Source: Candidatus Zymogenaceae bacterium
GTDB lineage: Bacteria; Desulfobacterota; Zymogenia; Zymogenales; Zymogenaceae
DNA: 64,000 nucleotides
Assembly (NCBI GenBank): GCA_016931225.1
Contig: JAFGFE010000014.1
Location: 62,001 to 126,000, forward strand
Direction of reading: 5' to 3'
Part shown: in pieces, positions 1 through 64,000 of the stretch
Layout: each line of letters opens with the position of its first letter
Numbering within the stretch: the stretch's first letter is position 1
The notes under the pieces: model-generated
Databases searched by the model: none
What the model saw: the letters and a program-made list of their open reading frames with translations, nothing else
Told to the model about the DNA's origin: nothing
Position numbers and translations under genes: made by a program

Positions 1-276
1 GGTTCGGTGATTGTCAGATCCCGTATGGTTGACGGGATGGCTGAAATATCTGTTTCGGATACAGGCAATGGCATCTCCCGTGAGGACAGGCCCCATATTT
101 TCGAGAAATTTTACCGGGGCGGCGACGTGGGGGATACTGTCGGGAACGGTCTGGGACTTTCTTTCGTTCAGGCTGTGGCCCGCAGATATAACGGTATGGT
201 GCGTATCGACGATACAGAAGCAACGGGCACAACATTTACGCTGGTGTTTCCCTTACTAACGGAGCACGAGGAATGA
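1..276 (+). CDS. sensor histidine kinase, C-terminal fragment (ATPase domain)
   Basis: The reading frame is open from the first base and stops at 274-276, so this is the 3' end of a longer gene. The residues match the end of a HATPase_c domain: SVSDTGNGI (G1 box, DxGxGI), HIFEKFYRG (F box) and GNGLGLSFV (G2 box), followed by the usual closing beta strands (GTTFTLVFP). This domain binds ATP and phosphorylates the kinase's own histidine to signal to a response regulator. The sensing domain and phospho-accepting histidine lie upstream of the window, so the stimulus is unknown. A tiny ORF overlaps the stop codon as ATGATG. Confidence 0.9.
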   Translation, partial: GSVIVRSRMVDGMAEISVSDTGNGISREDRPHIFEKFYRGGDVGDTVGNGLGLSFVQAVARRYNGMVRIDDTEATGTTFTLVFPLLTEHEE

Positions 277-404
277 TGGACGCTTTTATTCAACGGAAGA
301 AGTATGCGCCGAATAAGAAAATGAATGAAGCCGTAACCCCGCGGTACGTGCACGCCATCCACCGGGTGTATTGTGCATCTGACGAGAAACAGAGGCAGTA
401 TTAG
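273..404 (+). CDS. possible 43-residue ORF coupled to the kinase gene
   Basis: An ATG at 273 overlaps the kinase stop codon and opens a 43-codon frame ending in TAG at 402-404. The peptide is basic (RKKYAPNKK near the N-terminus) and resembles nothing I recognise. The only argument for it is the translational-coupling arrangement. It may be chance. Confidence 0.2.
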   Translation: MMDAFIQRKKYAPNKKMNEAVTPRYVHAIHRVYCASDEKQRQY

Positions 405-431
405 AAAACACAGATACATAACGAGCGAACC

Positions 432-680
432 ATGAACGAACAGACTCGCAATATACTCAATCTCTGGGGTAACCCTTTTTATGTTGATTGGAGTGATCCG
501 TTTGGAGATGTAGACGCGCTCAAGATTTTTGCGGATTTTGTTGATCATTCCTCGCATGATGAATTTCCAGATATCATGTGTGCCATTGAAGAAGTCGTCC
601 GGCACAATATCCCAAAGGATACACAGCGATATATGGATACCGTGGAGTTGGCGACAATGATGTATCGGCTGCTCCCGTAA
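432..680 (+). CDS. small hypothetical protein (82 aa)
   Basis: This 82-residue acidic protein starts with ATG at 432. It looks globular, with two likely helices, a tryptophan-rich start (LWGNPFYVDW) and no signal peptide or membrane segment. I do not recognise the family. The upstream sequence has no strong Shine-Dalgarno site, which lowers confidence. It sits alone between the kinase end and a lipoprotein gene, both on the same strand. Confidence 0.5.
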   Translation: MNEQTRNILNLWGNPFYVDWSDPFGDVDALKIFADFVDHSSHDEFPDIMCAIEEVVRHNIPKDTQRYMDTVELATMMYRLLP

Positions 681-879
681 AGCAGGAAAATGTATTAATC
701 TGGGATGATCTGATTGAATAGAAATTATAAAGGGTGCGTCGTCATCCATTGACGGGGGATCGGTGAGAGAACTATGAAATTTTTTATTTTTTTCATCAAA
801 AATAAGCATATTATTTTGCTAACGTGAACGGATGTGCTGTTTGTCTTGCGTAAAATCACTTGAAGAAAGGAGGAGCATT

Positions 880-1407
880 ATGCTTTACAAACACATGATC
901 CCGGCAGTGCTGGTTCTCATGATAGTTGGTCTCGCAATCGGCTGCGGGGGACCGGCGACACAACCGGAGGAGGGTACCACTGAGTCAATTTCTCAGGGTG
1001 AAGAAGGGGCGTTGGAATCAAGCATGGAGATGAAGCATGATCTGATGAAGACGTACATCGATTCAACGGAGGAGACTCTCGCAAAGCTTGACGACATGAT
1101 CAAAACGAAAAAAGAGGAAGCTGCCCAGCTGGAGGAGGACGCCCGTATCACGATGGAACAGCACCTGGAGCTGATACAGGAGAAGCGGGACAAGGTGGAC
1201 ACGCTTCTGAACGAAATGAAATACGACCTGGATGAATTGATGGCTGCCATCAAAGGCAAGGAAACCGAAGCGGTCGGTGAAGTGGAGGACACTTTCTATT
1301 CCGAATTCGAGAAAAAAAAGGAAGCCCTGGAAAAAGCGATAACTGAATTGGAAGATGTCTACAAAGAGGTATTCCCTGAAAAAGATGAGGGCATGACATC
1401 TGAGTAA
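880..1407 (+). CDS. small lipoprotein with coiled coil
   Basis: The start at 880 was chosen over the upstream in-frame ATG because it follows AAAGGAGGAGC and begins a good lipoprotein signal: MLYKHM, a hydrophobic stretch, then the lipobox LAIGC with Cys22 to be lipidated. The mature protein (about 150 residues) is almost entirely charged and helical (Glu, Lys, Met), typical of a coiled coil on the periplasmic face of a membrane. There are no catalytic motifs. I do not recognise the family, and the role is likely structural. An intrinsic terminator follows. Confidence 0.8.
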   Translation: MLYKHMIPAVLVLMIVGLAIGCGGPATQPEEGTTESISQGEEGALESSMEMKHDLMKTYIDSTEETLAKLDDMIKTKKEEAAQLEEDARITMEQHLELIQEKRDKVDTLLNEMKYDLDELMAAIKGKETEAVGEVEDTFYSEFEKKKEALEKAITELEDVYKEVFPEKDEGMTSE

Positions 1408-1474
1408 CCACTGTCGAAAGTTCCATGACATTCAACAGCGGACTGTATTGATAACATGTTAGCTTTCATGGGAG

Positions 1475-1514
1475 GGCGCCCGGAGATATAATGTTTCATT
1501 CCGGGCGCCTTTAT
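1475..1514 (+). terminator. intrinsic terminator after the lipoprotein gene
   Basis: GGCGCCCGG at 1475-1483 pairs perfectly with CCGGGCGCC at 1501-1509, and a TTTATT tract follows. The lipoprotein stop codon lies about 70 bases upstream. Confidence 0.7.
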
Positions 1515-1711
1515 TGTATGGGTGTGCGGGCATTCGGAGATATTTTTATTAGGCAATCACGTATACGGAGATCACCGCCGTCACTCATTACACATGTTCC
1601 ATCTGGATGGTTTTTTCGGGTGCCGTACCTTTTCCTTTTCGGTTGTTTTTTTATCCGTTTGATGTTTAAATGTACCATTTTAGATACCATGATGAGAAAG
1701 GGAGGGTGAGC

Positions 1712-2716
1712 ATGTCACCTGATGCCGTTTCGCTGTCGGTGGTGGTGCCCCTGTTCAACGAACAGGACGTCATCGAGAAGCTGTACGAAGAAATCGCCCG
1801 TGCGGTGGAGCCGATGAAGCGAACCTGGGAGATTGTCTTCATCAACGACGGCAGCACCGACGACACCCTCAATCGCGTACTGGATGTGGCCGGACGGGAT
1901 GATCGGGTGGTGGTGGTCGACCTGATGGGGAATTTCGGGCAGACTGCGGCCCTGTCCGCCGGGTTCGACTGCGCCCGTGGGGATATCATCGTCGCCATGG
2001 ACGGCGACCTCCAGGACGATCCCTCCTACATCCCCCGCCTCGTGAGTAAGCTGGAGGAGGGGTACGACATCGTGTCGGGGTGGCGTAAAAAGAGGAAGGA
2101 GAGCTTTCTCATCCGGCGCATCCCATCGATGACCGCCAACTGGATGTTGAAGAGGATTTCCGGCATCGACATCCACGATTTCGGCACCACCTTCAAGGCG
2201 TACCGGGCGTCGGTGGTCAAGAACGTGAAGATGTACGGTGATTTTCACCGGTTCATTCCGGCCCTGGCCCGGGAGATGCGGGTTCGGGTGACCGAGGTGG
2301 AGGTCGCCCACCACAAACGGGAGTACGGCGAGTCGAAATACGGCATCGGCCGCACCTTTGTGGTCTTTTTCGATCTCTTTCGCCTGAAATTCATCCTCGA
2401 CTATTTGAGCAAGCCCCTTCAGGTGTTCGGCGCCGGGGGACTGGGCCTGGCGGTGATCGGATTCATCCTGTTTCTCTATGTCGCCTTCAGCAAGTTTTAC
2501 CTCGGCATTCCGATAGAAGAAAAACACGGCCCGCTCTTTATCACCTCTATCATGTTCATCGTGTCGGGCGTCAACCTGTTCACCACGGGGCTTTTGGGTG
2601 AGATGATCCTGAGGAACCTCTATGAGTCGGGCGATAAAAAGAGCTACTACATCAGGGAGATCCACGGCACGTCCCGGGAATCGAACAACTCAAAAACGCT
2701 TATGAAAACCAGATGA
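1712..2716 (+). CDS. family 2 glycosyltransferase, polyprenyl-phosphate type, membrane-anchored
   Basis: This protein transfers a sugar from a nucleotide donor, probably to undecaprenyl phosphate at the inner face of the plasma membrane. It has the GT-A core in order: VVPLFNEQ near residues 11-18, NDGSTDD at 45-51, and the metal-binding DGDLQDDP at 97-104. Then come FGTTFKAYR and the HxKREYGESKYG loop typical of the DPM1/GtrB/ArnC-like group. Two transmembrane helices lie near residues 235-260 and 275-300. The start at 1712 follows a GGGAGGGTGAG site. The stop overlaps the start of the next gene as ATGA, so a sugar carrier lipid and its flippase-like partner are translationally coupled. The acceptor sugar is unknown. 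Confidence 0.9.
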   Translation: MSPDAVSLSVVVPLFNEQDVIEKLYEEIARAVEPMKRTWEIVFINDGSTDDTLNRVLDVAGRDDRVVVVDLMGNFGQTAALSAGFDCARGDIIVAMDGDLQDDPSYIPRLVSKLEEGYDIVSGWRKKRKESFLIRRIPSMTANWMLKRISGIDIHDFGTTFKAYRASVVKNVKMYGDFHRFIPALAREMRVRVTEVEVAHHKREYGESKYGIGRTFVVFFDLFRLKFILDYLSKPLQVFGAGGLGLAVIGFILFLYVAFSKFYLGIPIEEKHGPLFITSIMFIVSGVNLFTTGLLGEMILRNLYESGDKKSYYIREIHGTSRESNNSKTLMKTR

Positions 2717-3750
2717 AACCGGGATTTCGAAAGATAGTATTCATTCTGCGCCGGTATGTTCTGCCGACGGTCACGGGCCTGTTGTTTCTCTATCTCCTGT
2801 GGCGGTCGGTGGATGTGGCCGAAAGCCTCAGGACATTCAGCGGCGTGCGTATCGGAACGGCATGCGCCGCCGCCGGGATTTACATCGTCCAGTATTTCTT
2901 CCTGGCGGTGCGCTGGCGGCTTTTGAACCGGGGCCGGGTCGGCATCGGGTCCTGCTACGCGATTACCGCGGTGCACAACATGACCAACAACGTGCTCCCC
3001 TTCCGCACCGGGGAGCTGGCCTATCCCTATCTCCTCAAGCGTCACTTCAACATCGGCCTGGGAGACTCGACGGCGACGCTCTTTTACGCGAGGATATTCG
3101 ACCTGGTGGCGATGGTTCTGTTCTTTATCGGCTCTCTGGCGTTTGTCGGAAGAGACGTGCTCCAAACCATTGCGGAATCGAAGGGCGAGATCCTCCAGTT
3201 CACCCTGCTGGTGGTGCTGATCGGCGGGGTGCTCCTGGGGATGTACGTGCTCCTGGATCGATGGGCGAACAACCAGGACACGGAAAAGCACGAGGGCCTG
3301 CGGGGGAAGGTGCGGGGCGCCTTTCGGTCCCTCACCGAGGGGCTGGCGCGGGTCGAGATCGTCTCCATCTCCGTGAAGATGTTTGTCTCCAGCCTGGCCA
3401 TCTTCCTGGCCCGGTACGCCTTTTTCATGTACGCGCTGCGGGCATTTGGCATCGACCTGGTGTTCGGAGAATCTGTGGCGGCCTCGACCCTGGCGATCCT
3501 GGGGGCGATCTTTCCGCTCCAGGGCGTGGGGGGATACGGCACCGTCGAGACCGGCTGGGTGCTGGGCCTGGTGCTCATCGGGGTGGAGGCGCCCACGGCC
3601 CTGATGGCCGGATTCGGCGTGCATACGTTCAGGCTTGTGCTCTCGGTCCTGCTGGCGGGGAGCACCTATCCCATCCTCGCACACGACGGGAGGAAACACC
3701 GGGGGGCGGACGGGCCGACGGAGACGCCCGTCTCCCAACCTGCCCCGTAA
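2713..3750 (+). CDS. LPG_synthase_TM / YbhN family integral membrane protein
   Basis: This 345-residue protein has about eight hydrophobic helices and the pattern of the lysylphosphatidylglycerol synthase transmembrane family (UPF0104, YbhN/AglD-like). Typical features are a NMTNNVLPFRTGE segment after the third helix and a late glycine-rich PLQGVGGYGTVE motif. It lacks the cytosolic aminoacyl-transferase domain of MprF, so it is probably a lipid or lipid-sugar flippase-like protein rather than a lysyl transferase. It overlaps the glycosyltransferase stop by four bases, and the pair probably acts on one lipid-linked sugar. Confidence 0.85.
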   Translation: MKPGFRKIVFILRRYVLPTVTGLLFLYLLWRSVDVAESLRTFSGVRIGTACAAAGIYIVQYFFLAVRWRLLNRGRVGIGSCYAITAVHNMTNNVLPFRTGELAYPYLLKRHFNIGLGDSTATLFYARIFDLVAMVLFFIGSLAFVGRDVLQTIAESKGEILQFTLLVVLIGGVLLGMYVLLDRWANNQDTEKHEGLRGKVRGAFRSLTEGLARVEIVSISVKMFVSSLAIFLARYAFFMYALRAFGIDLVFGESVAASTLAILGAIFPLQGVGGYGTVETGWVLGLVLIGVEAPTALMAGFGVHTFRLVLSVLLAGSTYPILAHDGRKHRGADGPTETPVSQPAP

Positions 3751-3933
3751 GGGCGGGGTCGGTCCCGGGGTGTCTTGAAGGGGTCGGTTTCGGGGCAGGG
3801 GGGTATCGTTTACGGTGATGGACAATCGGGAGGCTCCCAGGTCGATGGGAGTTGTCTTTCGGAACACGGGTAGGTAACAAGACCGGCTTGTGGGGGAGAT
3901 AGAACGCTCCTTCTTTGGGTGGTAAGACGAAAA

Positions 3934-3970
3934 AACCGGCGGCTCATCTTGCAGGATGAACCGCCGGTTT
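3934..3970. terminator. bidirectional intrinsic terminator
   Basis: CCGGCGG at 3936-3942 pairs with CCGCCGG at 3961-3967, and an inner TCATC/GATGA stem extends it. A-rich sequence lies on the left and TTT on the right, so it can stop both the flippase transcript and the converging ABC operon. Confidence 0.8.
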
Positions 3971-4004
3971 CGTATTCAGGCTTGAGCGATGTCCGTGCAG
4001 ATCG

Positions 4005-6143
<2,139 letters not shown>

Positions 6144-6154
6144 TATATGCCTTT

Positions 6155-7258
6155 CTACTGATACTTCAGCGACTCTTCCCTGATTCCATCGGCAAGCAAG
6201 TTCAGCCCCACCACCAAGAGGGCGATGGCCAGGGCGGGCCACAGCGATTGCCAGGGGCTTCCCGCCAGGATGAAATCACGACCCTTTGCGACCATGCTCC
6301 CCCAGTCCGGCGATGGGGGCGGCATCCCCAGCCCCAGAAACCCCAGGGTTCCCATAGCGAAGATGGCGTACCCGACCCGGAGCATGGCGTCGATGATGAT
6401 GGGCCCCCGGGCGTTGGGAAGTATTTCACGAAACATGACGTAGGCGGATTTTTCCCCACGGGTCTGGGCGGCCCGAATGTACTCCCGGGTCTTTATATCC
6501 AGGGCGAGGCTTCGGACCAGCCGGGCGATGCCGGGGGTGCCCACGATTGCGATTGCCAGAACCACATTCACCGCCGAGGCCCCCAACGCCGCCATGATGA
6601 TTAGGTAGAGGAGAATGAGGGGGATGGACATCATCGCATCCAGGATGCGCATGACGAATTCATCGACCCACCCTCCCCGGTAGCCCGCCAAAAGCCCCAG
6701 GGCGGAGCCGATCAACAGCGACAGGAACACGCCCCACAGCGCCGTCCCCCCCGGAATCCACGTGATCCAGTCCGGGAACCAGTCCGGAAGGTTTTCGGGT
6801 AGGGGGAGGATCACCAGGACCACCTGGGCGCCGTAGATGAGTCGCGCCCAGATATCCCTGCCGAGTTCGTCCGTGCCCAGGGGGTGCCTGTTGAGGTAAT
6901 ATTCGTAGTCGGTCTTCTCGAAGTTCCGCTCCACTTTCGAGATATAGGCCAGGTCCGTGTATTTGGAGGGTATCTCTTCTCCCGCCTTGTTGCGCTCCAG
7001 CTGTTTCTGGAGCCTCTCATAGTCCTTGACGGCATAGGGGGTGAGCGACGGCTCCCTGTTTGTGAAGCGCCAGTCCTGTTCCGTGGGCGTAAAGGGGGTC
7101 AGCACCGGGGCGAATATCGCCACGAATACCCAGAACAGGACAATGAAGAGCCCCATCGTGGCGACGGGGGAGTCGAATACGACCGAGACCCCCTCCCAGA
7201 GCTTTCTGATCCGGTTTTTCTTATTCTGTGTCTGATGTTGAGTGTCGTTACTGTCCAT
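6155..7258 (-). CDS. ABC importer permease, DppC/OppC-like
   Basis: This is an inner-membrane subunit of the same importer, 367 residues. An N-terminal helix (about 30-55) precedes a periplasmic-side segment with HPLGTDELGRDIWARLIYGA, the typical OppC/DppC entry to the permease domain. Four to five helices follow, with a coupling loop (AAQTRGEKSAYVMFREILPNARGPI) that docks on the ATPase. The linker between the first helix and the permease domain (about 60-125) is longer and more charged than in E. coli DppC. AAAGGCATCGAGACA precedes the ATG. It is the third gene of the operon. Confidence 0.92.
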   Translation of the reverse strand: MDSNDTQHQTQNKKNRIRKLWEGVSVVFDSPVATMGLFIVLFWVFVAIFAPVLTPFTPTEQDWRFTNREPSLTPYAVKDYERLQKQLERNKAGEEIPSKYTDLAYISKVERNFEKTDYEYYLNRHPLGTDELGRDIWARLIYGAQVVLVILPLPENLPDWFPDWITWIPGGTALWGVFLSLLIGSALGLLAGYRGGWVDEFVMRILDAMMSIPLILLYLIIMAALGASAVNVVLAIAIVGTPGIARLVRSLALDIKTREYIRAAQTRGEKSAYVMFREILPNARGPIIIDAMLRVGYAIFAMGTLGFLGLGMPPPSPDWGSMVAKGRDFILAGSPWQSLWPALAIALLVVGLNLLADGIREESLKYQ

Positions 7259-7300
7259 TGTCTCGATGCCTTTTCGCGTTGACGGGCGATGTTTCGCGTC

Positions 7301-8608
7301 CTAATCGTATCGGATGCGCGGATTGAGAAAGGTGTAGATGACGTCAGCCACAAGCTGTGTGCCCACGGCCACCATCACCATGACCAGCGCCCCCGCCTCC
7401 AGGGCGTTCACATCCTTGTAGAGGGCCGAATCCAAAAGGTATTTTCCCAGGCCCGGATATCCGAACACCACCTCCACGATGACGATGCCCCCCAACAGCC
7501 AGTTGACGTGCAGCATCACCACGGTGATCGGGGCGATCAGCGCGTTCTTGACCGCGTGCACCATCACCACTCGTCCCTGGGGCAGTCCCTTGAGGTATGC
7601 GGTGCGGATGTAGGGGGATTTCATCACATCCACCATGCTTGCCCGGGTGATGCGCAGAATATAGCCCAGCTCGATGAGGGTCAGGGTCAGCACCGGGAGA
7701 ATCAGCATGTCCGGACGACTCCAGGGGGCGTCTTCTCCAAAGACCGTGGCCCCGGGGACGAGGCCCAACCAGGCCGCCATGATGAGTATCAGGAAGATAC
7801 CGGTGGCAAATTCGGGCGTGACGGAAAACATGATGCCGCCGGTGGAGAGGATTCTATCCCGAAGAGATCCCTCCTTTACGCCCGCCACCAGGCCCAGAAA
7901 AAGCGCCAGGGGCATGACGATGATAAAGGCGATGCCCGCAAGCACCAGGGAGTTGCGAAGGCGGACAAAGAGACTGTTGGCCACCGGACGCCCGGTTCGA
8001 AGCGAGATGCCCGGGTCACCCCGGACAAAGCCCTTCATCAGCGGGATGTATTCTGCGGGACCGCCGGTGGTCTCCATCCACCCGGTGCCCGGAACGAAGG
8101 TCCACACCTTGATGTCCGAGCCCTTTTCCCACAGCACCGCGCTGTTCCTGTTGTCCACCCCCCAGAATCGGCTGATGCCGTCCTTTCCCACTTCCCACCG
8201 GAGGTTATCGGTGTATTCGATGACGTCTCCATCGGGTGATTTGAGCTCGGCGATGAGATCGTCTCCTTCCAGGTGCCAGCGGATCAGAGTGCCGTCGTCG
8301 GTCAGCTCGAACACCGCCCACCATTCGAGGAAGCCGTCCTCGGTTTCGGTGCTCACCAGGTTCATCCCCACCTTCGATTCCGCCCACATATCGCTGCCGA
8401 ACAGCCAGAAGAGGTACCGGACGTACGCGGGCTTGTCCAGGCCCATCTGCTTGAGGAATGAATCCTCCTGCTCCTGCGTGATGAACGCCCCCAGAACGTT
8501 TCGGGCCACGTTGCCCGGCGACGCCTCGGTAATGGCGAAAACAAAGATGGAGACGATGACCATTGTCAACAGCAGCGTGAAAAAGCGTCTGATGATAAAC
8601 GCAAACAT
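7301..8608 (-). CDS. ABC importer permease, DppB/OppB-like, with large periplasmic insert
   Basis: The 435 residues begin with the canonical DppB helix and the TEASPGNVARNVLG segment. They end with the canonical permease domain (RTAYLKGLPQGRVVMVHAVKNALIAP, then a C-terminal NPRIRYD). Residues about 80-195, between helix 1 and helix 2, form a long Trp-, Asp- and Glu-rich insert not present in standard DppB (about 335 residues). It should sit in the periplasm beside the docking site of the binding protein. The gene lies 42 bases upstream of the second permease. Confidence 0.92.
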   Translation of the reverse strand: MFAFIIRRFFTLLLTMVIVSIFVFAITEASPGNVARNVLGAFITQEQEDSFLKQMGLDKPAYVRYLFWLFGSDMWAESKVGMNLVSTETEDGFLEWWAVFELTDDGTLIRWHLEGDDLIAELKSPDGDVIEYTDNLRWEVGKDGISRFWGVDNRNSAVLWEKGSDIKVWTFVPGTGWMETTGGPAEYIPLMKGFVRGDPGISLRTGRPVANSLFVRLRNSLVLAGIAFIIVMPLALFLGLVAGVKEGSLRDRILSTGGIMFSVTPEFATGIFLILIMAAWLGLVPGATVFGEDAPWSRPDMLILPVLTLTLIELGYILRITRASMVDVMKSPYIRTAYLKGLPQGRVVMVHAVKNALIAPITVVMLHVNWLLGGIVIVEVVFGYPGLGKYLLDSALYKDVNALEAGALVMVMVAVGTQLVADVIYTFLNPRIRYD

Positions 8609-8692
8609 GAAAGAGTCCTGTACGGGTGAGAGCGGGGAGCGCGCATGCGCGCTCCCCGCCGTGAATGTGTGAGTTGTGTCAGGCTGAGAGGC

Positions 8693-10372
8693 TTACACCT
8701 CTTCTGCGGCCTCTTCCTGCTGGAGCCATACTTCGTTAAACAGCATGTAGAGCGTCGGGTGGGCCTGGACATCCATAACCTGGGTGCCCGTCACAAACCA
8801 GACGTTTCTCCAGAAGCTGATGCCGACTGATCCCCGCTCCCATTGGATGCGCTCGAGCTCACAGAAAATCTTACGGCGCCTATCGACATCGAGGGTGCCG
8901 TTGGCTTCTGTGAGCAGTTCGGAGAATTCCTCGTCGCTCCATCGGGTCTCGTTCCAGGGGACGGGATTCCCCTCGTCGTCGACGGTGTAGGCAAGGTTCA
9001 GCACCATGGTGCCCAGGGGACGATGTGTCCAGGACGTGATGCCCAGGTCCACTTCCGTCCACTTCTCCCAGTACTGGCTGTTGGGCATGGTGACGATGTT
9101 TACGTTGAAGCCCGCAGGGGCGGCGTCTTCCTTGAGGATTTCCGCATAACGGACCATGGCCGGCCAGCCGTTGCCCACTGCCAGGTTGATTTCAAGACCG
9201 TCTGAATATCCCGCCTCTTCCAGGAGCGCCTTGGCCTTTTCGGGATCGTATTCCGGGATCGGCTTATCGCAGTATTCGGGGTGATAGGGATAGACGTGAA
9301 AGTCCTGTCCCAGAAGACCCTGATCGAAATATGCCAGTTTGAGGATTTTTTCCCTGTTCTGGCAGAGCTTCAGGGCCATGCGGACATTATTGTCGGTCCA
9401 TGGATCCATGTCGACCCGCATCCTGAGCACCGCAACCTGGGCGGTGGAGGCGGGGATGATCTTGGCCCGCTCGTCGTCCTTGAGGGTCTCGTAGACGTCG
9501 GGGCGGGGGGAGTCGGAGAAGTCGATCATGTCGATCTCTCCGGACTGGAGCGCCGCCACCTGTGGGGACATCTCGGTGCCCATGTCGATGAACTCCATGC
9601 CGTCCATGTAGGGGAGCGACTCTCCGTCCGCGCCCGCCTGCCAGTAGTCTGTCCTTCGAACTAGACGGCACAGCTCGCCTTCGCTGTACGTCTCGATGGT
9701 GTAGGGACCGGTGCCGTGGGGCGCCTTGATGAAGTCGCCCTCGAAGGTGCGGTGGTTCAGCACCAGAGCCGGGTAGTGGAACAGATGCTCCGGCACGCCG
9801 ATCTCGGGCTGATCCAAGTGGAGGATCACCTGGTAGTCGCCCACCTTCTCAATGCCGGTGGGTGAGAGATAGGCCCCCACCATACCGAGGAGGGACGACC
9901 CCACGTCCTTGTTCAGCCACTCGTTCATGGTGAAGACCACGTCGTCGGCGTTGAACTCGTCTCCGTTGTTGAATGTGATGCCCTGTCTCAGGTTCAGGGT
10001 CCAGGTAAGCAGGTCTTCGCTGGCCTCCCAGTTTTCCAGGAGATAGGGACGGGTGATGTTTTCGCCGTCGGTCCAGGTCAGGTATTCACCCACCTGGCGC
10101 ATCTGGTTGCTGGGAACGGCCCAAGTGAACTGAGCGGGATGCGTGACCTTGTGCACCGGAGCGGCGACACGAAGGACACCGCCGCGGGTCAGCTCGGACG
10201 GCTTGGTCTTGGGGCCGCCGGTTTCCGGGGCGCAGCCGATCAGGCTCGGAGCCACGGCAGCGGATACGCCCAAGAGCGCCGCGTATCTGACAAATTCCCG
10301 GCGGGAGAGCTTCCCGGCCTTGAACTGGTCGATCAGTTCGTGGATACGAGGATTGAAAGACTTCTTTTCCAT
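8693..10372 (-). CDS. family 5 solute-binding protein, Tat lipoprotein
   Basis: This is the ligand-binding subunit of the importer (SBP_bac_5 fold, 559 residues). The start at 10372 follows AAGAAGGAGGTTAG; the frame can be read further upstream but without such a site. The N-terminus carries a twin-arginine motif (SRREFVRY), a hydrophobic segment and a lipobox ending at Cys47 (SLIGC), so it is probably exported folded and then lipidated. Family hallmarks include the ITFNNGDEFNADDVVF segment and the middle-domain DNNVRMALKLC region. First gene of the four-gene operon. The ligand cannot be read from the sequence: peptides are the default, but plant-derived sugars are also known for this family. 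Confidence 0.93.
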   Translation of the reverse strand: MEKKSFNPRIHELIDQFKAGKLSRREFVRYAALLGVSAAVAPSLIGCAPETGGPKTKPSELTRGGVLRVAAPVHKVTHPAQFTWAVPSNQMRQVGEYLTWTDGENITRPYLLENWEASEDLLTWTLNLRQGITFNNGDEFNADDVVFTMNEWLNKDVGSSLLGMVGAYLSPTGIEKVGDYQVILHLDQPEIGVPEHLFHYPALVLNHRTFEGDFIKAPHGTGPYTIETYSEGELCRLVRRTDYWQAGADGESLPYMDGMEFIDMGTEMSPQVAALQSGEIDMIDFSDSPRPDVYETLKDDERAKIIPASTAQVAVLRMRVDMDPWTDNNVRMALKLCQNREKILKLAYFDQGLLGQDFHVYPYHPEYCDKPIPEYDPEKAKALLEEAGYSDGLEINLAVGNGWPAMVRYAEILKEDAAPAGFNVNIVTMPNSQYWEKWTEVDLGITSWTHRPLGTMVLNLAYTVDDEGNPVPWNETRWSDEEFSELLTEANGTLDVDRRRKIFCELERIQWERGSVGISFWRNVWFVTGTQVMDVQAHPTLYMLFNEVWLQQEEAAEEV

Positions 10373-10898
10373 GAAACTAACCTCCTTCTTAAAATTGACT
10401 AATGTGAATAAACATAGTAATACATGATACACACAATAACAAAAAACACGACGCGATGTTATTTGTGGGCAAATAGGATTCAGGTTTTGCGCAGTTTTTT
10501 GTAGGATCGATTATGCCACGAACCTACGTAACTCCGACGATTCGGTGTATGTGTGTGTGATGATGAGCAAGGGGGATTTGTATGTGAAAAGCGTTTCTTT
10601 GAAAAAAACAAAACGGACAAGGATACTCAAAGAGTCTTGGGTAGGGAATATCTCCCACGGGTATCGGTGAATATCCGAGTGCTTAACCTCCTTTTCTGCT
10701 TGGTTTTTTAAAAACGCAGGAAGAGCCGCAGGATCGGGCTCCGTGTCTTCGCCCGATGTTCAGACACCGTAACTTCTCATACGTATCACACCTCGGGTCG
10801 GATGTCAACGACTTAAAAAAATTGCCCTCGTATTCGCAGAAAAAGTAATGAAAAACGGACGGAGAGCTGCTTTTTGACCGTTTTGGTGCGGGTATTTC
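10373..10898. other. non-coding region upstream of the ABC operon, partly structured
   Basis: No credible gene is present. From about 10600 to 10810 the minus strand has several self-complementary stretches, for example ATCGGGC at 10733-10739 against GCCCGAT at 10751-10757. A TTGACA hexamer on the minus strand occupies 10808-10803, but only a poor -10 follows at 17-bp spacing. The stretch could hold the operon's long leader or a minus-strand RNA. I could not match it to a known RNA family. Confidence 0.3.
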
Positions 10899-10926
10899 TT
10901 GACAGTGGATTATTATATGTTAGAAT
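10899..10926 (+). promoter_or_regulatory. consensus sigma70-type promoter in the intergenic region
   Basis: TTGACA at 10899-10904 and TAGAAT at 10921-10926 are separated by 16 bases. Transcription should begin near 10933. No start codon follows at the right distance from the nearby AAAGGAG, so the product is probably an untranslated RNA or a leader. Confidence 0.65.
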
Positions 10927-10932
10927 TATAAC

Positions 10933-11020
10933 AATAAAGGAGCAAAACAGCGGTTTTTGACCAACGCTCGTATTGTTTTGTGCCTTGTCCGCGTGAAACG
11001 AGTGTTTCACGTGTTTTTTT
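10933..11020 (+). ncRNA. candidate small RNA, about 90 nt
   Basis: The stretch begins just after a near-consensus promoter and ends in a strong intrinsic terminator. In between, CAAAACA at 10943-10949 can pair with the later TGTTTTG, enclosing a second AGCG/CGCT stem, so the RNA would fold almost completely. An AAAGGAG sequence at the 5' end is exposed but has no start codon 5-10 bases downstream. It lies about 410 bases before the aminotransferase gene on the same strand, so it could instead be an attenuated leader. The family is not recognised. Confidence 0.45.
10992..11020 (+). terminator. intrinsic terminator of the candidate small RNA
   Basis: CGTGAAAC at 10992-10999 pairs perfectly with GTTTCACG at 11004-11011 around a GAGT loop, and TGTTTTTTT follows directly. 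Confidence 0.75.
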
Positions 11021-11434
11021 ATATGGAAGCGTCTCTTCACGCGACGACGCGGTTTTTCATGAGTTCTGAAGAACCATATCCTCCCGCCGCGCCTTGCCGC
11101 TTTGCTGGTCTTACACGGCGGCACTTGATTCCGGCGCGGATTCTCCCCGATACAGCCAGTGTTCATCGCACACTTCCGTCAAAAATAATGACGGTCCACG
11201 GCATCGGTGCGCCGTTCACACCGGAAACGTCCGAAAATAAGGGATATATGTATATACATGAAGAGTCGCGTGTTGCGGTATATCGCGAAACGAAGAGAAG
11301 TTTTGTTTTATATAGAGAGAGGCGGAATGGGGAGCCGATACAACTATGATGCGGGGCGTATGGATGGCGACCCTCGTGCCTTGTGGCAATGACGATGAGG
11401 AGGGAAACGGGTATTTCCTGAACTTTCAAAAGGG
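11021..11434. other. non-coding region before the aminotransferase gene
   Basis: I see no convincing gene. There is an AT-rich stretch near 11225-11320 with a TGTATATACA palindrome that may hold the aminotransferase promoter, but no clear -35/-10 pair. Confidence 0.3.
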
Positions 11435-12832
11435 ATGACGAACACGATGAAAGATATACTTATCGAACATTTTGTGGACAACATCCATATGCCCGACAAC
11501 ATTCGTGTCGGCTTGATGGTTGCAGAGCATCGAAAAAAGCTGGCGAACGGCACGGCCACGGAGGATTTTGATTATGCAGGATACGCGTTCGGCCAGTCCC
11601 CGTTTCACGTGCCCGAGCCCATTATTCGCGCCTTCCAGGAAAATGTACATCGGGGTAATTATTCGGATCCCCAGGGGATCATCGAGCTTCGAGAGGCCAT
11701 CGCCGGATTCAACAAACGCCATTTCAATCTCGACATAAATCCGAAAAGGATTTTCGTCGGTCCCGGCACGAAGGAGCTGATTCACTTCATTTTCCACATT
11801 ATCAAGGGGGGCATCATCATTCCGTCTCCCGCATGGATCGGGTACTATCCCCTTGTGCGGATGGACAAAAAGCGATTTTACTCCTACCACCTCAAACCCT
11901 GGTTCGACTACAAGATCAACGCCGGGGTGTTGGAGGAATACCTCAACACCATTCAGGACGGCCAGTACATCCTGGTGCTGAACAACCCCCACAATCCCAC
12001 GGGCACCGTCTATACCAGGCAGGAGCTGGAGGATATCGCCGACGTGTGCCGTCGTAACCATACCTTTATCCTGTGCGATGAGATATACGCGAAAATCACC
12101 TTTGAACAGGAAAAGTTTGTCAGCATACGGGAGATCTATCCCGAGGGGTCGTTCGTCACCAACGGCATCTCCAAGGATCGATCCGCCGGCGGGTATCGCC
12201 TGGGGTATGTGATTTTACCCAACAACTCCACAGAAGAGTTGATAGCCGACTTCAGAAAGGTCGCCGCCACCGTCTACACCAACGTCTCGACGCCCACCCA
12301 GTACGCGGGGATTGCGGCCTATGAGGAGAATCAGGAGATTGATGAGTACATGGTGACCATTCGAGAGATTCATCGGATCATGGGTCGGGTCATCAGCCGG
12401 CGATTCAACGAGATAGAGGGTATCTCCGCCACGATACCGGACGGCTCGTTCTATTTTCTGGCGGATTTCAACAAGCTGAAGCCGCGGTTGAAGGACGTGG
12501 GCATTTGCACCTCAAACGACCTCGCCCGGGTGCTGCTGGAGCACCCCTACCGTGTGGCCCTGGTTACGGGGGACTCTATCCGTGTCAGGTCCGATGATTT
12601 CGCCGCCCGCATCGCGTTCGTGGATTACGACGGCAGGGAGGTTTTCAACGTATATCGAAAAAAACCGCCCGTTACTCAGAAGGAGGAGGAGACGTTTGTC
12701 GCCAAAAACGCCCCGCGAATGCTCGTAGGCATAGAGTCTCTCAAGCGGTTTGTGGATGACATCACGCGGGACGCAAAGAGGGTCAGACGACACAAGGAGA
12801 AGGGGATCCTGGGACGGGCCGTGGCCCCATAA
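11435..12832 (+). CDS. class I/II pyridoxal-phosphate aminotransferase
   Basis: This fold-type I enzyme (465 residues) should transfer an amino group between an amino acid and a 2-oxo acid in the cytosol. Visible landmarks are YSDPQGIIELREAIA, the substrate-loop NNPHNPTGTVY, the CDEIYAKI segment with the aspartate that holds the pyridine ring, and the cofactor lysine at about residue 247 in GISKDRSAGGYRLGY. A late RVRSDD segment provides the substrate carboxylate arginine. The C-terminus is about 60 residues longer than in the usual aspartate aminotransferases. AAAAGGG precedes the ATG, and a second ATG four codons in is also possible. It is a single-gene unit with a terminator behind it. Substrate unknown. 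Confidence 0.9.
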   Translation: MTNTMKDILIEHFVDNIHMPDNIRVGLMVAEHRKKLANGTATEDFDYAGYAFGQSPFHVPEPIIRAFQENVHRGNYSDPQGIIELREAIAGFNKRHFNLDINPKRIFVGPGTKELIHFIFHIIKGGIIIPSPAWIGYYPLVRMDKKRFYSYHLKPWFDYKINAGVLEEYLNTIQDGQYILVLNNPHNPTGTVYTRQELEDIADVCRRNHTFILCDEIYAKITFEQEKFVSIREIYPEGSFVTNGISKDRSAGGYRLGYVILPNNSTEELIADFRKVAATVYTNVSTPTQYAGIAAYEENQEIDEYMVTIREIHRIMGRVISRRFNEIEGISATIPDGSFYFLADFNKLKPRLKDVGICTSNDLARVLLEHPYRVALVTGDSIRVRSDDFAARIAFVDYDGREVFNVYRKKPPVTQKEEETFVAKNAPRMLVGIESLKRFVDDITRDAKRVRRHKEKGILGRAVAP

Positions 12833-12858
12833 TATATATAAAAAATATCATCGAAAAA

Positions 12859-12892
12859 AAACCGCCCGAAACGAGCATTCGGGCGGTTTTTT
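12859..12892. terminator. bidirectional intrinsic terminator
   Basis: AACCGCCCGAA pairs with TTCGGGCGGTT around ACGAGCA, flanked by an A-run on the left and a T-run on the right. It sits between two converging genes. Confidence 0.85.
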
Positions 12893-12933
12893 TGGGCCGG
12901 GGAAACGCGCGAATTGAGGGGGAGAAGGCTCTC

Positions 12934-14679
12934 TCACATATTTCGAATTCCTTGCGCCGTCATGATGTTCTCATCGGCGACCGGTTTCCCAATGAGGTTT
13001 TTTCCCTCCGTTGCTTCAATAAGATAATCCTCGATTACCAGGTAATCCATTTCGGTGGACATGAAGCATGCGATCGCGTCTTCAGGGGTCTCGACGATGG
13101 GCTCCCCGGCAATATTAAACGACGTATTGAGAATCACCGGGGTGCCGGTTATGCGATAAAATTCCTCGATAAGTTCGTAGTATCTCCCGTTGGCGTCTTT
13201 TGTGACCGTTTGCACCCTGGCGGTGCCGTCGACATGGGTGATCGCGGGAACCTCCTGTTGCATGGCCTCGGTTACCTTCGCGATAAGGAGCATGTAGGGG
13301 CTTTCGCACGCCAGATCGAAATAGTCAAACGCCTTTTCCAAAAGGACCGAAGGCGCAAACGGGCGAAAGGACTCTCTGTGTTTTACCCGTGCATTGAGCT
13401 TATCCTTCATATTCGGATCGCGGGGGTCGCAGATGATGCTCCTGTGTCCCAAGGCCCGGGGACCGATCTCGCTTGCCCCCTCAAACCAACCGATGATCTT
13501 CCCGTCGGCCAGTAATCGGGCCGTGGTTTTTACGATGTCCGAGTCCTTTTTGTAGCCGATACCCCGGGTTGCATTGACGGCGGCGATGATTTTTTCTTCG
13601 CCGTAGGGACAGCCGAGATACGCATTCTTGAATCGATATGTCCCCTGTTTCTTGCCCATTATCGCGTGGGCGCCGTACAAGGCGCAACCAAGGGCCAGAC
13701 CCGAGTCGCAAGAGGCCGGCTGAATGAATATATTTTCGAAGGGTGAGTTGTCAAGAATCTTCTTATTAGCCACGCTGTTGAGCCCGACACCCCCCGCATA
13801 GCAGAGGTTTTGTGACGGGCTTATTTTATAGAGATGGTTGGCGATTTCGATGAGATATTTTTCAGTGATGTCTTGAACCGTGTAGGCGATTTCAGTATAT
13901 ATCTCGTCGGGCAGCGGTTGCCTTGTGCGAACAGGAATGGTCGGGTAAAAAGCCTTTTGAAATTTTTCAATGTGGCGGACGAAATTTTTCTCGCTTTTGG
14001 TGAGCGCCACGCCTTCAACAAGCTCACAAAACTTGCGGTAAAACGAGTTGTCTTTCCCCCCGTATGGCGCAAGGCCCATGACTTTTCCGGATCCGAAATC
14101 ACCGAAATTGAGAAAGACCGACGTCGCCATATAAATCAGGCCGAGGCCGTTCTGGTAATCGGGGAGGGTATACTGCTTGCTGATGGTGCTGAAATCCGTT
14201 CCTCTGCCGTGAAAGAAGGACTGGACTTCATGAAATCTCCGGCGCTTTTTTTCATTGAGGGCCCGCAGCATGAATGGAATCTTGTTTTGCGTACCGACGG
14301 CAAACGCCTCGCTTCCAAGCCCGTCTACAACCATGATTGATGCATCATCGAAGGGAGAGGTGTAGTATGTGCTGGCGGCGTGGGCTTCATGATGAGAAAT
14401 GGTATATATGCTCCCTGAATAGTCGAGGACTTTTCTCACCGTTTTTTCAAATCGGTCGACGCCCTTTTTGTCGGGGTGTGCCATGCCGACGATTGCATCA
14501 ACATCGTTAATGCCGGCAAGGCCGGCGGCTCTCAACACATAGCGTATTGAGTGTTCCGGGAATAGTCCCGAGTGTTTCTGTCTGTTGAGACGCTCTTCAC
14601 TGATCGCCCAAAGACGCTTGTCCGTCGCGAGCGAGGCGCCCGTGTCATGCCCGAAAATGTGAAGGCCAAGGATATTCAT
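12934..14679 (-). CDS. NodU/TobZ-family carbamoyltransferase
   Basis: This 581-residue enzyme should carbamoylate a small molecule or sugar using carbamoyl phosphate and ATP. The N-terminal Kae1-like domain opens with MNILGLHIFGHDTGASL and carries the nucleotide/metal-binding HHEAHAASTYY and a VVDGLGSE strand. The C-terminal domain has ARLLADGKIIGWFEGASE, GPRALGHRSI and KHRESFRPFAPS, all typical of NodU. The length matches the family. The ATG at 14679 was chosen over a TTG one codon earlier. GC is visibly lower than in the flanks, and the gene stands alone between a terminator and an AT-rich leader, which may indicate transfer. Its acceptor is unknown. Confidence 0.9.
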   Translation of the reverse strand: MNILGLHIFGHDTGASLATDKRLWAISEERLNRQKHSGLFPEHSIRYVLRAAGLAGINDVDAIVGMAHPDKKGVDRFEKTVRKVLDYSGSIYTISHHEAHAASTYYTSPFDDASIMVVDGLGSEAFAVGTQNKIPFMLRALNEKKRRRFHEVQSFFHGRGTDFSTISKQYTLPDYQNGLGLIYMATSVFLNFGDFGSGKVMGLAPYGGKDNSFYRKFCELVEGVALTKSEKNFVRHIEKFQKAFYPTIPVRTRQPLPDEIYTEIAYTVQDITEKYLIEIANHLYKISPSQNLCYAGGVGLNSVANKKILDNSPFENIFIQPASCDSGLALGCALYGAHAIMGKKQGTYRFKNAYLGCPYGEEKIIAAVNATRGIGYKKDSDIVKTTARLLADGKIIGWFEGASEIGPRALGHRSIICDPRDPNMKDKLNARVKHRESFRPFAPSVLLEKAFDYFDLACESPYMLLIAKVTEAMQQEVPAITHVDGTARVQTVTKDANGRYYELIEEFYRITGTPVILNTSFNIAGEPIVETPEDAIACFMSTEMDYLVIEDYLIEATEGKNLIGKPVADENIMTAQGIRNM

Positions 14680-14896
14680 CAATAATCATCCCTTCTGTGT
14701 TTGAATGGTAATACAGTGCATTTTAATATCATAAACTAATGTAATATGCCAACATAGTAATAGAACATAGAAATATATCCAATACCGAATAATATCATAT
14801 AAAATAAAGCGTGAAAAGGGGATAGGACTTACTAAAAATGAATCAGAGGTGTTACTGAAAAGGGATTCCGCGTATTACGGGGAATAACAGGATATG

Positions 14897-16216
14897 TCAC
14901 AGCCTTCCGGCGATCTCGAACACCTTTGATATGGCCTCGGATTCATCGAAGGTGAAAAACCTCCCCCAGTGATAGACCACCCGGCCGCCGATGATGGTCG
15001 TCTTGACGTCGAATCCCCGGGCGGTATAGACAAGGTGCGACGGATAGTTGAACAGGGGCGAGCAGTGGGGGCGGGAGAGGTCCATGACGATGATATCCGC
15101 CGCCTTTCCCGCCTCAAGGGAGCCGATGGTTTCCTCAAGGCCCAACGCCTCGGCGCCCAGATAGAGCGCCATGGCGAGCACCATCTTGGCCTTCATGATC
15201 CCGGGGTCCTGACGGGCCTGTTTTTGCTCCTTGGCGCACAGGTCCATCTCGTAGAACAGGTCCTGGCGGTTGTTGCTGGCGGGGCCGTCGGTTCCCAGGC
15301 CCACGGGGATTCCCGCCTCGATGTAGGAGACGATAGGCGCCGTTCCGGAGGCCAGCTTCGCGTTGCTTCCGGGGCAGTGTATCACCGCCGTGCCGTGTTC
15401 CGCGAGGATCTCGATCTCTTCGGGATCCACCCAGACGGCGTGAACGGCGCTCAGGCGATCGGAGAGAACACCTTCTTTCCCGAGGAGTCGTACGGGGGTG
15501 GTGTCGTATCTCTCTTTTATTTGATTGATCTCGTCCTTCGTCTCGGCAAGGTGCGTAAACAGGCGCACGTCGAATTCACCCGCCAGCTCCTTGGCCCTCA
15601 GGTAGACTTCCGGACTGCAGGTATAGGGGGCGTGGACGAACAGAGCCGGGACGATCAGGTCCGAGGCGTCTCTTCCGGCATGGTTTTTGAGAAATTCCCC
15701 GGCGACCTCGAACATCGCGTCGGTATCCTCCCACTGGGGGGTAGGAAAATCCATGATTCCCTGGGCACACACCGCCCGCATCCCCGATCGGCGAAAGGCC
15801 CGGACGGCGGACTCCTGGAACAGGTATGCATCGGCCACGGTGGTAATGCCGCTTCTCATCATCTCGGCGGACGAAAGAAGCGTCCCCCAGTAGACCATGT
15901 CGTCACTCATGAGCATTTTCTCGGCCGGGAAGATGTAGTCCTCCAGCCATTTCTTAAGGGGCATGTCGTCGGCGTAGCCCCGCATGACCGACATGGCGGC
16001 ATGGGTGTGGCCGTTAATGAGGCCGGGCATGATCAGATCACCCTCCACGTCCACCGTGTCGTCCGCGATGTATTCCTCGGTCGTGTCCATCTCCTCGCCC
16101 ACGAAAACGATGCTCCCGTCATCAATGGCGACGAGGCCGTTTATATGGATGGAGTCGTTTTCGTCGAATGTCAGGATCGGACCGCCCTTGACGATGAGAT
16201 CAACGTTTCTGCTCAT
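14897..16216 (-). CDS. amidohydrolase, MTA/SAH (or adenosine) deaminase-like, copy 2
   Basis: This metal-dependent deaminase of the MtaD/TrzA/AtzB group has 439 residues. It carries the metal site NGHTHAAMSV, the diagnostic MRGYADDMPLKKWL segment, FTHLAET and the later GTDGPASNN with the catalytic aspartate. Related enzymes deaminate 5'-methylthioadenosine, S-adenosylhomocysteine or adenosine to the inosine forms. The start at 16216 overlaps the cupin stop as ATGA and follows GGAGG. The upstream frame extension lies inside the cupin gene. It is the last gene of the purine operon and a paralogue of the deaminase at 16609-17937. Confidence 0.9.
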   Translation of the reverse strand: MSRNVDLIVKGGPILTFDENDSIHINGLVAIDDGSIVFVGEEMDTTEEYIADDTVDVEGDLIMPGLINGHTHAAMSVMRGYADDMPLKKWLEDYIFPAEKMLMSDDMVYWGTLLSSAEMMRSGITTVADAYLFQESAVRAFRRSGMRAVCAQGIMDFPTPQWEDTDAMFEVAGEFLKNHAGRDASDLIVPALFVHAPYTCSPEVYLRAKELAGEFDVRLFTHLAETKDEINQIKERYDTTPVRLLGKEGVLSDRLSAVHAVWVDPEEIEILAEHGTAVIHCPGSNAKLASGTAPIVSYIEAGIPVGLGTDGPASNNRQDLFYEMDLCAKEQKQARQDPGIMKAKMVLAMALYLGAEALGLEETIGSLEAGKAADIIVMDLSRPHCSPLFNYPSHLVYTARGFDVKTTIIGGRVVYHWGRFFTFDESEAISKVFEIAGRL

Positions 16217-16578
16217 ACCACTACCACTTCCTCCTCCATTTTCCATGGAGGATCAACGATACAATAGAAAACCAGGTCTTTTTCCCCGGTGTTTTTCAGA
16301 TACTGCAGCTTCCCCGGCGGGACATGAACCACCGTGCCGGGGGTGACGGGGCGCTCCTCATGCTCGATAGAGATGATGCCGACCCCCTCGATGATGATGA
16401 ATACCTCGCTCAAGGTCTTGAGGCGATGGGGGAGGGTCTCCCTTCCCGGTCCCACCACGGCGTAGGCGAGGCTGTACCCTACGTCTATCCGGTCCTTCAG
16501 AGGTGAAAGCACCTCCTTGAGGACGGACTTGTCTTCCGCGGTGATGTTCTCGATGTCTGAAATATTCCTGATGAACAT
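16213..16578 (-). CDS. small cupin-domain protein
   Basis: This single-domain cupin has about 121 residues: LPHRLKTLSEVFIIIEGVG covers the first metal-binding motif and PGTVVHVPPGKLQYLKN the second. I chose the ATG at 16578 because GGGGGG lies seven bases before it. An ATG five codons earlier (16593) has no such site. Of the usual cupin ligands, only some His/Glu positions are kept, so metal binding is uncertain. It sits between two deaminase genes and overlaps the downstream one, which suggests a role with them, perhaps binding a small molecule. Function unknown. Confidence 0.85.
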   Translation of the reverse strand: MFIRNISDIENITAEDKSVLKEVLSPLKDRIDVGYSLAYAVVGPGRETLPHRLKTLSEVFIIIEGVGIISIEHEERPVTPGTVVHVPPGKLQYLKNTGEKDLVFYCIVDPPWKMEEEVVVV

Positions 16579-16608
16579 GTCAATGCCCCCCATCGTATCT
16601 CGGGAAGG

Positions 16609-17937
16609 TTACTTCAACGACGCGCGGACGCGTCCCGCCAGCTGCCGTGCGTGTGCAATAATTCTCTCCAGATCGGTATTGACCAGCCGTCGTTCCCTCA
16701 CACGAATCACGCCCCCGACAACCACATCCCTCGCATCGGACGCCATGGCGGCGTACACGATGTGTGAGAAGGGATCGTACATCGGGATCAGATGCGGCTT
16801 GTTGAAATCGAGGACGACGATATCTGCCTTTTTCCCGACGACGAGGCTCCCCGTCTGGTCCCCCAGGCCCAGGGCCCGGGCTCCCTCGATGGTGGCAAGG
16901 CTCAGGACCGTTTTGGCGTCGAGGTGGGTCGGGTTGGTGTCATATACCTTGTGGAGCTTCGCCAGGGTGTCCATCTCTCCCATCAGGTCCAGGTTGTTGT
17001 TGCTGGCTGCGCCGTCGGTGCCGAGGCCTACGGTAACGCCCCGCTCGAGGTATTTGTGTATCGGCGCCCACCCCGAGGCCAGCTTCATGTTGCTCTCCGG
17101 ATTGGTGATGACCGATACGCCCCTTTCCGCCATGATCTCCATCTCCTCGTCGTCCACCCACACGGCGTGGTCCGCCACGAAATTCTCCCCCAGCACGCCG
17201 AGCTTCTCCAGGTAGACGAAGGACGAGGCGCCGTATTTTTCCACGACGTACTCCCGGTTGCCCGTGGTTTCCGCCACGTGGGCGATCAGCGGCACACCGT
17301 ATGTATCCGCGATCTCCTTTGCCCGAACCAAGAGCTCCGGGGCGCAGGTATCCAGGGCGTGGGGCTGGACCGACGGCGTGATGAGGGGGTCGTCCTTCCA
17401 TGTGTTGATGAAGGTCTCGGTGTATTCGAACCCCTTTTCGATGGGGCCGTAGTTCGGGGAGTCGAAATCGTACAGCACCTCCCCCAGGACCCCCCGCATC
17501 CCCATGTCACGGGCGGCCCGGGCCGCCGAATCCTCGAAGAGATACATGTCGCAGAAGGTGGTGACGCCCCCCAGGAGCATCTCCGCGCAGGCGAGGGAGG
17601 TCCCCCAGTAGACGAAATTATCGTCCAGATTCCCCGCCTCGGCGGGAAAGATGTAATTATGAAGCCATTGTTCCAGGGGCAGGTCGTCTGCGATGCCCCT
17701 CAGGAGGGTCATGGCGGCGTGGGTGTGTCCGTTGACGAGGCCGGGGATCACCACGCAGCCCGATGCGTCGATGACGGTGGGGGCGGTAAACCTTTCTTTG
17801 GCATCGGCGGCCGTGCCTGTGAAGACGATGTCGCCGTCTTCCACCACGATTGCCCCGGATTCGATCACCTCGGGGTCGGCCATGGTCAGAATTGTGCCGC
17901 CGGTGATGATAATATCTGCTTCTGTTCGTTGTGTCAT
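16609..17937 (-). CDS. amidohydrolase, MTA/SAH (or adenosine) deaminase-like, copy 1
   Basis: This 442-residue paralogue of the deaminase at 14897-16216 shares the same order of motifs: NGHTHAAMTLLRG, DDLPLEQWLHNYIFPAE, IAHVAET, and GTDGAASNNNLDLMGEMD with the metal-ligand aspartate. It should deaminate adenosine, methylthioadenosine or S-adenosylhomocysteine. Its ATG overlaps the end of the purine nucleoside phosphorylase gene by four bases, so the product of deamination (an inosine) could pass straight to the phosphorylase. Two deaminases in one operon suggest different substrate ranges. Confidence 0.9.
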   Translation of the reverse strand: MTQRTEADIIITGGTILTMADPEVIESGAIVVEDGDIVFTGTAADAKERFTAPTVIDASGCVVIPGLVNGHTHAAMTLLRGIADDLPLEQWLHNYIFPAEAGNLDDNFVYWGTSLACAEMLLGGVTTFCDMYLFEDSAARAARDMGMRGVLGEVLYDFDSPNYGPIEKGFEYTETFINTWKDDPLITPSVQPHALDTCAPELLVRAKEIADTYGVPLIAHVAETTGNREYVVEKYGASSFVYLEKLGVLGENFVADHAVWVDDEEMEIMAERGVSVITNPESNMKLASGWAPIHKYLERGVTVGLGTDGAASNNNLDLMGEMDTLAKLHKVYDTNPTHLDAKTVLSLATIEGARALGLGDQTGSLVVGKKADIVVLDFNKPHLIPMYDPFSHIVYAAMASDARDVVVGGVIRVRERRLVNTDLERIIAHARQLAGRVRASLK

Positions 17938-18827
17938 GGGTGTGATTCTGTATTGATTCTGTCAAGGGTTGCGTGTATGAGTTCATTCAATTTCGGCGCG
18001 GCCGACTTCATCGTTTTCAGGATGTCCTCCAAAAGTATCGGCTCCATACAATCGGGCAGGTTCATGTTGGAGATAATCGAAAATCCGAGGACCTTCATCC
18101 CCGCGTGCACCGCCGCGATCACCTCCAGAACGGTCGACATGCCGGTGGCGTCCCCTCCCAGGGACCGTAAAAGCCTCGTTTCCGCCGGCGTCTCCAGGCT
18201 CGGTCCCTTAATTCCGATGTATACCCCCCGATGGAGGAGTATTCCCAGCCTCATCGCCTCTCCGACGGCGATCTCTCGATATTCGGGATCGTAGGCGCGG
18301 GTCATGTCGGGAAAGCGCCCGCCGATCTCGTCCAGATTTTCTCCGATGAGCGGATCGTGACCGGTGTAGTTGATGTGATCCGTTATCAGCATGATCTCGC
18401 CCGCCTTGAAGTTCGGGTTCAGGCCCCCCGAGGCGTTGGTGATGACCAGGGTTTCGACACCCAGGAGTTTCAGAACGCGAATCGGCGTGGCGATCTGGGC
18501 GGGCCGGTATCCCTCATAGAGATGAAAGCGGCCGTCCAGGACCACGAGGGGGATGTCTCCCTCTTTTCCCGGGAGCGTACCCAGGTGCATGACGCCCGCG
18601 TGCCCCGTGACGGTGGAGATCGGAAAGCCGGGGATGTCTTCGTAGGGTATGGAGACATCGATCTTTATTTTTTCTGTGAAGTCTCCCAGGCCGGTGCCCA
18701 GGATGACCCCGCGGCGGGGCGTCAGCGACGTCCGGGACGCCGCGTATTGTGCGGCCCTGCGGATATCGGCACCCAGCGTCTTTACATCGTCGGGGGAGAC
18801 GCCCGTTCTTTTCATGTCGTCCGCCAT
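17934..18827 (-). CDS. purine nucleoside phosphorylase (trimeric inosine/guanosine type)
   Basis: This enzyme splits purine nucleosides with phosphate into base and (deoxy)ribose-1-phosphate. At 297 residues it matches the trimeric family. Landmarks are the phosphate loop GVILGTGLGDF, LDGRFHLYEGY, TNASGGLNPNFKAGEIML, the base-site ETPAETRLLRSLGGDATGMST and the later IISNM. It starts three bases after the stop of the large TPR gene and overlaps the next deaminase gene. Together with the two deaminases it gives a salvage route from adenosine or methylthioadenosine to hypoxanthine, as known for the deaminase/methylthioinosine phosphorylase pair of Pseudomonas. Confidence 0.93.
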   Translation of the reverse strand: MADDMKRTGVSPDDVKTLGADIRRAAQYAASRTSLTPRRGVILGTGLGDFTEKIKIDVSIPYEDIPGFPISTVTGHAGVMHLGTLPGKEGDIPLVVLDGRFHLYEGYRPAQIATPIRVLKLLGVETLVITNASGGLNPNFKAGEIMLITDHINYTGHDPLIGENLDEIGGRFPDMTRAYDPEYREIAVGEAMRLGILLHRGVYIGIKGPSLETPAETRLLRSLGGDATGMSTVLEVIAAVHAGMKVLGFSIISNMNLPDCMEPILLEDILKTMKSAAPKLNELIHATLDRINTESHP

Positions 18828-18829
18828 GG

Positions 18830-21800
18830 TTATTGGGTCGCCGTATCCTCGTTCGTATCCGGGGCCGCCTCGTCCGGGACCGTCACCTCGTCCGGTGCCG
18901 TTATCTCATCCGGGGCCGGCATCTCGTCCGGGGGCGTCACCTCGATCGGTATCGCTTCCAGCTCGTTCAGTAGGGTTTTCACCTCGGCGTCGTCAGGGTT
19001 CTTGTCGAAAGCCGCCCTGAGGAAGGTCCTTGCGCTGTCGGTGTCGTTCATCAGGTAATAGATGAATCCCTTCGCCTTCAGGGCCGGGGCGTTGTCCGCC
19101 TTGAGAACCAGAGAGCGGTCGGTCAGCTCCAGCGCCCGGTCGAGCCGCTTGTTCTCCCCGGCATACACCATGGCGATCTTTGCGAACAGCTCGTAATCCG
19201 AGGGGTTCTGATCCAGGGCCTTCTCGTAGTATCTGAGGGCGGTGTTCACCTCTGCCTTGTCCATGAAGTACTCCGCGACGGTGACGTAGGGTTCCACATC
19301 ATCGGGCCGAAGCGTGATGAGTTTCAGGTAGGTGCTCTCCGCCTTTACATCGTCGCCCGCGGCAGCGTAGGTCTCGGCCAGGGCGAGCGTCGCTTCGTAA
19401 TCGCCGACGTTGTCGCTCAAGAGGTCGGTGAGGTATTCCGTCGCCCGCTCGTATTGACTCAGGCCGGCGTAGGCGATGCCCAGGGAGTAGCGGGCGGCGC
19501 TGTTATCCGGGTCCGCCTCCAGGACGTACTCGAGATACGGGATCGCCTCCGAGTAATTCCCGGCAAGCCGCAGGCCTTCCCCCAGGTCCAGGTAGGGGGT
19601 GATGTCCTCCGGGTAGCTTGCCATCAGGTTCGTGTTGAACTCCATCAGCTTTTCCAGGGCCGCCGTGTAATCGGGCTGGATGGAGAGCGCCCGCTTGAGG
19701 GACAGCATCGCCTCCTCGGACCATCCCCTGACGGCGAAGATCACCCCCAGGTTGTAATGGGCGCGGTAGTTGTCCGGCTCGATGCGCACCACGTTGTTGA
19801 ACGCGGTGATCGCCTCGTCGTAGGAGCCCATCTTGGTGTAATTCGTTCCCAGGATGAAGTAGAGGTCCGCCTCGTCCGGCTCCAGCTCCAGGGCCTTCCA
19901 GAGGATATCCACCGCCAGCTTGTACTGCTCCGTGGTGGAGTAGCACTCTCCCAGATAGAGCATCGCCTTGACGTTTTCCGGCTCGATGGCGAGGATATCG
20001 TTAAAGACCGGTATGGCCCGGTCGAACAGGCCGTAGTCGAAATACGAGCGCCCCAGGAGCATCAGGACGTCCACGTTGTCCGGATCGAAGTCCAGGGCGG
20101 TGCTCAACGCGTCGATGGCGTTTTCATATTCGCCGAGCTGGTTGTAGGCAAGCCCCAGCACGAACAGGCCGTCGACGTACTCCGGGTATGATGCGATCGC
20201 CCGCTTGAAATCCTCTATGGCATCGAGGGTGCGTCCCTCGTCCATCTTGAGGATGCCCATCTGGTAGTACGCCAGGTGATTTTCAGGGGAGAGGGAGGCC
20301 GATCGCTCATAGTAATCGATGGCCTTTCTCCGATCCCCCAATTGATAGTAGACCTGCCCCAGGCTGTAGTAGACCATGAACTGGTCCGGCTCGAGGGTCA
20401 GGGACTTTTCGTAGGCCCAGATGGAGTCCTCGAAGCGGTTTTCGTAGTAGTAAACCTTGCCGATGCCCTTGTAGGGCCGGGAGTTCGTCGGATCGGTCTC
20501 GCGCGCCCGCTCGTAGTACGCCATCGCCTCCTCCAGCTCCCGATTGTCCAGGTAGATATCCCCCATCAGAATCAGGGCGTCCATATATCGGGGATTGAGG
20601 TCGATGGCGATTTCCAACAACCCCGCCGCCTCCACCGGCTGCTCCCGATTGAGCAGTATCTCCGCCATGCGGTAATATGCGATCGCGTTCTTGGAGTCCT
20701 TCTCCACGGTCCTGCGGTATGTCTCCAGGGCCCGGTCCGTCTCGCCGACGAAGGAATAGAGGGCCCCGAGGGACAGATACGCATCGATATAGTCGGCATC
20801 GGCCTCTATCGCCTTTTCGTAGCTTGCCGCGGCCAGCTCCCCGTTGCCCTGGAAGAGATATATCTTCGCCTTGGCGTAATAGGCGGGGGCGTAATCGGGC
20901 TCCTGTTTCAGGGCTTTCTCCACCGTCTTTAGCGCCCGCTTCGGGTCGTCCATCAATAAATAGACCCCCGCCAGAGTCACGTAGGCCTCGGTGTAATCCG
21001 GCTTGAGATTGAGGACCTCCTCGAGGGTGGCGACGGCCTCTTCCAGCCTGCCGAACGAGGCATAGGATTCGGCGATGTTGAGGTAGGCGGGATAGAAATC
21101 CGGATTTATCGACAGCGCCCGCTCGTATACATCGATGGCCCGCTCGATGTCTCCCAGGGCCACGGCCACCTCGCCGATGTGGTTGTATCCCTCGACGAAA
21201 TCAGGATCCGTCTCCACCGCCTTCAGGTAGGCCGCCATCGCCTCCCGGGGGCGGTCCTGGGCCCGGAGGACCGAGCCCAGCTCGTCGTAGGCCAGGCTCA
21301 TGGAGGGATCGAGGGCCACGGCTTGTCTGAGGAGCTCTTCGGACACGGTGTTGTCGCCGCTCCTGAAATAGGCCGCACCGAGGCCGTAGTAGGCCCCGGG
21401 ATTCTGCGGGTCCGCGGACAAAAGGATGCTGAACGTCTCGATGGCGGATTCATATTCCCCCAGGGAGAGATAGCTGTTTCCCAAGAGATTGAGGATCTCC
21501 GGATCGTTCTCGGCCAGGTCCGACGCCCGGGAGAGGGCCTTGGCGGCGCCGCTGTAGTCCATTTTTTTGGTGAGGATTTCCCCCCGGAGGATGTATGTCT
21601 CCGGGTCCACGGGCCTCAGTGTCTGAGCCCGGTCGAGGTACGAAAGGGCGTCGTCCACAGTTTCCAGATCACCCGCGACTTTCGCCGCCAGGATCAGGGC
21701 GTCGAAGTCCTTCGGCTCTTCGGTCAAGAGGGTATCCAGGGTTTCCTTCGCCCGGTTCAGGTCTCCCAGATCGTAAAAGAGCCTGGCCGTCAGCATGAGC

Positions 21801-22411
21801 CCCTCGGAGGACCGTTTGGCCGTTTCGGTGGCGGTTTCGTACGCCTTGAGGGCCTCCTCGGTCATCCCCTGGCTTTTGAAGATATCGCCGATTTTTATAT
21901 AGACCTCCGCGTAATCTTCCCGGAGGTCCACGGCGGTGAAGTATTCGTTCAGCGCCGCGTCCAGGTCTCCCGCGCCCTCGTAGGCCTGTCCCAGGTAGAA
22001 GCGGGTAATGGAGGATGTCCTGTCCAATTCAGTGGCCTGCTTGAGGGCCCCAACGGCGCCCCGGTAGTCCCGATTTTCGAGGTACAGCACACCCAGGTTG
22101 AAATACCCTTCGAAGTAATTCGGATCGATGCGCACCGCCTCCCTGAAGGACGCCGCCGCGGCGTCCCGGTCGCCCAGTTTCAGGTACACGGTGCCGATGC
22201 CGCCCAGCGGTCTCGGATCCTGGGGATGCATGGACCTCGCCTCCTCGTACTTGTCGAGGGCCTCGTCATACTGATCGTTGAGGAGGAAGAAGTCTCCCCG
22301 CTCCATCGCCTCCATGAAAGAGGCGTCGTGCCGCTCCTGGGAGAGTGCGGGCGCGACGAGAAGAAGGAGGCACAGGAGGGGAGAGAAAATTATTACTCGT
22401 ATCCTGTTCAT
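18830..22411 (-). CDS. large exported protein of about 30 tetratricopeptide repeats
   Basis: The 1193 residues begin with a Sec signal peptide (hydrophobic core 9-20, cleavage after PALSQ). Nearly the whole mature chain is 34-residue TPR units, recognisable by the repeating pattern A..Y..A......P....A and by DPDN/EPDN turns. TPR superhelices bind peptides or partner proteins, so this is a periplasmic or outer-membrane-associated scaffold. The last 40 residues are an acidic Pro-Asp-Glu repeat. A promoter-proximal partner, also exported and TPR-rich, ends 15 bases upstream. The purine phosphorylase follows three bases after the stop. No catalytic domain is visible. Confidence 0.92.
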   Translation of the reverse strand: MNRIRVIIFSPLLCLLLLVAPALSQERHDASFMEAMERGDFFLLNDQYDEALDKYEEARSMHPQDPRPLGGIGTVYLKLGDRDAAAASFREAVRIDPNYFEGYFNLGVLYLENRDYRGAVGALKQATELDRTSSITRFYLGQAYEGAGDLDAALNEYFTAVDLREDYAEVYIKIGDIFKSQGMTEEALKAYETATETAKRSSEGLMLTARLFYDLGDLNRAKETLDTLLTEEPKDFDALILAAKVAGDLETVDDALSYLDRAQTLRPVDPETYILRGEILTKKMDYSGAAKALSRASDLAENDPEILNLLGNSYLSLGEYESAIETFSILLSADPQNPGAYYGLGAAYFRSGDNTVSEELLRQAVALDPSMSLAYDELGSVLRAQDRPREAMAAYLKAVETDPDFVEGYNHIGEVAVALGDIERAIDVYERALSINPDFYPAYLNIAESYASFGRLEEAVATLEEVLNLKPDYTEAYVTLAGVYLLMDDPKRALKTVEKALKQEPDYAPAYYAKAKIYLFQGNGELAAASYEKAIEADADYIDAYLSLGALYSFVGETDRALETYRRTVEKDSKNAIAYYRMAEILLNREQPVEAAGLLEIAIDLNPRYMDALILMGDIYLDNRELEEAMAYYERARETDPTNSRPYKGIGKVYYYENRFEDSIWAYEKSLTLEPDQFMVYYSLGQVYYQLGDRRKAIDYYERSASLSPENHLAYYQMGILKMDEGRTLDAIEDFKRAIASYPEYVDGLFVLGLAYNQLGEYENAIDALSTALDFDPDNVDVLMLLGRSYFDYGLFDRAIPVFNDILAIEPENVKAMLYLGECYSTTEQYKLAVDILWKALELEPDEADLYFILGTNYTKMGSYDEAITAFNNVVRIEPDNYRAHYNLGVIFAVRGWSEEAMLSLKRALSIQPDYTAALEKLMEFNTNLMASYPEDITPYLDLGEGLRLAGNYSEAIPYLEYVLEADPDNSAARYSLGIAYAGLSQYERATEYLTDLLSDNVGDYEATLALAETYAAAGDDVKAESTYLKLITLRPDDVEPYVTVAEYFMDKAEVNTALRYYEKALDQNPSDYELFAKIAMVYAGENKRLDRALELTDRSLVLKADNAPALKAKGFIYYLMNDTDSARTFLRAAFDKNPDDAEVKTLLNELEAIPIEVTPPDEMPAPDEITAPDEVTVPDEAAPDTNEDTATQ
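18868..18945. repeat. 18-bp tandem repeat, four copies, coding for a Pro-Asp-Glu tail
   Basis: CCTCGTCCGGGACCGTCA and three diverged copies follow one another in register. On the minus strand they encode hexapeptides of the form x-P-D-E-x-x (APDEIT, APDEVT) at the end of the large TPR protein. In-frame repeats of this kind change copy number easily, so tail length may vary between strains. Confidence 0.75.
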
Positions 22412-22426
22412 TGGACGTTGTCCCTT

Positions 22427-25297
22427 TTAAAAGTCACCAAAAAGGAGATACTGTGCTGTGGCGGCCCTCCCCGATATGTTATCGGACTCGAGGGCCTTTT
22501 CGAATCCCTTCGGCATACCGTATTCCCGGACACCCAGAATGAGTTCCCGAAAGAAGATGTCCGCTGTGTCGGGGTCCGCTTGGGGAAGGATGATGGCTCC
22601 GCATTCCGGGCCCGTGGCGTAAAAAAGCTCAAGGGCGCAGAACATCGATGCGGGGTCGTCTCCCGGCGGGTAGGAAAAAAGGGTCAGAGCGGCGGGGTGG
22701 ATGACAACGGGCCTCTCCCCTTTTTCGTTGAAAACCAGCACGAAGTCGGAGTCCGTCACTGTTTCGTCGGGGAGCATCATCAACCCGTTTTCAAGGGAAT
22801 CGGAGAGGGAGGTGTCGTAAAACAGCCCCTCGTGTGTGTGCATATCGATACGTCCTCTCCCCAGGAGTACGAGGTACGTGAGGGTGGGGAAAGGGACGGT
22901 CGGGGTGAAATATCGACGGAAGGCGGCGGGGCAGTGGAACACCGCGGCGCTCGTTGGCAAAAAACCGGTGCCGTCCGTCAGCGCCGCCAGGGCGAGCCCG
23001 GGGAGATCCGGCCCAGGATTGATGCCGATGGTATCCGCATCGGCACAGTATGAGGAGATCGGGGAGATCACAAGGGCCGACGCACGCCGGGCCGCCTCTT
23101 CGAAAGTGAGGATGTCGGGCACGGAGACGGGCGCCGTCTCCTCGTCCGAGTCGGTTCCCGCCGTATCGATGAAGGCCGTGCCTTCGGGCGCCTCATCCGG
23201 CGTGATCGCCGGGATCGGGGATACCGTTTCCTCTTCCTCCATCGCCGCCAGGAGGTCTTCCGTCGCCTCGATGATGTCCGCGGATCCGGTGGGGAGCGTC
23301 ACGATCTCGAAATCATTCGTGGTGACGACCAGGGCGAAGGCGCGGGAGGGGCCGACGAAGTACTGGACGTGGGCGCAGCCGGGTCCCAAAAGCTGCCTCA
23401 GGTACAAATAGTTCGGGTGGTCGATGCCGGAGAGCAACGCGAGGACCGGGGCCTGTTTTTTTATCACGGCGGCGCTCTTGAAAAACTCGTCCAGCGCCTG
23501 CTCCCGCCGCTCGGTCAGCGTGTCCAACGATTCGTTGGAGAAGGCGTTGGTTGCGGGACTCTTCCAGACCGCATCGATTCCCAGGGTCCGCCCGACGACG
23601 GCCTTCCACTCGGAAACGGAGACCGGTTCACGGGGAGGGAGGGAAAAATCGTTGGAGGTCTCGATGAAGAGATATCGGTTGGTTAAAGCGCTGTGATAAT
23701 ACGACACCGCCTCGGTGGCGCTCTTGGTATCGTCCATCCCGGCGGCGAGGCCGAGGGCCGCCTCCACGCAGGTTTTCATCTCGCTCGTGGTGAACGGGGC
23801 ATACGGCTCCCGGACGGCGGTCACACGAATGTCGGAGGCTTCGGCCGCCGCCCCCAGGTAGGCATCGAGAGCCCCGGCCCGGTCGTTTTGGAGTTCAGCG
23901 ATGCGGCCTCGAACGAAAAGGGACGCGGCCGAAAGCGACGGGACGTCCAGGGTCTTCGCCAGCTCTTCCGCGCGGGCGGCGTCTGATGCGGCCCGGGATA
24001 TATCCTCGATTGTTATGAATATCTTCGCCCGTTCGATGAGGCCTCGGGCCGCGCCGTAATCCCAGCCGGCGTGTACGGCCGTGGTCACGGCTTCGTCGAG
24101 ATACAAAAGAGCGCCCTCATAATCTCCGAGGGAAAAAAACGCACTCCCCAGGGCCGTCAGCACCACGGCCCTGCGCTCGCTGTCCTCCATTCGTTCGGAC
24201 ATGATCTTGGCATACTTCAGCTCTTCGACGGCGGCGTCAATCTCGCCCGCCGTAAGCAGCATCAGGCCGTACGACACGTAGGCCGCGTAGTGGCTCTTCT
24301 TGTCGCCCAGGCGTTCATAGATAAATATCGCCCGGACAATTTCATCCAGGGCCCGCTCCCGGCGATCGAGGGCGAAGTCGGCCTGCGACAGTATCTCCAG
24401 CGCCCGGGCCTCGATGTCGTCAAAGCCTGCGCCCCGGATGTCCTCAAGAAGGGCCGAGATATCATCACACGCCCCGGTATAGTCTCCGGTCAGAAGCTTG
24501 AGCCACGCCCGCTCCAGGCGGGAAGCCTCCTCGTCCCGGGTGTTGCCGAGGGATCGGGCGACATCTCCGGCCCGAACGAAAAAATCTTCCGCTTCCGCCA
24601 GGTGTCCCAGAGAGGCCTTCGCCCTGCCGATTCCCATGAGGCATCTGTAGACGCCCTCCTCGTCCCGGGCGGTTTCGAAAAGCGACATCGCGCTTTCATA
24701 TGATTCAATCCCCTGTATCGGGTCCAGGAGCACGTCGGTCGCCACGTCCGCCTGGAGAAGCGTCTTTTCGGCGCGGGAGGCGAAGGCATTCATCTCGTCT
24801 TCGCTCGGGCCAGAGGCCTCCTCCACGGGAGGGGCCAGCCGGGCGATATTCTCCATGTATGAGAGCAGGGCGGCCGAATCCAGCGTGACCCGCACCGTCA
24901 CGATCACATCGGTAGAGAGGTGGATGTGATCCTCGGTGAGCATCGTCGAATCGATGATATAGTCCTCGTAGTTCGTGAGGATCAGGGATTCAACTCCCCT
25001 CTCCAACCGGTCGTATTCGGCGATGCCGAGGGTCTCGATGAGGTAGAGGACGACCGAGCGCCTTCGGGCGTCGTCAACGGCGGTGAGGGAAGCCTTCGCG
25101 GCGTGGTCCTCCGGGGCGGCGTCGATCTGTGGAGGTCCCATCCCCAGGGAGGTTATGGTCACGGTTTCCGGAAGGGGCGTATCCGCTTGTCCCCGGGCCT
25201 GGGAGGGTGAAAGCCAGAGGATAAAAAAACACATGCAAGCGGCGCAGATGAACCCCAAAAGCTCCCGCGCACCGGTTTTCAGAAATCTATGTGACAT
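22427..25297 (-). CDS. exported TPR protein with a CHAT-like C-terminal domain lacking the catalytic cysteine
   Basis: This is a 956-residue protein from the ATG at 25297, which precedes a signal-anchor stretch (LLGFICAACMCFFILWL). The first 150 mature residues form a separate domain. About ten TPR-like repeats follow to residue ~490. Then comes a segment with the CHAT caspase-like layout: PGLALAALTDGTGFLPTSA where CHAT has the PDGxLxxLPF/PS strand, then MHTHEG for the ATHG histidine motif. The SACETG cysteine motif is replaced by FSYPPG, so the domain keeps the histidine and loses the nucleophile. It is probably a non-cleaving scaffold. Its start overlaps the MBL-fold gene end. The domain call is mine from motif reading and needs a profile search. 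Confidence 0.7.
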   Translation of the reverse strand: MSHRFLKTGARELLGFICAACMCFFILWLSPSQARGQADTPLPETVTITSLGMGPPQIDAAPEDHAAKASLTAVDDARRRSVVLYLIETLGIAEYDRLERGVESLILTNYEDYIIDSTMLTEDHIHLSTDVIVTVRVTLDSAALLSYMENIARLAPPVEEASGPSEDEMNAFASRAEKTLLQADVATDVLLDPIQGIESYESAMSLFETARDEEGVYRCLMGIGRAKASLGHLAEAEDFFVRAGDVARSLGNTRDEEASRLERAWLKLLTGDYTGACDDISALLEDIRGAGFDDIEARALEILSQADFALDRRERALDEIVRAIFIYERLGDKKSHYAAYVSYGLMLLTAGEIDAAVEELKYAKIMSERMEDSERRAVVLTALGSAFFSLGDYEGALLYLDEAVTTAVHAGWDYGAARGLIERAKIFITIEDISRAASDAARAEELAKTLDVPSLSAASLFVRGRIAELQNDRAGALDAYLGAAAEASDIRVTAVREPYAPFTTSEMKTCVEAALGLAAGMDDTKSATEAVSYYHSALTNRYLFIETSNDFSLPPREPVSVSEWKAVVGRTLGIDAVWKSPATNAFSNESLDTLTERREQALDEFFKSAAVIKKQAPVLALLSGIDHPNYLYLRQLLGPGCAHVQYFVGPSRAFALVVTTNDFEIVTLPTGSADIIEATEDLLAAMEEEETVSPIPAITPDEAPEGTAFIDTAGTDSDEETAPVSVPDILTFEEAARRASALVISPISSYCADADTIGINPGPDLPGLALAALTDGTGFLPTSAAVFHCPAAFRRYFTPTVPFPTLTYLVLLGRGRIDMHTHEGLFYDTSLSDSLENGLMMLPDETVTDSDFVLVFNEKGERPVVIHPAALTLFSYPPGDDPASMFCALELFYATGPECGAIILPQADPDTADIFFRELILGVREYGMPKGFEKALESDNISGRAATAQYLLFGDF

Positions 25298-26285
25298 TAT
25301 CTGTAACCGTAAAATAACGCTGGTGGTTTTTTCGCACACCGCTGATGAGCTTATCCCTGGTCAACTGTTTGAGGTATGTGTCCAGTATCGGGATGGAGAG
25401 GGCGTATATATGCGGTATGCGCACCATGTCCTGAATGAATGATTCGAGAATCTCGGTGATCGTCATGGGGGTGTCTTTCAATCGGGCGACGATTTCCCGT
25501 TTGATTGTCTCAACCTGGTCTCCGGCGTTTTGGATGAGTTCTTTGGGATCGTTCGAGACCGCTCCGTGTCCGGGGAGTATACGGGAAATATTCCTTTCTG
25601 CGACGATGCCCCCGAGACGCTCCAGGGTTTTCTGGTATCGGTTGATGCTGTCTCCCATCCCCAAAATCATGGACGTGCCGGTTTCCAGCGCCACGTCGCC
25701 GGTGTACATCCAGTCCCGGTCCCGGTCCCACAGGACGATGTGGTGCGGGTTGTGCCCCGGCGCATGAATAACCTGGAGGGTAAAATGGTCGATGTGAAGA
25801 AGCTCACCGTCGACAACGGTCTTGTCCAGGGTGACGTCTCCCACGGGCATGAAATACTCCTCGATGAATCGATCCACGTCAGAATCCACCACGTCGGGGA
25901 AGCTGCTTGACGCCGGGTATTTTTTTCGCATTCTGATAAGCATGTTCCGTACAACATGGATGGATACGTCGAAATCGGTGGGGTGGCTCAGCGTCCCCTG
26001 ATGGGCGATAAAGCGCATACTGTCGCGGTCTTCGAGGTGACGGACACCGCCCATGTGATCGATATGCGGGTGGGTAAAAATGACGTTTTTAATATGTGTC
26101 GGCTTGTACCCCACCTCGTTGAGCGCGTGTTTCAGGGCGTTCCCGGACACCGATGCGGGATGGCCTGTGTCTATGAGCGTCGGCGACTTGCATACCAAAA
26201 GATAGACGTTACTGGGTATGTAGTGGGGCTGGGGTATGCTGAGCCGCAGAACGGTATCATCGATTTTCTCGATGCATTCGGACAC
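25287..26285 (-). CDS. metallo-beta-lactamase-fold hydrolase with C-terminal winged-helix-like segment
   Basis: The metal motif THPHIDHMGG (H72, H74, D76, H77) is followed by HAPGHNPHHIVLW with the third-histidine site, TGDVALE with the bridging aspartate, and a late PGHG motif. These place the 332-residue protein in the glyoxalase II/LACTB2/RNase Z-like superfamily. Residues about 265-330 resemble the small winged-helix tail of LACTB2-type hydrolases. The start is GTG at 26285. The last residues overlap the next gene, so the two are coupled. Substrate unknown: thioesters, lactones and RNA are all possible. Confidence 0.85.
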   Translation of the reverse strand: MSECIEKIDDTVLRLSIPQPHYIPSNVYLLVCKSPTLIDTGHPASVSGNALKHALNEVGYKPTHIKNVIFTHPHIDHMGGVRHLEDRDSMRFIAHQGTLSHPTDFDVSIHVVRNMLIRMRKKYPASSSFPDVVDSDVDRFIEEYFMPVGDVTLDKTVVDGELLHIDHFTLQVIHAPGHNPHHIVLWDRDRDWMYTGDVALETGTSMILGMGDSINRYQKTLERLGGIVAERNISRILPGHGAVSNDPKELIQNAGDQVETIKREIVARLKDTPMTITEILESFIQDMVRIPHIYALSIPILDTYLKQLTRDKLISGVRKNHQRYFTVTDNVT

Positions 26286-26358
26286 CTTGTTGTTTGACCT
26301 TCTCAGGAATGGGATATATTGTATGGTTCGTTTTATCTCGTGACGGGGAAGCGGCCGC

Positions 26359-26928
26359 TTACAGTCCCAGCTCCCCGGATATCTCGTTCATGGCGTTCAG
26401 GGAAATTTCCACAAACTCAGCAAGCGGAATATCGATCTCTTCACACAGTCGGATGCCGTCCCGGTCGACGGATCGTGCGAACGCCTTGTCCTTCATGCGC
26501 TTGATGACCGATTTTGGCTTTACCTGGGAGATCTTTTTCTCCGGCATGACCAGGGCCGTGGCGACGACGAGTCCGGTGATGTTCTCGGCGCATGTGATGG
26601 CATAATGAAACGGAAGTGATCGTTCCATGCCCAGCTTCTCGGCGTTGTGACTCTTGATGGCGTCGATGACGCCGGGGTCGATGCCCCTTTCCGTCAAAAT
26701 CTCCTCGGTGACCAGGCCGTGACGCTCGGGAGTGTCTTTCGTCTCCTCGTAGTCCAGATCGTGAAGCAATCCCGCAATGCCCCAGGTCTCCGGGTCCGCC
26801 CCGAACCGGGGCGCAAGCCGCCGCATGATGGATTCGGTCGCCAGGCAGTGTTTGACTAGCGCCTGGTTGTCCAGCCTCTCGGTTACCAGATTCAGGGCCT
26901 CTTCTCGGGTAATGCCTATGCCGCTCAT
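26359..26928 (-). CDS. HD-domain metal-dependent phosphohydrolase
   Basis: This 189-residue cytosolic protein has the HD signature: HCLATESIMR supplies the first histidine, GLLHDLDYEET (H55, D56) the central pair, and a later conserved IDAIKSHN follows. HD hydrolases act on nucleotides or phosphoesters. GGAGAAAGGCGAC precedes the ATG. It lies between the small TPR gene and the MBL-fold gene on the same strand, with gaps of 51 and 73 bases, so it may share their transcript. The substrate is not evident. Confidence 0.85.
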   Translation of the reverse strand: MSGIGITREEALNLVTERLDNQALVKHCLATESIMRRLAPRFGADPETWGIAGLLHDLDYEETKDTPERHGLVTEEILTERGIDPGVIDAIKSHNAEKLGMERSLPFHYAITCAENITGLVVATALVMPEKKISQVKPKSVIKRMKDKAFARSVDRDGIRLCEEIDIPLAEFVEISLNAMNEISGELGL

Positions 26929-26979
26929 GTCGCCTTTCTCCGGGGTCCGGTATTATGTCGGAAGGAGAGTTGTGATCTG

Positions 26980-27486
26980 CTAATCGTCGTCAGTCTTCCA
27001 CCACATCTCCGCTTCCTTACGCTCCCGTTTTTCCTTGAGCATCTTTTCGGTGCAGTATTCGTCGTCAATCTCGCAGGCGCGGTTATGGTCCCGCAGGGCC
27101 TCTTCTTCCAGTCCTAATATTTTATAACATCCACCGCGGTGATAGTACGCCTCGGCGTCGTTGGGGTACAGGCCGATAACCATGGAAAAATCATCCGCGG
27201 CCTCCTCCCATGCGAGCATCTTTTTGTAGCTTAAGCCTCGATTGAAGTAGACCGTTGCGATATTGATGCCCACATCTGCGTCGCCGGAAAGTATGATTTC
27301 AATAACCTCGGTAAAGCCCTCTACGGCCTTTTCATAGTCGCCCCGATTGAATGATTTCGTGGCTCTTTCATAGACCGTCTCATAATCCTCTTCCACCGCG
27401 AACAGCGGGAGGGACACAAGAGAAAGGGCCAGAAGGGCGGCAATGAAGGCGGTCTTTTTGGATACACGGAATAGGCGTCGTTGCAT
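26980..27486 (-). CDS. small exported TPR protein
   Basis: The start at 27486 was chosen because GGAG lies six bases upstream; an ATG four codons earlier is possible. A Sec signal peptide (KKTAFIAALLALSLVSLPLFA) is followed by about three TPR units, with AYYHRGGCYKILGLEEEALRDH as the clearest, and a charged tail (KEKRERKEAEMWWK). Length is 168 residues. It heads the minus-strand run that contains the two larger exported TPR proteins, and may be a third member of one envelope assembly. Confidence 0.85.
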   Translation of the reverse strand: MQRRLFRVSKKTAFIAALLALSLVSLPLFAVEEDYETVYERATKSFNRGDYEKAVEGFTEVIEIILSGDADVGINIATVYFNRGLSYKKMLAWEEAADDFSMVIGLYPNDAEAYYHRGGCYKILGLEEEALRDHNRACEIDDEYCTEKMLKEKRERKEAEMWWKTDDD

Positions 27487-27812
27487 GAGCGACTCCATAG
27501 TAAAAACAATAGGTTATGGTTTCTGACTAATATGCTTATTTTGTGTTATCCACAGAATAATACACAATATGTTGATAAATGAGATCTACCTCTTCGGCGA
27601 AAAAAATTAAAAAAAACTGCATGAACCATCATCATGCATACATCCTTCCTTTTCATGATACTGTAACCCTGTGGGCAAGTCAAGCTTTTCTCTTGACGAG
27701 TGGTGTGAACTGTGTTAATAAAGTGACTTTAGTTATATAAAACTGTTCTCATGAATTCCCAAAAGGATTCATCTTTTCGTGTCTGTGCCTATACTTTTGG
27801 AGGAAATAAGCA
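27487..27812. other. divergent intergenic region
   Basis: AT-rich region between the TPR run and the ABC transporter genes, with no gene. On the plus strand, TTGACG at 27693-27698 and TAATAA at 27716-27721 are spaced by 17 bases and make a reasonable promoter for the binding-protein gene. A small TGAATTCC/GGATTCA hairpin follows near 27751-27772. Confidence 0.45.
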
Positions 27813-28790
27813 ATGAAACGTTTTATGGTGCTATGTATGGCGCTGTGTCTTGCGCTGGGAATGGTTGTGGGGATCGCAACCGCCCAGGAGCCGGAGATCC
27901 TTATCGGCATCAATCAGTTCGTGGAGCATCCGGCGCTGGATGCGGTTCGTGAGGGCTTCATAGACTACCTCAATGAAAACGGCTATCCCGAGGGTGAGAA
28001 GGTAACGTATGACGTCAACTTCGCCCAGGCCGAGGTCGGCACCGCCACTCTCATCGCAGAGAAGCTGGTGGGTCTGAATCCCGACCTGATTCTGGCCATC
28101 GCCACCCCGTCCGCCCAGGTTATGGTAAACGCCACCGATGAGATTCCGGTTCTCTTTTCGGCGATCACCGATCCGGTGAGCGCAGGGTTGGTGGACAGCC
28201 TGGAAGGCGGCGGCAAGAACGTGACCGGAACATCCGACCTGTCTCCCGTTGACACCCAGTTCGACCTGATTCTGGAGATCGTGCCCGACGCCAAGAAGAT
28301 CGGCTTTATTTACAACGCCGGCGAGGCCAACTCCCTTACCTCTCTGAATCAGGCGAAAGACGCGGCTGAGAGGCTGGGACTGGAGATCGTCGAGGCGACG
28401 GCTTCCAACTCCAGCGAGGTCCTCATCGCCGCGGAGAGCCTGGTGGGCAAGGTCGACGCCATCCATATCCCCACCGACAATACGGTGGTTTCGGCGTTTG
28501 AATCCATCACCAAGGTCTGCGTCGATAACGGCATTCCCCTGTTCGCCGCCGACGTGGATTCCGTACCCCGGGGCGCCGTTGCCGCCATCGCCATCGATTA
28601 CTATCGCCTGGGTCTCCAGACCGGCCGTATGGCCGTCGAGATCCTGGAAGGAAAAAATCCGGGCGAGATGCCCACGGAAACGTTGGAGGATCTGCTTCTC
28701 TATGTGAGCCTTGATTCCGCGGAAGCCATCGGCATAACCATTCCGGACGTGGTGATCGAACGGGCCGACGAAGTGCTCGGAGCGGAGTAA
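27813..28790 (+). CDS. ABC_sub_bind (TrpX-like) solute-binding protein
   Basis: This is a periplasmic binding protein of the PF04392 family (325 residues). The signal peptide MKRFMVLCMALCLALGMVVG ends near ATAQE. Typical segments are INQFVEHPALDAVREGF, AIATPSAQVMVN, PVLFSAITDPVSAGLV, NVTGTSD and the DVDSVPRGAVAAIAIDYYRLG near the end. Known relatives bind tryptophan or other aromatic or nitrogenous ligands. It is the first gene of a three-gene importer, preceded by TTTTGGAGGAAATAAGC. The ligand cannot be assigned. Confidence 0.93.
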   Translation: MKRFMVLCMALCLALGMVVGIATAQEPEILIGINQFVEHPALDAVREGFIDYLNENGYPEGEKVTYDVNFAQAEVGTATLIAEKLVGLNPDLILAIATPSAQVMVNATDEIPVLFSAITDPVSAGLVDSLEGGGKNVTGTSDLSPVDTQFDLILEIVPDAKKIGFIYNAGEANSLTSLNQAKDAAERLGLEIVEATASNSSEVLIAAESLVGKVDAIHIPTDNTVVSAFESITKVCVDNGIPLFAADVDSVPRGAVAAIAIDYYRLGLQTGRMAVEILEGKNPGEMPTETLEDLLLYVSLDSAEAIGITIPDVVIERADEVLGAE

Positions 28791-29122
28791 AAAAGCCTTC
28801 TTTCTTCTGAAGGATTTTTTCTGAGGACATAACACGACACCAGCCGGGTGAAAGATACGGGCGCTCTCTGCTTATATGATATGGAGCGTTGACATCGGCA
28901 GGCGCTGTGTTTTCGAGACGCAAACGGTGGGGTACGGGGGGCTTCCCCCTCCCCACCGTAATTTTTCGGCATGTTGCAGGCGATAGAGAGAATATATGCA
29001 TTTTCGCTGTTTCATACAGACTGATATAAATGGTATCTGCCGCCTGCAACATTTCGACGGTTTGGATGTATGCCACCTGCTGTTTTCACAAATTCGACGA
29101 TGAGACACAATGAGGTAAGAAC
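28791..29122. other. intercistronic gap with terminator and inverted repeat
   Basis: The 332 bases between the binding-protein and permease genes hold no ORF. They contain an intrinsic terminator at 28924-28966 and a perfect 12-base inverted repeat: ATGTTGCAGGCG at 28971-28982 and CGCCTGCAACAT at 29041-29052, with a 58-base loop. The layout suggests that most transcripts stop after the binding protein, giving a high ratio of that subunit. Confidence 0.6.
28924..28966 (+). terminator. intrinsic terminator between binding protein and permease
   Basis: ACGGTGGGG at 28924-28932 pairs with CCCCACCGT at 28951-28959, extended by an inner GGGGGG/CCCCCT stem, and AATTTTT follows. It probably stops part of the transcription. 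Confidence 0.75.
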
Positions 29123-30064
29123 GTGACTTTGACATTCTACGCGGCAATGGGCGCCCTGGCACAGGGATTGGTGTTCGGCCTTCTGGCCCTGGGGGTGTAT
29201 CTGACGTTTCGAGTGCTGGAATTTCCCGACCTGACGGTGGATGGGAGCTTTCCCCTGGGGGCCGCCGTCAGCGCCGTGTTGATTATCAAGGGGGTCAATC
29301 CCTTTCTGACCCTGCCGGTGGCGTTGGCGGCGGGCATGGCGGCCGGATTCGTCACCGCGTTTCTTTCCACGAAGCTGAACATCCTCAACCTTTTGGCCTC
29401 AATCCTCACGATGATCGCACTCTACTCCATCAACATCAGGATCATGGGAAAGCCGAACATCGCCCTGATAAACCAGACCACGGTCTTTGATTCCTTTGAC
29501 TGCATGACCGCCTTTTTCAAGGCCCACGGTATACCGGCGTCGATTGTCAATCCGATTCTCTTCCTCATCATGATCATCGTGGTGAAGATACTGATGGACC
29601 TTTTTCTGCATACGGAAATGGGGCTGGCCCTCAGGGCCACCGGGGACAACGAGAATATGATCCGCTCCCAGGGCGTCAACACCCACTCCACAATCATGCT
29701 GGGGGTGGCCCTCTCCAACGGATTGGTTGCTCTCTGCGGCGCGCTGATGGCCCAGTACCAGGGAAGCGCCGACGTGAATATGGGGGTGGGCATGATTGTT
29801 GCGGGGCTCGCCTCGGTCATTGTGGGCGAGGCGGTCATCGGCGAGATGACGGTGTTCCGGGCGACGCTGGGGGTTATCATCGGGTCGGTGATCTACCGAT
29901 TCGCCATCGCGGTCGCTCTGTCGCTTCGCATCGGAAAGCTCCAGATCACCCCCAGCGACCTGAAGCTCATTACCGCGGTGCTGGTGGTCATCGCCTTGAC
30001 GGTGCCGGTGGTGCGGGACAAGGTGAAGGTGGGCATCGTCAGGAACGGGGGGGACGGAGAATGA
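29123..30064 (+). CDS. ABC transporter permease (TrpY-like, BPD_transp_2 family)
   Basis: This 313-residue inner-membrane permease has eight to nine hydrophobic helices and the family's FPDLTVDGSFPLGAA and GLALRATGDNENMIRSQGV segments. It begins with GTG at 29123 after a GAGGTAAGA site. It forms the channel for the PF04392-type binding protein upstream, and overlaps the ATPase gene by four bases (ATGA). Confidence 0.92.
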   Translation: MTLTFYAAMGALAQGLVFGLLALGVYLTFRVLEFPDLTVDGSFPLGAAVSAVLIIKGVNPFLTLPVALAAGMAAGFVTAFLSTKLNILNLLASILTMIALYSINIRIMGKPNIALINQTTVFDSFDCMTAFFKAHGIPASIVNPILFLIMIIVVKILMDLFLHTEMGLALRATGDNENMIRSQGVNTHSTIMLGVALSNGLVALCGALMAQYQGSADVNMGVGMIVAGLASVIVGEAVIGEMTVFRATLGVIIGSVIYRFAIAVALSLRIGKLQITPSDLKLITAVLVVIALTVPVVRDKVKVGIVRNGGDGE

Positions 30065-30867
30065 TTAAGCTCAGAAACTTGAGGAAGGTATTCAATCCGG
30101 GCGGCATCAACGAAAACCTGGGCGTGGACAGGGTGAGCGTCGATATCAAGACCGGGGACTTTATCACCATTATCGGTTCCAACGGTGCGGGCAAGTCCAC
30201 GCTGCTCAATCTCGTCAGCGGCCTGTATCCCCCGGACCGGGGGAAGGTCATCATCGACGGCCAGAACGTCACGAACCTCAAGGAATACCAGCGGGCGGGG
30301 TTCATCGGTCGGGTTTTCCAGGACCCGATGATGGGCACCTGCGCCTCCATGACCATCGAGGAGAATTTCTCCATAGCAAAGGCCAGGGGCACCCGCCGGG
30401 GGCTTCGGTTCGGCGTTAACAGGAAGCTCCGCCGGCTTTTCCGGGAAAAGCTGAGCGTGCTGGATCTGGGGCTGGAGCATCGGCTGAAGGACAAGGTGGG
30501 GCTTCTTTCCGGCGGGCAGCGGCAGTCCCTGACGCTCCTGATGGCGACCCTCAACTCCCCCAAGGTGCTGCTGTTGGACGAGCACACCGCCGCCCTGGAC
30601 CCCAAGACCGCCCTGCAGGTGATCGATCTGACCAAAACCATTGTCGAGGAGCTGGGCCTGACCACCATGATGGTGACCCACAACATGCAGCAGGCAATCG
30701 CCATCGGCACCCGGCTTATCATGATGCACCGGGGGAACATCATCCTGGACGTGAAGGGGCCGGAGAAAATGAAACTCACGGTGGACGATCTTTTGGAGGA
30801 GTTTCAGAAGGTTCGGGGAAACCTCACGGATCGCACCATGCTGACGATTCGAAACGGGGCGCCGTAG
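30061..30867 (+). CDS. ABC transporter ATPase (TrpZ-like)
   Basis: This 268-residue ATP-binding subunit carries Walker A GSNGAGKST at 39-47, signature LLSGGQRQSL, Walker B VLLLDEH and the H-loop VTHNM. The Walker B glutamate is present (DEH). It drives the importer formed with the two preceding genes. No further gene of the unit is seen downstream. Confidence 0.93.
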   Translation: MIKLRNLRKVFNPGGINENLGVDRVSVDIKTGDFITIIGSNGAGKSTLLNLVSGLYPPDRGKVIIDGQNVTNLKEYQRAGFIGRVFQDPMMGTCASMTIEENFSIAKARGTRRGLRFGVNRKLRRLFREKLSVLDLGLEHRLKDKVGLLSGGQRQSLTLLMATLNSPKVLLLDEHTAALDPKTALQVIDLTKTIVEELGLTTMMVTHNMQQAIAIGTRLIMMHRGNIILDVKGPEKMKLTVDDLLEEFQKVRGNLTDRTMLTIRNGAP

Positions 30868-31036
30868 GATCGCGGGATACGTGTCCCCGAGGGATCGGGC
30901 GGCGCACACGGAATCGGCGGGACACCGTTATACAGCGCCTTTTACATTCCCCGGATGCACGGCCGATTCCGAGGGGGCGGGATGCCGCATGAGAGGGTGC
31001 GGCGCATGCGTAAACGAATAACTGCGGAGATGTCAC

Positions 31037-31768
31037 ATGACAGACCGAAAAAACGGAAACGGCGATACCGAGAAGGAAAAAACCGTTATCTCCTCCCCCC
31101 TGGACGACATCGCCCCGGCGCCTGATGAGGCCGAGGCGACGGACGTGGTGTTCGGTGAAACACACGAACCACAAGGCGCACAGGAAACCGCCCCGAAGCA
31201 GACAAAAGTTGTCCCGCCCGCACAGCCTAAGGAGGCGCCGAAGAAAACGGAAGACGCCGCCGAACCCCCCCTGCCCATGAAGGAAAAAACGTCGAAGAAG
31301 CCCCGATCCGCCTCAGAGGAAGGGCCGTCTCACACGGAAGCGGCGACGGAAGAATATCACACCCCGGCGGAAGTCGCCCTGGACGGCGCCGAAAAGAAAA
31401 AGAAGAACAAGCCGCTGATCATCGCCTGCTGTTCGTGCCTTGCCCTGGCGGCCGCGGCGATTATTATAATCTTCGTTGCCGGCGTGATCACCGAGATGAA
31501 GGGCACCTCCGAGTCCGGATACCTCAACGGCCCCGGCGACTCCACCCAGTTCCTGGTGGAATCCGATGAACCGACGCTGACCATTACCTTCGAATACCCG
31601 GCGGGGGAGGCGGATTTCTGGGTGTACGTGACCGACGCGTACGGCAATCCGGTTGTGGATTGGTGGGATCTCGATATCGGCACCGTATTGAGCCTCGCCG
31701 GATATCAAAGCTATTACGTCACGATCTACTCCATGTCCGGTTCGGGGGATTGGTCGGCAAGCTGGTAG
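31037..31768 (+). CDS. single-pass membrane protein with Ala/Pro/Lys-rich cytosolic tail
   Basis: This 243-residue protein of unknown family has residues 1-125 that are disordered in look (Lys, Glu, Ala, Pro). One helix (IIACCSCLALAAAAIIIIFVAGVI) then crosses the membrane near 130-160. The C-terminal 80 residues form a compact domain rich in Gly, Tyr and Trp (FEYPAGEADFWVYVTDAYGN...WWDLDIG), likely extracytoplasmic. GGAGATGTCAC precedes the ATG. It could be a small sensor or envelope anchor, but I have no firm assignment. Confidence 0.75.
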   Translation: MTDRKNGNGDTEKEKTVISSPLDDIAPAPDEAEATDVVFGETHEPQGAQETAPKQTKVVPPAQPKEAPKKTEDAAEPPLPMKEKTSKKPRSASEEGPSHTEAATEEYHTPAEVALDGAEKKKKNKPLIIACCSCLALAAAAIIIIFVAGVITEMKGTSESGYLNGPGDSTQFLVESDEPTLTITFEYPAGEADFWVYVTDAYGNPVVDWWDLDIGTVLSLAGYQSYYVTIYSMSGSGDWSASW

Positions 31769-32049
31769 TCTCCGTGACGAAACGCGGAGATATCCCAGTG
31801 TATTAAAAAGGGCGATAAGGTATTCGTCGACTCCATGACAGCCTCCTCGCCCTGTTTCTTCCCGATCCTGCCTGCGGAATGCACGCAAACACACTCCCAC
31901 GATACAGATACCCTCCATGTCGTACACTCACATGCGAATAATCCGCACATTGTATGGAAGTCATTTTGTGCTTTGAATAGTTTTTCAGATGTAATCGGTC
32001 CAGGATACATCCGTCATATGCCGTTTTTTGAAAACCGGACGTACATATC

Positions 32050-32784
32050 ATGAAAAAATCACATAGTTCCGACCATGTGTCCTCCCGGGTGGAGGAAATC
32101 GTGGCGCGCCTTTTAAAGATGGCGGACGGGAAGTCCGCCGCCGGCATGTCCCGGGTGGGCATCGATCCGGCCCGGGCCCTGGGGGTGAAGGTCCCCGGCT
32201 TGAGGGCGTTAGGGAAGGAGATCGGCACGGACCACGAGCTGGCCCTGGCCCTGTGGAAGCGGGGCTTGAGGGAGACGATGATCCTGGCGTCCCTCGTGGC
32301 CGATCCGAAGCAAACCACCGGGGAGTTGATGGAGTCGTGGGCGTCGGATTTTTACGATTGGGAGGTGTGCGACCAGACCTGCATGAACCTCTTCGAAAAG
32401 CCGCCCCTGAGGGAACACGTCTATTCCCTCGCCCGACAGTGGAGCGAAAGGGCAGAAGAATTCGTCAAGCGGGCCGGGTTCGTGCTGATGGCGAGATTGG
32501 CCGTCAGCGACAAGAAGGCCCCGGACGACGCCTTCTCTCCCTTCTTCGAGGATATCGTGAGAGAGGCGAGTGATGAAAGAAACATGGTCAAGAAGGGGAT
32601 CAACTGGGCTTTACGGCAGATCGGGAAGCGAAACCTCTCCCTGAGGGATCGGGCGGTGGAGACGGCGAATACCCTTCGTGAGCGGGATTCATCCGCCGCC
32701 CGGTGGATCGCCGCCGACGCCCTCCGGGAGTTGAACTCGAAGGCGGTTGTCGAGCGGCTAAAAGAAAAGGAGAAGCGAAAATAG
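32050..32784 (+). CDS. AlkD-like DNA alkylation repair/HEAT-repeat protein
   Basis: This 244-residue protein matches the DNA_alkylation family (PF08713), a helical HEAT-like repeat fold that removes or binds alkylated bases. Family-typical segments are VGIDPARALGVKVPGLRALGKEIG, the DFYDWEVCDQTCMNLF segment and MVKKGINWALRQIGKRN. The tail is lysine-rich. It begins right after a non-coding gap and is not clearly in an operon. Whether it is an active glycosylase cannot be judged from motifs. Confidence 0.88.
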   Translation: MKKSHSSDHVSSRVEEIVARLLKMADGKSAAGMSRVGIDPARALGVKVPGLRALGKEIGTDHELALALWKRGLRETMILASLVADPKQTTGELMESWASDFYDWEVCDQTCMNLFEKPPLREHVYSLARQWSERAEEFVKRAGFVLMARLAVSDKKAPDDAFSPFFEDIVREASDERNMVKKGINWALRQIGKRNLSLRDRAVETANTLRERDSSAARWIAADALRELNSKAVVERLKEKEKRK

Positions 32785-33064
32785 GGGGAAAATAGACGAA
32801 CGGTCTACAGGGGAAGGGTACTGTGCACAATTTGGCGTGAGCGAGGGCGTACATCGACCGGGTACGCCTGAATCATTTTTAGGATACTTTCCAGAGGCTT
32901 GATTGTACACACTGCGTTTCTGAAAAAAGGATGCAAAAAAATAGTTCTGAAATACAAAAACATTAAAACCCCATTGATTTATATTGCCATATTATCTATA
33001 CTTAATTTTCTATTTTATAAGTGGGAAAATGGATATGCTGATTACTTCTCAGGAGTAAAAAAAC

Positions 33065-33658
33065 ATGCAACGTACAAAAGATGCAGGATTACTGATCTTT
33101 GGTCTTTGGTTGGCTCTTTATGGTATACAAGGTTTTTTGTTAGCTATTTATTTAACCTTCCCCGATCTCACCACGTTTCGCGAGCTTGTAAAATATTTTT
33201 TTGTTATAATGAGTATTCCATTAGGAAACACCGGGCAATTTATAATAGGTGTTTTCATACTCGCTCGCATGTGGAAGGTGAGCGGTGCGGAAAAGGTGGC
33301 GATGCTGTTTCTGTCACTGTGGTTGATAAATGGTCTTTTTAACTCTTTGATATTTGATAATTATACTGCTGGAAAAATCACATATTATACTTCGAAGATT
33401 CTAGGCCCTGTTGCTGGTGTGTTGCTCTTGAACAATTTCCATGAGCGGAAAATGACCGAGAGAGTCGGCAGAATTTTGCTCGCTGTGTGTTTTTTTTATT
33501 CTTTCCTGCGCGCAGGTATAAACCTGTTTTTTCCCGAGATAAATTTCAATACTATTAGTATGTTTGTATATGTTTTTTACATTGTATCCGGAATTCTTCT
33601 AATGACCTCGGAATCGCCGTCTCCCGATCAGGAAACGATCAAGCAAATTGAAACGTAG
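33065..33658 (+). CDS. multipass membrane protein, paralogue of the next gene
   Basis: This 197-residue integral membrane protein has five to six hydrophobic helices. A CTCAGGAGT site lies seven bases before the ATG. The start MQRTKDAGLLIFGLWLALYG aligns with MRFTKDTELLLLGIWLIAVG of the next gene, and two later segments (AEKVAMLFLSLWLI; ERVGRILLAVCFF) match the second and third repeats there. So both appear to carry a three-fold internal repeat. Base composition is strikingly AT-rich compared with the flanks. Function unknown. Confidence 0.75.
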   Translation: MQRTKDAGLLIFGLWLALYGIQGFLLAIYLTFPDLTTFRELVKYFFVIMSIPLGNTGQFIIGVFILARMWKVSGAEKVAMLFLSLWLINGLFNSLIFDNYTAGKITYYTSKILGPVAGVLLLNNFHERKMTERVGRILLAVCFFYSFLRAGINLFFPEINFNTISMFVYVFYIVSGILLMTSESPSPDQETIKQIET

Positions 33659-33748
33659 CCTGGCATTGCGGCGGTATGTCGGGTATACTATCGGCACAAT
33701 CTGTAATTTGAAACGTATTCACGTCATCTTTCTTCAAAGGAGTATTCC

Positions 33749-34219
33749 ATGAGATTTACAAAAGACACGGAGCTGTTGCTTTTGGGCATTTGGCTGATCG
33801 CTGTGGGCATCCTGTCCCTGGCCGCCGTGGGATCGGTGTTTCACATTCTCGTCGATATTCTGGCGATCGTGGTGGGTGTGGTGATCCTGGTGCGGCTCGG
33901 GAGCACCCGAAAGCCAGAAAAGGCGGGGATGCTGCTTCTGGCCGTCTGGCTGATCGTAGCGGCGGCGTTTTCGCTGTTGGGCGTCGGCTCCTCCGTCGTC
34001 AGTGTGATTCTGGCGGTGCTGGCGATTATCGCCGGTATCCTGATTCTCATCGGGTTTCGGGGGCGAAAACCATCTGAAAACATCGGCAGGCTGCTGTTGG
34101 CCCTGTGGCTGATTCTGGGCTCGCTCCTGCCGCTTCTCGGCGTCGGTTTTCCCGGCATGGGGGCGGTGCTGGCGGTCATGGCCATCGTGGCGGGGGTGCT
34201 TCTGATCATCTCGATGTAG
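33749..34219 (+). CDS. small membrane protein with three internal repeats
   Basis: This 156-residue protein consists of three copies of an about 50-residue unit, each with two hydrophobic helices: ELLLLGIWLIAVG, AGMLLLAVWLIVAA and IGRLLLALWLILGS. Charged loops follow (LGSTRKPEK; GFRGRKPSEN). AAAGGAGTATTCC precedes the ATG. GC is much higher than in its upstream paralogue although the protein pattern is shared. There are no catalytic residues. It is terminated by a bidirectional hairpin. Confidence 0.8.
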   Translation: MRFTKDTELLLLGIWLIAVGILSLAAVGSVFHILVDILAIVVGVVILVRLGSTRKPEKAGMLLLAVWLIVAAAFSLLGVGSSVVSVILAVLAIIAGILILIGFRGRKPSENIGRLLLALWLILGSLLPLLGVGFPGMGAVLAVMAIVAGVLLIISM

Positions 34220-34236
34220 GAGTCCACGACACGAAT

Positions 34237-34266
34237 AAAAAAACGCCCCGATTCCGGGGCGTTTTA
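34237..34266. terminator. bidirectional intrinsic terminator
   Basis: CGCCCCG at 34244-34250 pairs with CGGGGCG at 34255-34261 around ATTC, with an A-run to the left and TTTT to the right. It separates the repeat membrane protein from the converging cupin gene. Confidence 0.85.
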
Positions 34267-34307
34267 TATGGCGAATGGTATGACCTATCGGTCGATGAGG
34301 TGTCCGG

Positions 34308-34658
34308 TTATTCGTATTCCTTCGGTACCGCGCACAGAAACACCAGGTCCTCGGTATCGGACGTATTTTTATATTGGTGCTTTTCCCCGGGCGTCACCAG
34401 GCCGAAATCCCCCCCGGTCACCGGTGTTTCTTTCCCTGCCTCATCCACCACGGCGCCGGCGCCCGAGATGATGTAATTGAGATGCTCGAAGGGATGATCG
34501 TGATAGGGGGTGTGGCCCCCGGGCTTCACGGTGAACACCCGAAACGAAAAGGACGGAGAGCCGTCACCGCCGCCGATGGGGAGCTGTTTTGTGACCCCGC
34601 CGGCCCCCTCCATGTCCACGTCCGTCCGCTTCACGTCTTTCAACGGAACAATTTTCAT
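34308..34658 (-). CDS. small cupin protein
   Basis: This single-domain cupin of 116 residues has an intact metal motif: PYHDHPFEHLNYIISG supplies two His, one Glu and a further His, and GEKHQYKN supplies the second-motif histidine. Such stand-alone cupins bind metal and often isomerise, oxidise or sense small molecules. GGAGCG lies ahead of the ATG. It is transcribed alone toward the terminator shared with its neighbour. Confidence 0.85.
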   Translation of the reverse strand: MKIVPLKDVKRTDVDMEGAGGVTKQLPIGGGDGSPSFSFRVFTVKPGGHTPYHDHPFEHLNYIISGAGAVVDEAGKETPVTGGDFGLVTPGEKHQYKNTSDTEDLVFLCAVPKEYE

Positions 34659-34762
34659 CGGCCGCTCCTTTGTAGGCTTTCAGGGAAAACACGATGTCGC
34701 TTTTTCATACCACACGTTTACGGAAGATGTAAAGGTCATTCATCCCGCAGGACAACTTTGCT

Positions 34763-34791
34763 TTGACATTCCGTCCCGATGCCCGTATGAT
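34763..34791 (+). promoter_or_regulatory. sigma70-type promoter for the flavoprotein operon
   Basis: TTGACA at 34763-34768 and TATGAT at 34786-34791 are separated by 17 bases, 61 bases before the flavoprotein start codon. Confidence 0.7.
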
Positions 34792-34851
34792 CAGGGAGGC
34801 CGAAGATGATGTTCAGGTTGTTCTGATTTCTCATCACGACGGGGATTCGTC

Positions 34852-36705
34852 ATGAAAGGAATAGATCGAGCCCTTGAGACGGACATCCTGGTGGTGGGCG
34901 GGTCCGGCGCCGCCGTGTCCGCCGCAGTTTCCGCCCGCCGCCATGCACAAACGCAAGACAGGGTGACTCTGGTCGGCAAGGGAAAGGTCGGCGCCTCCGG
35001 CAACGCGATCCTGGCCGCGGCGGGGATCTCCCTGGACGGCCCCGGGGCGATCGATGCCGGGTACGACGGCGATCCCTCGTTCACCCGGGAGGTCTGGTAC
35101 GACCAGATCATTCGGGACGGCTTTTACCTTTCGGACAGACGCATCGTACAGCGCTACGTGGAAGAAGGACCGGCCCGGGTGCTGGAGCTGGTGCGCTGGG
35201 GGAGTGATGCGGGACACTACTTTCATTTTCATCCCTCGGCGAATTTTTTCACCTCCGGGAAGGCGATCGGAAAGGCTTTGGAGCGGGGGCTTTCCGAGTG
35301 TTCGGGGATCGACGTGCTGGAGGATGTGGCCGTCACCGATCTTCTGGTCGGTGGGGGACGATGCATCGGGGCGGTGGGGGTAGATATATATACGGGTGAT
35401 CTGATCTCGATTTCCGCCCGATCGGTGATCCTGTGCACCGGCGGGTTTCAGCCCTATTCGTTTCGCTGTACGGTCAGCGATATGACCGGAGACGGTCCGG
35501 CCATGGCCCTCAGAGCCGGGGCGCGGGTTTCCGATATGGAGTTTATGTTGTTTCTGCCCGGCGTGGCGACCTCCCCCCGGATACACCGGGGATTGATCTT
35601 CCCCGGACTCGCCACGGTGTTGGCCCGACGGATACCCGGATTCCCGCAGCCGAAAGTCGTGAACGGCAAAGGCGAAGACATACTCGAAAAGATACCCCCC
35701 GAGGCGCGGGCCATGGCGTCCGAAACCGGCTGGTTCAAGCTCCTCAATACATACTACTGGTACAAGGAAATTCACGAGGGGAGAGGCACGGAGGGAAACG
35801 GCGTGCGTTATTCCTTTGCCGGGCTGGATCGGGATCGGCTGGCCGAGGGTTTTGGCACCCTGGACGGCCTGATGCGGGTATGGTATCGAGACCGCTGGAC
35901 ATATCAGGGGGAGGATTGTACCGATCTGATCGAAACGGCTCTGTCCTGCGGCTCCTGGGAGGTGGGGTCGTCCTGTGAGTATTCCAACGGCGGTGTCGTT
36001 GTCGACGAAGACGGGAGGACCGACCTTCCGGGACTTTTTGCCGCCGGCGAGGCGGCCGTGGGCTGTTTCGGCGCCCATCGCACCCATCGGGCGCTGGTGG
36101 AGATGCTCACCACCGGCGCATCGGCGGGGCGGGAGGCGGCCCGGGGCATGGAGCGGGGCGCACGGGTTGAACCGGACGGGGAGTCTCTGTCCAAATGTCT
36201 CGACCGTCTCGTCTCGCCGCTGGAGAGGGAGAGGGGGGAGGATGTTCGGGCCGTCAGGAGCAGCCTGGAAGAGGCGGCGGACAGGGGATTCGGTCCCCTG
36301 CGGGACGGGGCCGGTCTTGCGGCTTGCACCGACCGGGTCGCCGATATCCGAACACAGGCCGTTCCCGCCGTTTCGGTGAAAACAAAAGGCAGGGCCTATA
36401 ATCCGGAATGGCTGGAGGCGTTGTCGATCGAGAACCTGGCCCTGTGCCTGGAGGCGGGGAGCCGGGCGGCCCTATTTCGGGAGGAAAGCCGGGGGACGCA
36501 CATCAGGCTCGATTATCCGAACGTGGATCATGAACAATTCCTCCAGAGAATCACGTTTCGCATGGAGGGAGGTCAGCTTCTCCAGGGATCGATATCGCCC
36601 GATCTGTCGGGCGTCGACCCCTTGATCGGCGACGGCATGGACGTCGTCGGGTACGCCGTCGAATGCGGCAGAAAAATGGGCCTTTTTGATAACGATCAAA
36701 ACTGA
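34852..36705 (+). CDS. FAD-dependent oxidoreductase, fumarate reductase/succinate dehydrogenase flavoprotein family
   Basis: This 617-residue protein has an N-terminal dinucleotide fold with a GGSGAA motif (VVGGSGAAVSAAVSARR) and a flavin-capping GKVGASGNAILAAAG. A late FAD motif (GLFAAGEAAVGCFGAHRTHRALVEML) and a helical C-terminal domain with a flavin-contact arginine region follow. It should oxidise or reduce a dicarboxylate-like or related substrate with covalent or tight FAD. It is followed 14 bases later by a small [2Fe-2S] protein on the same transcript. Unlike fumarate reductase there is no full iron-sulfur subunit or membrane anchor here. Substrate not assigned. Confidence 0.88.
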   Translation: MKGIDRALETDILVVGGSGAAVSAAVSARRHAQTQDRVTLVGKGKVGASGNAILAAAGISLDGPGAIDAGYDGDPSFTREVWYDQIIRDGFYLSDRRIVQRYVEEGPARVLELVRWGSDAGHYFHFHPSANFFTSGKAIGKALERGLSECSGIDVLEDVAVTDLLVGGGRCIGAVGVDIYTGDLISISARSVILCTGGFQPYSFRCTVSDMTGDGPAMALRAGARVSDMEFMLFLPGVATSPRIHRGLIFPGLATVLARRIPGFPQPKVVNGKGEDILEKIPPEARAMASETGWFKLLNTYYWYKEIHEGRGTEGNGVRYSFAGLDRDRLAEGFGTLDGLMRVWYRDRWTYQGEDCTDLIETALSCGSWEVGSSCEYSNGGVVVDEDGRTDLPGLFAAGEAAVGCFGAHRTHRALVEMLTTGASAGREAARGMERGARVEPDGESLSKCLDRLVSPLERERGEDVRAVRSSLEEAADRGFGPLRDGAGLAACTDRVADIRTQAVPAVSVKTKGRAYNPEWLEALSIENLALCLEAGSRAALFREESRGTHIRLDYPNVDHEQFLQRITFRMEGGQLLQGSISPDLSGVDPLIGDGMDVVGYAVECGRKMGLFDNDQN

Positions 36706-36719
36706 ACGGTGGACGCACG

Positions 36720-37058
36720 ATGAATGAGGATATCAGAACGGTGCGGATCTTCCGAAGGGAGCCGGGTCTTGACGATGACGGTCGGGTTTCCACGTGGGAG
36801 GTGCGCACCCGTCCCGGCATGAGTGTCATGGATCTTCTGGACGACATCGCCCGAAACATCGATCCAACCCTGGCGTATTACACACACAGCCGCTGCGACC
36901 GGGGAGTGTGCACTCGGTGCGCGGTGCGGGTGAACGGCAAGACGGGACGTGCGTGTCAGACGCCGATTCCCCCCGAGGGAGATATTGTCATCGGACCGGC
37001 GGTAAGGGGTCCGGCGGTGCGGGACCTCGTTTCGCCCGCCAAAAAAAAGACGGGATAG
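36720..37058 (+). CDS. [2Fe-2S] ferredoxin-like subunit (SdhB N-terminal domain only)
   Basis: At 112 residues, it matches only the N-terminal Fer2_3 domain of succinate dehydrogenase/fumarate reductase iron-sulfur subunits. Four cysteines (C59, C64, C67, C79) can hold one [2Fe-2S] cluster. The C-terminal domain with [4Fe-4S] and [3Fe-4S] clusters is absent and the C-terminus ends naturally in a lysine tail. It presumably passes electrons to or from the flavoprotein encoded just upstream. The external electron partner is unknown. Confidence 0.87.
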   Translation: MNEDIRTVRIFRREPGLDDDGRVSTWEVRTRPGMSVMDLLDDIARNIDPTLAYYTHSRCDRGVCTRCAVRVNGKTGRACQTPIPPEGDIVIGPAVRGPAVRDLVSPAKKKTG

Positions 37059-37069
37059 GAACACACACC

Positions 37070-37603
37070 ATGTCGTCACATACCATCAATCGAACCAACG
37101 GGGATGAAGCCAAAAAACCCGAAAGGAAGGATGTTCTCCGTCACTTGGAGAGGCTCTTTGAGCAGGTTGCACAGAGCTACGTAGCGCTGGAAAAAACCCC
37201 CAGGCATTTCGGCACGGAGAAGCTCTTCCATATGGGAGAAATAAACACCATAGACGTCGTGGGGAGGCTTCCGGGCATCAATATCACCGAACTGGCCAGG
37301 GAGCTGGAGGTGACCAAGGGGGCCGTTTCCCAGATGGTGAAGAAACTGGAAAAAAAGGGATGTGTGGCGGCGGCGAAAAAGCCGGGAAACGACAAGGAGG
37401 TGGTCCTGAACCTGACGAAGGAGGGTCGCATCGCCTATGAATATCATCAACGCCACCACGCAGGCCTTGAGAAGGCGCTTCGTCGTATCATGGAGCGATT
37501 CGATACCGAAGCACTGGCGGATATTCGGGATATGCTGGAAGCACTCGGACGGTACTACACGGAGTACGACTCCGATGATACCTCCTATCGTGGTCGGAGT
37601 TAA
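37070..37603 (+). CDS. MarR-family transcriptional regulator
   Basis: This 177-residue protein carries the winged helix of MarR proteins: GINITELARELEVTKGAVSQMVKKLEKKG, followed by the wing (NDKEVVLNLTKEGRIAYEYHQ). The helices on either side form the dimer region. The ATG at 37070 was chosen because the longer reading frame overlaps the ferredoxin gene in another frame. It lies in the same direction as the redox pair and MarC, so it may regulate this cluster. The signal is unknown. Confidence 0.88.
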   Translation: MSSHTINRTNGDEAKKPERKDVLRHLERLFEQVAQSYVALEKTPRHFGTEKLFHMGEINTIDVVGRLPGINITELARELEVTKGAVSQMVKKLEKKGCVAAAKKPGNDKEVVLNLTKEGRIAYEYHQRHHAGLEKALRRIMERFDTEALADIRDMLEALGRYYTEYDSDDTSYRGRS

Positions 37604-37618
37604 CAGGTCATACACGTC

Positions 37619-38257
37619 ATGTCTGGAACCGTAACCGTGTCCTTTCTTATTACCGCGTTTGTGACGATATTCGTCGTGGTGGGTGCGCCGTCCGCCGCTA
37701 CGGTCTTTCTGTCCCTCACCGCCGATCTGGACCACCGCCGCCGGCGCATAACCGCCCTCAAGGCCTGCGCCACGGCATCGCTGATTCTCTCGGTGTTTAC
37801 CCTCTGTGGTGATTATATTCTTTTCTTCTTCGGAATTACCGTGGGGGCGTTTCAAATCGCCGGGGGGGTGCTGCTTTTTTTCATCGGTTTTTCCATGCTC
37901 AGTCTTCATCGCCCCCGGGCCGTCTCGACGCCGGAGGAAGAAGCCGACGGTGCCGCGAAAGAGGACGTCTCCATCGTTCCCATGGCCATACCGATTCTTG
38001 CGGGACCCGCATCCATTACCACGGTCATGGTCCTGTCCGCCGGGGCCGAAGGTTGGGGAGTGCGGTGTGCGGTTCTTGTGTGCGCCGTGCTGACGCTGAC
38101 GGTCGCCTTTGCATTATTCGTCGGCGCGGACATGATGCATCGCGTTCTGGGGAAAACGGGTATCCGCATCCTTGAGCGGGTAATGGGATTGATATTGAGC
38201 GTAATGGCGGTGCAATTTGTGATAGACGGAATAAAAAAGGCCTTTTTCCCCCTCTGA
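37619..38257 (+). CDS. MarC/UPF0056 family membrane protein
   Basis: This 212-residue multipass protein (about six helices) is of the MarC family. It has the family-typical SLTADLDHRRRRITALKACATA loop and PIPLLAGP-like segment (AIPILAGPASITTVMVL). The family's role is unknown; the name comes from the mar locus and does not imply drug efflux. It lies directly after a MarR gene, and converges with the hybrid kinase gene. Confidence 0.88.
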   Translation: MSGTVTVSFLITAFVTIFVVVGAPSAATVFLSLTADLDHRRRRITALKACATASLILSVFTLCGDYILFFFGITVGAFQIAGGVLLFFIGFSMLSLHRPRAVSTPEEEADGAAKEDVSIVPMAIPILAGPASITTVMVLSAGAEGWGVRCAVLVCAVLTLTVAFALFVGADMMHRVLGKTGIRILERVMGLILSVMAVQFVIDGIKKAFFPL

Positions 38258-38280
38258 GGGGCGACGTTTCACACGATCAA

Positions 38281-41200
38281 TCAGCCCTCTTCCCGGGTGT
38301 CCTCCCGGTCGGGAGAATTCTCTTCCTCGGCGACAATCGCCTCTATTACCTTTTCAAGCTGCCCCAGGAGGTTCTTCAGGGAATCCTGATCTTCGTCCCG
38401 TGCGGCCGATTCAATGTTTTTGCCGGTCTTGCTGAGGGCATCCTGTCCGAAAATTCCCGAAAGTCCCTTCAGGTCATGTCCGATACGCACGGCGGCGCGA
38501 AAATCACTGTGGGCCACAGCCTGGGTGAGGCGTTCCATCTCTTCGGGGAGACTTTTTACAAAGTCCTGATAGATATCCTTCATGCTCTCCCGATATGTCG
38601 TTTTCTGGCCGTAAGACGGTGCCTGTGAGATGCCGGTATGAGCGGCAATCTCCGCTATGAGGGCGTCTTTTCGTATCGGTTTTGTGATAAATCCGACGCA
38701 TCCGGCATCGAGGGCGCGCTTTTTGTCCTTTTTCATGGCGTGGGCGGTGAGGGCCACAATGGGGATGTCCGAAAGGATCGGATTTTCCCTGATATGACGG
38801 ATCGCTTCGTAACCGTCCATCACCGGCATCTGCAGGTCCATCAGAATCAGATCGAAGGTTTTCACCGAGAGAATTTCCAGGGCGACGGCGCCGTTCTGGG
38901 CAATGGTTACATTGAAGTTCTCATCGCTCAACAGGCGGGAGATGAGCTGCTGGTTGATATCGTTGTCTTCCACCAGGAGGATGCTCCCCCGTGCATCCCC
39001 GACCGCCGGGATGATGTACTCGGGAGCAGTTTGTTCAGTCGCACCATATATCTCTCGACGGCCGAACAGCGGCGGACGAAACGCCGGCGGATCGGGGAGG
39101 GTAACCGGAAGGCTGATGGTGAAGGTGCTCCCCTCACCGGCTCGGGACGACAGATCCAGGGAGCCGCCGAGAAGGTCCAAGAGGGTTTGCGTTATGGTCA
39201 GACCCAGACCCGTGCCGCCGTAGGTGCGGGTGATGCTGCCGTCGATTTGGGTGAAAGGTTCAAATATACGGTCCTGATCCTCCCTGGGGATGCCGATACC
39301 GGTGTCGATGATGGAGATAATGAGTCTGGCCCCGCCGTTTTCGGTCTCCACGGCGATGGTCGCCTCCACAAATCCCTTCGATGTGAATTTCACACCGTTT
39401 CCCAGAAGGTTCATGAGAATATGGCGGAGCTTGTCGGTATCGGTGATAATGGTCTGTACTGTCAGATTTTCGGGTGTCAGAAAGAGGCCGACGCCCTTTT
39501 TCATGGCCCGGGGCCTCATGATAAAAAGGACCTGTTCCAGGAATTCGAAGGGATCGAACTCTTCAGGGAACAGTTCCATTTTTCCTGATTCGATTTTCGA
39601 GAGGTCCAGGATGTCGTTTATCAAGAGCAGCAGCGTCTCCCCGCTTTCCTGAATAATGGTGAGGGATTCCTTCTGGGATTCCGTCAGGTCTTCTTCAAGA
39701 AGAAGCTCGGTAAAGCCCAGGATGCCGTTCATGGGGGTGCGTATTTCGTGGGAGACGTTTGCCAGAAACTCGCTCTTGGCGCGGTTTGCCTCTTCGGCCC
39801 GTATTTTGGAAGTTCTCAGCTCCTGTTCCATTAACTTCATCACGCTGATGTCCTTGATAATGCCCTGATATCCGATCATCGCGCCGTCGGGGGCGTATCG
39901 GGCCGTCGACGTCTCCAGGCAGTGAACGAGGGTTCCGTCCTTTTTCCTGTATATGACGTCGAAATCCTTGATGAATCCCGTTTCATCCATGATCTGCTTG
40001 AATCGATCCGAGAGCGTCGGATCGGCATACACATCGGCGGCGTTCATATCAAGCAGCTCCCGACGGGAGTAGCCGGTTATCTCCTCCGCGGCGGTGTTGA
40101 TGTCCTCGTAGCGGCCGTCTTTGGTCATGATGTATATGGCGTCCCGGGACGTCTCGAAGAGATTTCTATATTTTTCTTCGGAGATCCTCAGGGCGTTCTC
40201 TGTTTGTGTCCTCTCTGTGATTTCCCGCTGCAGCTCGATGTTGGTCTTGCTCAGCTCCTCCGTCCGTTCCATGACCAGGTCTTCAAGATGATTTCTGTAT
40301 TGTTCGAGCTGTTTTTCGATTTCCTTCCGTTCGGTGATGTCCCTGGCGATCACCAGAAAGCCGGCCGGCCGGTTGTTTTCGAGGATGACGGTGTCGCTGA
40401 CATCCATATGGAAACGACGCCCATTCCTGTTGATATATTCCACTTGAAGAGTTGTGGTTTCCTCGTAGTCGGATATCCAGAACGGGCGGCTCTCAATGAT
40501 TTGTTTCGCCTGGTCGAGGGGTAAAAAATCGAGTATGGACGTATTAATAAGCTCTTCTTCGGAATACCCGGTTATCTCGATGCCGGCGGGATTTATATAG
40601 GTAATCCGGTAATCCTTGTCGTGGGTGAGAATCACGTCCTTTGCGGTTTCGGCCAGGGCGCGATATTTCTTTTCCGCCCGGGTGAGGTTTTCAGAGAGAA
40701 TTTCCACGTCCTGAAACGCCCGTGAAAGCCGCACGTTTAAAAGATACGCCTGGAAAAAGAAGAATAAAAGCAGCCCGTAGCCGATCAGGTACCCGGTGTG
40801 AATCACGTCGTGGTTATACAGGACATCGTTTATGAATGCTGCAATGAGGACCACAAAGCCAGAGAGCATAATTCCCGCCCCCCGGCGTTCTCTGATGAAT
40901 GCCACCAGCACCATTACAATGACATAGACCGATGCCGCCAGTACGAGTATCTGCATGGGAAGAATCAGGTGGCTGGAGATGTAGATAGGCGTGATGAATA
41001 CCACAAGAAGTGAGATTATTGCAAGGGAGGTGAAGAACTGCGGAAAGAATTTTCTGAACTCCTTTGGGTACAGGGAATAGAGGAACAATGACATAAACGA
41101 CATGATCAGGTAAAAAGTTACATATTCCAGCAGGATAACGGCCCGCCAGCTGATTGTCGGGATTAATAAGACCAGAGGGTATTCGCCGGTTACCAGAATG

Positions 41201-41973
41201 CGGCACGCCATCACAAAGCACACCAGGCCGAAAAAGAGGGGAGACTGATCCCTTCGAAAGACATGATAGAGACCGAGATGATACAGGCCCATGATAAGGA
41301 TGCTCCCGAACAGGAACATATTCATCAGCAAGGAGCGTATCCTGATGTTACTGATGTTTTCCGCATTCCCGAGAAATATGGGATGCCAGATGCCCCCCTT
41401 CCTGATGTGATAGTTCGAGATCATCATGACGATCTCGAGTCGCTCTCCGGGATTTCCGATGGGAACGACGTCCGGGTAGTTGTCCGGGACGGCGCTTTCC
41501 GCGTCTCGGCCGCTCTCCGGGGAGCCGACTATCAACTCGCCGTTGACGTATAGGGTGTGCTTGTTGGCCATTTCCGCGAGCCTCAGGGCGAGGTGTCTTG
41601 TATCACCCTTGGGGAGGAGAACGATCAGGCGGTAGGTGGCGTATCCCCGCTCGGGAAGGGGCTCCCCGTGTAGGGAGAGGTTCTTCCAGACGCCCGGTAC
41701 CGGGACGAATGCGTCGGGGGTGGGGGGCGGATCGGCGGCGAAATCTGCCGGGGAGAGGAGTCTGTCCCAGTAAAACTCCCAGTCTCCAGTAAGAGATATG
41801 GGGTCGTCGGACGACGGGTTCCACTCGGTCAGATCGAGCACCCCCGCTTCGGCGGTGGGCTTGGTTGGACGGAGGGCATCGGTGTCGGGATTTCTGCATG
41901 CCGACGTCGTTGTGAGTATGCCGATGAGCGGGAGAACAAAAACAACATATCTAATGAGTCGTCGAATATGCAT
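38281..41973 (-). CDS. hybrid sensor histidine kinase (7TM-DISM, PAS, HisKA, HATPase, receiver, HPt)
   Basis: This 1230-residue phosphorelay protein starts with a lipobox-like signal (TSAC26). An extracytoplasmic jelly-roll-like domain (about 45-195) precedes seven transmembrane helices of the 7TMR-DISM type (195-410). Two PAS domains (about 430-550, 610-725) follow. The phospho-accepting H742 lies in SHEIRTPMNGILGF, and the ATPase domain has the DTGIGIPRED and GTGLGLTI boxes. A receiver domain with D1046 (LILMDLQMP) and an HPt domain with H1166 (IGHDLKGLSG) complete the relay. The output regulator is not nearby. The DISM ligand is probably a sugar. The gene begins 77 bases after the secreted SGNH-like gene. 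Confidence 0.95.
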   Translation of the reverse strand: MHIRRLIRYVVFVLPLIGILTTTSACRNPDTDALRPTKPTAEAGVLDLTEWNPSSDDPISLTGDWEFYWDRLLSPADFAADPPPTPDAFVPVPGVWKNLSLHGEPLPERGYATYRLIVLLPKGDTRHLALRLAEMANKHTLYVNGELIVGSPESGRDAESAVPDNYPDVVPIGNPGERLEIVMMISNYHIRKGGIWHPIFLGNAENISNIRIRSLLMNMFLFGSILIMGLYHLGLYHVFRRDQSPLFFGLVCFVMACRILVTGEYPLVLLIPTISWRAVILLEYVTFYLIMSFMSLFLYSLYPKEFRKFFPQFFTSLAIISLLVVFITPIYISSHLILPMQILVLAASVYVIVMVLVAFIRERRGAGIMLSGFVVLIAAFINDVLYNHDVIHTGYLIGYGLLLFFFFQAYLLNVRLSRAFQDVEILSENLTRAEKKYRALAETAKDVILTHDKDYRITYINPAGIEITGYSEEELINTSILDFLPLDQAKQIIESRPFWISDYEETTTLQVEYINRNGRRFHMDVSDTVILENNRPAGFLVIARDITERKEIEKQLEQYRNHLEDLVMERTEELSKTNIELQREITERTQTENALRISEEKYRNLFETSRDAIYIMTKDGRYEDINTAAEEITGYSRRELLDMNAADVYADPTLSDRFKQIMDETGFIKDFDVIYRKKDGTLVHCLETSTARYAPDGAMIGYQGIIKDISVMKLMEQELRTSKIRAEEANRAKSEFLANVSHEIRTPMNGILGFTELLLEEDLTESQKESLTIIQESGETLLLLINDILDLSKIESGKMELFPEEFDPFEFLEQVLFIMRPRAMKKGVGLFLTPENLTVQTIITDTDKLRHILMNLLGNGVKFTSKGFVEATIAVETENGGARLIISIIDTGIGIPREDQDRIFEPFTQIDGSITRTYGGTGLGLTITQTLLDLLGGSLDLSSRAGEGSTFTISLPVTLPDPPAFRPPLFGRREIYGATEQTAPEYIIPAVGDARGSILLVEDNDINQQLISRLLSDENFNVTIAQNGAVALEILSVKTFDLILMDLQMPVMDGYEAIRHIRENPILSDIPIVALTAHAMKKDKKRALDAGCVGFITKPIRKDALIAEIAAHTGISQAPSYGQKTTYRESMKDIYQDFVKSLPEEMERLTQAVAHSDFRAAVRIGHDLKGLSGIFGQDALSKTGKNIESAARDEDQDSLKNLLGQLEKVIEAIVAEEENSPDREDTREEG

Positions 41974-42010
41974 GGCTTCACACGGCGTGGTATGGTGTCG
42001 GTTGTTACGG

Positions 42011-42042
42011 TATTCGCCGCCTCCACGGGGAGGCGGCGAATA
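42011..42042. other. perfect 14-bp stem-loop between two minus-strand genes
   Basis: TATTCGCCGCCTCC at 42011-42024 pairs with GGAGGCGGCGAATA at 42029-42042 around a four-base loop. It lies nine bases beyond the stop of the SGNH-like gene. There is no T-run on the minus strand, so it may be an mRNA 3'-end stabiliser or a leader structure of the kinase gene rather than a full terminator. Confidence 0.6.
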
Positions 42043-42050
42043 GTGTTATA

Positions 42051-43493
42051 TTACGGCAATACACTCAGCTCATCCACCCACAGGATCGCGTCGGTTGTTC
42101 CGCCTCCCGCGTCCACGGTGAAGCCGTAGCCGATGATCAGGGAGGAATTCACCTCAGTAGACCCTGTTTCGCCGTACCAAGGGGCTCGAATGAACTCCGA
42201 CCACGACAGGTCATACCGGGTCCACGTGTCGGTAACGGTAAGGGTGACCTCAAAGGGCACCTGACTTCCCGAATTGCCGGACGATACGCCGAAGATGATC
42301 GGAATACCGGGGGCGTTGCTCTTCGCCCAGAAGGAGACGCCGGAGCCGCTCCAGTTCTGGGGCGTTTCATAATAGGGGGCCACGGTGAGATTCCCGCCGG
42401 GCGCCAGGCTGTAGATGATCTTGAGGCTGGCCGATCCTTCGTGGAAGACCGATCTGTCGGGCGCGTACGTGGCGCTGGAGCCTCCCTCGGCGCCGTATAT
42501 CTCCCAGATGCCCGCGGGCGTTTCGAAGCCGTCGATGAGTCCCGTGACCGGGGCCGATGACGGCCCGGGAGTGGGTGCGGATGCGGTTTCCGCGCCCATA
42601 CCCGTGTCGATTCCGGAGTCCGCACCCATCCCCATATCGGCCCCCGTTTCTGCACCCATGCCCATAGATGAGCCGGTATCTGTGGGTATGGGGGAGTGGG
42701 TCGATCCGGTGATGCCTCGGGAGGTGATGACATCACTGATGAACGCCACGAACAGAGGCCCGATGCTCCGGTTCGCCATGGCGTTGGGGTGGGCGTCGTA
42801 GTTATCAAATCGGTACTCGGACTTGAGCATGTTGTCCGATCCCGCAAGCAGGTCGAAGAAATCAAACACGAAGATATTGTCATAGCCGGACAGAAATTCG
42901 TCGGACGCAAGCCAATCCGCCAGTTTCCTGGCCCGGGCGGCCTCGGAGGCGTCCGTGGAGCCGGGAACCTGGGGCGGCTGGGTGACGATGATGAAGGTTT
43001 TGTCCGGGTATTGTGCCATTCGATTCCGAATGGTCCGGTAGTATCCCTTCAATTCCTCGAGACGGGCGTCGTCGCCGATGTTGCTGAGAGGAAAGCAGGA
43101 TTTTACGGCGATGACGTCGTATTCCATCAGGTGACTGAAGGCGTTGGTCGGCGGCGAGTTTAACGGTTGACCGAACAGCTCGGCCAGTCCGTCGGGGTCG
43201 GTGTTGTCCCCCGGGATGTCGAAATTGGAGCCGGTCCAGGTGCCGTCCGCCAGGCGCAGGCCGTCGCCGTTGTAGCCGTGATCGTAAAATTCATACCCCT
43301 TGGCGGTGAGTCCCTGGCGTACGCTCCCCTCCTCGATCAGGTTGTGTCCGCAGGAGTGATGGAGGAAAATGACCCGAACCGGCTGGGCAAAAGCGGGCCC
43401 TGTAGACATCATGAGCGCTATCGCCGAGACACAGAGCACCGTAACCGCTCTTCGAAACGCGCATGAACCAAAAAATAATGTAATGAATTTCAT
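42051..43493 (-). CDS. secreted SGNH-hydrolase-like protein with C-terminal carbohydrate-binding-like domain
   Basis: This is a 480-residue protein with a Sec signal peptide ending near AFAQ37. The N-terminal domain resembles an SGNH/GDSL-type hydrolase. It has the segment HHSCGHN as candidate nucleophile region (S47) and DAHPN as the Asp/His pair near its end. A Gly/Met-rich spacer (about 270-315) contains repeats of the type MGMGAETG. The last 160 residues form a beta-sandwich-like module with FETPAGIWEIYG and WAKS, like carbohydrate-binding or CIA30-like modules. Likely substrate is an acylated polysaccharide, but the enzyme class is inferred. GGGGAG precedes the ATG. Confidence 0.7.
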   Translation of the reverse strand: MKFITLFFGSCAFRRAVTVLCVSAIALMMSTGPAFAQPVRVIFLHHSCGHNLIEEGSVRQGLTAKGYEFYDHGYNGDGLRLADGTWTGSNFDIPGDNTDPDGLAELFGQPLNSPPTNAFSHLMEYDVIAVKSCFPLSNIGDDARLEELKGYYRTIRNRMAQYPDKTFIIVTQPPQVPGSTDASEAARARKLADWLASDEFLSGYDNIFVFDFFDLLAGSDNMLKSEYRFDNYDAHPNAMANRSIGPLFVAFISDVITSRGITGSTHSPIPTDTGSSMGMGAETGADMGMGADSGIDTGMGAETASAPTPGPSSAPVTGLIDGFETPAGIWEIYGAEGGSSATYAPDRSVFHEGSASLKIIYSLAPGGNLTVAPYYETPQNWSGSGVSFWAKSNAPGIPIIFGVSSGNSGSQVPFEVTLTVTDTWTRYDLSWSEFIRAPWYGETGSTEVNSSLIIGYGFTVDAGGGTTDAILWVDELSVLP

Positions 43494-43656
43494 TGTAGCA
43501 GCTCCCCTAAAAAAAATGACACGTATCGTCCGCGCATAAAAAAGCAGGATGCGGGATATCGTTCGGTCGGGTTTGTTGAGGGCGGGAATGACGTGGTGAA
43601 GAATGGGCCGTTCATGAATTCCCGATGGCCTTCGTATGCGAAACGACCGATGTTAT

Positions 43657-43686
43657 ATTATACCGGCGGGATCGGTTTTATTGCAA
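43657..43686 (-). promoter_or_regulatory. promoter of the secreted SGNH-like gene
   Basis: On the minus strand, TTGCAA (43686-43681) and a perfect TATAAT (43662-43657) are separated by 18 bases. The leader would be about 160 bases long. Confidence 0.6.
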
Positions 43687-43727
43687 GGCGTTTCTTTTTG
43701 ATCGGTGCCGGGCGGGAGGCGGCCCGA

Positions 43728-43762
43728 AACGGCCGAGGCGGGGGGATCTCGCTTCGGCCGTT
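43728..43762. other. 13-bp inverted repeat after the lyase gene
   Basis: AACGGCCGAGGCG pairs with CGCTTCGGCCGTT, with one G-T pair, about 30 bases downstream of the UxaA-like gene. No T-run follows on the minus strand. A rho-dependent or mRNA-end structure is possible. Confidence 0.4.
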
Positions 43763-43790
43763 ATCGGGGAAGAGACGGGACGGGGGTGTC

Positions 43791-44954
43791 TCATGCGCTA
43801 CGGTAGAGTTTGGTGATGACGAATTCCCGGTGTCCCAGGGCCTCGGCAGCGGTGTGTCGGCCGTTGGCGGTGCGCCTGACGACGTCCAGGAGCCGATCAC
43901 CCGCATCGCCCAGGGACAGCTTCCCCTGGAGGATGTCGCTGACGTTGAGGTCGATGTGCTCGCTCATGGTCTCACAGGTGATGGGGTTGGCCGAGAGCTT
44001 GATGACCGGCAGCACCGGATTGCCGATGACGTTTCCCTGTCCGGTGGGGAACAGGTGAATCACCGCGCCCGACGCCATCCAGAGGGTCACTGCCTCCGCC
44101 GCGGCGGAGGATGTATTCATAAACCAGAGTCCCGGACCTGTGGGCGCTTCGGCGGGTTTCAGCACGCCCACGTATTTTACGGTTTTCCCGATCTTCTGGA
44201 TGTTCCCGAAGGCCTTCTCTTCGATGGTGGTAAGGCCCCCGGCGATGTTTCCCTTGGTGGGCTGGGAATCCGAGAGGTCGTCGGTCTTCGTGGCGGTGAT
44301 GAAGTCGTTGTATTCGCTCCACACCCGATAAAACTCCTCTCCCACCTCCTTTGTGGCGGCCCGCTCCTTCACCTCCAGCTCGGCGCCGGTGATTTCGGAC
44401 GTTTCGCCGAAGGAGACGGTGGCCCCCGCCTCCACCAGCTTCGTCACGGCGTCCCCAACGGTGGGATTGGAGGCGAGCCCCGAGGTGGTGTCCGACTCAC
44501 CGCACTTGACCGAGACGTAGAGGTCAGAGGCGTCGCATTCGGTGCGCAAAAGCTCTGTTGTGTACTGGACGTATTCCACGGCCCTGCGGGATGCCCGCTC
44601 GATGGTTGAGAGATCACCGAAGCGCTCGATAGAAAAGCCGCAGACGGGTTTTTTTGTCTCGGCGATGCCGTCCACCACCCGTTTCGTCCAGCCGTCCTCG
44701 ATGCCGATGACCACCACCGCGGCCACGTTCGGGTTTTGGCCGGTGCCGATGAGGGTGCGAAAAAAGAGATCCAGATCCTCGCCGAACTGAAGCCGTCCGT
44801 AGGCGTGGGGAATTGCCAAGGTGCCTTTAACATTGTTTCCCACCGCCTCGGCGGCGGCGTTGGAGATATCGTCCAGCGGCAGAATGAGCACGTGGTTCCT
44901 GACGCCCACCCGGCCGTTTTCCCGCTTGTATCCCATGAATGTAAATGGTTTCAT
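43791..44954 (-). CDS. UxaA/SuyB-family dehydratase or sulfo-lyase, large subunit
   Basis: At 387 residues, this matches the catalytic C-terminal part of UxaA-family enzymes (altronate/galactarate dehydratase; sulfolactate sulfo-lyase beta subunit). Family landmarks are [47 protein letters not shown] and [12 protein letters not shown], with metal-site residues in the KCGESD loop. Altronate dehydratases are usually one chain of about 495 residues. The split into a small SAF subunit and a large one of this size fits SuyAB better. Gene order is transaldolase, small subunit, large subunit on one strand. The exact substrate remains open. Confidence 0.85.
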
Positions 44955-44976
44955 AACACGATTCTTTCGTTATGGA

Positions 44977-45255
44977 TTACCAGTATTTCGTTTTCACGTT
45001 GTGCACGTGCACATGCTCGCCCTTCTTGATGGGTGAAACCGCCCGGCCGATGTCGTGATCATATTTGATGACGGTGTCGTCGGTTGTGAAGTCATTCAGG
45101 GCGACCTTGTGGCCCAGGGGGATGTCCGAGAGGGTCGAGATATCGAACTTTTTTCCGGTCGCCATATTCATGACGCGGCCGGTATCCCCTTTTAAAACAT
45201 TCACGACCGCCACGGCCACGTTGTCCTTTTCGCCGTGTACGAGAAAATGTATCAT
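44977..45255 (-). CDS. SAF-domain small subunit (SuyA/UxaA N-terminal-like)
   Basis: The 92 residues from the ATG at 45255 form a SAF domain: VAVAVVNVLKGDTGRVMNM, then IPLGHKVALNDF and DIGRAVSPIKKGEHVHVHNV. In UxaA-type lyases this domain is part of the active site. A longer upstream frame has no ribosome site. The stop lies 22 bases before the large-subunit gene, so the two form one enzyme. The length is close to that reported for the 8-kDa SuyA subunit. Confidence 0.87.
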   Translation of the reverse strand: MIHFLVHGEKDNVAVAVVNVLKGDTGRVMNMATGKKFDISTLSDIPLGHKVALNDFTTDDTVIKYDHDIGRAVSPIKKGEHVHVHNVKTKYW

Positions 45256-45355
45256 GAGTCTTGCCTTACTGCTGTGTGTGTATATACTATAAACTATAAA
45301 AAGGTAGCGCTGCTTCACATCGTCCTTTGCGCCGGACGTCGTTTTCCGATCGGCG

Positions 45356-46018
45356 TCAATCGATTTTCGTCTGGTCCCAGGCGTCCTGAAATCGTTTCAG
45401 GCCGAAGTCCGTGAACGGGTGGGAGAAACTCTCCCTGTAGACATCGAATCCGGCGGTGACGATATCGGCGCCTGCCAGGGCGGCGTCGACAATCTGCTTG
45501 CCGCTTCTGAGGGCCGCAACGATGATCCGGGCTTCGAAATCGTATGTTTCGTAGATTTCCACGACCGACGAGATGAAGTCGGAGCAGTCTTCGCCGCTGG
45601 ATTCCTTCCACCCCACGAAGGGGGAGACGAAGTACGCCCCCACACGGGCCGCCTGGATGGCCTGGGAGGGAGAGAAGACCAATGTGACGTTTGTTCTGAC
45701 GCCCTCTTCGCTGAGATTTTTCGCGGCGATCAATCCCTCTTCGGTGCAAGGGATCTTGATGACGAAGTTCTCGGAGATGTCGGCGTATGTTTTCGCCTCG
45801 TCGATCATCTCGGCGGCTTTTTCCAGGTGCGGATTGATCTCGATGGAGATCGGAAACTCGACGTTCTTGAATTCCGAGGCAAGCTCGCCGATGACGGTAT
45901 TGAACGGCTTCCCCGAGAGCAGCACGTGCCTCGGATTGGTGGTCACGCCGTCTATGCCCCAGTTTTCGAAAGCGTAGACTATTTCATCCAGCTTGGCGCT
46001 GTCCAAAAAATACTGCAT
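45356..46018 (-). CDS. transaldolase / fructose-6-phosphate aldolase-like enzyme
   Basis: This 220-residue TIM barrel of the small TalC/FSA group has Schiff-base lysine K88 in NFVIKIPCTEEGL, matching K85 of E. coli FSA in position. Other landmarks are MQYFLDSAKLDEI, GVTTNPRH and GAYFVSPFVGW. It should cleave or transfer a three-carbon unit between ketose (phosphate) and aldehyde. The start at 46018 follows GAAAGGAGGCCGCC. It is the first gene of the minus-strand unit and diverges from the ROK gene. The substrate could be a sulfo-, deoxy- or plain ketose phosphate. Confidence 0.9.
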   Translation of the reverse strand: MQYFLDSAKLDEIVYAFENWGIDGVTTNPRHVLLSGKPFNTVIGELASEFKNVEFPISIEINPHLEKAAEMIDEAKTYADISENFVIKIPCTEEGLIAAKNLSEEGVRTNVTLVFSPSQAIQAARVGAYFVSPFVGWKESSGEDCSDFISSVVEIYETYDFEARIIVAALRSGKQIVDAALAGADIVTAGFDVYRESFSHPFTDFGLKRFQDAWDQTKID

Positions 46019-46072
46019 GGCGGCCTCCTTTCGGGGGAGAATAAGTATTTTGTTACGTGTCGTAAGTTTTCG

Positions 46073-46101
46073 TTGACAGGAGACATAAATCCCCGTAGAA
46101 T
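46073..46101 (+). promoter_or_regulatory. promoter of the ROK-isomerase unit
   Basis: TTGACA at 46073-46078, 17 bases, TAGAAT at 46096-46101. Transcription should start near 46108, inside the divergent promoter on the other strand. Confidence 0.75.
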
Positions 46102-46106
46102 GCAAC

Positions 46107-46135
46107 ACTATATATCGATATCGATAAATTATCAA
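46107..46135 (-). promoter_or_regulatory. promoter of the transaldolase-lyase unit
   Basis: On the minus strand TTGATA (46135-46130), a 17-base spacer, then TATAGT (46112-46107). The spacer contains the 14-bp palindrome. The leader to the transaldolase ATG is about 85 bases. Confidence 0.7.
46113..46126. promoter_or_regulatory. 14-bp palindromic operator candidate for the ROK regulator
   Basis: TATCGATATCGATA is a perfect palindrome. It lies just downstream of the plus-strand -10 and inside the spacer of the minus-strand promoter, so one bound protein could block both. The adjacent ROK gene is the obvious source of that protein. Confidence 0.6.
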
Positions 46136-46214
46136 GGAAATAATTCCCTTCTTCGCATTTTGGATCTTAATGGTATGCGGGGGAAGCGGCTGTCATCATT
46201 ACGGATAGAGTTCA

Positions 46215-47489
46215 ATGGCCCACGGATATAATATCGACAAGAGAAAGCGAAACAAGCGGAACCACATCATCGACCTCTTCAGGAAGCACCAAATCCTCTC
46301 CAAGGCCAGGGCCAGGGAGGAAAGCGGGTATTCCATGGATACGATCATCTCGGTCTTCAACGGGCTTGTCGATGACGGGTTGATCGTTCCGACCCGGGGG
46401 GAGCAGAAGCAAAAGGGGCGAAGGGCGACGTTTTATCGCCTTGAGGACGGCGGGCACACCTACCTGGGCGTCACGTTCAACCGGTCGGGCATATACTCGG
46501 TGCTTGTGGGTCTTTCCGGAACACCGCTCTTTGATCACACGTCGCGGATCGATTCGGGGAGCACCAATGACGCCTTCGCACAACTGTTTCGGGATCACCT
46601 GGACCGGGTGACACACGATGCCCGGGACCGGTCCCTCACGATCCGGGCGGCGGGTGCGGCGGTGCCGGGAGACCTGGATGAGACGACAGGCGTGCTTCGC
46701 TCATATACGTTCATGCCCCGGCTTTCGAACCTCGATATCTTCCGAATAATCGAGGCATCCCTCCCCGGTGTGGACACGGTCGTGGAACAGAATGTGACCG
46801 GTACGGGGGGATACCTGCTGCACGACGAGGAGTTGATCGGGCGGTATCGGCGCATCCTGTTCGTCTCGGTCCACAGCGGCGCCGCCTCGGGGCTTTTGTA
46901 TGACGGGAATATCGTCACCGGGCACGGGGAGTTCGGCCACATCCGGGTGTCGGACGAGGAGAAAAGGTGCGTCTGCGGACGCCGGGGATGTCTGGATCTC
47001 TACTTTTCCCACCAGGGATTTCTGCAGCTCTATCGGGAGGCGATGGGGCGGGCGGGAGAGGAAGGGGTGTCCGATATCGAGCCGGACGACCTGATAGAGA
47101 CGCTGCGGGACGCCTTCGCCGAAGGCGGCAAAGACCTGGCGCGCGCTTTGCGCCGTCGCCTCGGTTATTTTGTGTCGGCGCTTTTGGACGTCGTCAACGT
47201 CACGGCGCCGGACGCGGTGGTCCTGACCGGGTCGCTCTTTCGCGCCTATCCGGATCCGTACGGGGAGCTGCTCTCCGTCATCGGGGAGCGATTCGAGGAT
47301 ACCGGATTCATCACCCATTTTGCTAATACCGATCTCATCTATCGGGATATGGGTCCGGAGATCGCCGCGATGGGCGGCGCCTATCGCCTCGTCGACCGGG
47401 ACTGGGGATACATCCGGGAGGATCGGCGCCCTCGGCGGAGGGGGGAGCGTCCCGCATCGAACGGCCGTGTCGTCGGGGGGAATACATGA
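46215..47489 (+). CDS. ROK-family transcriptional repressor
   Basis: The 424 residues hold an N-terminal winged helix (NHIIDLFRKHQILSKARAREESGYSMDTIISVF, about 15-55) and a ROK sugar-kinase-like domain. The zinc motif C-x-C-G-x2-G-C (CVCGRRGC near residue 253) is intact, and the HGEFGH histidine segment is present. ROK repressors release DNA on binding a sugar. The gene overlaps the next one (ATGA), has its own promoter at 46073-46101, and probably represses both directions through 46113-46126. The effector should be a substrate or intermediate of the neighbouring enzymes. Confidence 0.9.
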   Translation: MAHGYNIDKRKRNKRNHIIDLFRKHQILSKARAREESGYSMDTIISVFNGLVDDGLIVPTRGEQKQKGRRATFYRLEDGGHTYLGVTFNRSGIYSVLVGLSGTPLFDHTSRIDSGSTNDAFAQLFRDHLDRVTHDARDRSLTIRAAGAAVPGDLDETTGVLRSYTFMPRLSNLDIFRIIEASLPGVDTVVEQNVTGTGGYLLHDEELIGRYRRILFVSVHSGAASGLLYDGNIVTGHGEFGHIRVSDEEKRCVCGRRGCLDLYFSHQGFLQLYREAMGRAGEEGVSDIEPDDLIETLRDAFAEGGKDLARALRRRLGYFVSALLDVVNVTAPDAVVLTGSLFRAYPDPYGELLSVIGERFEDTGFITHFANTDLIYRDMGPEIAAMGGAYRLVDRDWGYIREDRRPRRRGERPASNGRVVGGNT

Positions 47490-48802
47490 AGTATCCTGTT
47501 ACCATCGGCGTGGTCTGCCTGGCGAGAACCACTTTCGATTATACGGCGGCCCGGGGGATATACGAGAGAATACAGGCGGATCTCGAACGTATCGAAAACG
47601 CACAGGTATACGCGATACCCGATCTCGTCATAGAGGTGGAGGACGCCCGGAAGGCGGCGGCGGAGCTCAGGAAGCACGGGATCAACGGTCTGGTCGTCAT
47701 CAGCGGCACCTTTCATTTGGGACACCTGGCCCTGGAGCTTGACCGGGAGTTCGGGGTCCCGATTCTCCTCTGGGGGCTTAACGAGCTTCCCTATGACGGC
47801 GGGAAGATACGCCTGAACTCCGTCTGCGGGGTCAACCTGAACGCCTCGAACCTCTACAAGTCGGGGCACCGGGGGTATCACGTGACCATCGGCGACGCCA
47901 TCGACGAGAACTGGGTGGACGCGGTGCGGGTGGTGGCCGCCCTTAGGCGCTCCCGGGTGGGCATCGCCGGATATCGGGCCCACGGTTTTTTCAACCTGGA
48001 TGTGGCGGACCTCTCCATCTACCGGGAGATCGGGACGCTGGTGGATCATTTCGAGCTTGCGGATATTTACGGCCGGGAGGTAAAGGCGGCAGAGAAGAAT
48101 CGGAGAAAAAAGGAACTGAAACACACCTTCGATACCTCCGGCATCACCGACGAACAACTGGAGAGGGTCGCCTCTCTCTCGGCACAACTCGACGCCTTCA
48201 TGGAATCAAATAAACTCGACGCCCTGGCCCTTCGCTGCTGGCCCGAGTTCGCCCGGGAGTTCGGCATCGCCCCGTGTGCGGCCATGTCGCTTCTGCAGTC
48301 CGAGGGCCGCATCATCGCCTGTGAGGGGGATCTGGAGGGGACGCTCTCCATGCTGGCCCACAGCGCCGCCGGGGGTGAGACCCCGTTTCTGTTCGACTTT
48401 TCCCAGGTGAATATCGCCGAAAACTTCGCCCTTCTGTGGCACTGCGGTGTGGCCCCCTGTTCCCTGTGGGACGGCGTGTGTACGAGGTCCCTCGACACCT
48501 ATTTCGCCGGGGGGAGGGGCGTGACAGCGGACTTCGTGCTGCGTGAGGGGGACGTCTCGATCCTGCGCATCGATACCGCCGGGGACGAACACCGCCTGTT
48601 CCTGGCCAGGGCGCGGGGCATTCCTATGGAAAAGGAGCTCAAGGGAACCTACCTGAAGGTGACGTTCCCCGAGCCGGTGGAACGAGTCCTCAACAGGATC
48701 ATCTATACCGGCATCGCCCACCACGCCTCGATGGTCTACGGCGATTTCATCGCCCCCTTCGAGATCGTGGCCCGGATCTACGGCTGGCGCGTCATCGCGT
48801 GA
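47486..48802 (+). CDS. L-fucose/L-arabinose isomerase-fold sugar isomerase
   Basis: This 438-residue protein of the fucose/arabinose isomerase family interconverts aldose and ketose sugars with a divalent metal. Visible features are the N-terminal Rossmann-like part (VVISGTFHLGHLALEL, LLWGLNELPYDGG) and a C-terminal region with CWPEFAREFGIAPCAAMSLL, where the Trp/Glu segment is typical. The late His in IAHHASMVYGD is a probable metal ligand. It is shorter than L-fucose isomerase (about 590). It is translationally coupled to the ROK repressor and diverges from a transaldolase, so it probably supplies the ketose cleaved there. Confidence 0.82.
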   Translation: MKYPVTIGVVCLARTTFDYTAARGIYERIQADLERIENAQVYAIPDLVIEVEDARKAAAELRKHGINGLVVISGTFHLGHLALELDREFGVPILLWGLNELPYDGGKIRLNSVCGVNLNASNLYKSGHRGYHVTIGDAIDENWVDAVRVVAALRRSRVGIAGYRAHGFFNLDVADLSIYREIGTLVDHFELADIYGREVKAAEKNRRKKELKHTFDTSGITDEQLERVASLSAQLDAFMESNKLDALALRCWPEFAREFGIAPCAAMSLLQSEGRIIACEGDLEGTLSMLAHSAAGGETPFLFDFSQVNIAENFALLWHCGVAPCSLWDGVCTRSLDTYFAGGRGVTADFVLREGDVSILRIDTAGDEHRLFLARARGIPMEKELKGTYLKVTFPEPVERVLNRIIYTGIAHHASMVYGDFIAPFEIVARIYGWRVIA

Positions 48803-48815
48803 CGGCGCCCGATCG

Positions 48816-48870
48816 GGAGGGCGGCGGCCCGGTTTCTCACCCGGGAGGTAACGGTATTTTCCCGCCCTCC
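48816..48870. other. nested inverted repeats between two converging genes
   Basis: GGAGGGCGG at 48816-48824 pairs with CCGCCCTCC at 48862-48870, and an inner CCCGG/CCGGG hairpin lies between. It sits just after the isomerase stop. There is no clear T-run, so its role as a terminator is uncertain. Confidence 0.4.
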
Positions 48871-48925
48871 ATTAACCGCACCTCCCCGTATAGTCGCAAT
48901 CGATCTCCCTCGATAGGCCCTGACC

Positions 48926-49471
48926 TCAGGCGCCCGACGCCGTCGCCAAAAGATCGTCGTTTTCCGGCACGTCCCCCACGTTCCTACCGTAATAGGCATA
49001 CGCCACGTTCATGTCGGTATGTAACAGAAACACCGCGGGAAGCTGCATTTCCTTTCCCTCGCTTTTTCCGTGGGAAAAGCCCATTTTTTTTGCCCGCATC
49101 GCCTTTTTGATCACCGACGGCGTCGCGTAGCGAAAGATCGACCCGGTGGCGACCCCGTAGAGACGGAAGAGCGCCTCGTCCGGGTCGCAGGCGATATAAA
49201 AGGGAACCTCGTCTTCCGATACCAGGGCGGTGATGTTCTCCGGCTCGCTCTGGAGCACCACCACCACGTTGAGGTCCGCTTCTCTGAAGCGCCCCCAGTC
49301 ACTTTTCAGACGGGATATCTTCATCTGGCACAGGGGGCAGCCCATGTACCGGAGAAAAATCAGGTATGTCCGCCGCTCGCCCGCCACATCGGAAAGCCGG
49401 ATGTTTTGCTTCCAGGGGGTGTTGAACGTAAAATCCGGGGCGGTCATGCCGGCCGTAATGATCTGTTTCAT
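48926..49471 (-). CDS. AhpC/TSA-like redoxin (peroxiredoxin-like)
   Basis: This 181-residue thioredoxin-fold protein of the AhpC-TSA group has DFTFNTPWKQNIRLSD early and a CxxC active site in RYMGCPLCQMK. The start at 49471 follows GGAGGAGATCG. It resembles the AhpC-TSA_2 branch, where a CxxC replaces the peroxiredoxin PxxxTxxC motif. It may reduce a peroxide or disulfide in the cytosol. It is followed on the same strand by no close gene and preceded by the nitroreductase. No signal peptide. Confidence 0.87.
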   Translation of the reverse strand: MKQIITAGMTAPDFTFNTPWKQNIRLSDVAGERRTYLIFLRYMGCPLCQMKISRLKSDWGRFREADLNVVVVLQSEPENITALVSEDEVPFYIACDPDEALFRLYGVATGSIFRYATPSVIKKAMRAKKMGFSHGKSEGKEMQLPAVFLLHTDMNVAYAYYGRNVGDVPENDDLLATASGA

Positions 49472-49593
49472 CGATCTCCTCCGTGAGTGTGGATGGTGGT
49501 GCGCCGCCGATGGGGTGAAACGGCGGTTTTTGTGACGAACCACCGTATCGATTTTTCTGTGAACGGGTTTGGTTCCACCCCGTCAAGTCGCCT

Positions 49594-50166
49594 TTACCCG
49601 TCAACGACGGCCAGGATCTCCGGGTCTCGGCGGCCCCAGGCCTCGGGGATCTCCGCCGGATATCCGAGGACGATCGGGGCCACGATGACGTGATCCTCCG
49701 GCAGGTTCAAAAGCGACAGCGTCTCGGGGTCCCGAAGCTGGGTGCCCAGGCCGATCCAGCAGGTGCCGAGTCCCCGGGCGGCGGCGGCGAACATGAAATA
49801 GCAGGCGGCAAGTCCGCAGTCCAGGGCCAGAGTGCCGTATCCCCTCTTCCCCGCAATGATGACGAGACACGGCGCATTGTAGAAGATATTGTATTCCTTG
49901 TTCTTCAATTGCTCGGCGTATATTGAGACCGGGTGCTTCGGATCCGCCTCGATATCGATAAGGAGGTTGCGCTTGCCTTCGTCGGAGAGGCGCTTCAGTG
50001 TCTCCCTGCCGTTGACGATGATGAACTTCCAGGGCTGTCCGTTGGAGGCGCTGGGGGCCAGGATCGTCTCGTCAAGGATTTCTTTCACCAGTTCCGTGGA
50101 GACCTCTCGGTCGGTGAAGTTTCTGATAGACCGTCGATTCGTAAGCAGGGTCCTGTAATCTGACAT
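49594..50166 (-). CDS. nitroreductase-family FMN oxidoreductase
   Basis: This 190-residue protein has the family landmarks: RRSIRNFTDREV at the start with FMN-contact arginines, PSASNGQPWKFIIV, and AAARGLGTCWIGLG near the end. It reduces nitro groups, quinones or other small acceptors with NAD(P)H. The ATG at 50166 follows GAAAGGAAAC. An upstream TTG is less likely. The neighbouring redoxin suggests a general redox role. Confidence 0.9.
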   Translation of the reverse strand: MSDYRTLLTNRRSIRNFTDREVSTELVKEILDETILAPSASNGQPWKFIIVNGRETLKRLSDEGKRNLLIDIEADPKHPVSIYAEQLKNKEYNIFYNAPCLVIIAGKRGYGTLALDCGLAACYFMFAAAARGLGTCWIGLGTQLRDPETLSLLNLPEDHVIVAPIVLGYPAEIPEAWGRRDPEILAVVDG

Positions 50167-50224
50167 AAAGATGTTTCCTTTCAATGGAGATAGATGCGCA
50201 AAATTGATGTGTGGCGGCTTTATC

Positions 50225-51073
50225 TTACCCGTTTACAAGCTCGATGATCTCGCCGCGGCCTTTTTTGTAGAACAGAACGAAGGTGGGCACCCGCACCTCC
50301 CGCTTTTCGTCCAGCTCCTCCCGGTAGCTTGAGATCCCGGATTTGGAAACCGCCGACGCGCTCCCGCCGCCGTCCAGGGCGCCCACCACCCGGCAGTTGT
50401 GCACCCGCCTCATGTATTCGTCTCCCAAAATGAGGTTGGTGTCCTTGAAGATCACGTTGACGATTCCGCGATCGCGTATGCCGATGAAGTTTCGAGGGAC
50501 TTGTTTCGCGTCCCGTCGCCACTTCCGATAATAGGTCACGCCGTCCATGCTCAACAGGTTTATCTGGATCGCCTCCACCGCCCGATCACGGATCGGCATG
50601 AATTGGTCCATGAAGACGAGGTCCAGTGCGCCGTCCTCATCGGTATAGAGTATCCCGTCGCCCTTGTCTTGAACGTGGGGGTGACGCTCCTCTCCGTCGA
50701 TGATCAACAGCCCGCTGGGCGATCCGTCGGCCTCGAAGAAGCTTCCGTTGATACAGACGTCCGCACCGGTCGCCTCAAGGATGTCCGTGGTTTTGGCGAA
50801 GGTTTCTCCCACGATATCCTGAGCGGTGACGATCCTCGCGCGATAGTGTCCGTGGGGGAGTGTGGTGACGAACAGGTGGGTGCCGACATCGTTTCCCAGC
50901 GTCTCAACAGTTATTCCGGGGACCGACGCGCACCGGGGGAGAAGGATGGAGGCGGCCGTCAGACCCAGCCCGGTCAGAAAAATCCTGCGGGTGAGGGTTC
51001 CTCCGAACCGCCGCTCCTCGTCGACGGGGACCGCCGATTTGCTCTGTGAATTGCCTGAAAGACAGGAGTGCAT
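50225..51073 (-). CDS. exported phosphodiester glycosidase (NAGPA/DUF2233-type)
   Basis: This 282-residue protein matches the phosphodiester glycosidase family (PF09992), which removes N-acetylglucosamine or related groups from phosphodiesters. It carries CINGSFFEADG, a central VFMDQF, and the diagnostic ALDGGGSAS. The N-terminus has a twin-arginine signal (TRRIFLTGLGL, then a hydrophobic segment and LPRC), so it is probably exported by the Tat route and lipidated. The ATG at 51073 has no clear ribosome site. It lies 32 bases after the next upstream gene on the same strand. Confidence 0.88.
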   Translation of the reverse strand: MHSCLSGNSQSKSAVPVDEERRFGGTLTRRIFLTGLGLTAASILLPRCASVPGITVETLGNDVGTHLFVTTLPHGHYRARIVTAQDIVGETFAKTTDILEATGADVCINGSFFEADGSPSGLLIIDGEERHPHVQDKGDGILYTDEDGALDLVFMDQFMPIRDRAVEAIQINLLSMDGVTYYRKWRRDAKQVPRNFIGIRDRGIVNVIFKDTNLILGDEYMRRVHNCRVVGALDGGGSASAVSKSGISSYREELDEKREVRVPTFVLFYKKGRGEIIELVNG

Positions 51074-51105
51074 GTATCGTCCTCAGGAAACATGGTTGTG
51101 ATCGG

Positions 51106-52371
51106 TCACGATTCGTCCTCGACCGCTTTCCTCCGGGAGAACTGGCTCTTCAGCCAGCCGAAGGCTCCGGATATTTTTTTGCCCAGGGTGAGGTCGGGGA
51201 CCTCGGGATTCAGGGACAGCTTTTTCGCTACACTCTCTTCATGGTTCTTGTAACGGGGCGCCAGATCGAACATCTCATCGAAACCGCCCTCCTTTTTCCC
51301 GGGGCGGACCACCAGCGGATTGAGGGACCCCTTGGCTACCCGCCATCCGGACGTATCCTGGGGCAGCACGACGTCCCGCCGGGCCAGCACCAGCCAGGGT
51401 CGGTAGGAGAAGGTGAGTCCCCCGGCCGACGCGCCCAGACGCCCGTAGCTTTTCCCCGGCACGCCCTTCACCCTCGATGTGGAAAACGCCCGCAGCGCCT
51501 CTTCCGACTCCGGATCGGTGCGCCTGCTCTTCATCGTCAGGGTGTCGAACCCGATGACCGCGCCGTAGATCGACAGGCGGAACGACCAGCCGGAGACGAA
51601 GTAGGATATCAGCACGACGAAGAAGGCGTAGGCCGCGCCCAGGTAGGGATTGATGACGACGGCCAGGGCCAGCCCGCCGATGACCAGGAATCGCCCGATC
51701 CTGAGGATGGTGGCAACCAAGGGCACCGGCGAGATGAGGCAAGCCGTCTCCACGGTGCTGGCGGCGAGCCAGACGACGAGAAAGACCATCAGACAGATGA
51801 AGCCAAGGACGACGGACAGCACGGCGTGCGCCGCGGCGACTGAGGCCGCGGGTGCGAGGGCCGTGGCGATCGAGGAGAGGGCGGGGATCAGCGCGTCCGC
51901 CGGGGGCGCCTCCACACCCCCCGGCCCCAGGATGACTTCTAACAGCCGGGGGAGTCGTGAGGCCAGGGCCACGAAGACGATGAGCTTGTGGAGGAAAAAG
52001 TCGATGCCGTCGAATATTTTTACGATGAACACCAGAAGCTGTCCCACGGTCTCTTTCAGTACGATCAGCAGCCACAGGACCGTCATGGGGATGACGAACC
52101 AGAGGGACGCGTCCCATGGGACGGCGACCCCCCCCTTTTTTGCGGCGATAAACTCGATCCACCCCATGGTCACCAGCCCCAGGATGGGAGACAGCGCCGT
52201 GCCGATGAAGATGGACGCTTCCCGAGCGATGATCTCGCCCCGGGTGATATCGGCCGATGATTCAACGGGGGAGTCGCTCGTCTCTGTTTCGGCGATTCCC
52301 CCCGGCGTTCCCAGCGCCGTGAAGATGAGCAGAAGAGAGATACACGCTATCAGGACTGTTCTTGCCTTCAT
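51106..52371 (-). CDS. multipass membrane protein of unknown family
   Basis: The 421 residues from the ATG at 52371 (GGGAACGG upstream) begin with a signal-like helix (LIACISLLLIFTALG). About seven membrane helices then alternate with short loops. After the last helix (AFFVVLISYFVSGW) comes a cytosolic or periplasmic tail of about 150 residues, basic and rich in Lys/Arg near the end. The tail holds two beta-rich stretches (SYRPWLVLARRDVVLP). I do not recognise the family. It precedes the Tat-exported glycosidase gene, so it may work with envelope glycan turnover. Confidence 0.75.
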   Translation of the reverse strand: MKARTVLIACISLLLIFTALGTPGGIAETETSDSPVESSADITRGEIIAREASIFIGTALSPILGLVTMGWIEFIAAKKGGVAVPWDASLWFVIPMTVLWLLIVLKETVGQLLVFIVKIFDGIDFFLHKLIVFVALASRLPRLLEVILGPGGVEAPPADALIPALSSIATALAPAASVAAAHAVLSVVLGFICLMVFLVVWLAASTVETACLISPVPLVATILRIGRFLVIGGLALAVVINPYLGAAYAFFVVLISYFVSGWSFRLSIYGAVIGFDTLTMKSRRTDPESEEALRAFSTSRVKGVPGKSYGRLGASAGGLTFSYRPWLVLARRDVVLPQDTSGWRVAKGSLNPLVVRPGKKEGGFDEMFDLAPRYKNHEESVAKKLSLNPEVPDLTLGKKISGAFGWLKSQFSRRKAVEDES

Positions 52372-52534
52372 ATATTTTCCGTTCCCTTTCGGAAGGGTGG
52401 TTCGGGACATGTATCCACATATTCCGATTGTATGCACGACGCGACCGGCCCGTGCTGTCCTGTGATATCCGACGGTTTCCAAGGGGGCGGACCCGGTATA
52501 TCTTACGTACCCCGTTGTGTCTGTGATAGTGTTA

Positions 52535-52564
52535 GTAATACCCGCATTGCGGGGGTGATGTCAA
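52535..52564 (-). promoter_or_regulatory. candidate promoter of the unknown membrane protein gene
   Basis: On the minus strand, TTGACA (52564-52559), an 18-base spacer and TATTAC (52540-52535). The spacer holds CCCGC-ATT-GCGGG, a possible regulator site or extended element. The leader is about 160 bases. Confidence 0.45.
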
Positions 52565-52663
52565 ATGAATTTCGAGTAAAGAGATACATGGGGGCGCTCC
52601 GGACTTGGAGCGGGAAGTATCCTGCGGAGCAACGCGGTGTGAACGGCGTTTGCCCAAAGAAGA

Positions 52664-52694
52664 CGGCCCGGGGCAATGGGCGTGCTCCGGGCCG
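52664..52694 (-). terminator. terminator after the GPH transporter
   Basis: CGGCCCGG at 52664-52671 pairs with CCGGGCCG at 52687-52694. On the minus strand a T-rich TCTTCTTT follows. The transporter stop lies 36 bases before it. Confidence 0.5.
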
Positions 52695-52729
52695 GATCGA
52701 GGTGAGAAAGATCGTCACACGGGGGCCGA

Positions 52730-54127
52730 TTATTCGACGATGGGAGTCTCCTTTCGGTATTTATCCAACACGCTCTTGACCTTCTTCTCCGGGTAGAGGG
52801 CGTAGCAGATGATGCCCAAAAGCGCCACAACCATCGCCGTCGGTCCGGAAATCTTTACTCCCATGGGCGCGGCTACGTCTTTTCCGAACTGGGAGAAGAG
52901 AAACGCAAGGACCATGGTCGAGAAGCCCAGATTGAGCTTTTCCAGAAATCCCTGGGCGGAAAAGCACATCCCCTCCCGGCGGCTGCCGGAGAGTATCGCA
53001 TCGTATTCCGCGACGTCGGCCAGTATGGCGTTGGGGAGCAACAGCAGCGTGGAGACGGGGATGCCCATGATGCCGAAGATGACGAACGCCTGGGTCGTGG
53101 GGGAGAAGGGGAGGACATCGGAGCCGAGGAAGTAGACCGATCCCGTGGTGATCGCGAAGAGGGCGAGGCCCGTCATCAGGACGGCCCGCTTCCCGAAGCG
53201 CTTGCTGGCCAGGTTGACGATCGGGAACATCAGGAGCGCCACGCCGAACAGCGCCGCGTACACATTGCCGGCGAACGCCTCCTCACGATGCAGAAGGACC
53301 GTGATGTAATAGGTGGTGGTCTGAGAAATGATATTCAGGCCGAACCAAAAGGACATGGTGCCGGTGATGTAGAAGATGAAGGCCCGGTTGGTGAGGGTGA
53401 TCTTCAAAGACTTGAACAGGCCGATCTCGGAGGGGGTCGGGTCGCAGTATCTGTGTTCATCTATGGGGAGAACCGCGATATAGCAGAGAATCAGCCCCAC
53501 CACGCAGAGGATCAGCACCGTCATCTGGAGGGCTCTCGCCTTTTCCAGGCCGGTGTTTTCCAGCGCGCCCCACAGCATGTATCCCAAGATCATCACGACG
53601 ATGACCCCCCCCAGCTTGTACAGGGCCTGGATGGTCACCAGATTGATGCGCTCTGTTTCAGTGTGGGTCACCTCGGCGATGAGGGTGATGAACGGCAGGA
53701 CGTACACGGTGAAGAAGAAGAGCGTCAACCCCAGCATGAGCGCCATGTAGAAAACATTGAGAATGCTCTCCTCATCGGCGGGAGGAAAGAACAAGAGCGC
53801 CAGGCAGACAATCAGCGGGAGGCCGCCGTAGAGCATGAAGGACTTCCTCCTGCCCAGCTTGGAGGTGCTCCGGTCGCTCCAGTATCCGACGAGGGGATCG
53901 GCGATGGCGTCCACGATTCTGCCGAAGACGGTCACCACTCCCGCCACCGTAAGAAATCCCCAGAAGGTATTGTTTGAAATAAGCTGCGGCATGCCAGACT
54001 CCGCCGGCGGCAGGTAGAAGTAGAGCATGAAACTGACCCATATCCTGTCTGCGATGGTAAATCCGCTGGCACCGCTGGAATAGACAATCTGTTTCCAGAG
54101 GGGAAACTTTTCAACCCGCTTTTTCAT
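52730..54127 (-). CDS. GPH-family (major facilitator) sugar-cation symporter
   Basis: This 465-residue inner-membrane transporter has about twelve helices and the glycoside-pentoside-hexuronide pattern. Features include an early QIVYSSGASGFTIADR segment, ADPLVGYWSDRSTSKLGRRKSFM in the first cytosolic loop, and PNAILADVAEYDAILSGSRREGM in the later one. These transporters move glycosides or pentosides with sodium or protons. The ATG at 54127 follows GGAG by six bases. It is downstream of the GH172 gene on the same strand, so it probably imports that enzyme's substrate or product. Confidence 0.92.
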   Translation of the reverse strand: MKKRVEKFPLWKQIVYSSGASGFTIADRIWVSFMLYFYLPPAESGMPQLISNNTFWGFLTVAGVVTVFGRIVDAIADPLVGYWSDRSTSKLGRRKSFMLYGGLPLIVCLALLFFPPADEESILNVFYMALMLGLTLFFFTVYVLPFITLIAEVTHTETERINLVTIQALYKLGGVIVVMILGYMLWGALENTGLEKARALQMTVLILCVVGLILCYIAVLPIDEHRYCDPTPSEIGLFKSLKITLTNRAFIFYITGTMSFWFGLNIISQTTTYYITVLLHREEAFAGNVYAALFGVALLMFPIVNLASKRFGKRAVLMTGLALFAITTGSVYFLGSDVLPFSPTTQAFVIFGIMGIPVSTLLLLPNAILADVAEYDAILSGSRREGMCFSAQGFLEKLNLGFSTMVLAFLFSQFGKDVAAPMGVKISGPTAMVVALLGIICYALYPEKKVKSVLDKYRKETPIVE

Positions 54128-54215
54128 GGCGCACTCCATAGAAAATTACATAATGAGCAACATATCCGCATCAGAACAATGGCGGATCGTTTTTCAACCG
54201 TGTGTCATCGGGCGA

Positions 54216-55376
54216 TCAGAGCTTCGATCGAATGTTTCTGTCCGTGTCGGTGAATAATCCCGCCATCCGTTCTTTTGCCCCGATGATCGGTCCCAGGTCG
54301 TTTTCGGGGCTATCCAGGTAAAAATAGACGCAGCTTGAGACGTCGTCTTGGCGCTCGAAATAGCCGATGGGCCATTCATCACCGATTGTGGTGAGGTCCA
54401 CCTCCACGAGCCCCGGTCCCGCCCGGTACACCTTCGGATTTATCTCGATCAGCATCTTTTTTGAGTCCTCCCACCAGATGCCCATCTGCTGGAGGGTCAC
54501 CCGGATGTCTTCGTAAAAATAGACCGGGTCCGGGATATGCAGCCGGTAAAAGGAATACTGCATATTTTCCTCGTCCGCCAGAGCGCAGCCCTGGTAGAGA
54601 TTGACGAAGCTCCACAGGTTGAAGGCCGACCCGATGTAGTCCTCGTTCCCGGTGCCGCAGAGGGTTGGATAGTCGGTGTCCCCGTCGAGGTATATCTTCG
54701 CCTCGCCCTCGCCCCACCAGGCGGTGCCGTACTTCTTTGTATCCAGGATCAATCCGATCTGCGCCCCGAGGTATCGTCCCTTCCCTTCGATCTTCGGAAG
54801 GATCTCGAAGTCCTGCTGGAAGGTGGTGGGGTTTTCCCGCCGGAAGTGTGCGTGGAAATAGGAGACGTCGTTTGTGTGGTCGTCTCCGATGGTGTAGTTG
54901 ATGTCGTAGTAGAAAAGGGAGAGGTTGATGCCGCTTTCGTTGGTGACCACCACCTTCATGCCGGTTTTAAACGGCATGGGGACGACGGAGACGAAGCTCC
55001 TCCCCTCGGGACTGGAAAAGAGGGCGGACTCGAAGGGGCGCATCCTCCCCAGACCGTGGCCGAAGAAATCTCCCAGGGGTGTCGAGACCGCCGGCGTGGC
55101 GGCATTATCCCAGTAGATATCCAGGCGGATCCCCCGGATCATTTCGGGGGTGCGATCGTTTATGGTAATCCAGATACGCCGAAGCGTCCCGCTGGTGCCG
55201 GACACCTGGGCCAGCACCTTCTCTTCACCCGCCGGGAGATAGAAGAAGGCGGAGCCCTTTCTCCCGCCGTTTTCCTTCCCCCCCGCCCCCTTTACGCCGT
55301 TCCAGTTTTCCGGGCTGGCCCAGCGGGTCTCGACGCCTTTGGGGAGGGAGTAGAGCGACTTCGGATCATACATCAT
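54216..55376 (-). CDS. GH172-family (DUF2961) glycosidase, D-arabino/fructofuranosidase-like
   Basis: The 386 residues match DUF2961. Known GH172 members act on alpha-D-fructofuranosides (difructose anhydride formers) and alpha-D-arabinofuranosides. Diagnostic segments are ENWNGVKGAGGKENGGRKGS, WITINDRTPEMIRGIRLDIYWD, DFFGHGLG and LCGTGNEDYIGSAF with a catalytic acid candidate. There is no signal peptide, so the reaction would be cytosolic, matching a transporter gene directly downstream. The start at 55376 follows ACAGGAGGTATTGTT. It is divergent from the LacI gene and probably controlled by it. Confidence 0.85.
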   Translation of the reverse strand: MMYDPKSLYSLPKGVETRWASPENWNGVKGAGGKENGGRKGSAFFYLPAGEEKVLAQVSGTSGTLRRIWITINDRTPEMIRGIRLDIYWDNAATPAVSTPLGDFFGHGLGRMRPFESALFSSPEGRSFVSVVPMPFKTGMKVVVTNESGINLSLFYYDINYTIGDDHTNDVSYFHAHFRRENPTTFQQDFEILPKIEGKGRYLGAQIGLILDTKKYGTAWWGEGEAKIYLDGDTDYPTLCGTGNEDYIGSAFNLWSFVNLYQGCALADEENMQYSFYRLHIPDPVYFYEDIRVTLQQMGIWWEDSKKMLIEINPKVYRAGPGLVEVDLTTIGDEWPIGYFERQDDVSSCVYFYLDSPENDLGPIIGAKERMAGLFTDTDRNIRSKL

Positions 55377-55590
55377 AACAATACCTCCTGTGTTCCATAT
55401 TGACATTTCTCCCGGAGTTCCGTATTTTTAATATATATGTATGTGTCGAGAGATTTTCGTGGTTTCATATGTCGGGGCGCTTTTTCATATTACAGGATCG
55501 ACCCGGCGAATTATTGTTGAGAGTATATGTATGGAGTCCGGAGGCGGCCGGCGGAGACGAAACTCGATGGATGTAACCGGCTTTCTAACC

Positions 55591-55619
55591 TTGACAGCTC
55601 CGGAAACGTGGAGTAGTAT
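55591..55619 (+). promoter_or_regulatory. promoter of the LacI-isomerase-kinase operon
   Basis: TTGACA at 55591-55596, a 17-base spacer and TAGTAT at 55614-55619. Transcription should start at about 55626, within the palindrome. The -10 overlaps the divergent -10. Confidence 0.7.
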
Positions 55620-55642
55620 AACATGCACAATCGATTGTGCAA
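55615..55642 (-). promoter_or_regulatory. divergent promoter toward the GH172 gene
   Basis: On the minus strand, TTGCAC (55642-55637), a 16-base spacer and TATACT (55620-55615) with a TGT extended element directly before it. Most of the -35 and spacer lies in the LacI palindrome. The leader is about 230 bases. Confidence 0.6.
55624..55641. promoter_or_regulatory. 18-bp perfect palindromic operator for the LacI regulator
   Basis: TGCACAATCGATTGTGCA is a perfect palindrome with the central CG typical of LacI/GalR sites. It covers the start of the plus transcript and the -35/spacer of the minus promoter, so a single dimer could repress both the GH172/transporter side and the regulator/isomerase/kinase side. 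Confidence 0.75.
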
Positions 55643-55654
55643 GGAAAAAAATAC

Positions 55655-56674
55655 GTGAAGCCCACCATGCAGGACATCGCGAAGCGCGCCGGGGTGAACA
55701 TCTCCACCGTCAGCAGGGTGCTTGCCGGTAAGGCGAAGAGTTCCCGCATCGGTGAAGAAACCACCCGACGGGTGCTGTCCGTGGCGGAGGAGCTTGGGTA
55801 TCGCCCCAACCTCTCGGCCCGGGCGCTGCGCACGAGCAAGACCGACACCCTGGGCCTTCTGGTGACCGACCTGGCCAATCCCTTTTTCGCCACGATCAGC
55901 GCCGCGTGCGAGGCGGAGGCGTCTTCCGCCGGGTACGGGGTGATGGTGGCCACCAGCGGGGAGAACAGGAGCCGGGAGGCGCACTATATCTCGCTGCTTC
56001 GGTCGAGGCCCGTGGACGGGCTGATCGTGACCCCGGCGGGGCTGACCCCCCATCAGGAGCTGGAGCTGCTTTTGGAGGAGGGATTCCCCCTGGTGTTGAT
56101 GGATCGGAGGATTGACGGTGTGTCCTGTGACAGCGTGGTGGTGGACAACCGAGACGGTGCAAGACGGCTCGTGAGGGAGCTTATTGATATGGGTGCCGTG
56201 ACCATCGCGGTCGCCGGCGGCCCCGTCGACACATGGACCGGGGCCGAGCGGATGAAGGGGTTTATAGAAGGCATCCGTGATGCGAATCTTTTGTTTTCCG
56301 AGGAAATGGTATACATCGGGCCCTATGACGAGGAAACCGGGCGCCGCGCCGCCCGATCGTTTCTTGAAAGGGGCAAAAAACCGGACGCCGTCGTCGCGGC
56401 AAACAACCGGATCCTCGAGGGGGTGCTGGAGATTCTGATGGCGAGAGGTTCGGACGGCGAAAACATCGCCGTCGGTGCGTTCGACGGGGTTCCCTTCACG
56501 GGATTGATGCGTCGTCCGATCGTCATTGCGGAACAGCCCAGGCGGGAGATCGGCCGTCGGGCCGCCCGTCTTTTGATTGATCGGATCGAGGGGGCCACTA
56601 CTTGTGGGATTCGGGAGGAGGTGCTCCCCGTCCGCATTACACGGACCGGGGAAAGCTCAGTCTCCCTAACCTGA
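55655..56674 (+). CDS. LacI-family transcriptional repressor
   Basis: Reading from GTG at 55655, nine bases after AAGGA, gives the usual LacI start MKPTMQDIAKRAGVNISTVS with the helix-turn-helix and hinge (PNLSARALR). The sugar-binding domain follows (LLVTDLANPFFATI to residue 339). The longer GTG start at 55637 lies inside the operator palindrome and is less likely. The operator at 55624-55641 lies just upstream, so it should repress itself and the divergent genes. The inducer is likely a sugar from the GH172 or isomerase pathway. Confidence 0.92.
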   Translation: MKPTMQDIAKRAGVNISTVSRVLAGKAKSSRIGEETTRRVLSVAEELGYRPNLSARALRTSKTDTLGLLVTDLANPFFATISAACEAEASSAGYGVMVATSGENRSREAHYISLLRSRPVDGLIVTPAGLTPHQELELLLEEGFPLVLMDRRIDGVSCDSVVVDNRDGARRLVRELIDMGAVTIAVAGGPVDTWTGAERMKGFIEGIRDANLLFSEEMVYIGPYDEETGRRAARSFLERGKKPDAVVAANNRILEGVLEILMARGSDGENIAVGAFDGVPFTGLMRRPIVIAEQPRREIGRRAARLLIDRIEGATTCGIREEVLPVRITRTGESSVSLT

Positions 56675-56716
56675 ACGGATAACAAAGAATACAAACAAAA
56701 AAGGGGAGAAAACGCC

Positions 56717-58234
56717 ATGAGTACGCGGATCGGGATTTTTTGGCCCGGAGACTACCGGGAAAAGCCGAATGAGGACGCCCTCCCGCAGATGACCGAGGCC
56801 ACGCGCCGGCTTGAAGCGGCCCTCGATCGCCTGGGGAAAAAACATTACCGGATCGACGGCTTTTTGACCCGGCCCCACGAGTCCATCGAGAAGCTCGGCC
56901 CTGTGGACGATCCGCTCATCGGCGTCTTCGCCCACTGGGTCTACGGCCCCCACACCACCGACGGCACCGTGGGGAAGGACACGCCGCTTTTATTGGCCAG
57001 CAATTTTTCCGGCACGTGGCCCGGGCTCGTGGGGCTTCTCAACACCAGCGCGTGCCTGGAGACCGTGGGGCGCAGGCACTCCAGGATATGGACGGATGCT
57101 GTGGACTGGACGAAGGACGATGCCTTCATAGCGGGGCTGGAGCAGTGGTGCAGCGTGGGGAGTGTGTCGTACCCGAAAGACGCGATCGCCTACAGCGCCC
57201 CGGTGGATGAGGGGGCCGTCCGGATCGCGCGGGAGGTCGCAGGGGAGATCGAGAAACGGAGGATTCTCATCCTCATGTTGGGGGACACCAGCATGGGCAT
57301 GATCAACGGCTACTTCGGCCCGAGGCTGCTCTCCCGGGTCGGCTTCGCCGAGCACAAGGTGGATCAGGCGTGGCTGGTGGCCCGGGGAAGAGACATCGAT
57401 CAAAGGCGCATCGAGGACGCGTATCGGTTCGTGGTGGATAAGGGCGTTGTCTTTCACTACGACGATCCGGGAGCTGGGGACTTCGACGCAAACGCCACGA
57501 AGGAGCAGCTCCGGGACTACCTGACGGTGCTCGACCTGGTGGGTGAATTCAAGGCCGACTGCATCGGCTGGCAGTATCAGCTCGGCCTCATCCCGCTGCG
57601 CCCCCCCTCCGATTTCGCAGAGGGTCTTCTCAACAGCGGATGCCGCCCCGAGGGAACCGGCACGACCATCGTGGATTCCACCGAGGCCGACCAGGGAAAC
57701 GTCATCCCCATGGAGCTGATGAAGCGCATCCTGCAAAAAAAGGGGATGGGAGAAGGCGTGATGTTTCACGACGTGCGATGGGGGGCGGAGTTCGACGGCC
57801 GGTTCCTGTGGGTGCTGCTCAACAGCGGATCCTCCAGCGCCTACGCCTTCAATCACGACATGAAAAGCCTCAAGGGCGTCCACTCCTATCGACAGCCGGC
57901 GGCGTATTTCCCCAATCCGGGGGGCACCTTCACCGGCGAGAGCCTGCCGGGAAAGATCACCTGGGCCCGGTCGTATATCAAGGACGATGAGCTGTGGATG
58001 GACGTTGGGAAAGGCGAGGTCGTGAAGCTCCCGGAGGCCACCAGGGACGCGTGGTGGGAGGGGACGAACCGGCAGTGGCCGTTCATGGCCGCCGACATGG
58101 GGATCTCCCGGGATACCCTCATGGCCCACTACATGAGCAACCACGCGGCGGTGGCCTACGGAGACATCTTTGGAGAGATGGTCGCCCTCTCCCGAGAGCT
58201 GGGTTTCAAGGTGCGGGTGCTGAAGGAGCGGTGA
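56717..58234 (+). CDS. fucose/arabinose isomerase-family sugar isomerase
   Basis: This 505-residue protein of the L-fucose isomerase superfamily has segments typical of it: [29 protein letters not shown] and [13 protein letters not shown], with likely metal ligands Glu, Asp and His. L-fucose isomerases also convert D-arabinose to D-ribulose. The next gene is a ribulokinase-like FGGY kinase only one base away, so an aldopentose-to-ketopentose step followed by phosphorylation is the simplest reading. AAAAGGGGAGAAAACGCC precedes the ATG. Confidence 0.82.
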
Positions 58235-58235
58235 T

Positions 58236-59876
58236 ATGACGGATAAATTCTATATCGGCGTGGACGTGGGCACCGGCAGCGCCCGGGCCGGTCTGTTCGA
58301 CGGAAACGGAAAGATGCGGGGCATGGCCGCCCACCCGATCGAGATGTCCCGGCCGGAGAACGATTTCGTCGAGCAGAGCTCCGAGAATATTTGGAGGATG
58401 GTGTGTCGGTCCGTCCGGGACGCAATGAGTGAGGCGGGGGTGGATGGGGGCCGGATCGGCGGGATGGGGTTCGACGCCACCTGCTCACTGGTGGCGGTGG
58501 ATGCGGACGACGGGCCGGTGAGCGTCTCGCCCACGGGCGATGACCGGTGGAACGTTATCGTCTGGATGGACCACCGGGCGATATCGGAAACCGAAGAGAT
58601 CAACCGCATGGGCCATCCCGTGCTGCAATACGTGGGCGGCGTCATCTCCCCGGAGATGCAGACGCCGAAGCTGTTGTGGCTCAAGCGAAACCTCCCCGAC
58701 GCCTGGAGAAGAGCCGCCCGGTTCTTCGATCTGCCGGATTACCTCACCTATCGTGCCACAGGCTTCGACACCCGGTCGCTCTGCAGCATCGTGTGCAAGT
58801 GGACCTATCTGGGCCGCGAGAACAGGTGGGACGATGATTACTTCTCCCGGGCGGGGCTGGGGGACCTTTCTGATGAGGGATATCGCCGCATCGGCACCCG
58901 GATACGCCCCATGGGGGAGCCGGTGGGGGAGGGCCTCTCGCGGCGGGCGGCGGATGAGCTGGGGCTTTCTCCCGGAACCCCGGTGGGGGTCTCCATCATA
59001 GATGCCCATGCCGGCGGGGTGGGGTTGTTGGGGATGACCGTCGACGGCAGAGCGCTGTCTCCCGACGATTTCGAGAGGCGGCTCGCCCTCATCGGCGGCA
59101 CCAGCACGTGCCACATGGCCGTAAGCACGGAGCCCCGCTTCATCCCCGGCGTCTGGGGGCCCTACTACGGCGCCATGATACCGGGGATGTGGCTCACCGA
59201 GGGGGGGCAGAGCGCAACCGGCTCCCTCATCGATCATGTCATCTTTTCCCATAGCGCTTCCGCTCCCCTTGCCGAGGAGGCGAAAGCAGCCGGTACGACG
59301 ATATATGAGCTTCTCAACCGGCGGCTCGACCGCCTTTCTGAGACGGCATCTCATCCCGGCGCCCTCACCGAGGAGCTTCACGTGCTCCCCTATTTTCACG
59401 GCAATCGATCGCCCCGGGCCGACGCCACGCTGCGGGGTGCGGTCTGCGGTCTTCGCCTGTCGGACACGGCGGACGACCTGGCGCTTGTATATCTCGCCGC
59501 CGTGCAGGCGGTTGCCTACGGAACCCGGCACATCATCGAGGAGATGAACACTGCGGGCTACGCCGTCGATACCGTAATCGCCTGCGGCGGCGGCACGAAG
59601 AACCGGGTGTTCTTGAGGGAGCATGCGAACTCCACCGGATGCCGGATCGTCCTGGGCGCGGAGCCAGAGGCGGTGCTTTTGGGGTCGGCGGTGCTGGGGG
59701 CGGTGGCCGGGGGAGATTTCCCCACGATCATGGAGGCCATGGCCGCGATGGAGTCGCCGGGGGAGGTGATCGGTCCGGAGGCGGGGGCGGTCCGGGACTA
59801 TCATGACAGAAAATATCGGGTCTTTCATCGCATGTACGACGACTTCATGGCCTATCGCGTGCTGATGCGGCAATGA
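58236..59876 (+). CDS. FGGY-family carbohydrate kinase (ribulokinase-like)
   Basis: This 546-residue kinase has both FGGY lobes. It opens with [17 protein letters not shown] (phosphate-1 motif), then WMDHRA in the substrate pocket (TrpMetAspHis, as in ribulo- and xylulokinases). The C-terminal lobe has GTSTCHMAV and [14 protein letters not shown], the adenine-binding loop. It phosphorylates a ketose, likely D-ribulose, with ATP. AGCGGTGAT precedes the ATG, which follows the isomerase stop by one base. No gene follows closely on this strand. Confidence 0.9.
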
Positions 59877-60185
59877 TCCGATTGCCTGCCGTTAAATCAC
59901 CGACATTGATGAGAGAATACCCTTGATTTCATCATGGAAGGGCAAGACGTCGGACACACCGCCCGTCTTTTACTCATACATCCCCCCAGGGAAGGAGAAT
60001 CCCCTTACCCGCCCGCCCGACTCTATTCGGTGTGTGCCTTCCCATGTCGTGGAGAGAGGGAGAATGGCGAGCGTATCCCCGCAACAGAAAATTAGAAGTA
60101 TTAAAAAGCAGAAAAGTATGTTATTATAAAAAATCCGTGTATCTTTTCCTTCACGATCCAATCAGTTACGTAACCGGGGTGGAGC
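59877..60185. other. intergenic region
   Basis: No gene found. CCCTT/AAGGG at about 59919-59941 forms a short stem. The last 60-odd bases are AT-rich and may hold the promoter of the V4R gene, but no good -35/-10 pair is visible. Confidence 0.3.
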
Positions 60186-61142
60186 ATGTCGAGAGACATC
60201 ACGTGGGACCTGAAAAACGGGACCATCCATTCGGGCGATCTGCGACTGGTCATGCATCGGGAGATGTTCATCTCATTGTTGCTTGACAAGCTTGCCGGAT
60301 ATGGCCCCGGCCTCTTAAATCGACTCCTGCTCAATGTGGCGCGAAAGACGAATCTCCCGACGGTCCGGGACATAGAGGACGCCAGAGAACAGGAATCCCT
60401 CTCTCCGGAGGAGCGGGAGTTGATGATTCTTTCGTACTTCTTCGGCGGCCTGCGTGACACCTACGCCGATCACCCCCCCCTGCGGAACACGATTTCAATC
60501 CTCAAGTGGACCGAAAAGAACGAGATCATGTTCAACGATCCGTCCCGAACGTTCATCTTTTTGCCGGTGAGGATGATCTGGGCGATGAAAAAGGATATGG
60601 AAGGGCTTTTGGGCGAGCACGGCTTCATGCAGATTCTCAGTCGGGCGGCCCGGGATACGGGGAGGATAACCGGCGGCAATGAGGTGGAAAGATATAAAGA
60701 CCTCACCATTGAAAAGCTGTTTGAGCGAATATCATTCGAGATGTCCTGGGTGTTTCCGGTGCTGGGCTGGGGCAGATGCAGCATCGTTACCGATGCGGAA
60801 CACAACAGGCTTTGTTTCAAGGTTGCAAACAGCTATGAGTCCGACGGCCTGTCGTTTAACCGCTATAACTGTGTAATATTCCTCAATTACCTGGTCGGGG
60901 TCGCCGAGGGGATCATGAGGCCGATCACCGGGCTTCACGCGTCGGGATGTGAGATCAAGTGTGTCGCCAACGGAGACGACTGCTGCGCCTTCTTCGTTCA
61001 GTTTCACAAACCCGATGAGCGGCTGGACCTGTCGTGCGATGAGTTTCGAGAGAAACAGAAAGAAATCATGGAAGAATTCCCCGACAAAGACGCCGATCCC
61101 ACCGAGCATCCGATGATACAGGCCTTTCTTGAGGGCGGATAG
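60186..61142 (+). CDS. V4R-domain protein
   Basis: The C-terminal half of the 318 residues matches the V4R (4-vinyl reductase) domain, a small-molecule-binding fold related to heme-NO-binding sensors. It has YLVGVAEGIMRPITGLHASGCEIKCVANGDDCCAFFV, with a Cys-rich end typical of the family. The N-terminal half is helical and has no known motif. V4R proteins often sense or process hydrocarbon or tetrapyrrole ligands. The gene stands alone. Cofactor and partner unknown. Confidence 0.82.
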   Translation: MSRDITWDLKNGTIHSGDLRLVMHREMFISLLLDKLAGYGPGLLNRLLLNVARKTNLPTVRDIEDAREQESLSPEERELMILSYFFGGLRDTYADHPPLRNTISILKWTEKNEIMFNDPSRTFIFLPVRMIWAMKKDMEGLLGEHGFMQILSRAARDTGRITGGNEVERYKDLTIEKLFERISFEMSWVFPVLGWGRCSIVTDAEHNRLCFKVANSYESDGLSFNRYNCVIFLNYLVGVAEGIMRPITGLHASGCEIKCVANGDDCCAFFVQFHKPDERLDLSCDEFREKQKEIMEEFPDKDADPTEHPMIQAFLEGG

Positions 61143-61362
61143 CCCGCCATCAACTCCTCCGTTTTTTTCCATTCAATCGTAACCTAAAAAAACAGACGAC
61201 GATTCGCCCGCCGGCGTGACGGGTGCCGATGGGAGGTGTCCCGGGTCGGATATCGTTCCGGTGTACGGGGGGATGAAAGGTGAAGTGACAGTGCAGACAT
61301 ATATTTCCGCACCGTATATAAACGAACGATATTCATGTATTTAATATTTACGGGCAATCCGC

Positions 61363-61391
61363 TTGACATGATAAATTTTTTTTATTAAAAT
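61363..61391 (+). promoter_or_regulatory. strong sigma70-type promoter for the outer membrane protein gene
   Basis: TTGACA at 61363-61368, a 17-base spacer rich in T, and TAAAAT at 61386-61391. The start codon is 58 bases downstream. Confidence 0.8.
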
Positions 61392-61448
61392 CAGACAAAT
61401 CGATTTTGGTGATTTTTTACCTGTATCGTTATGAATGGAGAAAAGAAC

Positions 61449-63122
61449 ATGAGACCGTGCGTGAGGGTGTTGGCAGGTGTTTTCTCTCTTCTGGCGGTGC
61501 TGGTGTGCGGTGGCGTTGCGGCGGGCCAGGACTATCTCTACATTCGAAACAGCACTGTTTCGGACACGCCCAAGATCATCGAGAATTTTGACGGTGCCCC
61601 GGGAGAGATCGTCTTTCTTGAAAATCCGGCGCTGTTGCGGCTCGATTCGTCCTTCAGGTTCCTCTCCGATGTCTCCTACCGGGGGAGCTATTCGGACGTC
61701 TCGACCCGGGACATTATGTACAGCAACGGTCATCTCTATCCGGTGGGAACGGTGATCGGCTCCTCCGATCTCGACAGCAGATATGTGACCAATACCTGGG
61801 GCACGGATATCGGCTTCGCTCTGAAGATCAACTCCAACATGAACCTGGCGTTCGTCTTCGAGTACCTCTCCGGGGAGACCCGGGGCGATACGGACATCTA
61901 CACGGATACATTAGAAAGTCCCATTCTCTCTCACTATTTCTGGGGAAGCGGTGAAAACGGACATCGGTCGAACCGGTATGCGTCGACACTGCTCCTCTCC
62001 TGGGAGGCGGCCGATGCCCTCTCCCTCGGGGTGGGAGTGACCCACAACCTTTATGATGACACGCGGAAAAACAGCATAAATGGCTTATGTAAGCGTGTTT
62101 CTCCTTTACCTATTTTTAACCTTACCTACAACATAGAGAGCGAAGAGATCCTGAGCCTGGACTATCACGGTGTATCACCGTTCTTGGGCGTGTCATATGC
62201 GCCGTCCGAGTGTTTCAGACTTGAGACATCCCTCGGTCTCGATATGTATACAGGTTCCGTCTCCAAGGAAGCCGAGATATCCGCATTTGGGAATGACTAC
62301 TCCGAGGACGTGGATTCCGGCGACCTGGACGGCTGGGGGATGCGGGGAGATATTAAACTAACGGCGGGATTGAATGAGCGAGTGTCGATTCCCGTGAGAT
62401 TCAGCGTGTCGTACAATGAGCTTGAATGGAACACGAACGGTGCGGGATATGGAAATATGTTTAACGGCGGATATTGGTATTTCATTCGCGGCCGGGGCCC
62501 CATTGAGTATGAGAATGATTTCGAGGCGTGGGATATGAGCGCCGGCGTCGGGATCAAGTACACGACCGACGGGCTCGCCCTTTCGTTCGTGCCGATGTAC
62601 ACACACCGGGTATTCACCAACGACTACAACGTCCACAACCGGGTGACCGGGGGAAGCAACCCGGCCGGAGATTACCTGTTCACCCAGTCCGATAGGGAAG
62701 AGGTGGACGTGCTCTCCCTCGACGTCCGGGTGGAGAAGAGATTTTCGGAGGAGTGTACCGGCGAGCTCGGTCTCCGGTATGACTGGGGGTGGGTGAAGAG
62801 GGACTATGACGTGTACCTGACAAATCCACTTGAATTCGTCCCCGGAAACTACCTGGACGCGACGAGCTCCGGGAAGGATCAATACCACGACCTGACGCTC
62901 AGCACGGAACTGTTCGTCACACCGGTACAGAACCTGACGATCACCCTCTCTGGGATGGTGACGATCCCCTTGGAGCCCCTGGATTACGATCTCTCCGGCT
63001 CCGTCACGGGGACTGATCCGACGGTGACAAATACTTTCTACAACACCAACGGCATCGCTCGCGATTACAAGGATTCGAGCTGGGTATACGGCGGGATGCT
63101 GGAGGTGATCTACGAGTTTTAA
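61449..63122 (+). CDS. outer membrane beta-barrel protein
   Basis: This 557-residue protein starts at the ATG with GGAGAAAAGAAC before it. It has a signal peptide (VLAGVFSLLAVLVCGGVAAG). The mature part alternates short amphipathic strands with Tyr/Trp girdles and ends in LEVIYEF, the C-terminal aromatic signature of outer membrane barrels. No enzymatic motif is seen. Loops are acidic. It is likely a channel or structural porin-like protein. An intrinsic terminator follows closely. Confidence 0.85.
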   Translation: MRPCVRVLAGVFSLLAVLVCGGVAAGQDYLYIRNSTVSDTPKIIENFDGAPGEIVFLENPALLRLDSSFRFLSDVSYRGSYSDVSTRDIMYSNGHLYPVGTVIGSSDLDSRYVTNTWGTDIGFALKINSNMNLAFVFEYLSGETRGDTDIYTDTLESPILSHYFWGSGENGHRSNRYASTLLLSWEAADALSLGVGVTHNLYDDTRKNSINGLCKRVSPLPIFNLTYNIESEEILSLDYHGVSPFLGVSYAPSECFRLETSLGLDMYTGSVSKEAEISAFGNDYSEDVDSGDLDGWGMRGDIKLTAGLNERVSIPVRFSVSYNELEWNTNGAGYGNMFNGGYWYFIRGRGPIEYENDFEAWDMSAGVGIKYTTDGLALSFVPMYTHRVFTNDYNVHNRVTGGSNPAGDYLFTQSDREEVDVLSLDVRVEKRFSEECTGELGLRYDWGWVKRDYDVYLTNPLEFVPGNYLDATSSGKDQYHDLTLSTELFVTPVQNLTITLSGMVTIPLEPLDYDLSGSVTGTDPTVTNTFYNTNGIARDYKDSSWVYGGMLEVIYEF

Positions 63123-63150
63123 GATTTAAAAAAGGCGGATAAAGAGAAAA

Positions 63151-63177
63151 AGCGGGGGGCGATCCCCCGCTTTTTTA
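63151..63177 (+). terminator. intrinsic terminator after the barrel gene
   Basis: AGCGGGGG pairs with TCCCCCGCT around a GCGA-type loop, with TTTTTT right after. Confidence 0.85.
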
Positions 63178-63206
63178 TGGGGAAAACGCATTTTTTTCGG
63201 GAAAAA

Positions 63207-63238
63207 AGTGACGAAGATCACAAATATTGAGAATATTT
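63207..63238. promoter_or_regulatory. CRP-like site and adjacent palindrome upstream of the last gene
   Basis: GTGACGAAGATCAC (63208-63221) fits the CRP/FNR-type pattern GTGA-N6-TCAC. Right after it lies AAATATT-GAG-AATATTT, a 17-base inverted repeat (63222-63238). Both sit about 100 bases before the ATG of the secreted protein gene. Confidence 0.4.
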
Positions 63239-63338
63239 TATCCGTATGTGATTTTCGTTACAGTTGCTCCCCCACCTTTTGCTATCCTGAAACCGTATAC
63301 TACATATATCCAATAACCTTTTTATCAGGAGGCAAAAC

Positions 63339-63947
63339 ATGAAACGGGGAATGTTTGTTATCATTTTCGCACTTATCGCTATCATTTCTTTACCGGCTTT
63401 TGCCGAAACCGTGGTCGACGATGTGAGGATCGTCAATACCAGCGCCCTGGATCCCTTCGAGTATCAGAAGTATCTGGACGACGACGATCTGAGGAGTCTG
63501 GCGGGTCTTTCCGTGTCGGAAAATCCGACGCTGTTTCCCACCATCGAGAGCTTCGAGGTGAGACAGACCAAATCGGAGCTTGAGTTTCACGGCAGCATCG
63601 ACCCGGAGAAGGAGGCCTTGGAGTTCATCTCCATGCCCTACTACAACGAGGTCGGAAAGTACGACGTGGCGGTGGTCAAGCCTGACGGCAGCATTGAGCG
63701 GTATGACAAGGAAGTCGTCATCGACTATCAGGAGCGCACCATCAAGACCTACGATTCCCTTTCCGTAGAGGAGGGGGACGTGGTGCTGCTGTTCGCCAAG
63801 GAGTATGTGGAGATCGTGTTTGGGAAGGAGGAAAGGAACACAATCGGAGAAGGCAGAACCACCACGGCCAGTCGGGGACAGCAACCCGGACGCCCCGGTG
63901 GAAATAATAACGGGAACAACAACAACGGCAACAACGGCCGTCCATAA
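63339..63947 (+). CDS. small secreted protein with Gly/Asn-rich tail
   Basis: This 202-residue protein has signal peptide MKRGMFVIIFALIAIISLPAFAE, then about 155 residues of mixed beta-rich sequence with no recognised domain (FEYQKYLDDDDLRSL, IERYDKEVVIDYQERTIKTY). It ends in a low-complexity tail of Gly, Asn and Arg (GNNNGNNNNG-type). ATCAGGAGGCAAAAC gives a strong ribosome site. The terminal stretch is near the edge of the window. Likely an envelope protein of unknown role. Confidence 0.8.
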   Translation: MKRGMFVIIFALIAIISLPAFAETVVDDVRIVNTSALDPFEYQKYLDDDDLRSLAGLSVSENPTLFPTIESFEVRQTKSELEFHGSIDPEKEALEFISMPYYNEVGKYDVAVVKPDGSIERYDKEVVIDYQERTIKTYDSLSVEEGDVVLLFAKEYVEIVFGKEERNTIGEGRTTTASRGQQPGRPGGNNNGNNNNGNNGRP

Positions 63948-64000
63948 ACAACGGCGTTGGCTCGGAGTATACTTCTACATATTATACCAATATACCCCTT

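Follow-up and report, generated by a model that had tools for sequence, protein, structure and literature searches.

Locus and transcription signals

The window (the whole stretch of DNA that was analysed, 64 kb in length) contains an intergenic region between two divergent genes that harbors a promoter, a predicted folded RNA, and an intrinsic terminator (Table 1). The codon usage of the two flanking genes is clearly that of coding sequence. As both of them point away from the intergenic region, the terminator ends neither gene.

Table 1. Coordinates of the genes, signals, and predicted RNA elements at the locus (window positions)
Feature	Position	Strand	Remarks
Substrate-binding lipoprotein gene, oligopeptide/nickel-type ABC transporter	8693..10372	-	transcribed away from the unit
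Intergenic region	between 8693..10372 and 11435..12832		~1.06 kb; without credible ORF
Sigma-70 type promoter	10899..10926	+	TTGACA-16-TAGAAT, extended -10 (TGT before TAGAAT); sequence match
Predicted small RNA	10933..11020	+	about 84-88 nt; anatomy only
Body hairpin	10937..10986	+	AAGG-A-GCAAAACA with UGUUUUGU-G-CCUU; predicted
Intrinsic terminator	10990..11020	+	10-bp stem, GAGU loop, seven T
PLP-dependent aminotransferase gene	11435..12832	+	transcribed away from the unit; 415 nt past the terminator

The promoter is built from a -35 element at 10899-10904 and a -10 element at 10921-10926 that are separated by a spacer of 16 nt. By sequence match alone, 11 of the 12 consensus positions agree, and a TG lies ahead of the -10 element. 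The start of the predicted RNA is placed 7 nt past the -10 element and its end within the T run. In the terminator, the arms 10990-10999 and 11004-11013 form ten pairs around a loop of 4 nt, and the seven T follow at 11014-11020. An earlier sequence-only reading of this DNA had described a TTGACA-16-TAGAAT promoter and a perfect 8-bp hairpin with a T7 run. Both descriptions are confirmed, the first by the 11/12 match to the sigma-70 consensus with its extended -10 element, the second with a core that is extended by two further pairs, one of them G-U.

The promoter and the terminator are ~85 nt apart. Under stricter criteria, a script detected six strong terminators and five promoters matching at 11 or more of 12 positions across the 64-kb window; they combine into a unit at one place, 10899-11020. 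When a unit was defined as a promoter of at least 11/12 plus a strong terminator, none appeared in 60 first-order shuffles of locally matched composition. The arrangement is more than chance, because it is the sole such unit in the window and absent from all 60 shuffles; its uniqueness refers to the 64-kb window. A scan for intergenic promoter and terminator pairs across 463 kb of the genome, which left out the unit at 10899-11020 by counting the spurious ORF 10957-11349 as coding, lists about three weaker units. On the minus strand, a further small intergenic promoter/terminator pair at 27683-27610 consists of TTGACT-17-TATCAT, closely followed by TGCATGATGATGGTTCATGCA and eight T.

Fold and coding potential of the predicted RNA

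The predicted fold of the RNA (10933 to about 11016) consists of the body hairpin and the terminator hairpin. The body hairpin comprises 12 bp between 10937-10949 and 10974-10986 with one A.G mismatch, and its apical part includes a small GCG/CGC stem. The whole transcript folds with a z of -3.05, for which the terminator supplies most of the signal. For the body on its own, the z is -1.54, and 20 of 200 shuffles fold equally well. The suggestion that some 90 bases fold on themselves thus stands for the transcript as a whole but not for the body alone, which is not significantly above its shuffles.

The 5′ part of the RNA carries an AAAGGAG motif that the sequence-only reading had regarded as exposed and potentially in contact with other mRNAs. 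In the predicted fold, the motif is mostly paired with GUGCCUU inside the 12-bp stem and is sequestered by the body hairpin (unpaired probabilities per base of 0.91, 0.19, 0.07, 0.00, 0.01, 0.99, and 0.09). The exposure is thus not borne out, and the proposed contacts with mRNAs are unsupported, as the motif is predicted to pair within the RNA. It is very unlikely that this pairing marks a new sRNA family confined to the genus. In such a family, AAAGGAG at the 5′ side and a GCCUU further inside the RNA, which resembles an anti-Shine-Dalgarno sequence, would lock each other in one stem. Such a stem would open on partner binding, so that the RNA could present a ribosome-site-like or an anti-ribosome-site sequence. 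No 16S rRNA was identified in the assembly.

The same motif near the 5′ end is a good Shine-Dalgarno sequence, which would suit a short-peptide gene or a dual-function RNA with AAAGGAG as the ribosome-binding site. Besides the predicted pairing of the motif, several observations make this extremely unlikely. The predicted transcript (10933 to ~11020) contains no ATG, and the nearest start, the TTG at 10957, is 14 nt from AAAGGAG and opens a frame that passes through the terminator. This TTG ORF (10957-11349) scores -0.158 per codon, similar to wrong-frame DNA, whereas real genes have a mean of 0.31 and a fifth percentile of -0.03. The codon usage of the ORFs overlapping the unit at 10899-11020 likewise resembles wrong-frame DNA, and none of them, the TTG ORF included, has a Pfam match. 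The claim that the unit holds no ORF is upheld by the codon score, the Pfam search, and the missing ATG.

Relation to the downstream aminotransferase gene

The unit lies on the same strand as the aminotransferase gene, and no plus-strand promoter of at least 9/12 is found between the terminator and that gene. Both observations fit the main rival explanation, a 5′ leader of the aminotransferase gene in which transcripts from 10899 would mostly end at 11014-11020 and a signal would permit read-through in an attenuator- or riboswitch-like manner. Terminator-type attenuators and riboswitch leaders share with the unit the order of a promoter, a folded RNA, and a terminator upstream of a same-strand gene. 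They differ from it in that 415 nt separate the terminator from the start codon of the aminotransferase, no antiterminator was found, and Rfam returns no riboswitch or leader even at an E value of 10.

The terminator is present in every predicted RNA with a 3′ end from 11013 to about 11037. When the RNA is folded up to the terminator loop, nothing upstream captures the 5′ arm of the terminator, which stays free. The strongest pairing of this arm with upstream sequence reaches -5.9 kcal/mol compared to -12.9 kcal/mol for the terminator, and no antiterminator structure was found in the RNA ending before the 3′ arm. Just past the T run, TTCACGCG (11036-11043) forms a perfect second complement of the terminator 5′ arm CGCGTGAA (10990-10997). 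Once the RNA extends this far, the alternative is more stable than the terminator by ~5 kcal/mol (-41.9 versus -37.1 kcal/mol), and a pairing that is favored once it is transcribed agrees with a leader. The competitor is, however, transcribed only after the T run and therefore arises too late to prevent termination; according to the modeled energies, the pairing could be relevant to read-through transcripts. In a second genome of the same family (G003), the aminotransferase homolog adjoins a glutamate synthase-like gene (named by eye) and is without such a leader. Taken with the long distance and the missing antiterminator, a leader function is doubtful.

Candidate small RNA gene, its relatives, and its surroundings

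The locus is probably an independent, single-copy, lineage-restricted gene for a small noncoding RNA that extends from 10933 to ~11020. The features of an sRNA gene that can be read from the DNA, namely its own promoter, its own intrinsic terminator, and the absence of a translated ORF, are found together. Sigma-70 RNA polymerase would start at about 10933 and stop at the hairpin and T7 run, yielding an RNA of ~85 nt in which a single long body hairpin is followed by the hairpin of the terminator. The self-contained small transcription unit proposed by the sequence-only reading is the best reading of this anatomy, given the divergent flanks and the lack of an antiterminator, but no homolog was found in its support among the genomes searched.

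Hfq is encoded in the genome (PF17209, 88.1 bits, E 1e-24, G000:C35). Hfq-binding sRNAs typically have terminators of seven or more T (PMC5558911), and the run at 11014-11020 contains seven. Trans-acting base pairing with the help of Hfq would be the likeliest mechanism, because the genome encodes Hfq and the tail carries the T7 run. By analogy with similarly built sRNAs from bacteria that possess Hfq, the RNA probably acts in trans. Hfq would hold its U-rich 3′ end, and mRNAs would pair either with the linker or with the large loop at the apex of the body hairpin (about 10952-10975). The candidate resembles Hfq-dependent trans-acting sRNAs such as SgrS and RyhB (PMC5558911) in its own promoter, its short untranslated body, its terminator with at least seven T, and the presence of Hfq in the genome. 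It has no sequence or Rfam relation to them and differs in that most of its body is taken up by one long stem.

The combination of a promoter and a terminator in an intergenic region is also the hallmark of sRNAPredict-type candidates. This signature has performed well in other bacteria: of the Sinorhizobium meliloti intergenic candidates selected mainly by such a predictor, 14 of 18 were detected (PMC2573895). The present unit differs from these candidates as it lacks conservation in relatives, which such predictors usually require in addition.

The available sample of the class consists of four genomes from one family, with no second member of the genus. In the remaining three genomes of this sample, neither BLAST nor a single-sequence covariance model detected a homolog. 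The covariance model likewise detected none in 395 genomes of the phylum, and a search of phages and plasmids returned no relatives of the RNA. Rfam gave no match at the gathering threshold and none overlapping the unit even at an E value of 10. Weak BLAST matches in phylum genomes (E 0.004-0.1) fall mostly on the AT-rich -10 region or on coding sequence (a FabZ-like gene at L003; L005) and are attributed to chance. The 30 exact 15-mer matches in viral contigs are within chance for the size of the collection by a rough estimate, and none could be aligned beyond 25 bases. The conservation that the sequence-only reading had named as a check was thus not found among these three genomes, none of which belongs to the genus, and the RNA appears to be an orphan at present. 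For sRNAs, the absence of detectable relatives at such a distance is normal and does not refute a function.

A target screen of low power by duplex prediction compared the loop and body of the RNA with 382 predicted translation starts, which were taken from a 463-kb part of the genome. Matching targets, for which the sequence-only reading had suggested a search, did not emerge, as the RNA showed no excess over shuffled sRNAs or coding controls. The missing conservation, body-fold signal, and target signal would agree with a decayed or fortuitous unit, in which the promoter and the terminator are remnants of a lost gene or give rise to a functionless transcript. This is unlikely, as both signals are intact, near-consensus, and placed at a spacing that is absent from shuffled sequence. 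The lack of conservation is, moreover, weak evidence because the sample includes no other member of the genus.

As an independent gene, the candidate is of an ordinary and common kind and constitutes a new orphan member of it. If transcribed, it would add one orphan sRNA gene to a class represented by four genomes and would suggest that compact sRNAs with intrinsic terminators occur in this class alongside Hfq. The general picture is unchanged by it.

In a collection of species-representative genomes, the closest relatives of the aminotransferase are encoded on contigs labeled as methanogenic or related archaea (55-57% identity), and one bacterial homolog from the same family is found besides them (54% identity). 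These archaeal relatives suggest a horizontal transfer of the aminotransferase gene. In G003, the homologs of the substrate-binding protein and the aminotransferase are located on separate contigs, and the region upstream of neither contains a match to the RNA. On the minus strand, a TTGACA and an AAAGGAGG precede the gene for the substrate-binding protein by ~320-450 nt, both in the window (10380-10810) and in G003 (L022, 230-690). This region may thus contain a small gene or a long 5′ leader.

Follow-up and report, generated by a model that had tools for sequence, protein, structure and literature searches.

Organization of the locus

The window, the whole stretch of 64,000 nucleotides from an uncultured bacterium analysed here, carries between positions 52730 and 59876 a pair of divergent operons, with the genes for a GH172 glycosidase and a GPH-like symporter on the minus strand and those for a LacI-family regulator, an aldose-ketose isomerase and an FGGY kinase on the plus strand (Table 1). 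The glycosidase, transporter, isomerase and kinase genes named in a preliminary description are all present as intact frames, and the lacI gene, unnamed there, lies between the minus-strand and plus-strand genes. The intergenic gaps are 76 bp between the GH172 and symporter genes, 42 bp between lacI and the isomerase gene and 1 bp between the isomerase and kinase genes. Domains were assigned with Pfam and NCBIfam, and the start sites of GH172 and lacI were corrected from the DNA. The GH172 frame, which had been drawn to 55406, most likely starts at the ATG preceded by AGGAGG. The lacI gene most likely starts at a GTG at 55655; an upstream start at 55637 is possible but overlaps the palindrome described below. 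Rfam and tRNA scans gave no matches, and a search at the ends of the two operons gave no rho-independent terminators.

Table 1. Features of the divergent operon pair and their coordinates in the window
Feature	Position	Strand	Basis
Cation symporter of GPH-like (MFS_2) type (469 aa), proposed to import D-arabinofuranosides or D-arabinose	52730..54139	-	Pfam MFS_2
Predicted cytoplasmic exo-alpha-D-arabinofuranosidase of GH172 (DUF2961), 386 aa	54216..55376	-	Pfam, PDB, motifs, tree, Foldseek
AGGAGG ribosome-binding site of GH172	55384..55389	-	Sequence, 7 nt before ATG 55376
Sigma-70-like promoter TTGACA-17-TAGTAT of lacI-isomerase-kinase	55591..55619	+	Promoter scan
18-bp perfect palindrome TGCACAATCGATTGTGCA, candidate LacI-family operator	55624..55641	.	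Sequence
LacI-family regulator	55655..56674	+	Pfam LacI and Peripla_BP_1
Aldose-ketose isomerase of the FucI/AraI superfamily (505 aa), predicted to be a D-arabinose isomerase	56717..58234	+	Profile, fold, ligands
FGGY kinase of the TIGR01315 pentulose kinase type, predicted to be a D-ribulokinase	58236..59876	+	TIGR01315, PDB 3gg4/3l0q

Two promoter-like sites were found in the region against 0.5 expected. The palindrome, a candidate operator, lies just downstream of the -10 element and upstream of lacI. It occurs as a single copy in the 3.7-Mb genome even when up to 3 mismatches are allowed, and since a genome-wide search gave no further copies, no wider regulon can be drawn. A LacI homologue with 49% identity lies upstream of the isomerase gene at a locus in another genome (L027).

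The GC content of the stretch is close to that of its surroundings. Together with the presence of the same gene pairings in other genomes, this led to the rejection of a MAG artefact as the origin of the grouping. In other phyla, too, this isomerase goes together with GH172 and with a kinase of the same type, and so the grouping is not a matter of chance. Ancestry of the locus within its lineage was also rejected. The isomerase or a relative is found in just 3 of 148 genomes of the phylum, one of which is the window's own and one of which has it at 35% identity, and therefore acquisition by transfer is the more likely origin.

Isomerase and kinase

Of the Fucose_iso_N1, N2 and C domains, the isomerase exceeds the cut-off with Fucose_iso_C alone (51 bits); it scores 23.7 bits with Fucose_iso_N1, below the cut-off of 28. 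A single-sequence phmmer search of the isomerase against the PDB gave no match. The isomerase was the founding query of a separate family of about 505 residues, whose members come from at least 11 phyla and share 66-73% identity. The profile of this family finds D-arabinose isomerase (3a9r) and L-fucose isomerase (1fui) as its top PDB matches. FucI/D-arabinose isomerase structures come first among the fold matches (Foldseek E 1e-22 to 4c20/3a9r/1fui), followed by AraI. The Mn ligands E337, D361 and H528 of FucI map to E323, D352 and H476 of the window isomerase. These three residues, and those that correspond to Q300, W499 and N527, do not vary among 32 sequences drawn from many phyla. Fold and metal ligands thus place the enzyme in the FucI/AraI superfamily. 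The designation as an L-fucose isomerase holds at this level and not for canonical FucI, as the protein scores 25 against 775 bits with NF008220. Judged by these comparisons, the isomerase is a distinct family inside the superfamily, remote from L-fucose isomerase. A second isomerase encoded at 47486-48802 resembles sulfoquinovose isomerase and was rejected as a duplicate.

The FGGY kinase scores 662.5 bits with TIGR01315 against a curated cut-off of 408.7, although this subfamily model does not fix one pentulose. Its PDB matches are 3gg4/3l0q (8e-218), the Yersinia structure being the closest by sequence, and it is predicted to be a D-ribulokinase.

It is unlikely that the true substrate of the isomerase is L-fucose (or L-galactose or D-altrose) and that the locus serves fucose catabolism with GH172 as an incidental neighbour. 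The remote homology to FucI is consistent with such a role, as are an alpha-L-fucosidase-like gene adjoining the isomerase gene at one GH172-linked locus (L002) and RhaB-like kinases, judged from sequence starts, near the isomerase at three loci (L037, L051 and L081). However, the window kinase belongs to TIGR01315 and reaches only 40 bits with the L-fuculokinase model, and a fuculose-phosphate aldolase is absent from the locus. Furthermore, GH172 is found at the isomerase locus in 13 of 50 genomes against 0.32 expected, an enrichment of about 40-fold, and GH116 also occurs at such loci. D-Arabinose remains the predicted substrate.

Transport and gene neighborhoods

The transporter scores 175 bits with Pfam MFS_2 (3e-51), over the cut-off, and 148.9 bits with TIGR00792 (gph), below the cut-off of 231.35, and is hence described only as GPH-like. 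It has about 12 hydrophobic segments and may import a D-arabinofuranoside or free D-arabinose.

A kinase at least 54% identical to that of the window is present at 37 of 80 isomerase loci. Most isomerase-kinase loci elsewhere are without GH172 and carry a ribose-type ABC transporter, and dedicated use of D-ribulose has been shown for RblK of C. rodentium (PMC12307932). These observations would suit a main role in scavenging free D-arabinose or D-ribulose, with GH172 acting on a minor or different pentofuranoside. In the window, however, the sole transporter gene of the locus is transcribed together with GH172, divergently from the isomerase operon, and a scavenging role is slightly less probable still than the fucose reading.

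Predicted specificity of the GH172 glycosidase

The GH172 protein belongs to Pfam DUF2961 (PF11175; 219.9 bits against a gathering score of 27; 4.5e-65). ExoMA1 (8ic8) is its top PDB match both by sequence (3e-49) and by fold in Foldseek, the structure model being of moderate quality (pLDDT 71.5). The WWGEGE and GTGNED motifs align with the acid/base E270, the nucleophile E291 and Asp292 of aFFase1, and all three residues are kept. The choice between D-Araf and D-Fruf is reported to be set by Asn253 in ExoMA1 and Gly299 in aFFase1 (PMC10509167), with Asn excluding fructose, a rule drawn from this one enzyme pair. The window enzyme has Asn at this position, where GTGNEDYIGSAFN aligns to GTGTEDYFGGAWN without a gap. 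The rule fails for some isomerase-linked GH172s, because sister enzymes have Gly, Cys or Ser there. In the tree, a group with 98/99 support unites the window GH172 with ExoMA1 and with six other isomerase-linked GH172s, four of them from Pseudomonadota, and the fructose enzyme aFFase1 falls outside it. These observations suggest that the window GH172 is an ExoMA1-like exo-alpha-D-arabinofuranosidase. The highest Kyte-Doolittle mean in its first 60 residues is 0.52, which agrees with the earlier remark that a signal peptide is missing.

That GH172 releases fructose from an alpha-D-fructofuranoside, as Bifidobacterium aFFase1 does (difructose dianhydride I), is very improbable: although a genuine alpha-D-fructofuranosidase exists within GH172 (PMC8605356) and the PfkB-type kinase beside an Arthrobacter-type plasmid GH172 suits fructose, the position held by Gly in aFFase1 and by Ala in the Arthrobacter enzyme is a bulky Asn in the window enzyme, which clusters with ExoMA1 apart from aFFase1, and the locus encodes no PfkB or ROK fructokinase but an aldose isomerase and a pentulose kinase, neither of which fructose would require. 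Of the two sugars first proposed for GH172, D-arabinose is thus the one retained.

Proposed pathway

From gene content, protein families, catalytic residues and cross-phylum association, we infer enzyme activities, transport and regulation under which the locus most probably serves the inducible intracellular catabolism of small alpha-D-arabinofuranosides. The glycoside or free D-arabinose would enter through the GPH-like symporter, and alpha-D-arabinofuranose would be removed by cytoplasmic GH172 through a retaining mechanism with the two conserved glutamates. The isomerase, with its conserved Glu/Asp/His metal site, would convert D-arabinose to D-ribulose, and the FGGY kinase would produce D-ribulose-5-phosphate, which may enter the pentose phosphate pathway through the ribulose-phosphate epimerase encoded in the genome. 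The route from GH172 through D-arabinose and D-ribulose to D-ribulose-5-phosphate, in essence already proposed, is supported by the residues, the phylogeny and the conserved gene association. LacI probably binds the palindrome and thereby represses the operon that encodes it, perhaps along with the divergent one, and this repression would be lifted once D-arabinose or a derivative accumulates.

Implications

D-Arabinofuranose, the rare mirror-image form of arabinose, is the one in tuberculosis cell walls, and D-arabinose has mostly been regarded as a curiosity of mycobacterial walls. A catabolic module conserved among planctomycetes, myxobacteria, acidobacteria, chloroflexi and desulfobacteria would imply that D-arabinose glycans are widely eaten, and one environmental source is the alpha-D-arabinofuranan made by Devosia submarina (PMC8707391). 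There is an even chance that the window isomerase represents an unrecognised, strongly conserved family of D-arabinose isomerases in at least 11 phyla of environmental bacteria, which together with the TIGR01315 kinase, and with GH172, GH116 and ABC or GPH transporters as additions, would define a widespread module for D-arabinose and D-arabinofuranosides and make D-arabinofuranose glycans a common carbon source beyond mycobacterial walls. The family is easy to assay, could correct the annotation of many 'fucose isomerase' or unannotated genes, and could flag genomes that encode D-arabinofuranosidases, among which there might be enzymes that aid the degradation of mycobacterial walls.

Comparison with known systems

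The use of D-arabinan by non-mycobacteria, which had been put forward as a little-described trait, has already been published for Dysgonomonas (PMC10115798) and Microbacterium (PMC10509167). The D-arabinan PUL of Microbacterium arabinogalactanolyticum encodes EndoMA1/2 (GH183), ExoMA1 (GH172) and ExoMA2 of GH116, the other known exo-D-arabinofuranosidase family (PMC10509167), and like the window locus has a putative isomerase and kinase. Its GH183 endo-arabinanases are secreted, and it also has GH116 and imports through an ABC transporter, whereas the window locus has a GPH-like symporter and is without GH116. A search of the window's own genome for GH183 (DUF4185, PF13810) gave no match, although the model itself performs as it should, matching in 4 of 20 other genomes. 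With a single, predicted cytoplasmic GH172, the locus lacks the combination of GH183 and exo-enzymes of a D-arabinan PUL, and the suggested breakdown of polymeric D-arabinan is not borne out. PUL42 of Dysgonomonas gadei, with three GH172 enzymes and GH183, resembles the window locus in that GH172 and a predicted fucose isomerase are highly expressed on D-arabinan (PMC10115798); it differs in degrading the polymer, in belonging to Bacteroidota and in that DgGH172c lies in another GH172 clade, with Cys at the specificity position.

The window isomerase shares with E. coli FucI (1FUI) and the Aeribacillus pallidus enzyme (3A9R) the superfamily fold, the three metal ligands and several substrate residues, and FucI enzymes act on D-arabinose (PMC6894278). 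Unlike FucI, it has 505 rather than about 590 residues, with a shorter N-terminal part and 19-20% identity in structural alignments. The kinase, which belongs to TIGR01315 well over the cut-off, has its nearest known counterparts in the FGGY D-ribulokinases, among them DarK, RblK and Yersinia 3gg4/3l0q, its likeness to DarK and RblK being at the family level. The locus is a variant of the already described use of D-arabinan and D-arabinofuranosides, and the predicted isomerase family is its more interesting part.

Organization of the locus and its surroundings

The GH172, GPH, isomerase and FGGY kinase genes have intact reading frames at the coordinates given in the preliminary description, and a LacI regulator gene lies between the GH172/GPH and isomerase/kinase pairs. 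Two divergent operons are formed, GH172 followed by GPH on the minus strand and lacI, isomerase and kinase on the plus strand, with the kinase start 1 bp from the isomerase stop. The DNA supports corrected starts of GH172, now a 386-residue product, and of lacI. The inter-operon palindrome TGCACAATCGATTGTGCA occurs once in the 3.7-Mb genome with up to three mismatches allowed and is a good candidate for the LacI operator. Three of the 148 phylum genomes, this one among them, encode the isomerase or a relative. The nearest tree neighbor of the isomerase is from Raymondbacteria, with weak local support, and the locus probably represents an island acquired by transfer. The neighboring 43791-48802 stretch, which also contains a ROK regulator gene, may be an island for sulfosugars or sugar acids in which a transaldolase performs the cleavage.

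Features in and around the locus
Feature	Window position	Strand	Remark
UxaA/SuyB-like large subunit	43791-44954	-	
Small SAF-like subunit	44977-45255	-	
FSA/TalC-type transaldolase	45356-46018	-	
Sulfoquinovose-isomerase-like protein	47486-48802	+	NF048012, 202 bits (cut-off 700)
GH172 revised start	55376	-	preceded by AGGAGG
Sigma-70-like promoter	55591-55619		between operons
Perfect 18-bp palindrome	55624-55641		between operons, after promoter
lacI revised start	55655	+	GTG
318-residue protein	60186-61142		downstream of kinase; no match in Pfam or NCBIfam

Substrate of the GH172 enzyme

The GH172 protein matches Pfam DUF2961 (4.5e-65), has the catalytic glutamates (E270 and E291 of aFFase1, the Bifidobacterium alpha-D-fructofuranosidase) and the Asp following the nucleophile, and lacks a signal peptide, as had been proposed. 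The Microbacterium exo-alpha-D-arabinofuranosidase ExoMA1 (PDB 8ic8) is its closest solved structure by sequence and by fold, the fold model being moderate (pLDDT 71.5). Both fall in a tree group with 98/99 support, together with four isomerase-linked Pseudomonadota GH172s and two further isomerase-linked proteins, and aFFase1 lies outside it. The choice between D-arabinofuranose and D-fructofuranose has been attributed to one residue, Asn253 in ExoMA1 versus Gly299 in aFFase1 (PMC10509167), and the window enzyme has Asn. An Arthrobacter-type plasmid GH172 in a fructokinase-like context has Ala, in agreement with this rule; Gly, Cys or Ser occupies the position in other isomerase-linked GH172s, so that the rule does not cover every case. 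A GH172 on a conjugative Klebsiella pneumoniae plasmid (locus L094, NZ_CP070108.1, 8962-10080), matched by 42 Klebsiella plasmid records, also has Ala and adjoins an oligosaccharide MFS transporter and a LacI regulator.

D-arabinan breakdown had also been suggested. Since the genome contains a single GH172 and no match to the GH183 model, which does match in other genomes, the organism's likely substrates are small D-arabinofuranosides and not the D-arabinan polymer. The genome also has two GH116-type genes outside the locus.

Isomerase and kinase

The isomerase is a remote relative of FucI and not a standard L-fucose isomerase, only the C-terminal Pfam domain exceeding its cut-off. The single sequence matches nothing in the PDB; searching with a profile built from 32 relatives brings up D-arabinose isomerase 3a9r and L-fucose isomerase 1fui. 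The best matches of the AlphaFold model (pLDDT 86.8) are to FucI/D-arabinose isomerase, with L-arabinose isomerase next. E323, D352 and H476, corresponding to the three FucI metal ligands, and the counterparts of FucI Q300, W499 and N527 are invariant in 32/32 sequences. This roughly 505-residue family is strikingly conserved, the window protein being 66-73% identical to those of Raymondbacteria, Planctomycetota, Pseudomonadota, Sumerlaeota, Verrucomicrobiota, Myxococcota, Chloroflexota, Acidobacteriota, Gemmatimonadota, Desulfobacterota and Hydrogenedentota. Remoter plasmid-borne relatives (about 31% identity), annotated as fucose isomerase, have a TIGR01315 kinase partner in the cases examined.

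The window kinase is itself a TIGR01315 pentulose kinase (663 bits, cut-off 409), and its nearest structure is the Yersinia enzyme 3gg4/3l0q. The FGGY enzymes RblK and DarK have experimental D-ribulokinase roles, and D-arabinose metabolism requires DarK (PMC12307932). At three loci elsewhere (L037, L051 and L081), the kinase near the isomerase looks RhaB-like rather than TIGR01315, judged by sequence start, and the isomerases there may act on another sugar.

Gene association and proposed pathway

Of 80 isomerase loci, 37 have a kinase that shares 54% identity or more with that of the window, and about six have a more distant FGGY. Among 50 genomes whose GH172 genes had been counted, 13 carry GH172 at the isomerase locus versus 0.32 expected under random gene scatter (nominal P 7e-19, inflated by the relatedness of some loci). 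GH116, with GH172 one of the two known exo-D-arabinofuranosidase families (PMC10509167), adjoins the isomerase at five loci, four of them Pfam-confirmed, and ribose-type ABC transporters are common at isomerase loci. The independent recurrence of this association gives the strongest support for D-arabinose as the isomerase substrate. At the Raymondbacteria locus L002, an alpha-L-fucosidase-like (GH29-type) gene (8915-9907) adjoins GH172, GH116 and the isomerase; its product may target D-arabinopyranose, a near-mimic of L-fucose.

The substrate would enter through the symporter, which scores below the gph cut-off and is only loosely assignable to GPH. GH172 would then release D-arabinose, the isomerase would convert it to D-ribulose and the kinase would yield D-ribulose-5-phosphate, which could enter the pentose phosphate pathway through the ribulose-phosphate epimerase encoded in the same genome, with LacI presumably exerting control through the palindrome.

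Comparison with known systems

This kind of pathway is already known. In Dysgonomonas gadei, a predicted fucose isomerase is highly expressed on D-arabinan, alongside GH172 (PMC10115798), and a Microbacterium polysaccharide utilization locus contains GH172 and a putative isomerase and kinase (PMC10509167). New here are a version that works inside the cell, is fed by GPH and lacks endo-enzymes, and the placing of the isomerase in a separate, widely distributed family of putative D-arabinose isomerases tied to D-arabinofuranosidases.
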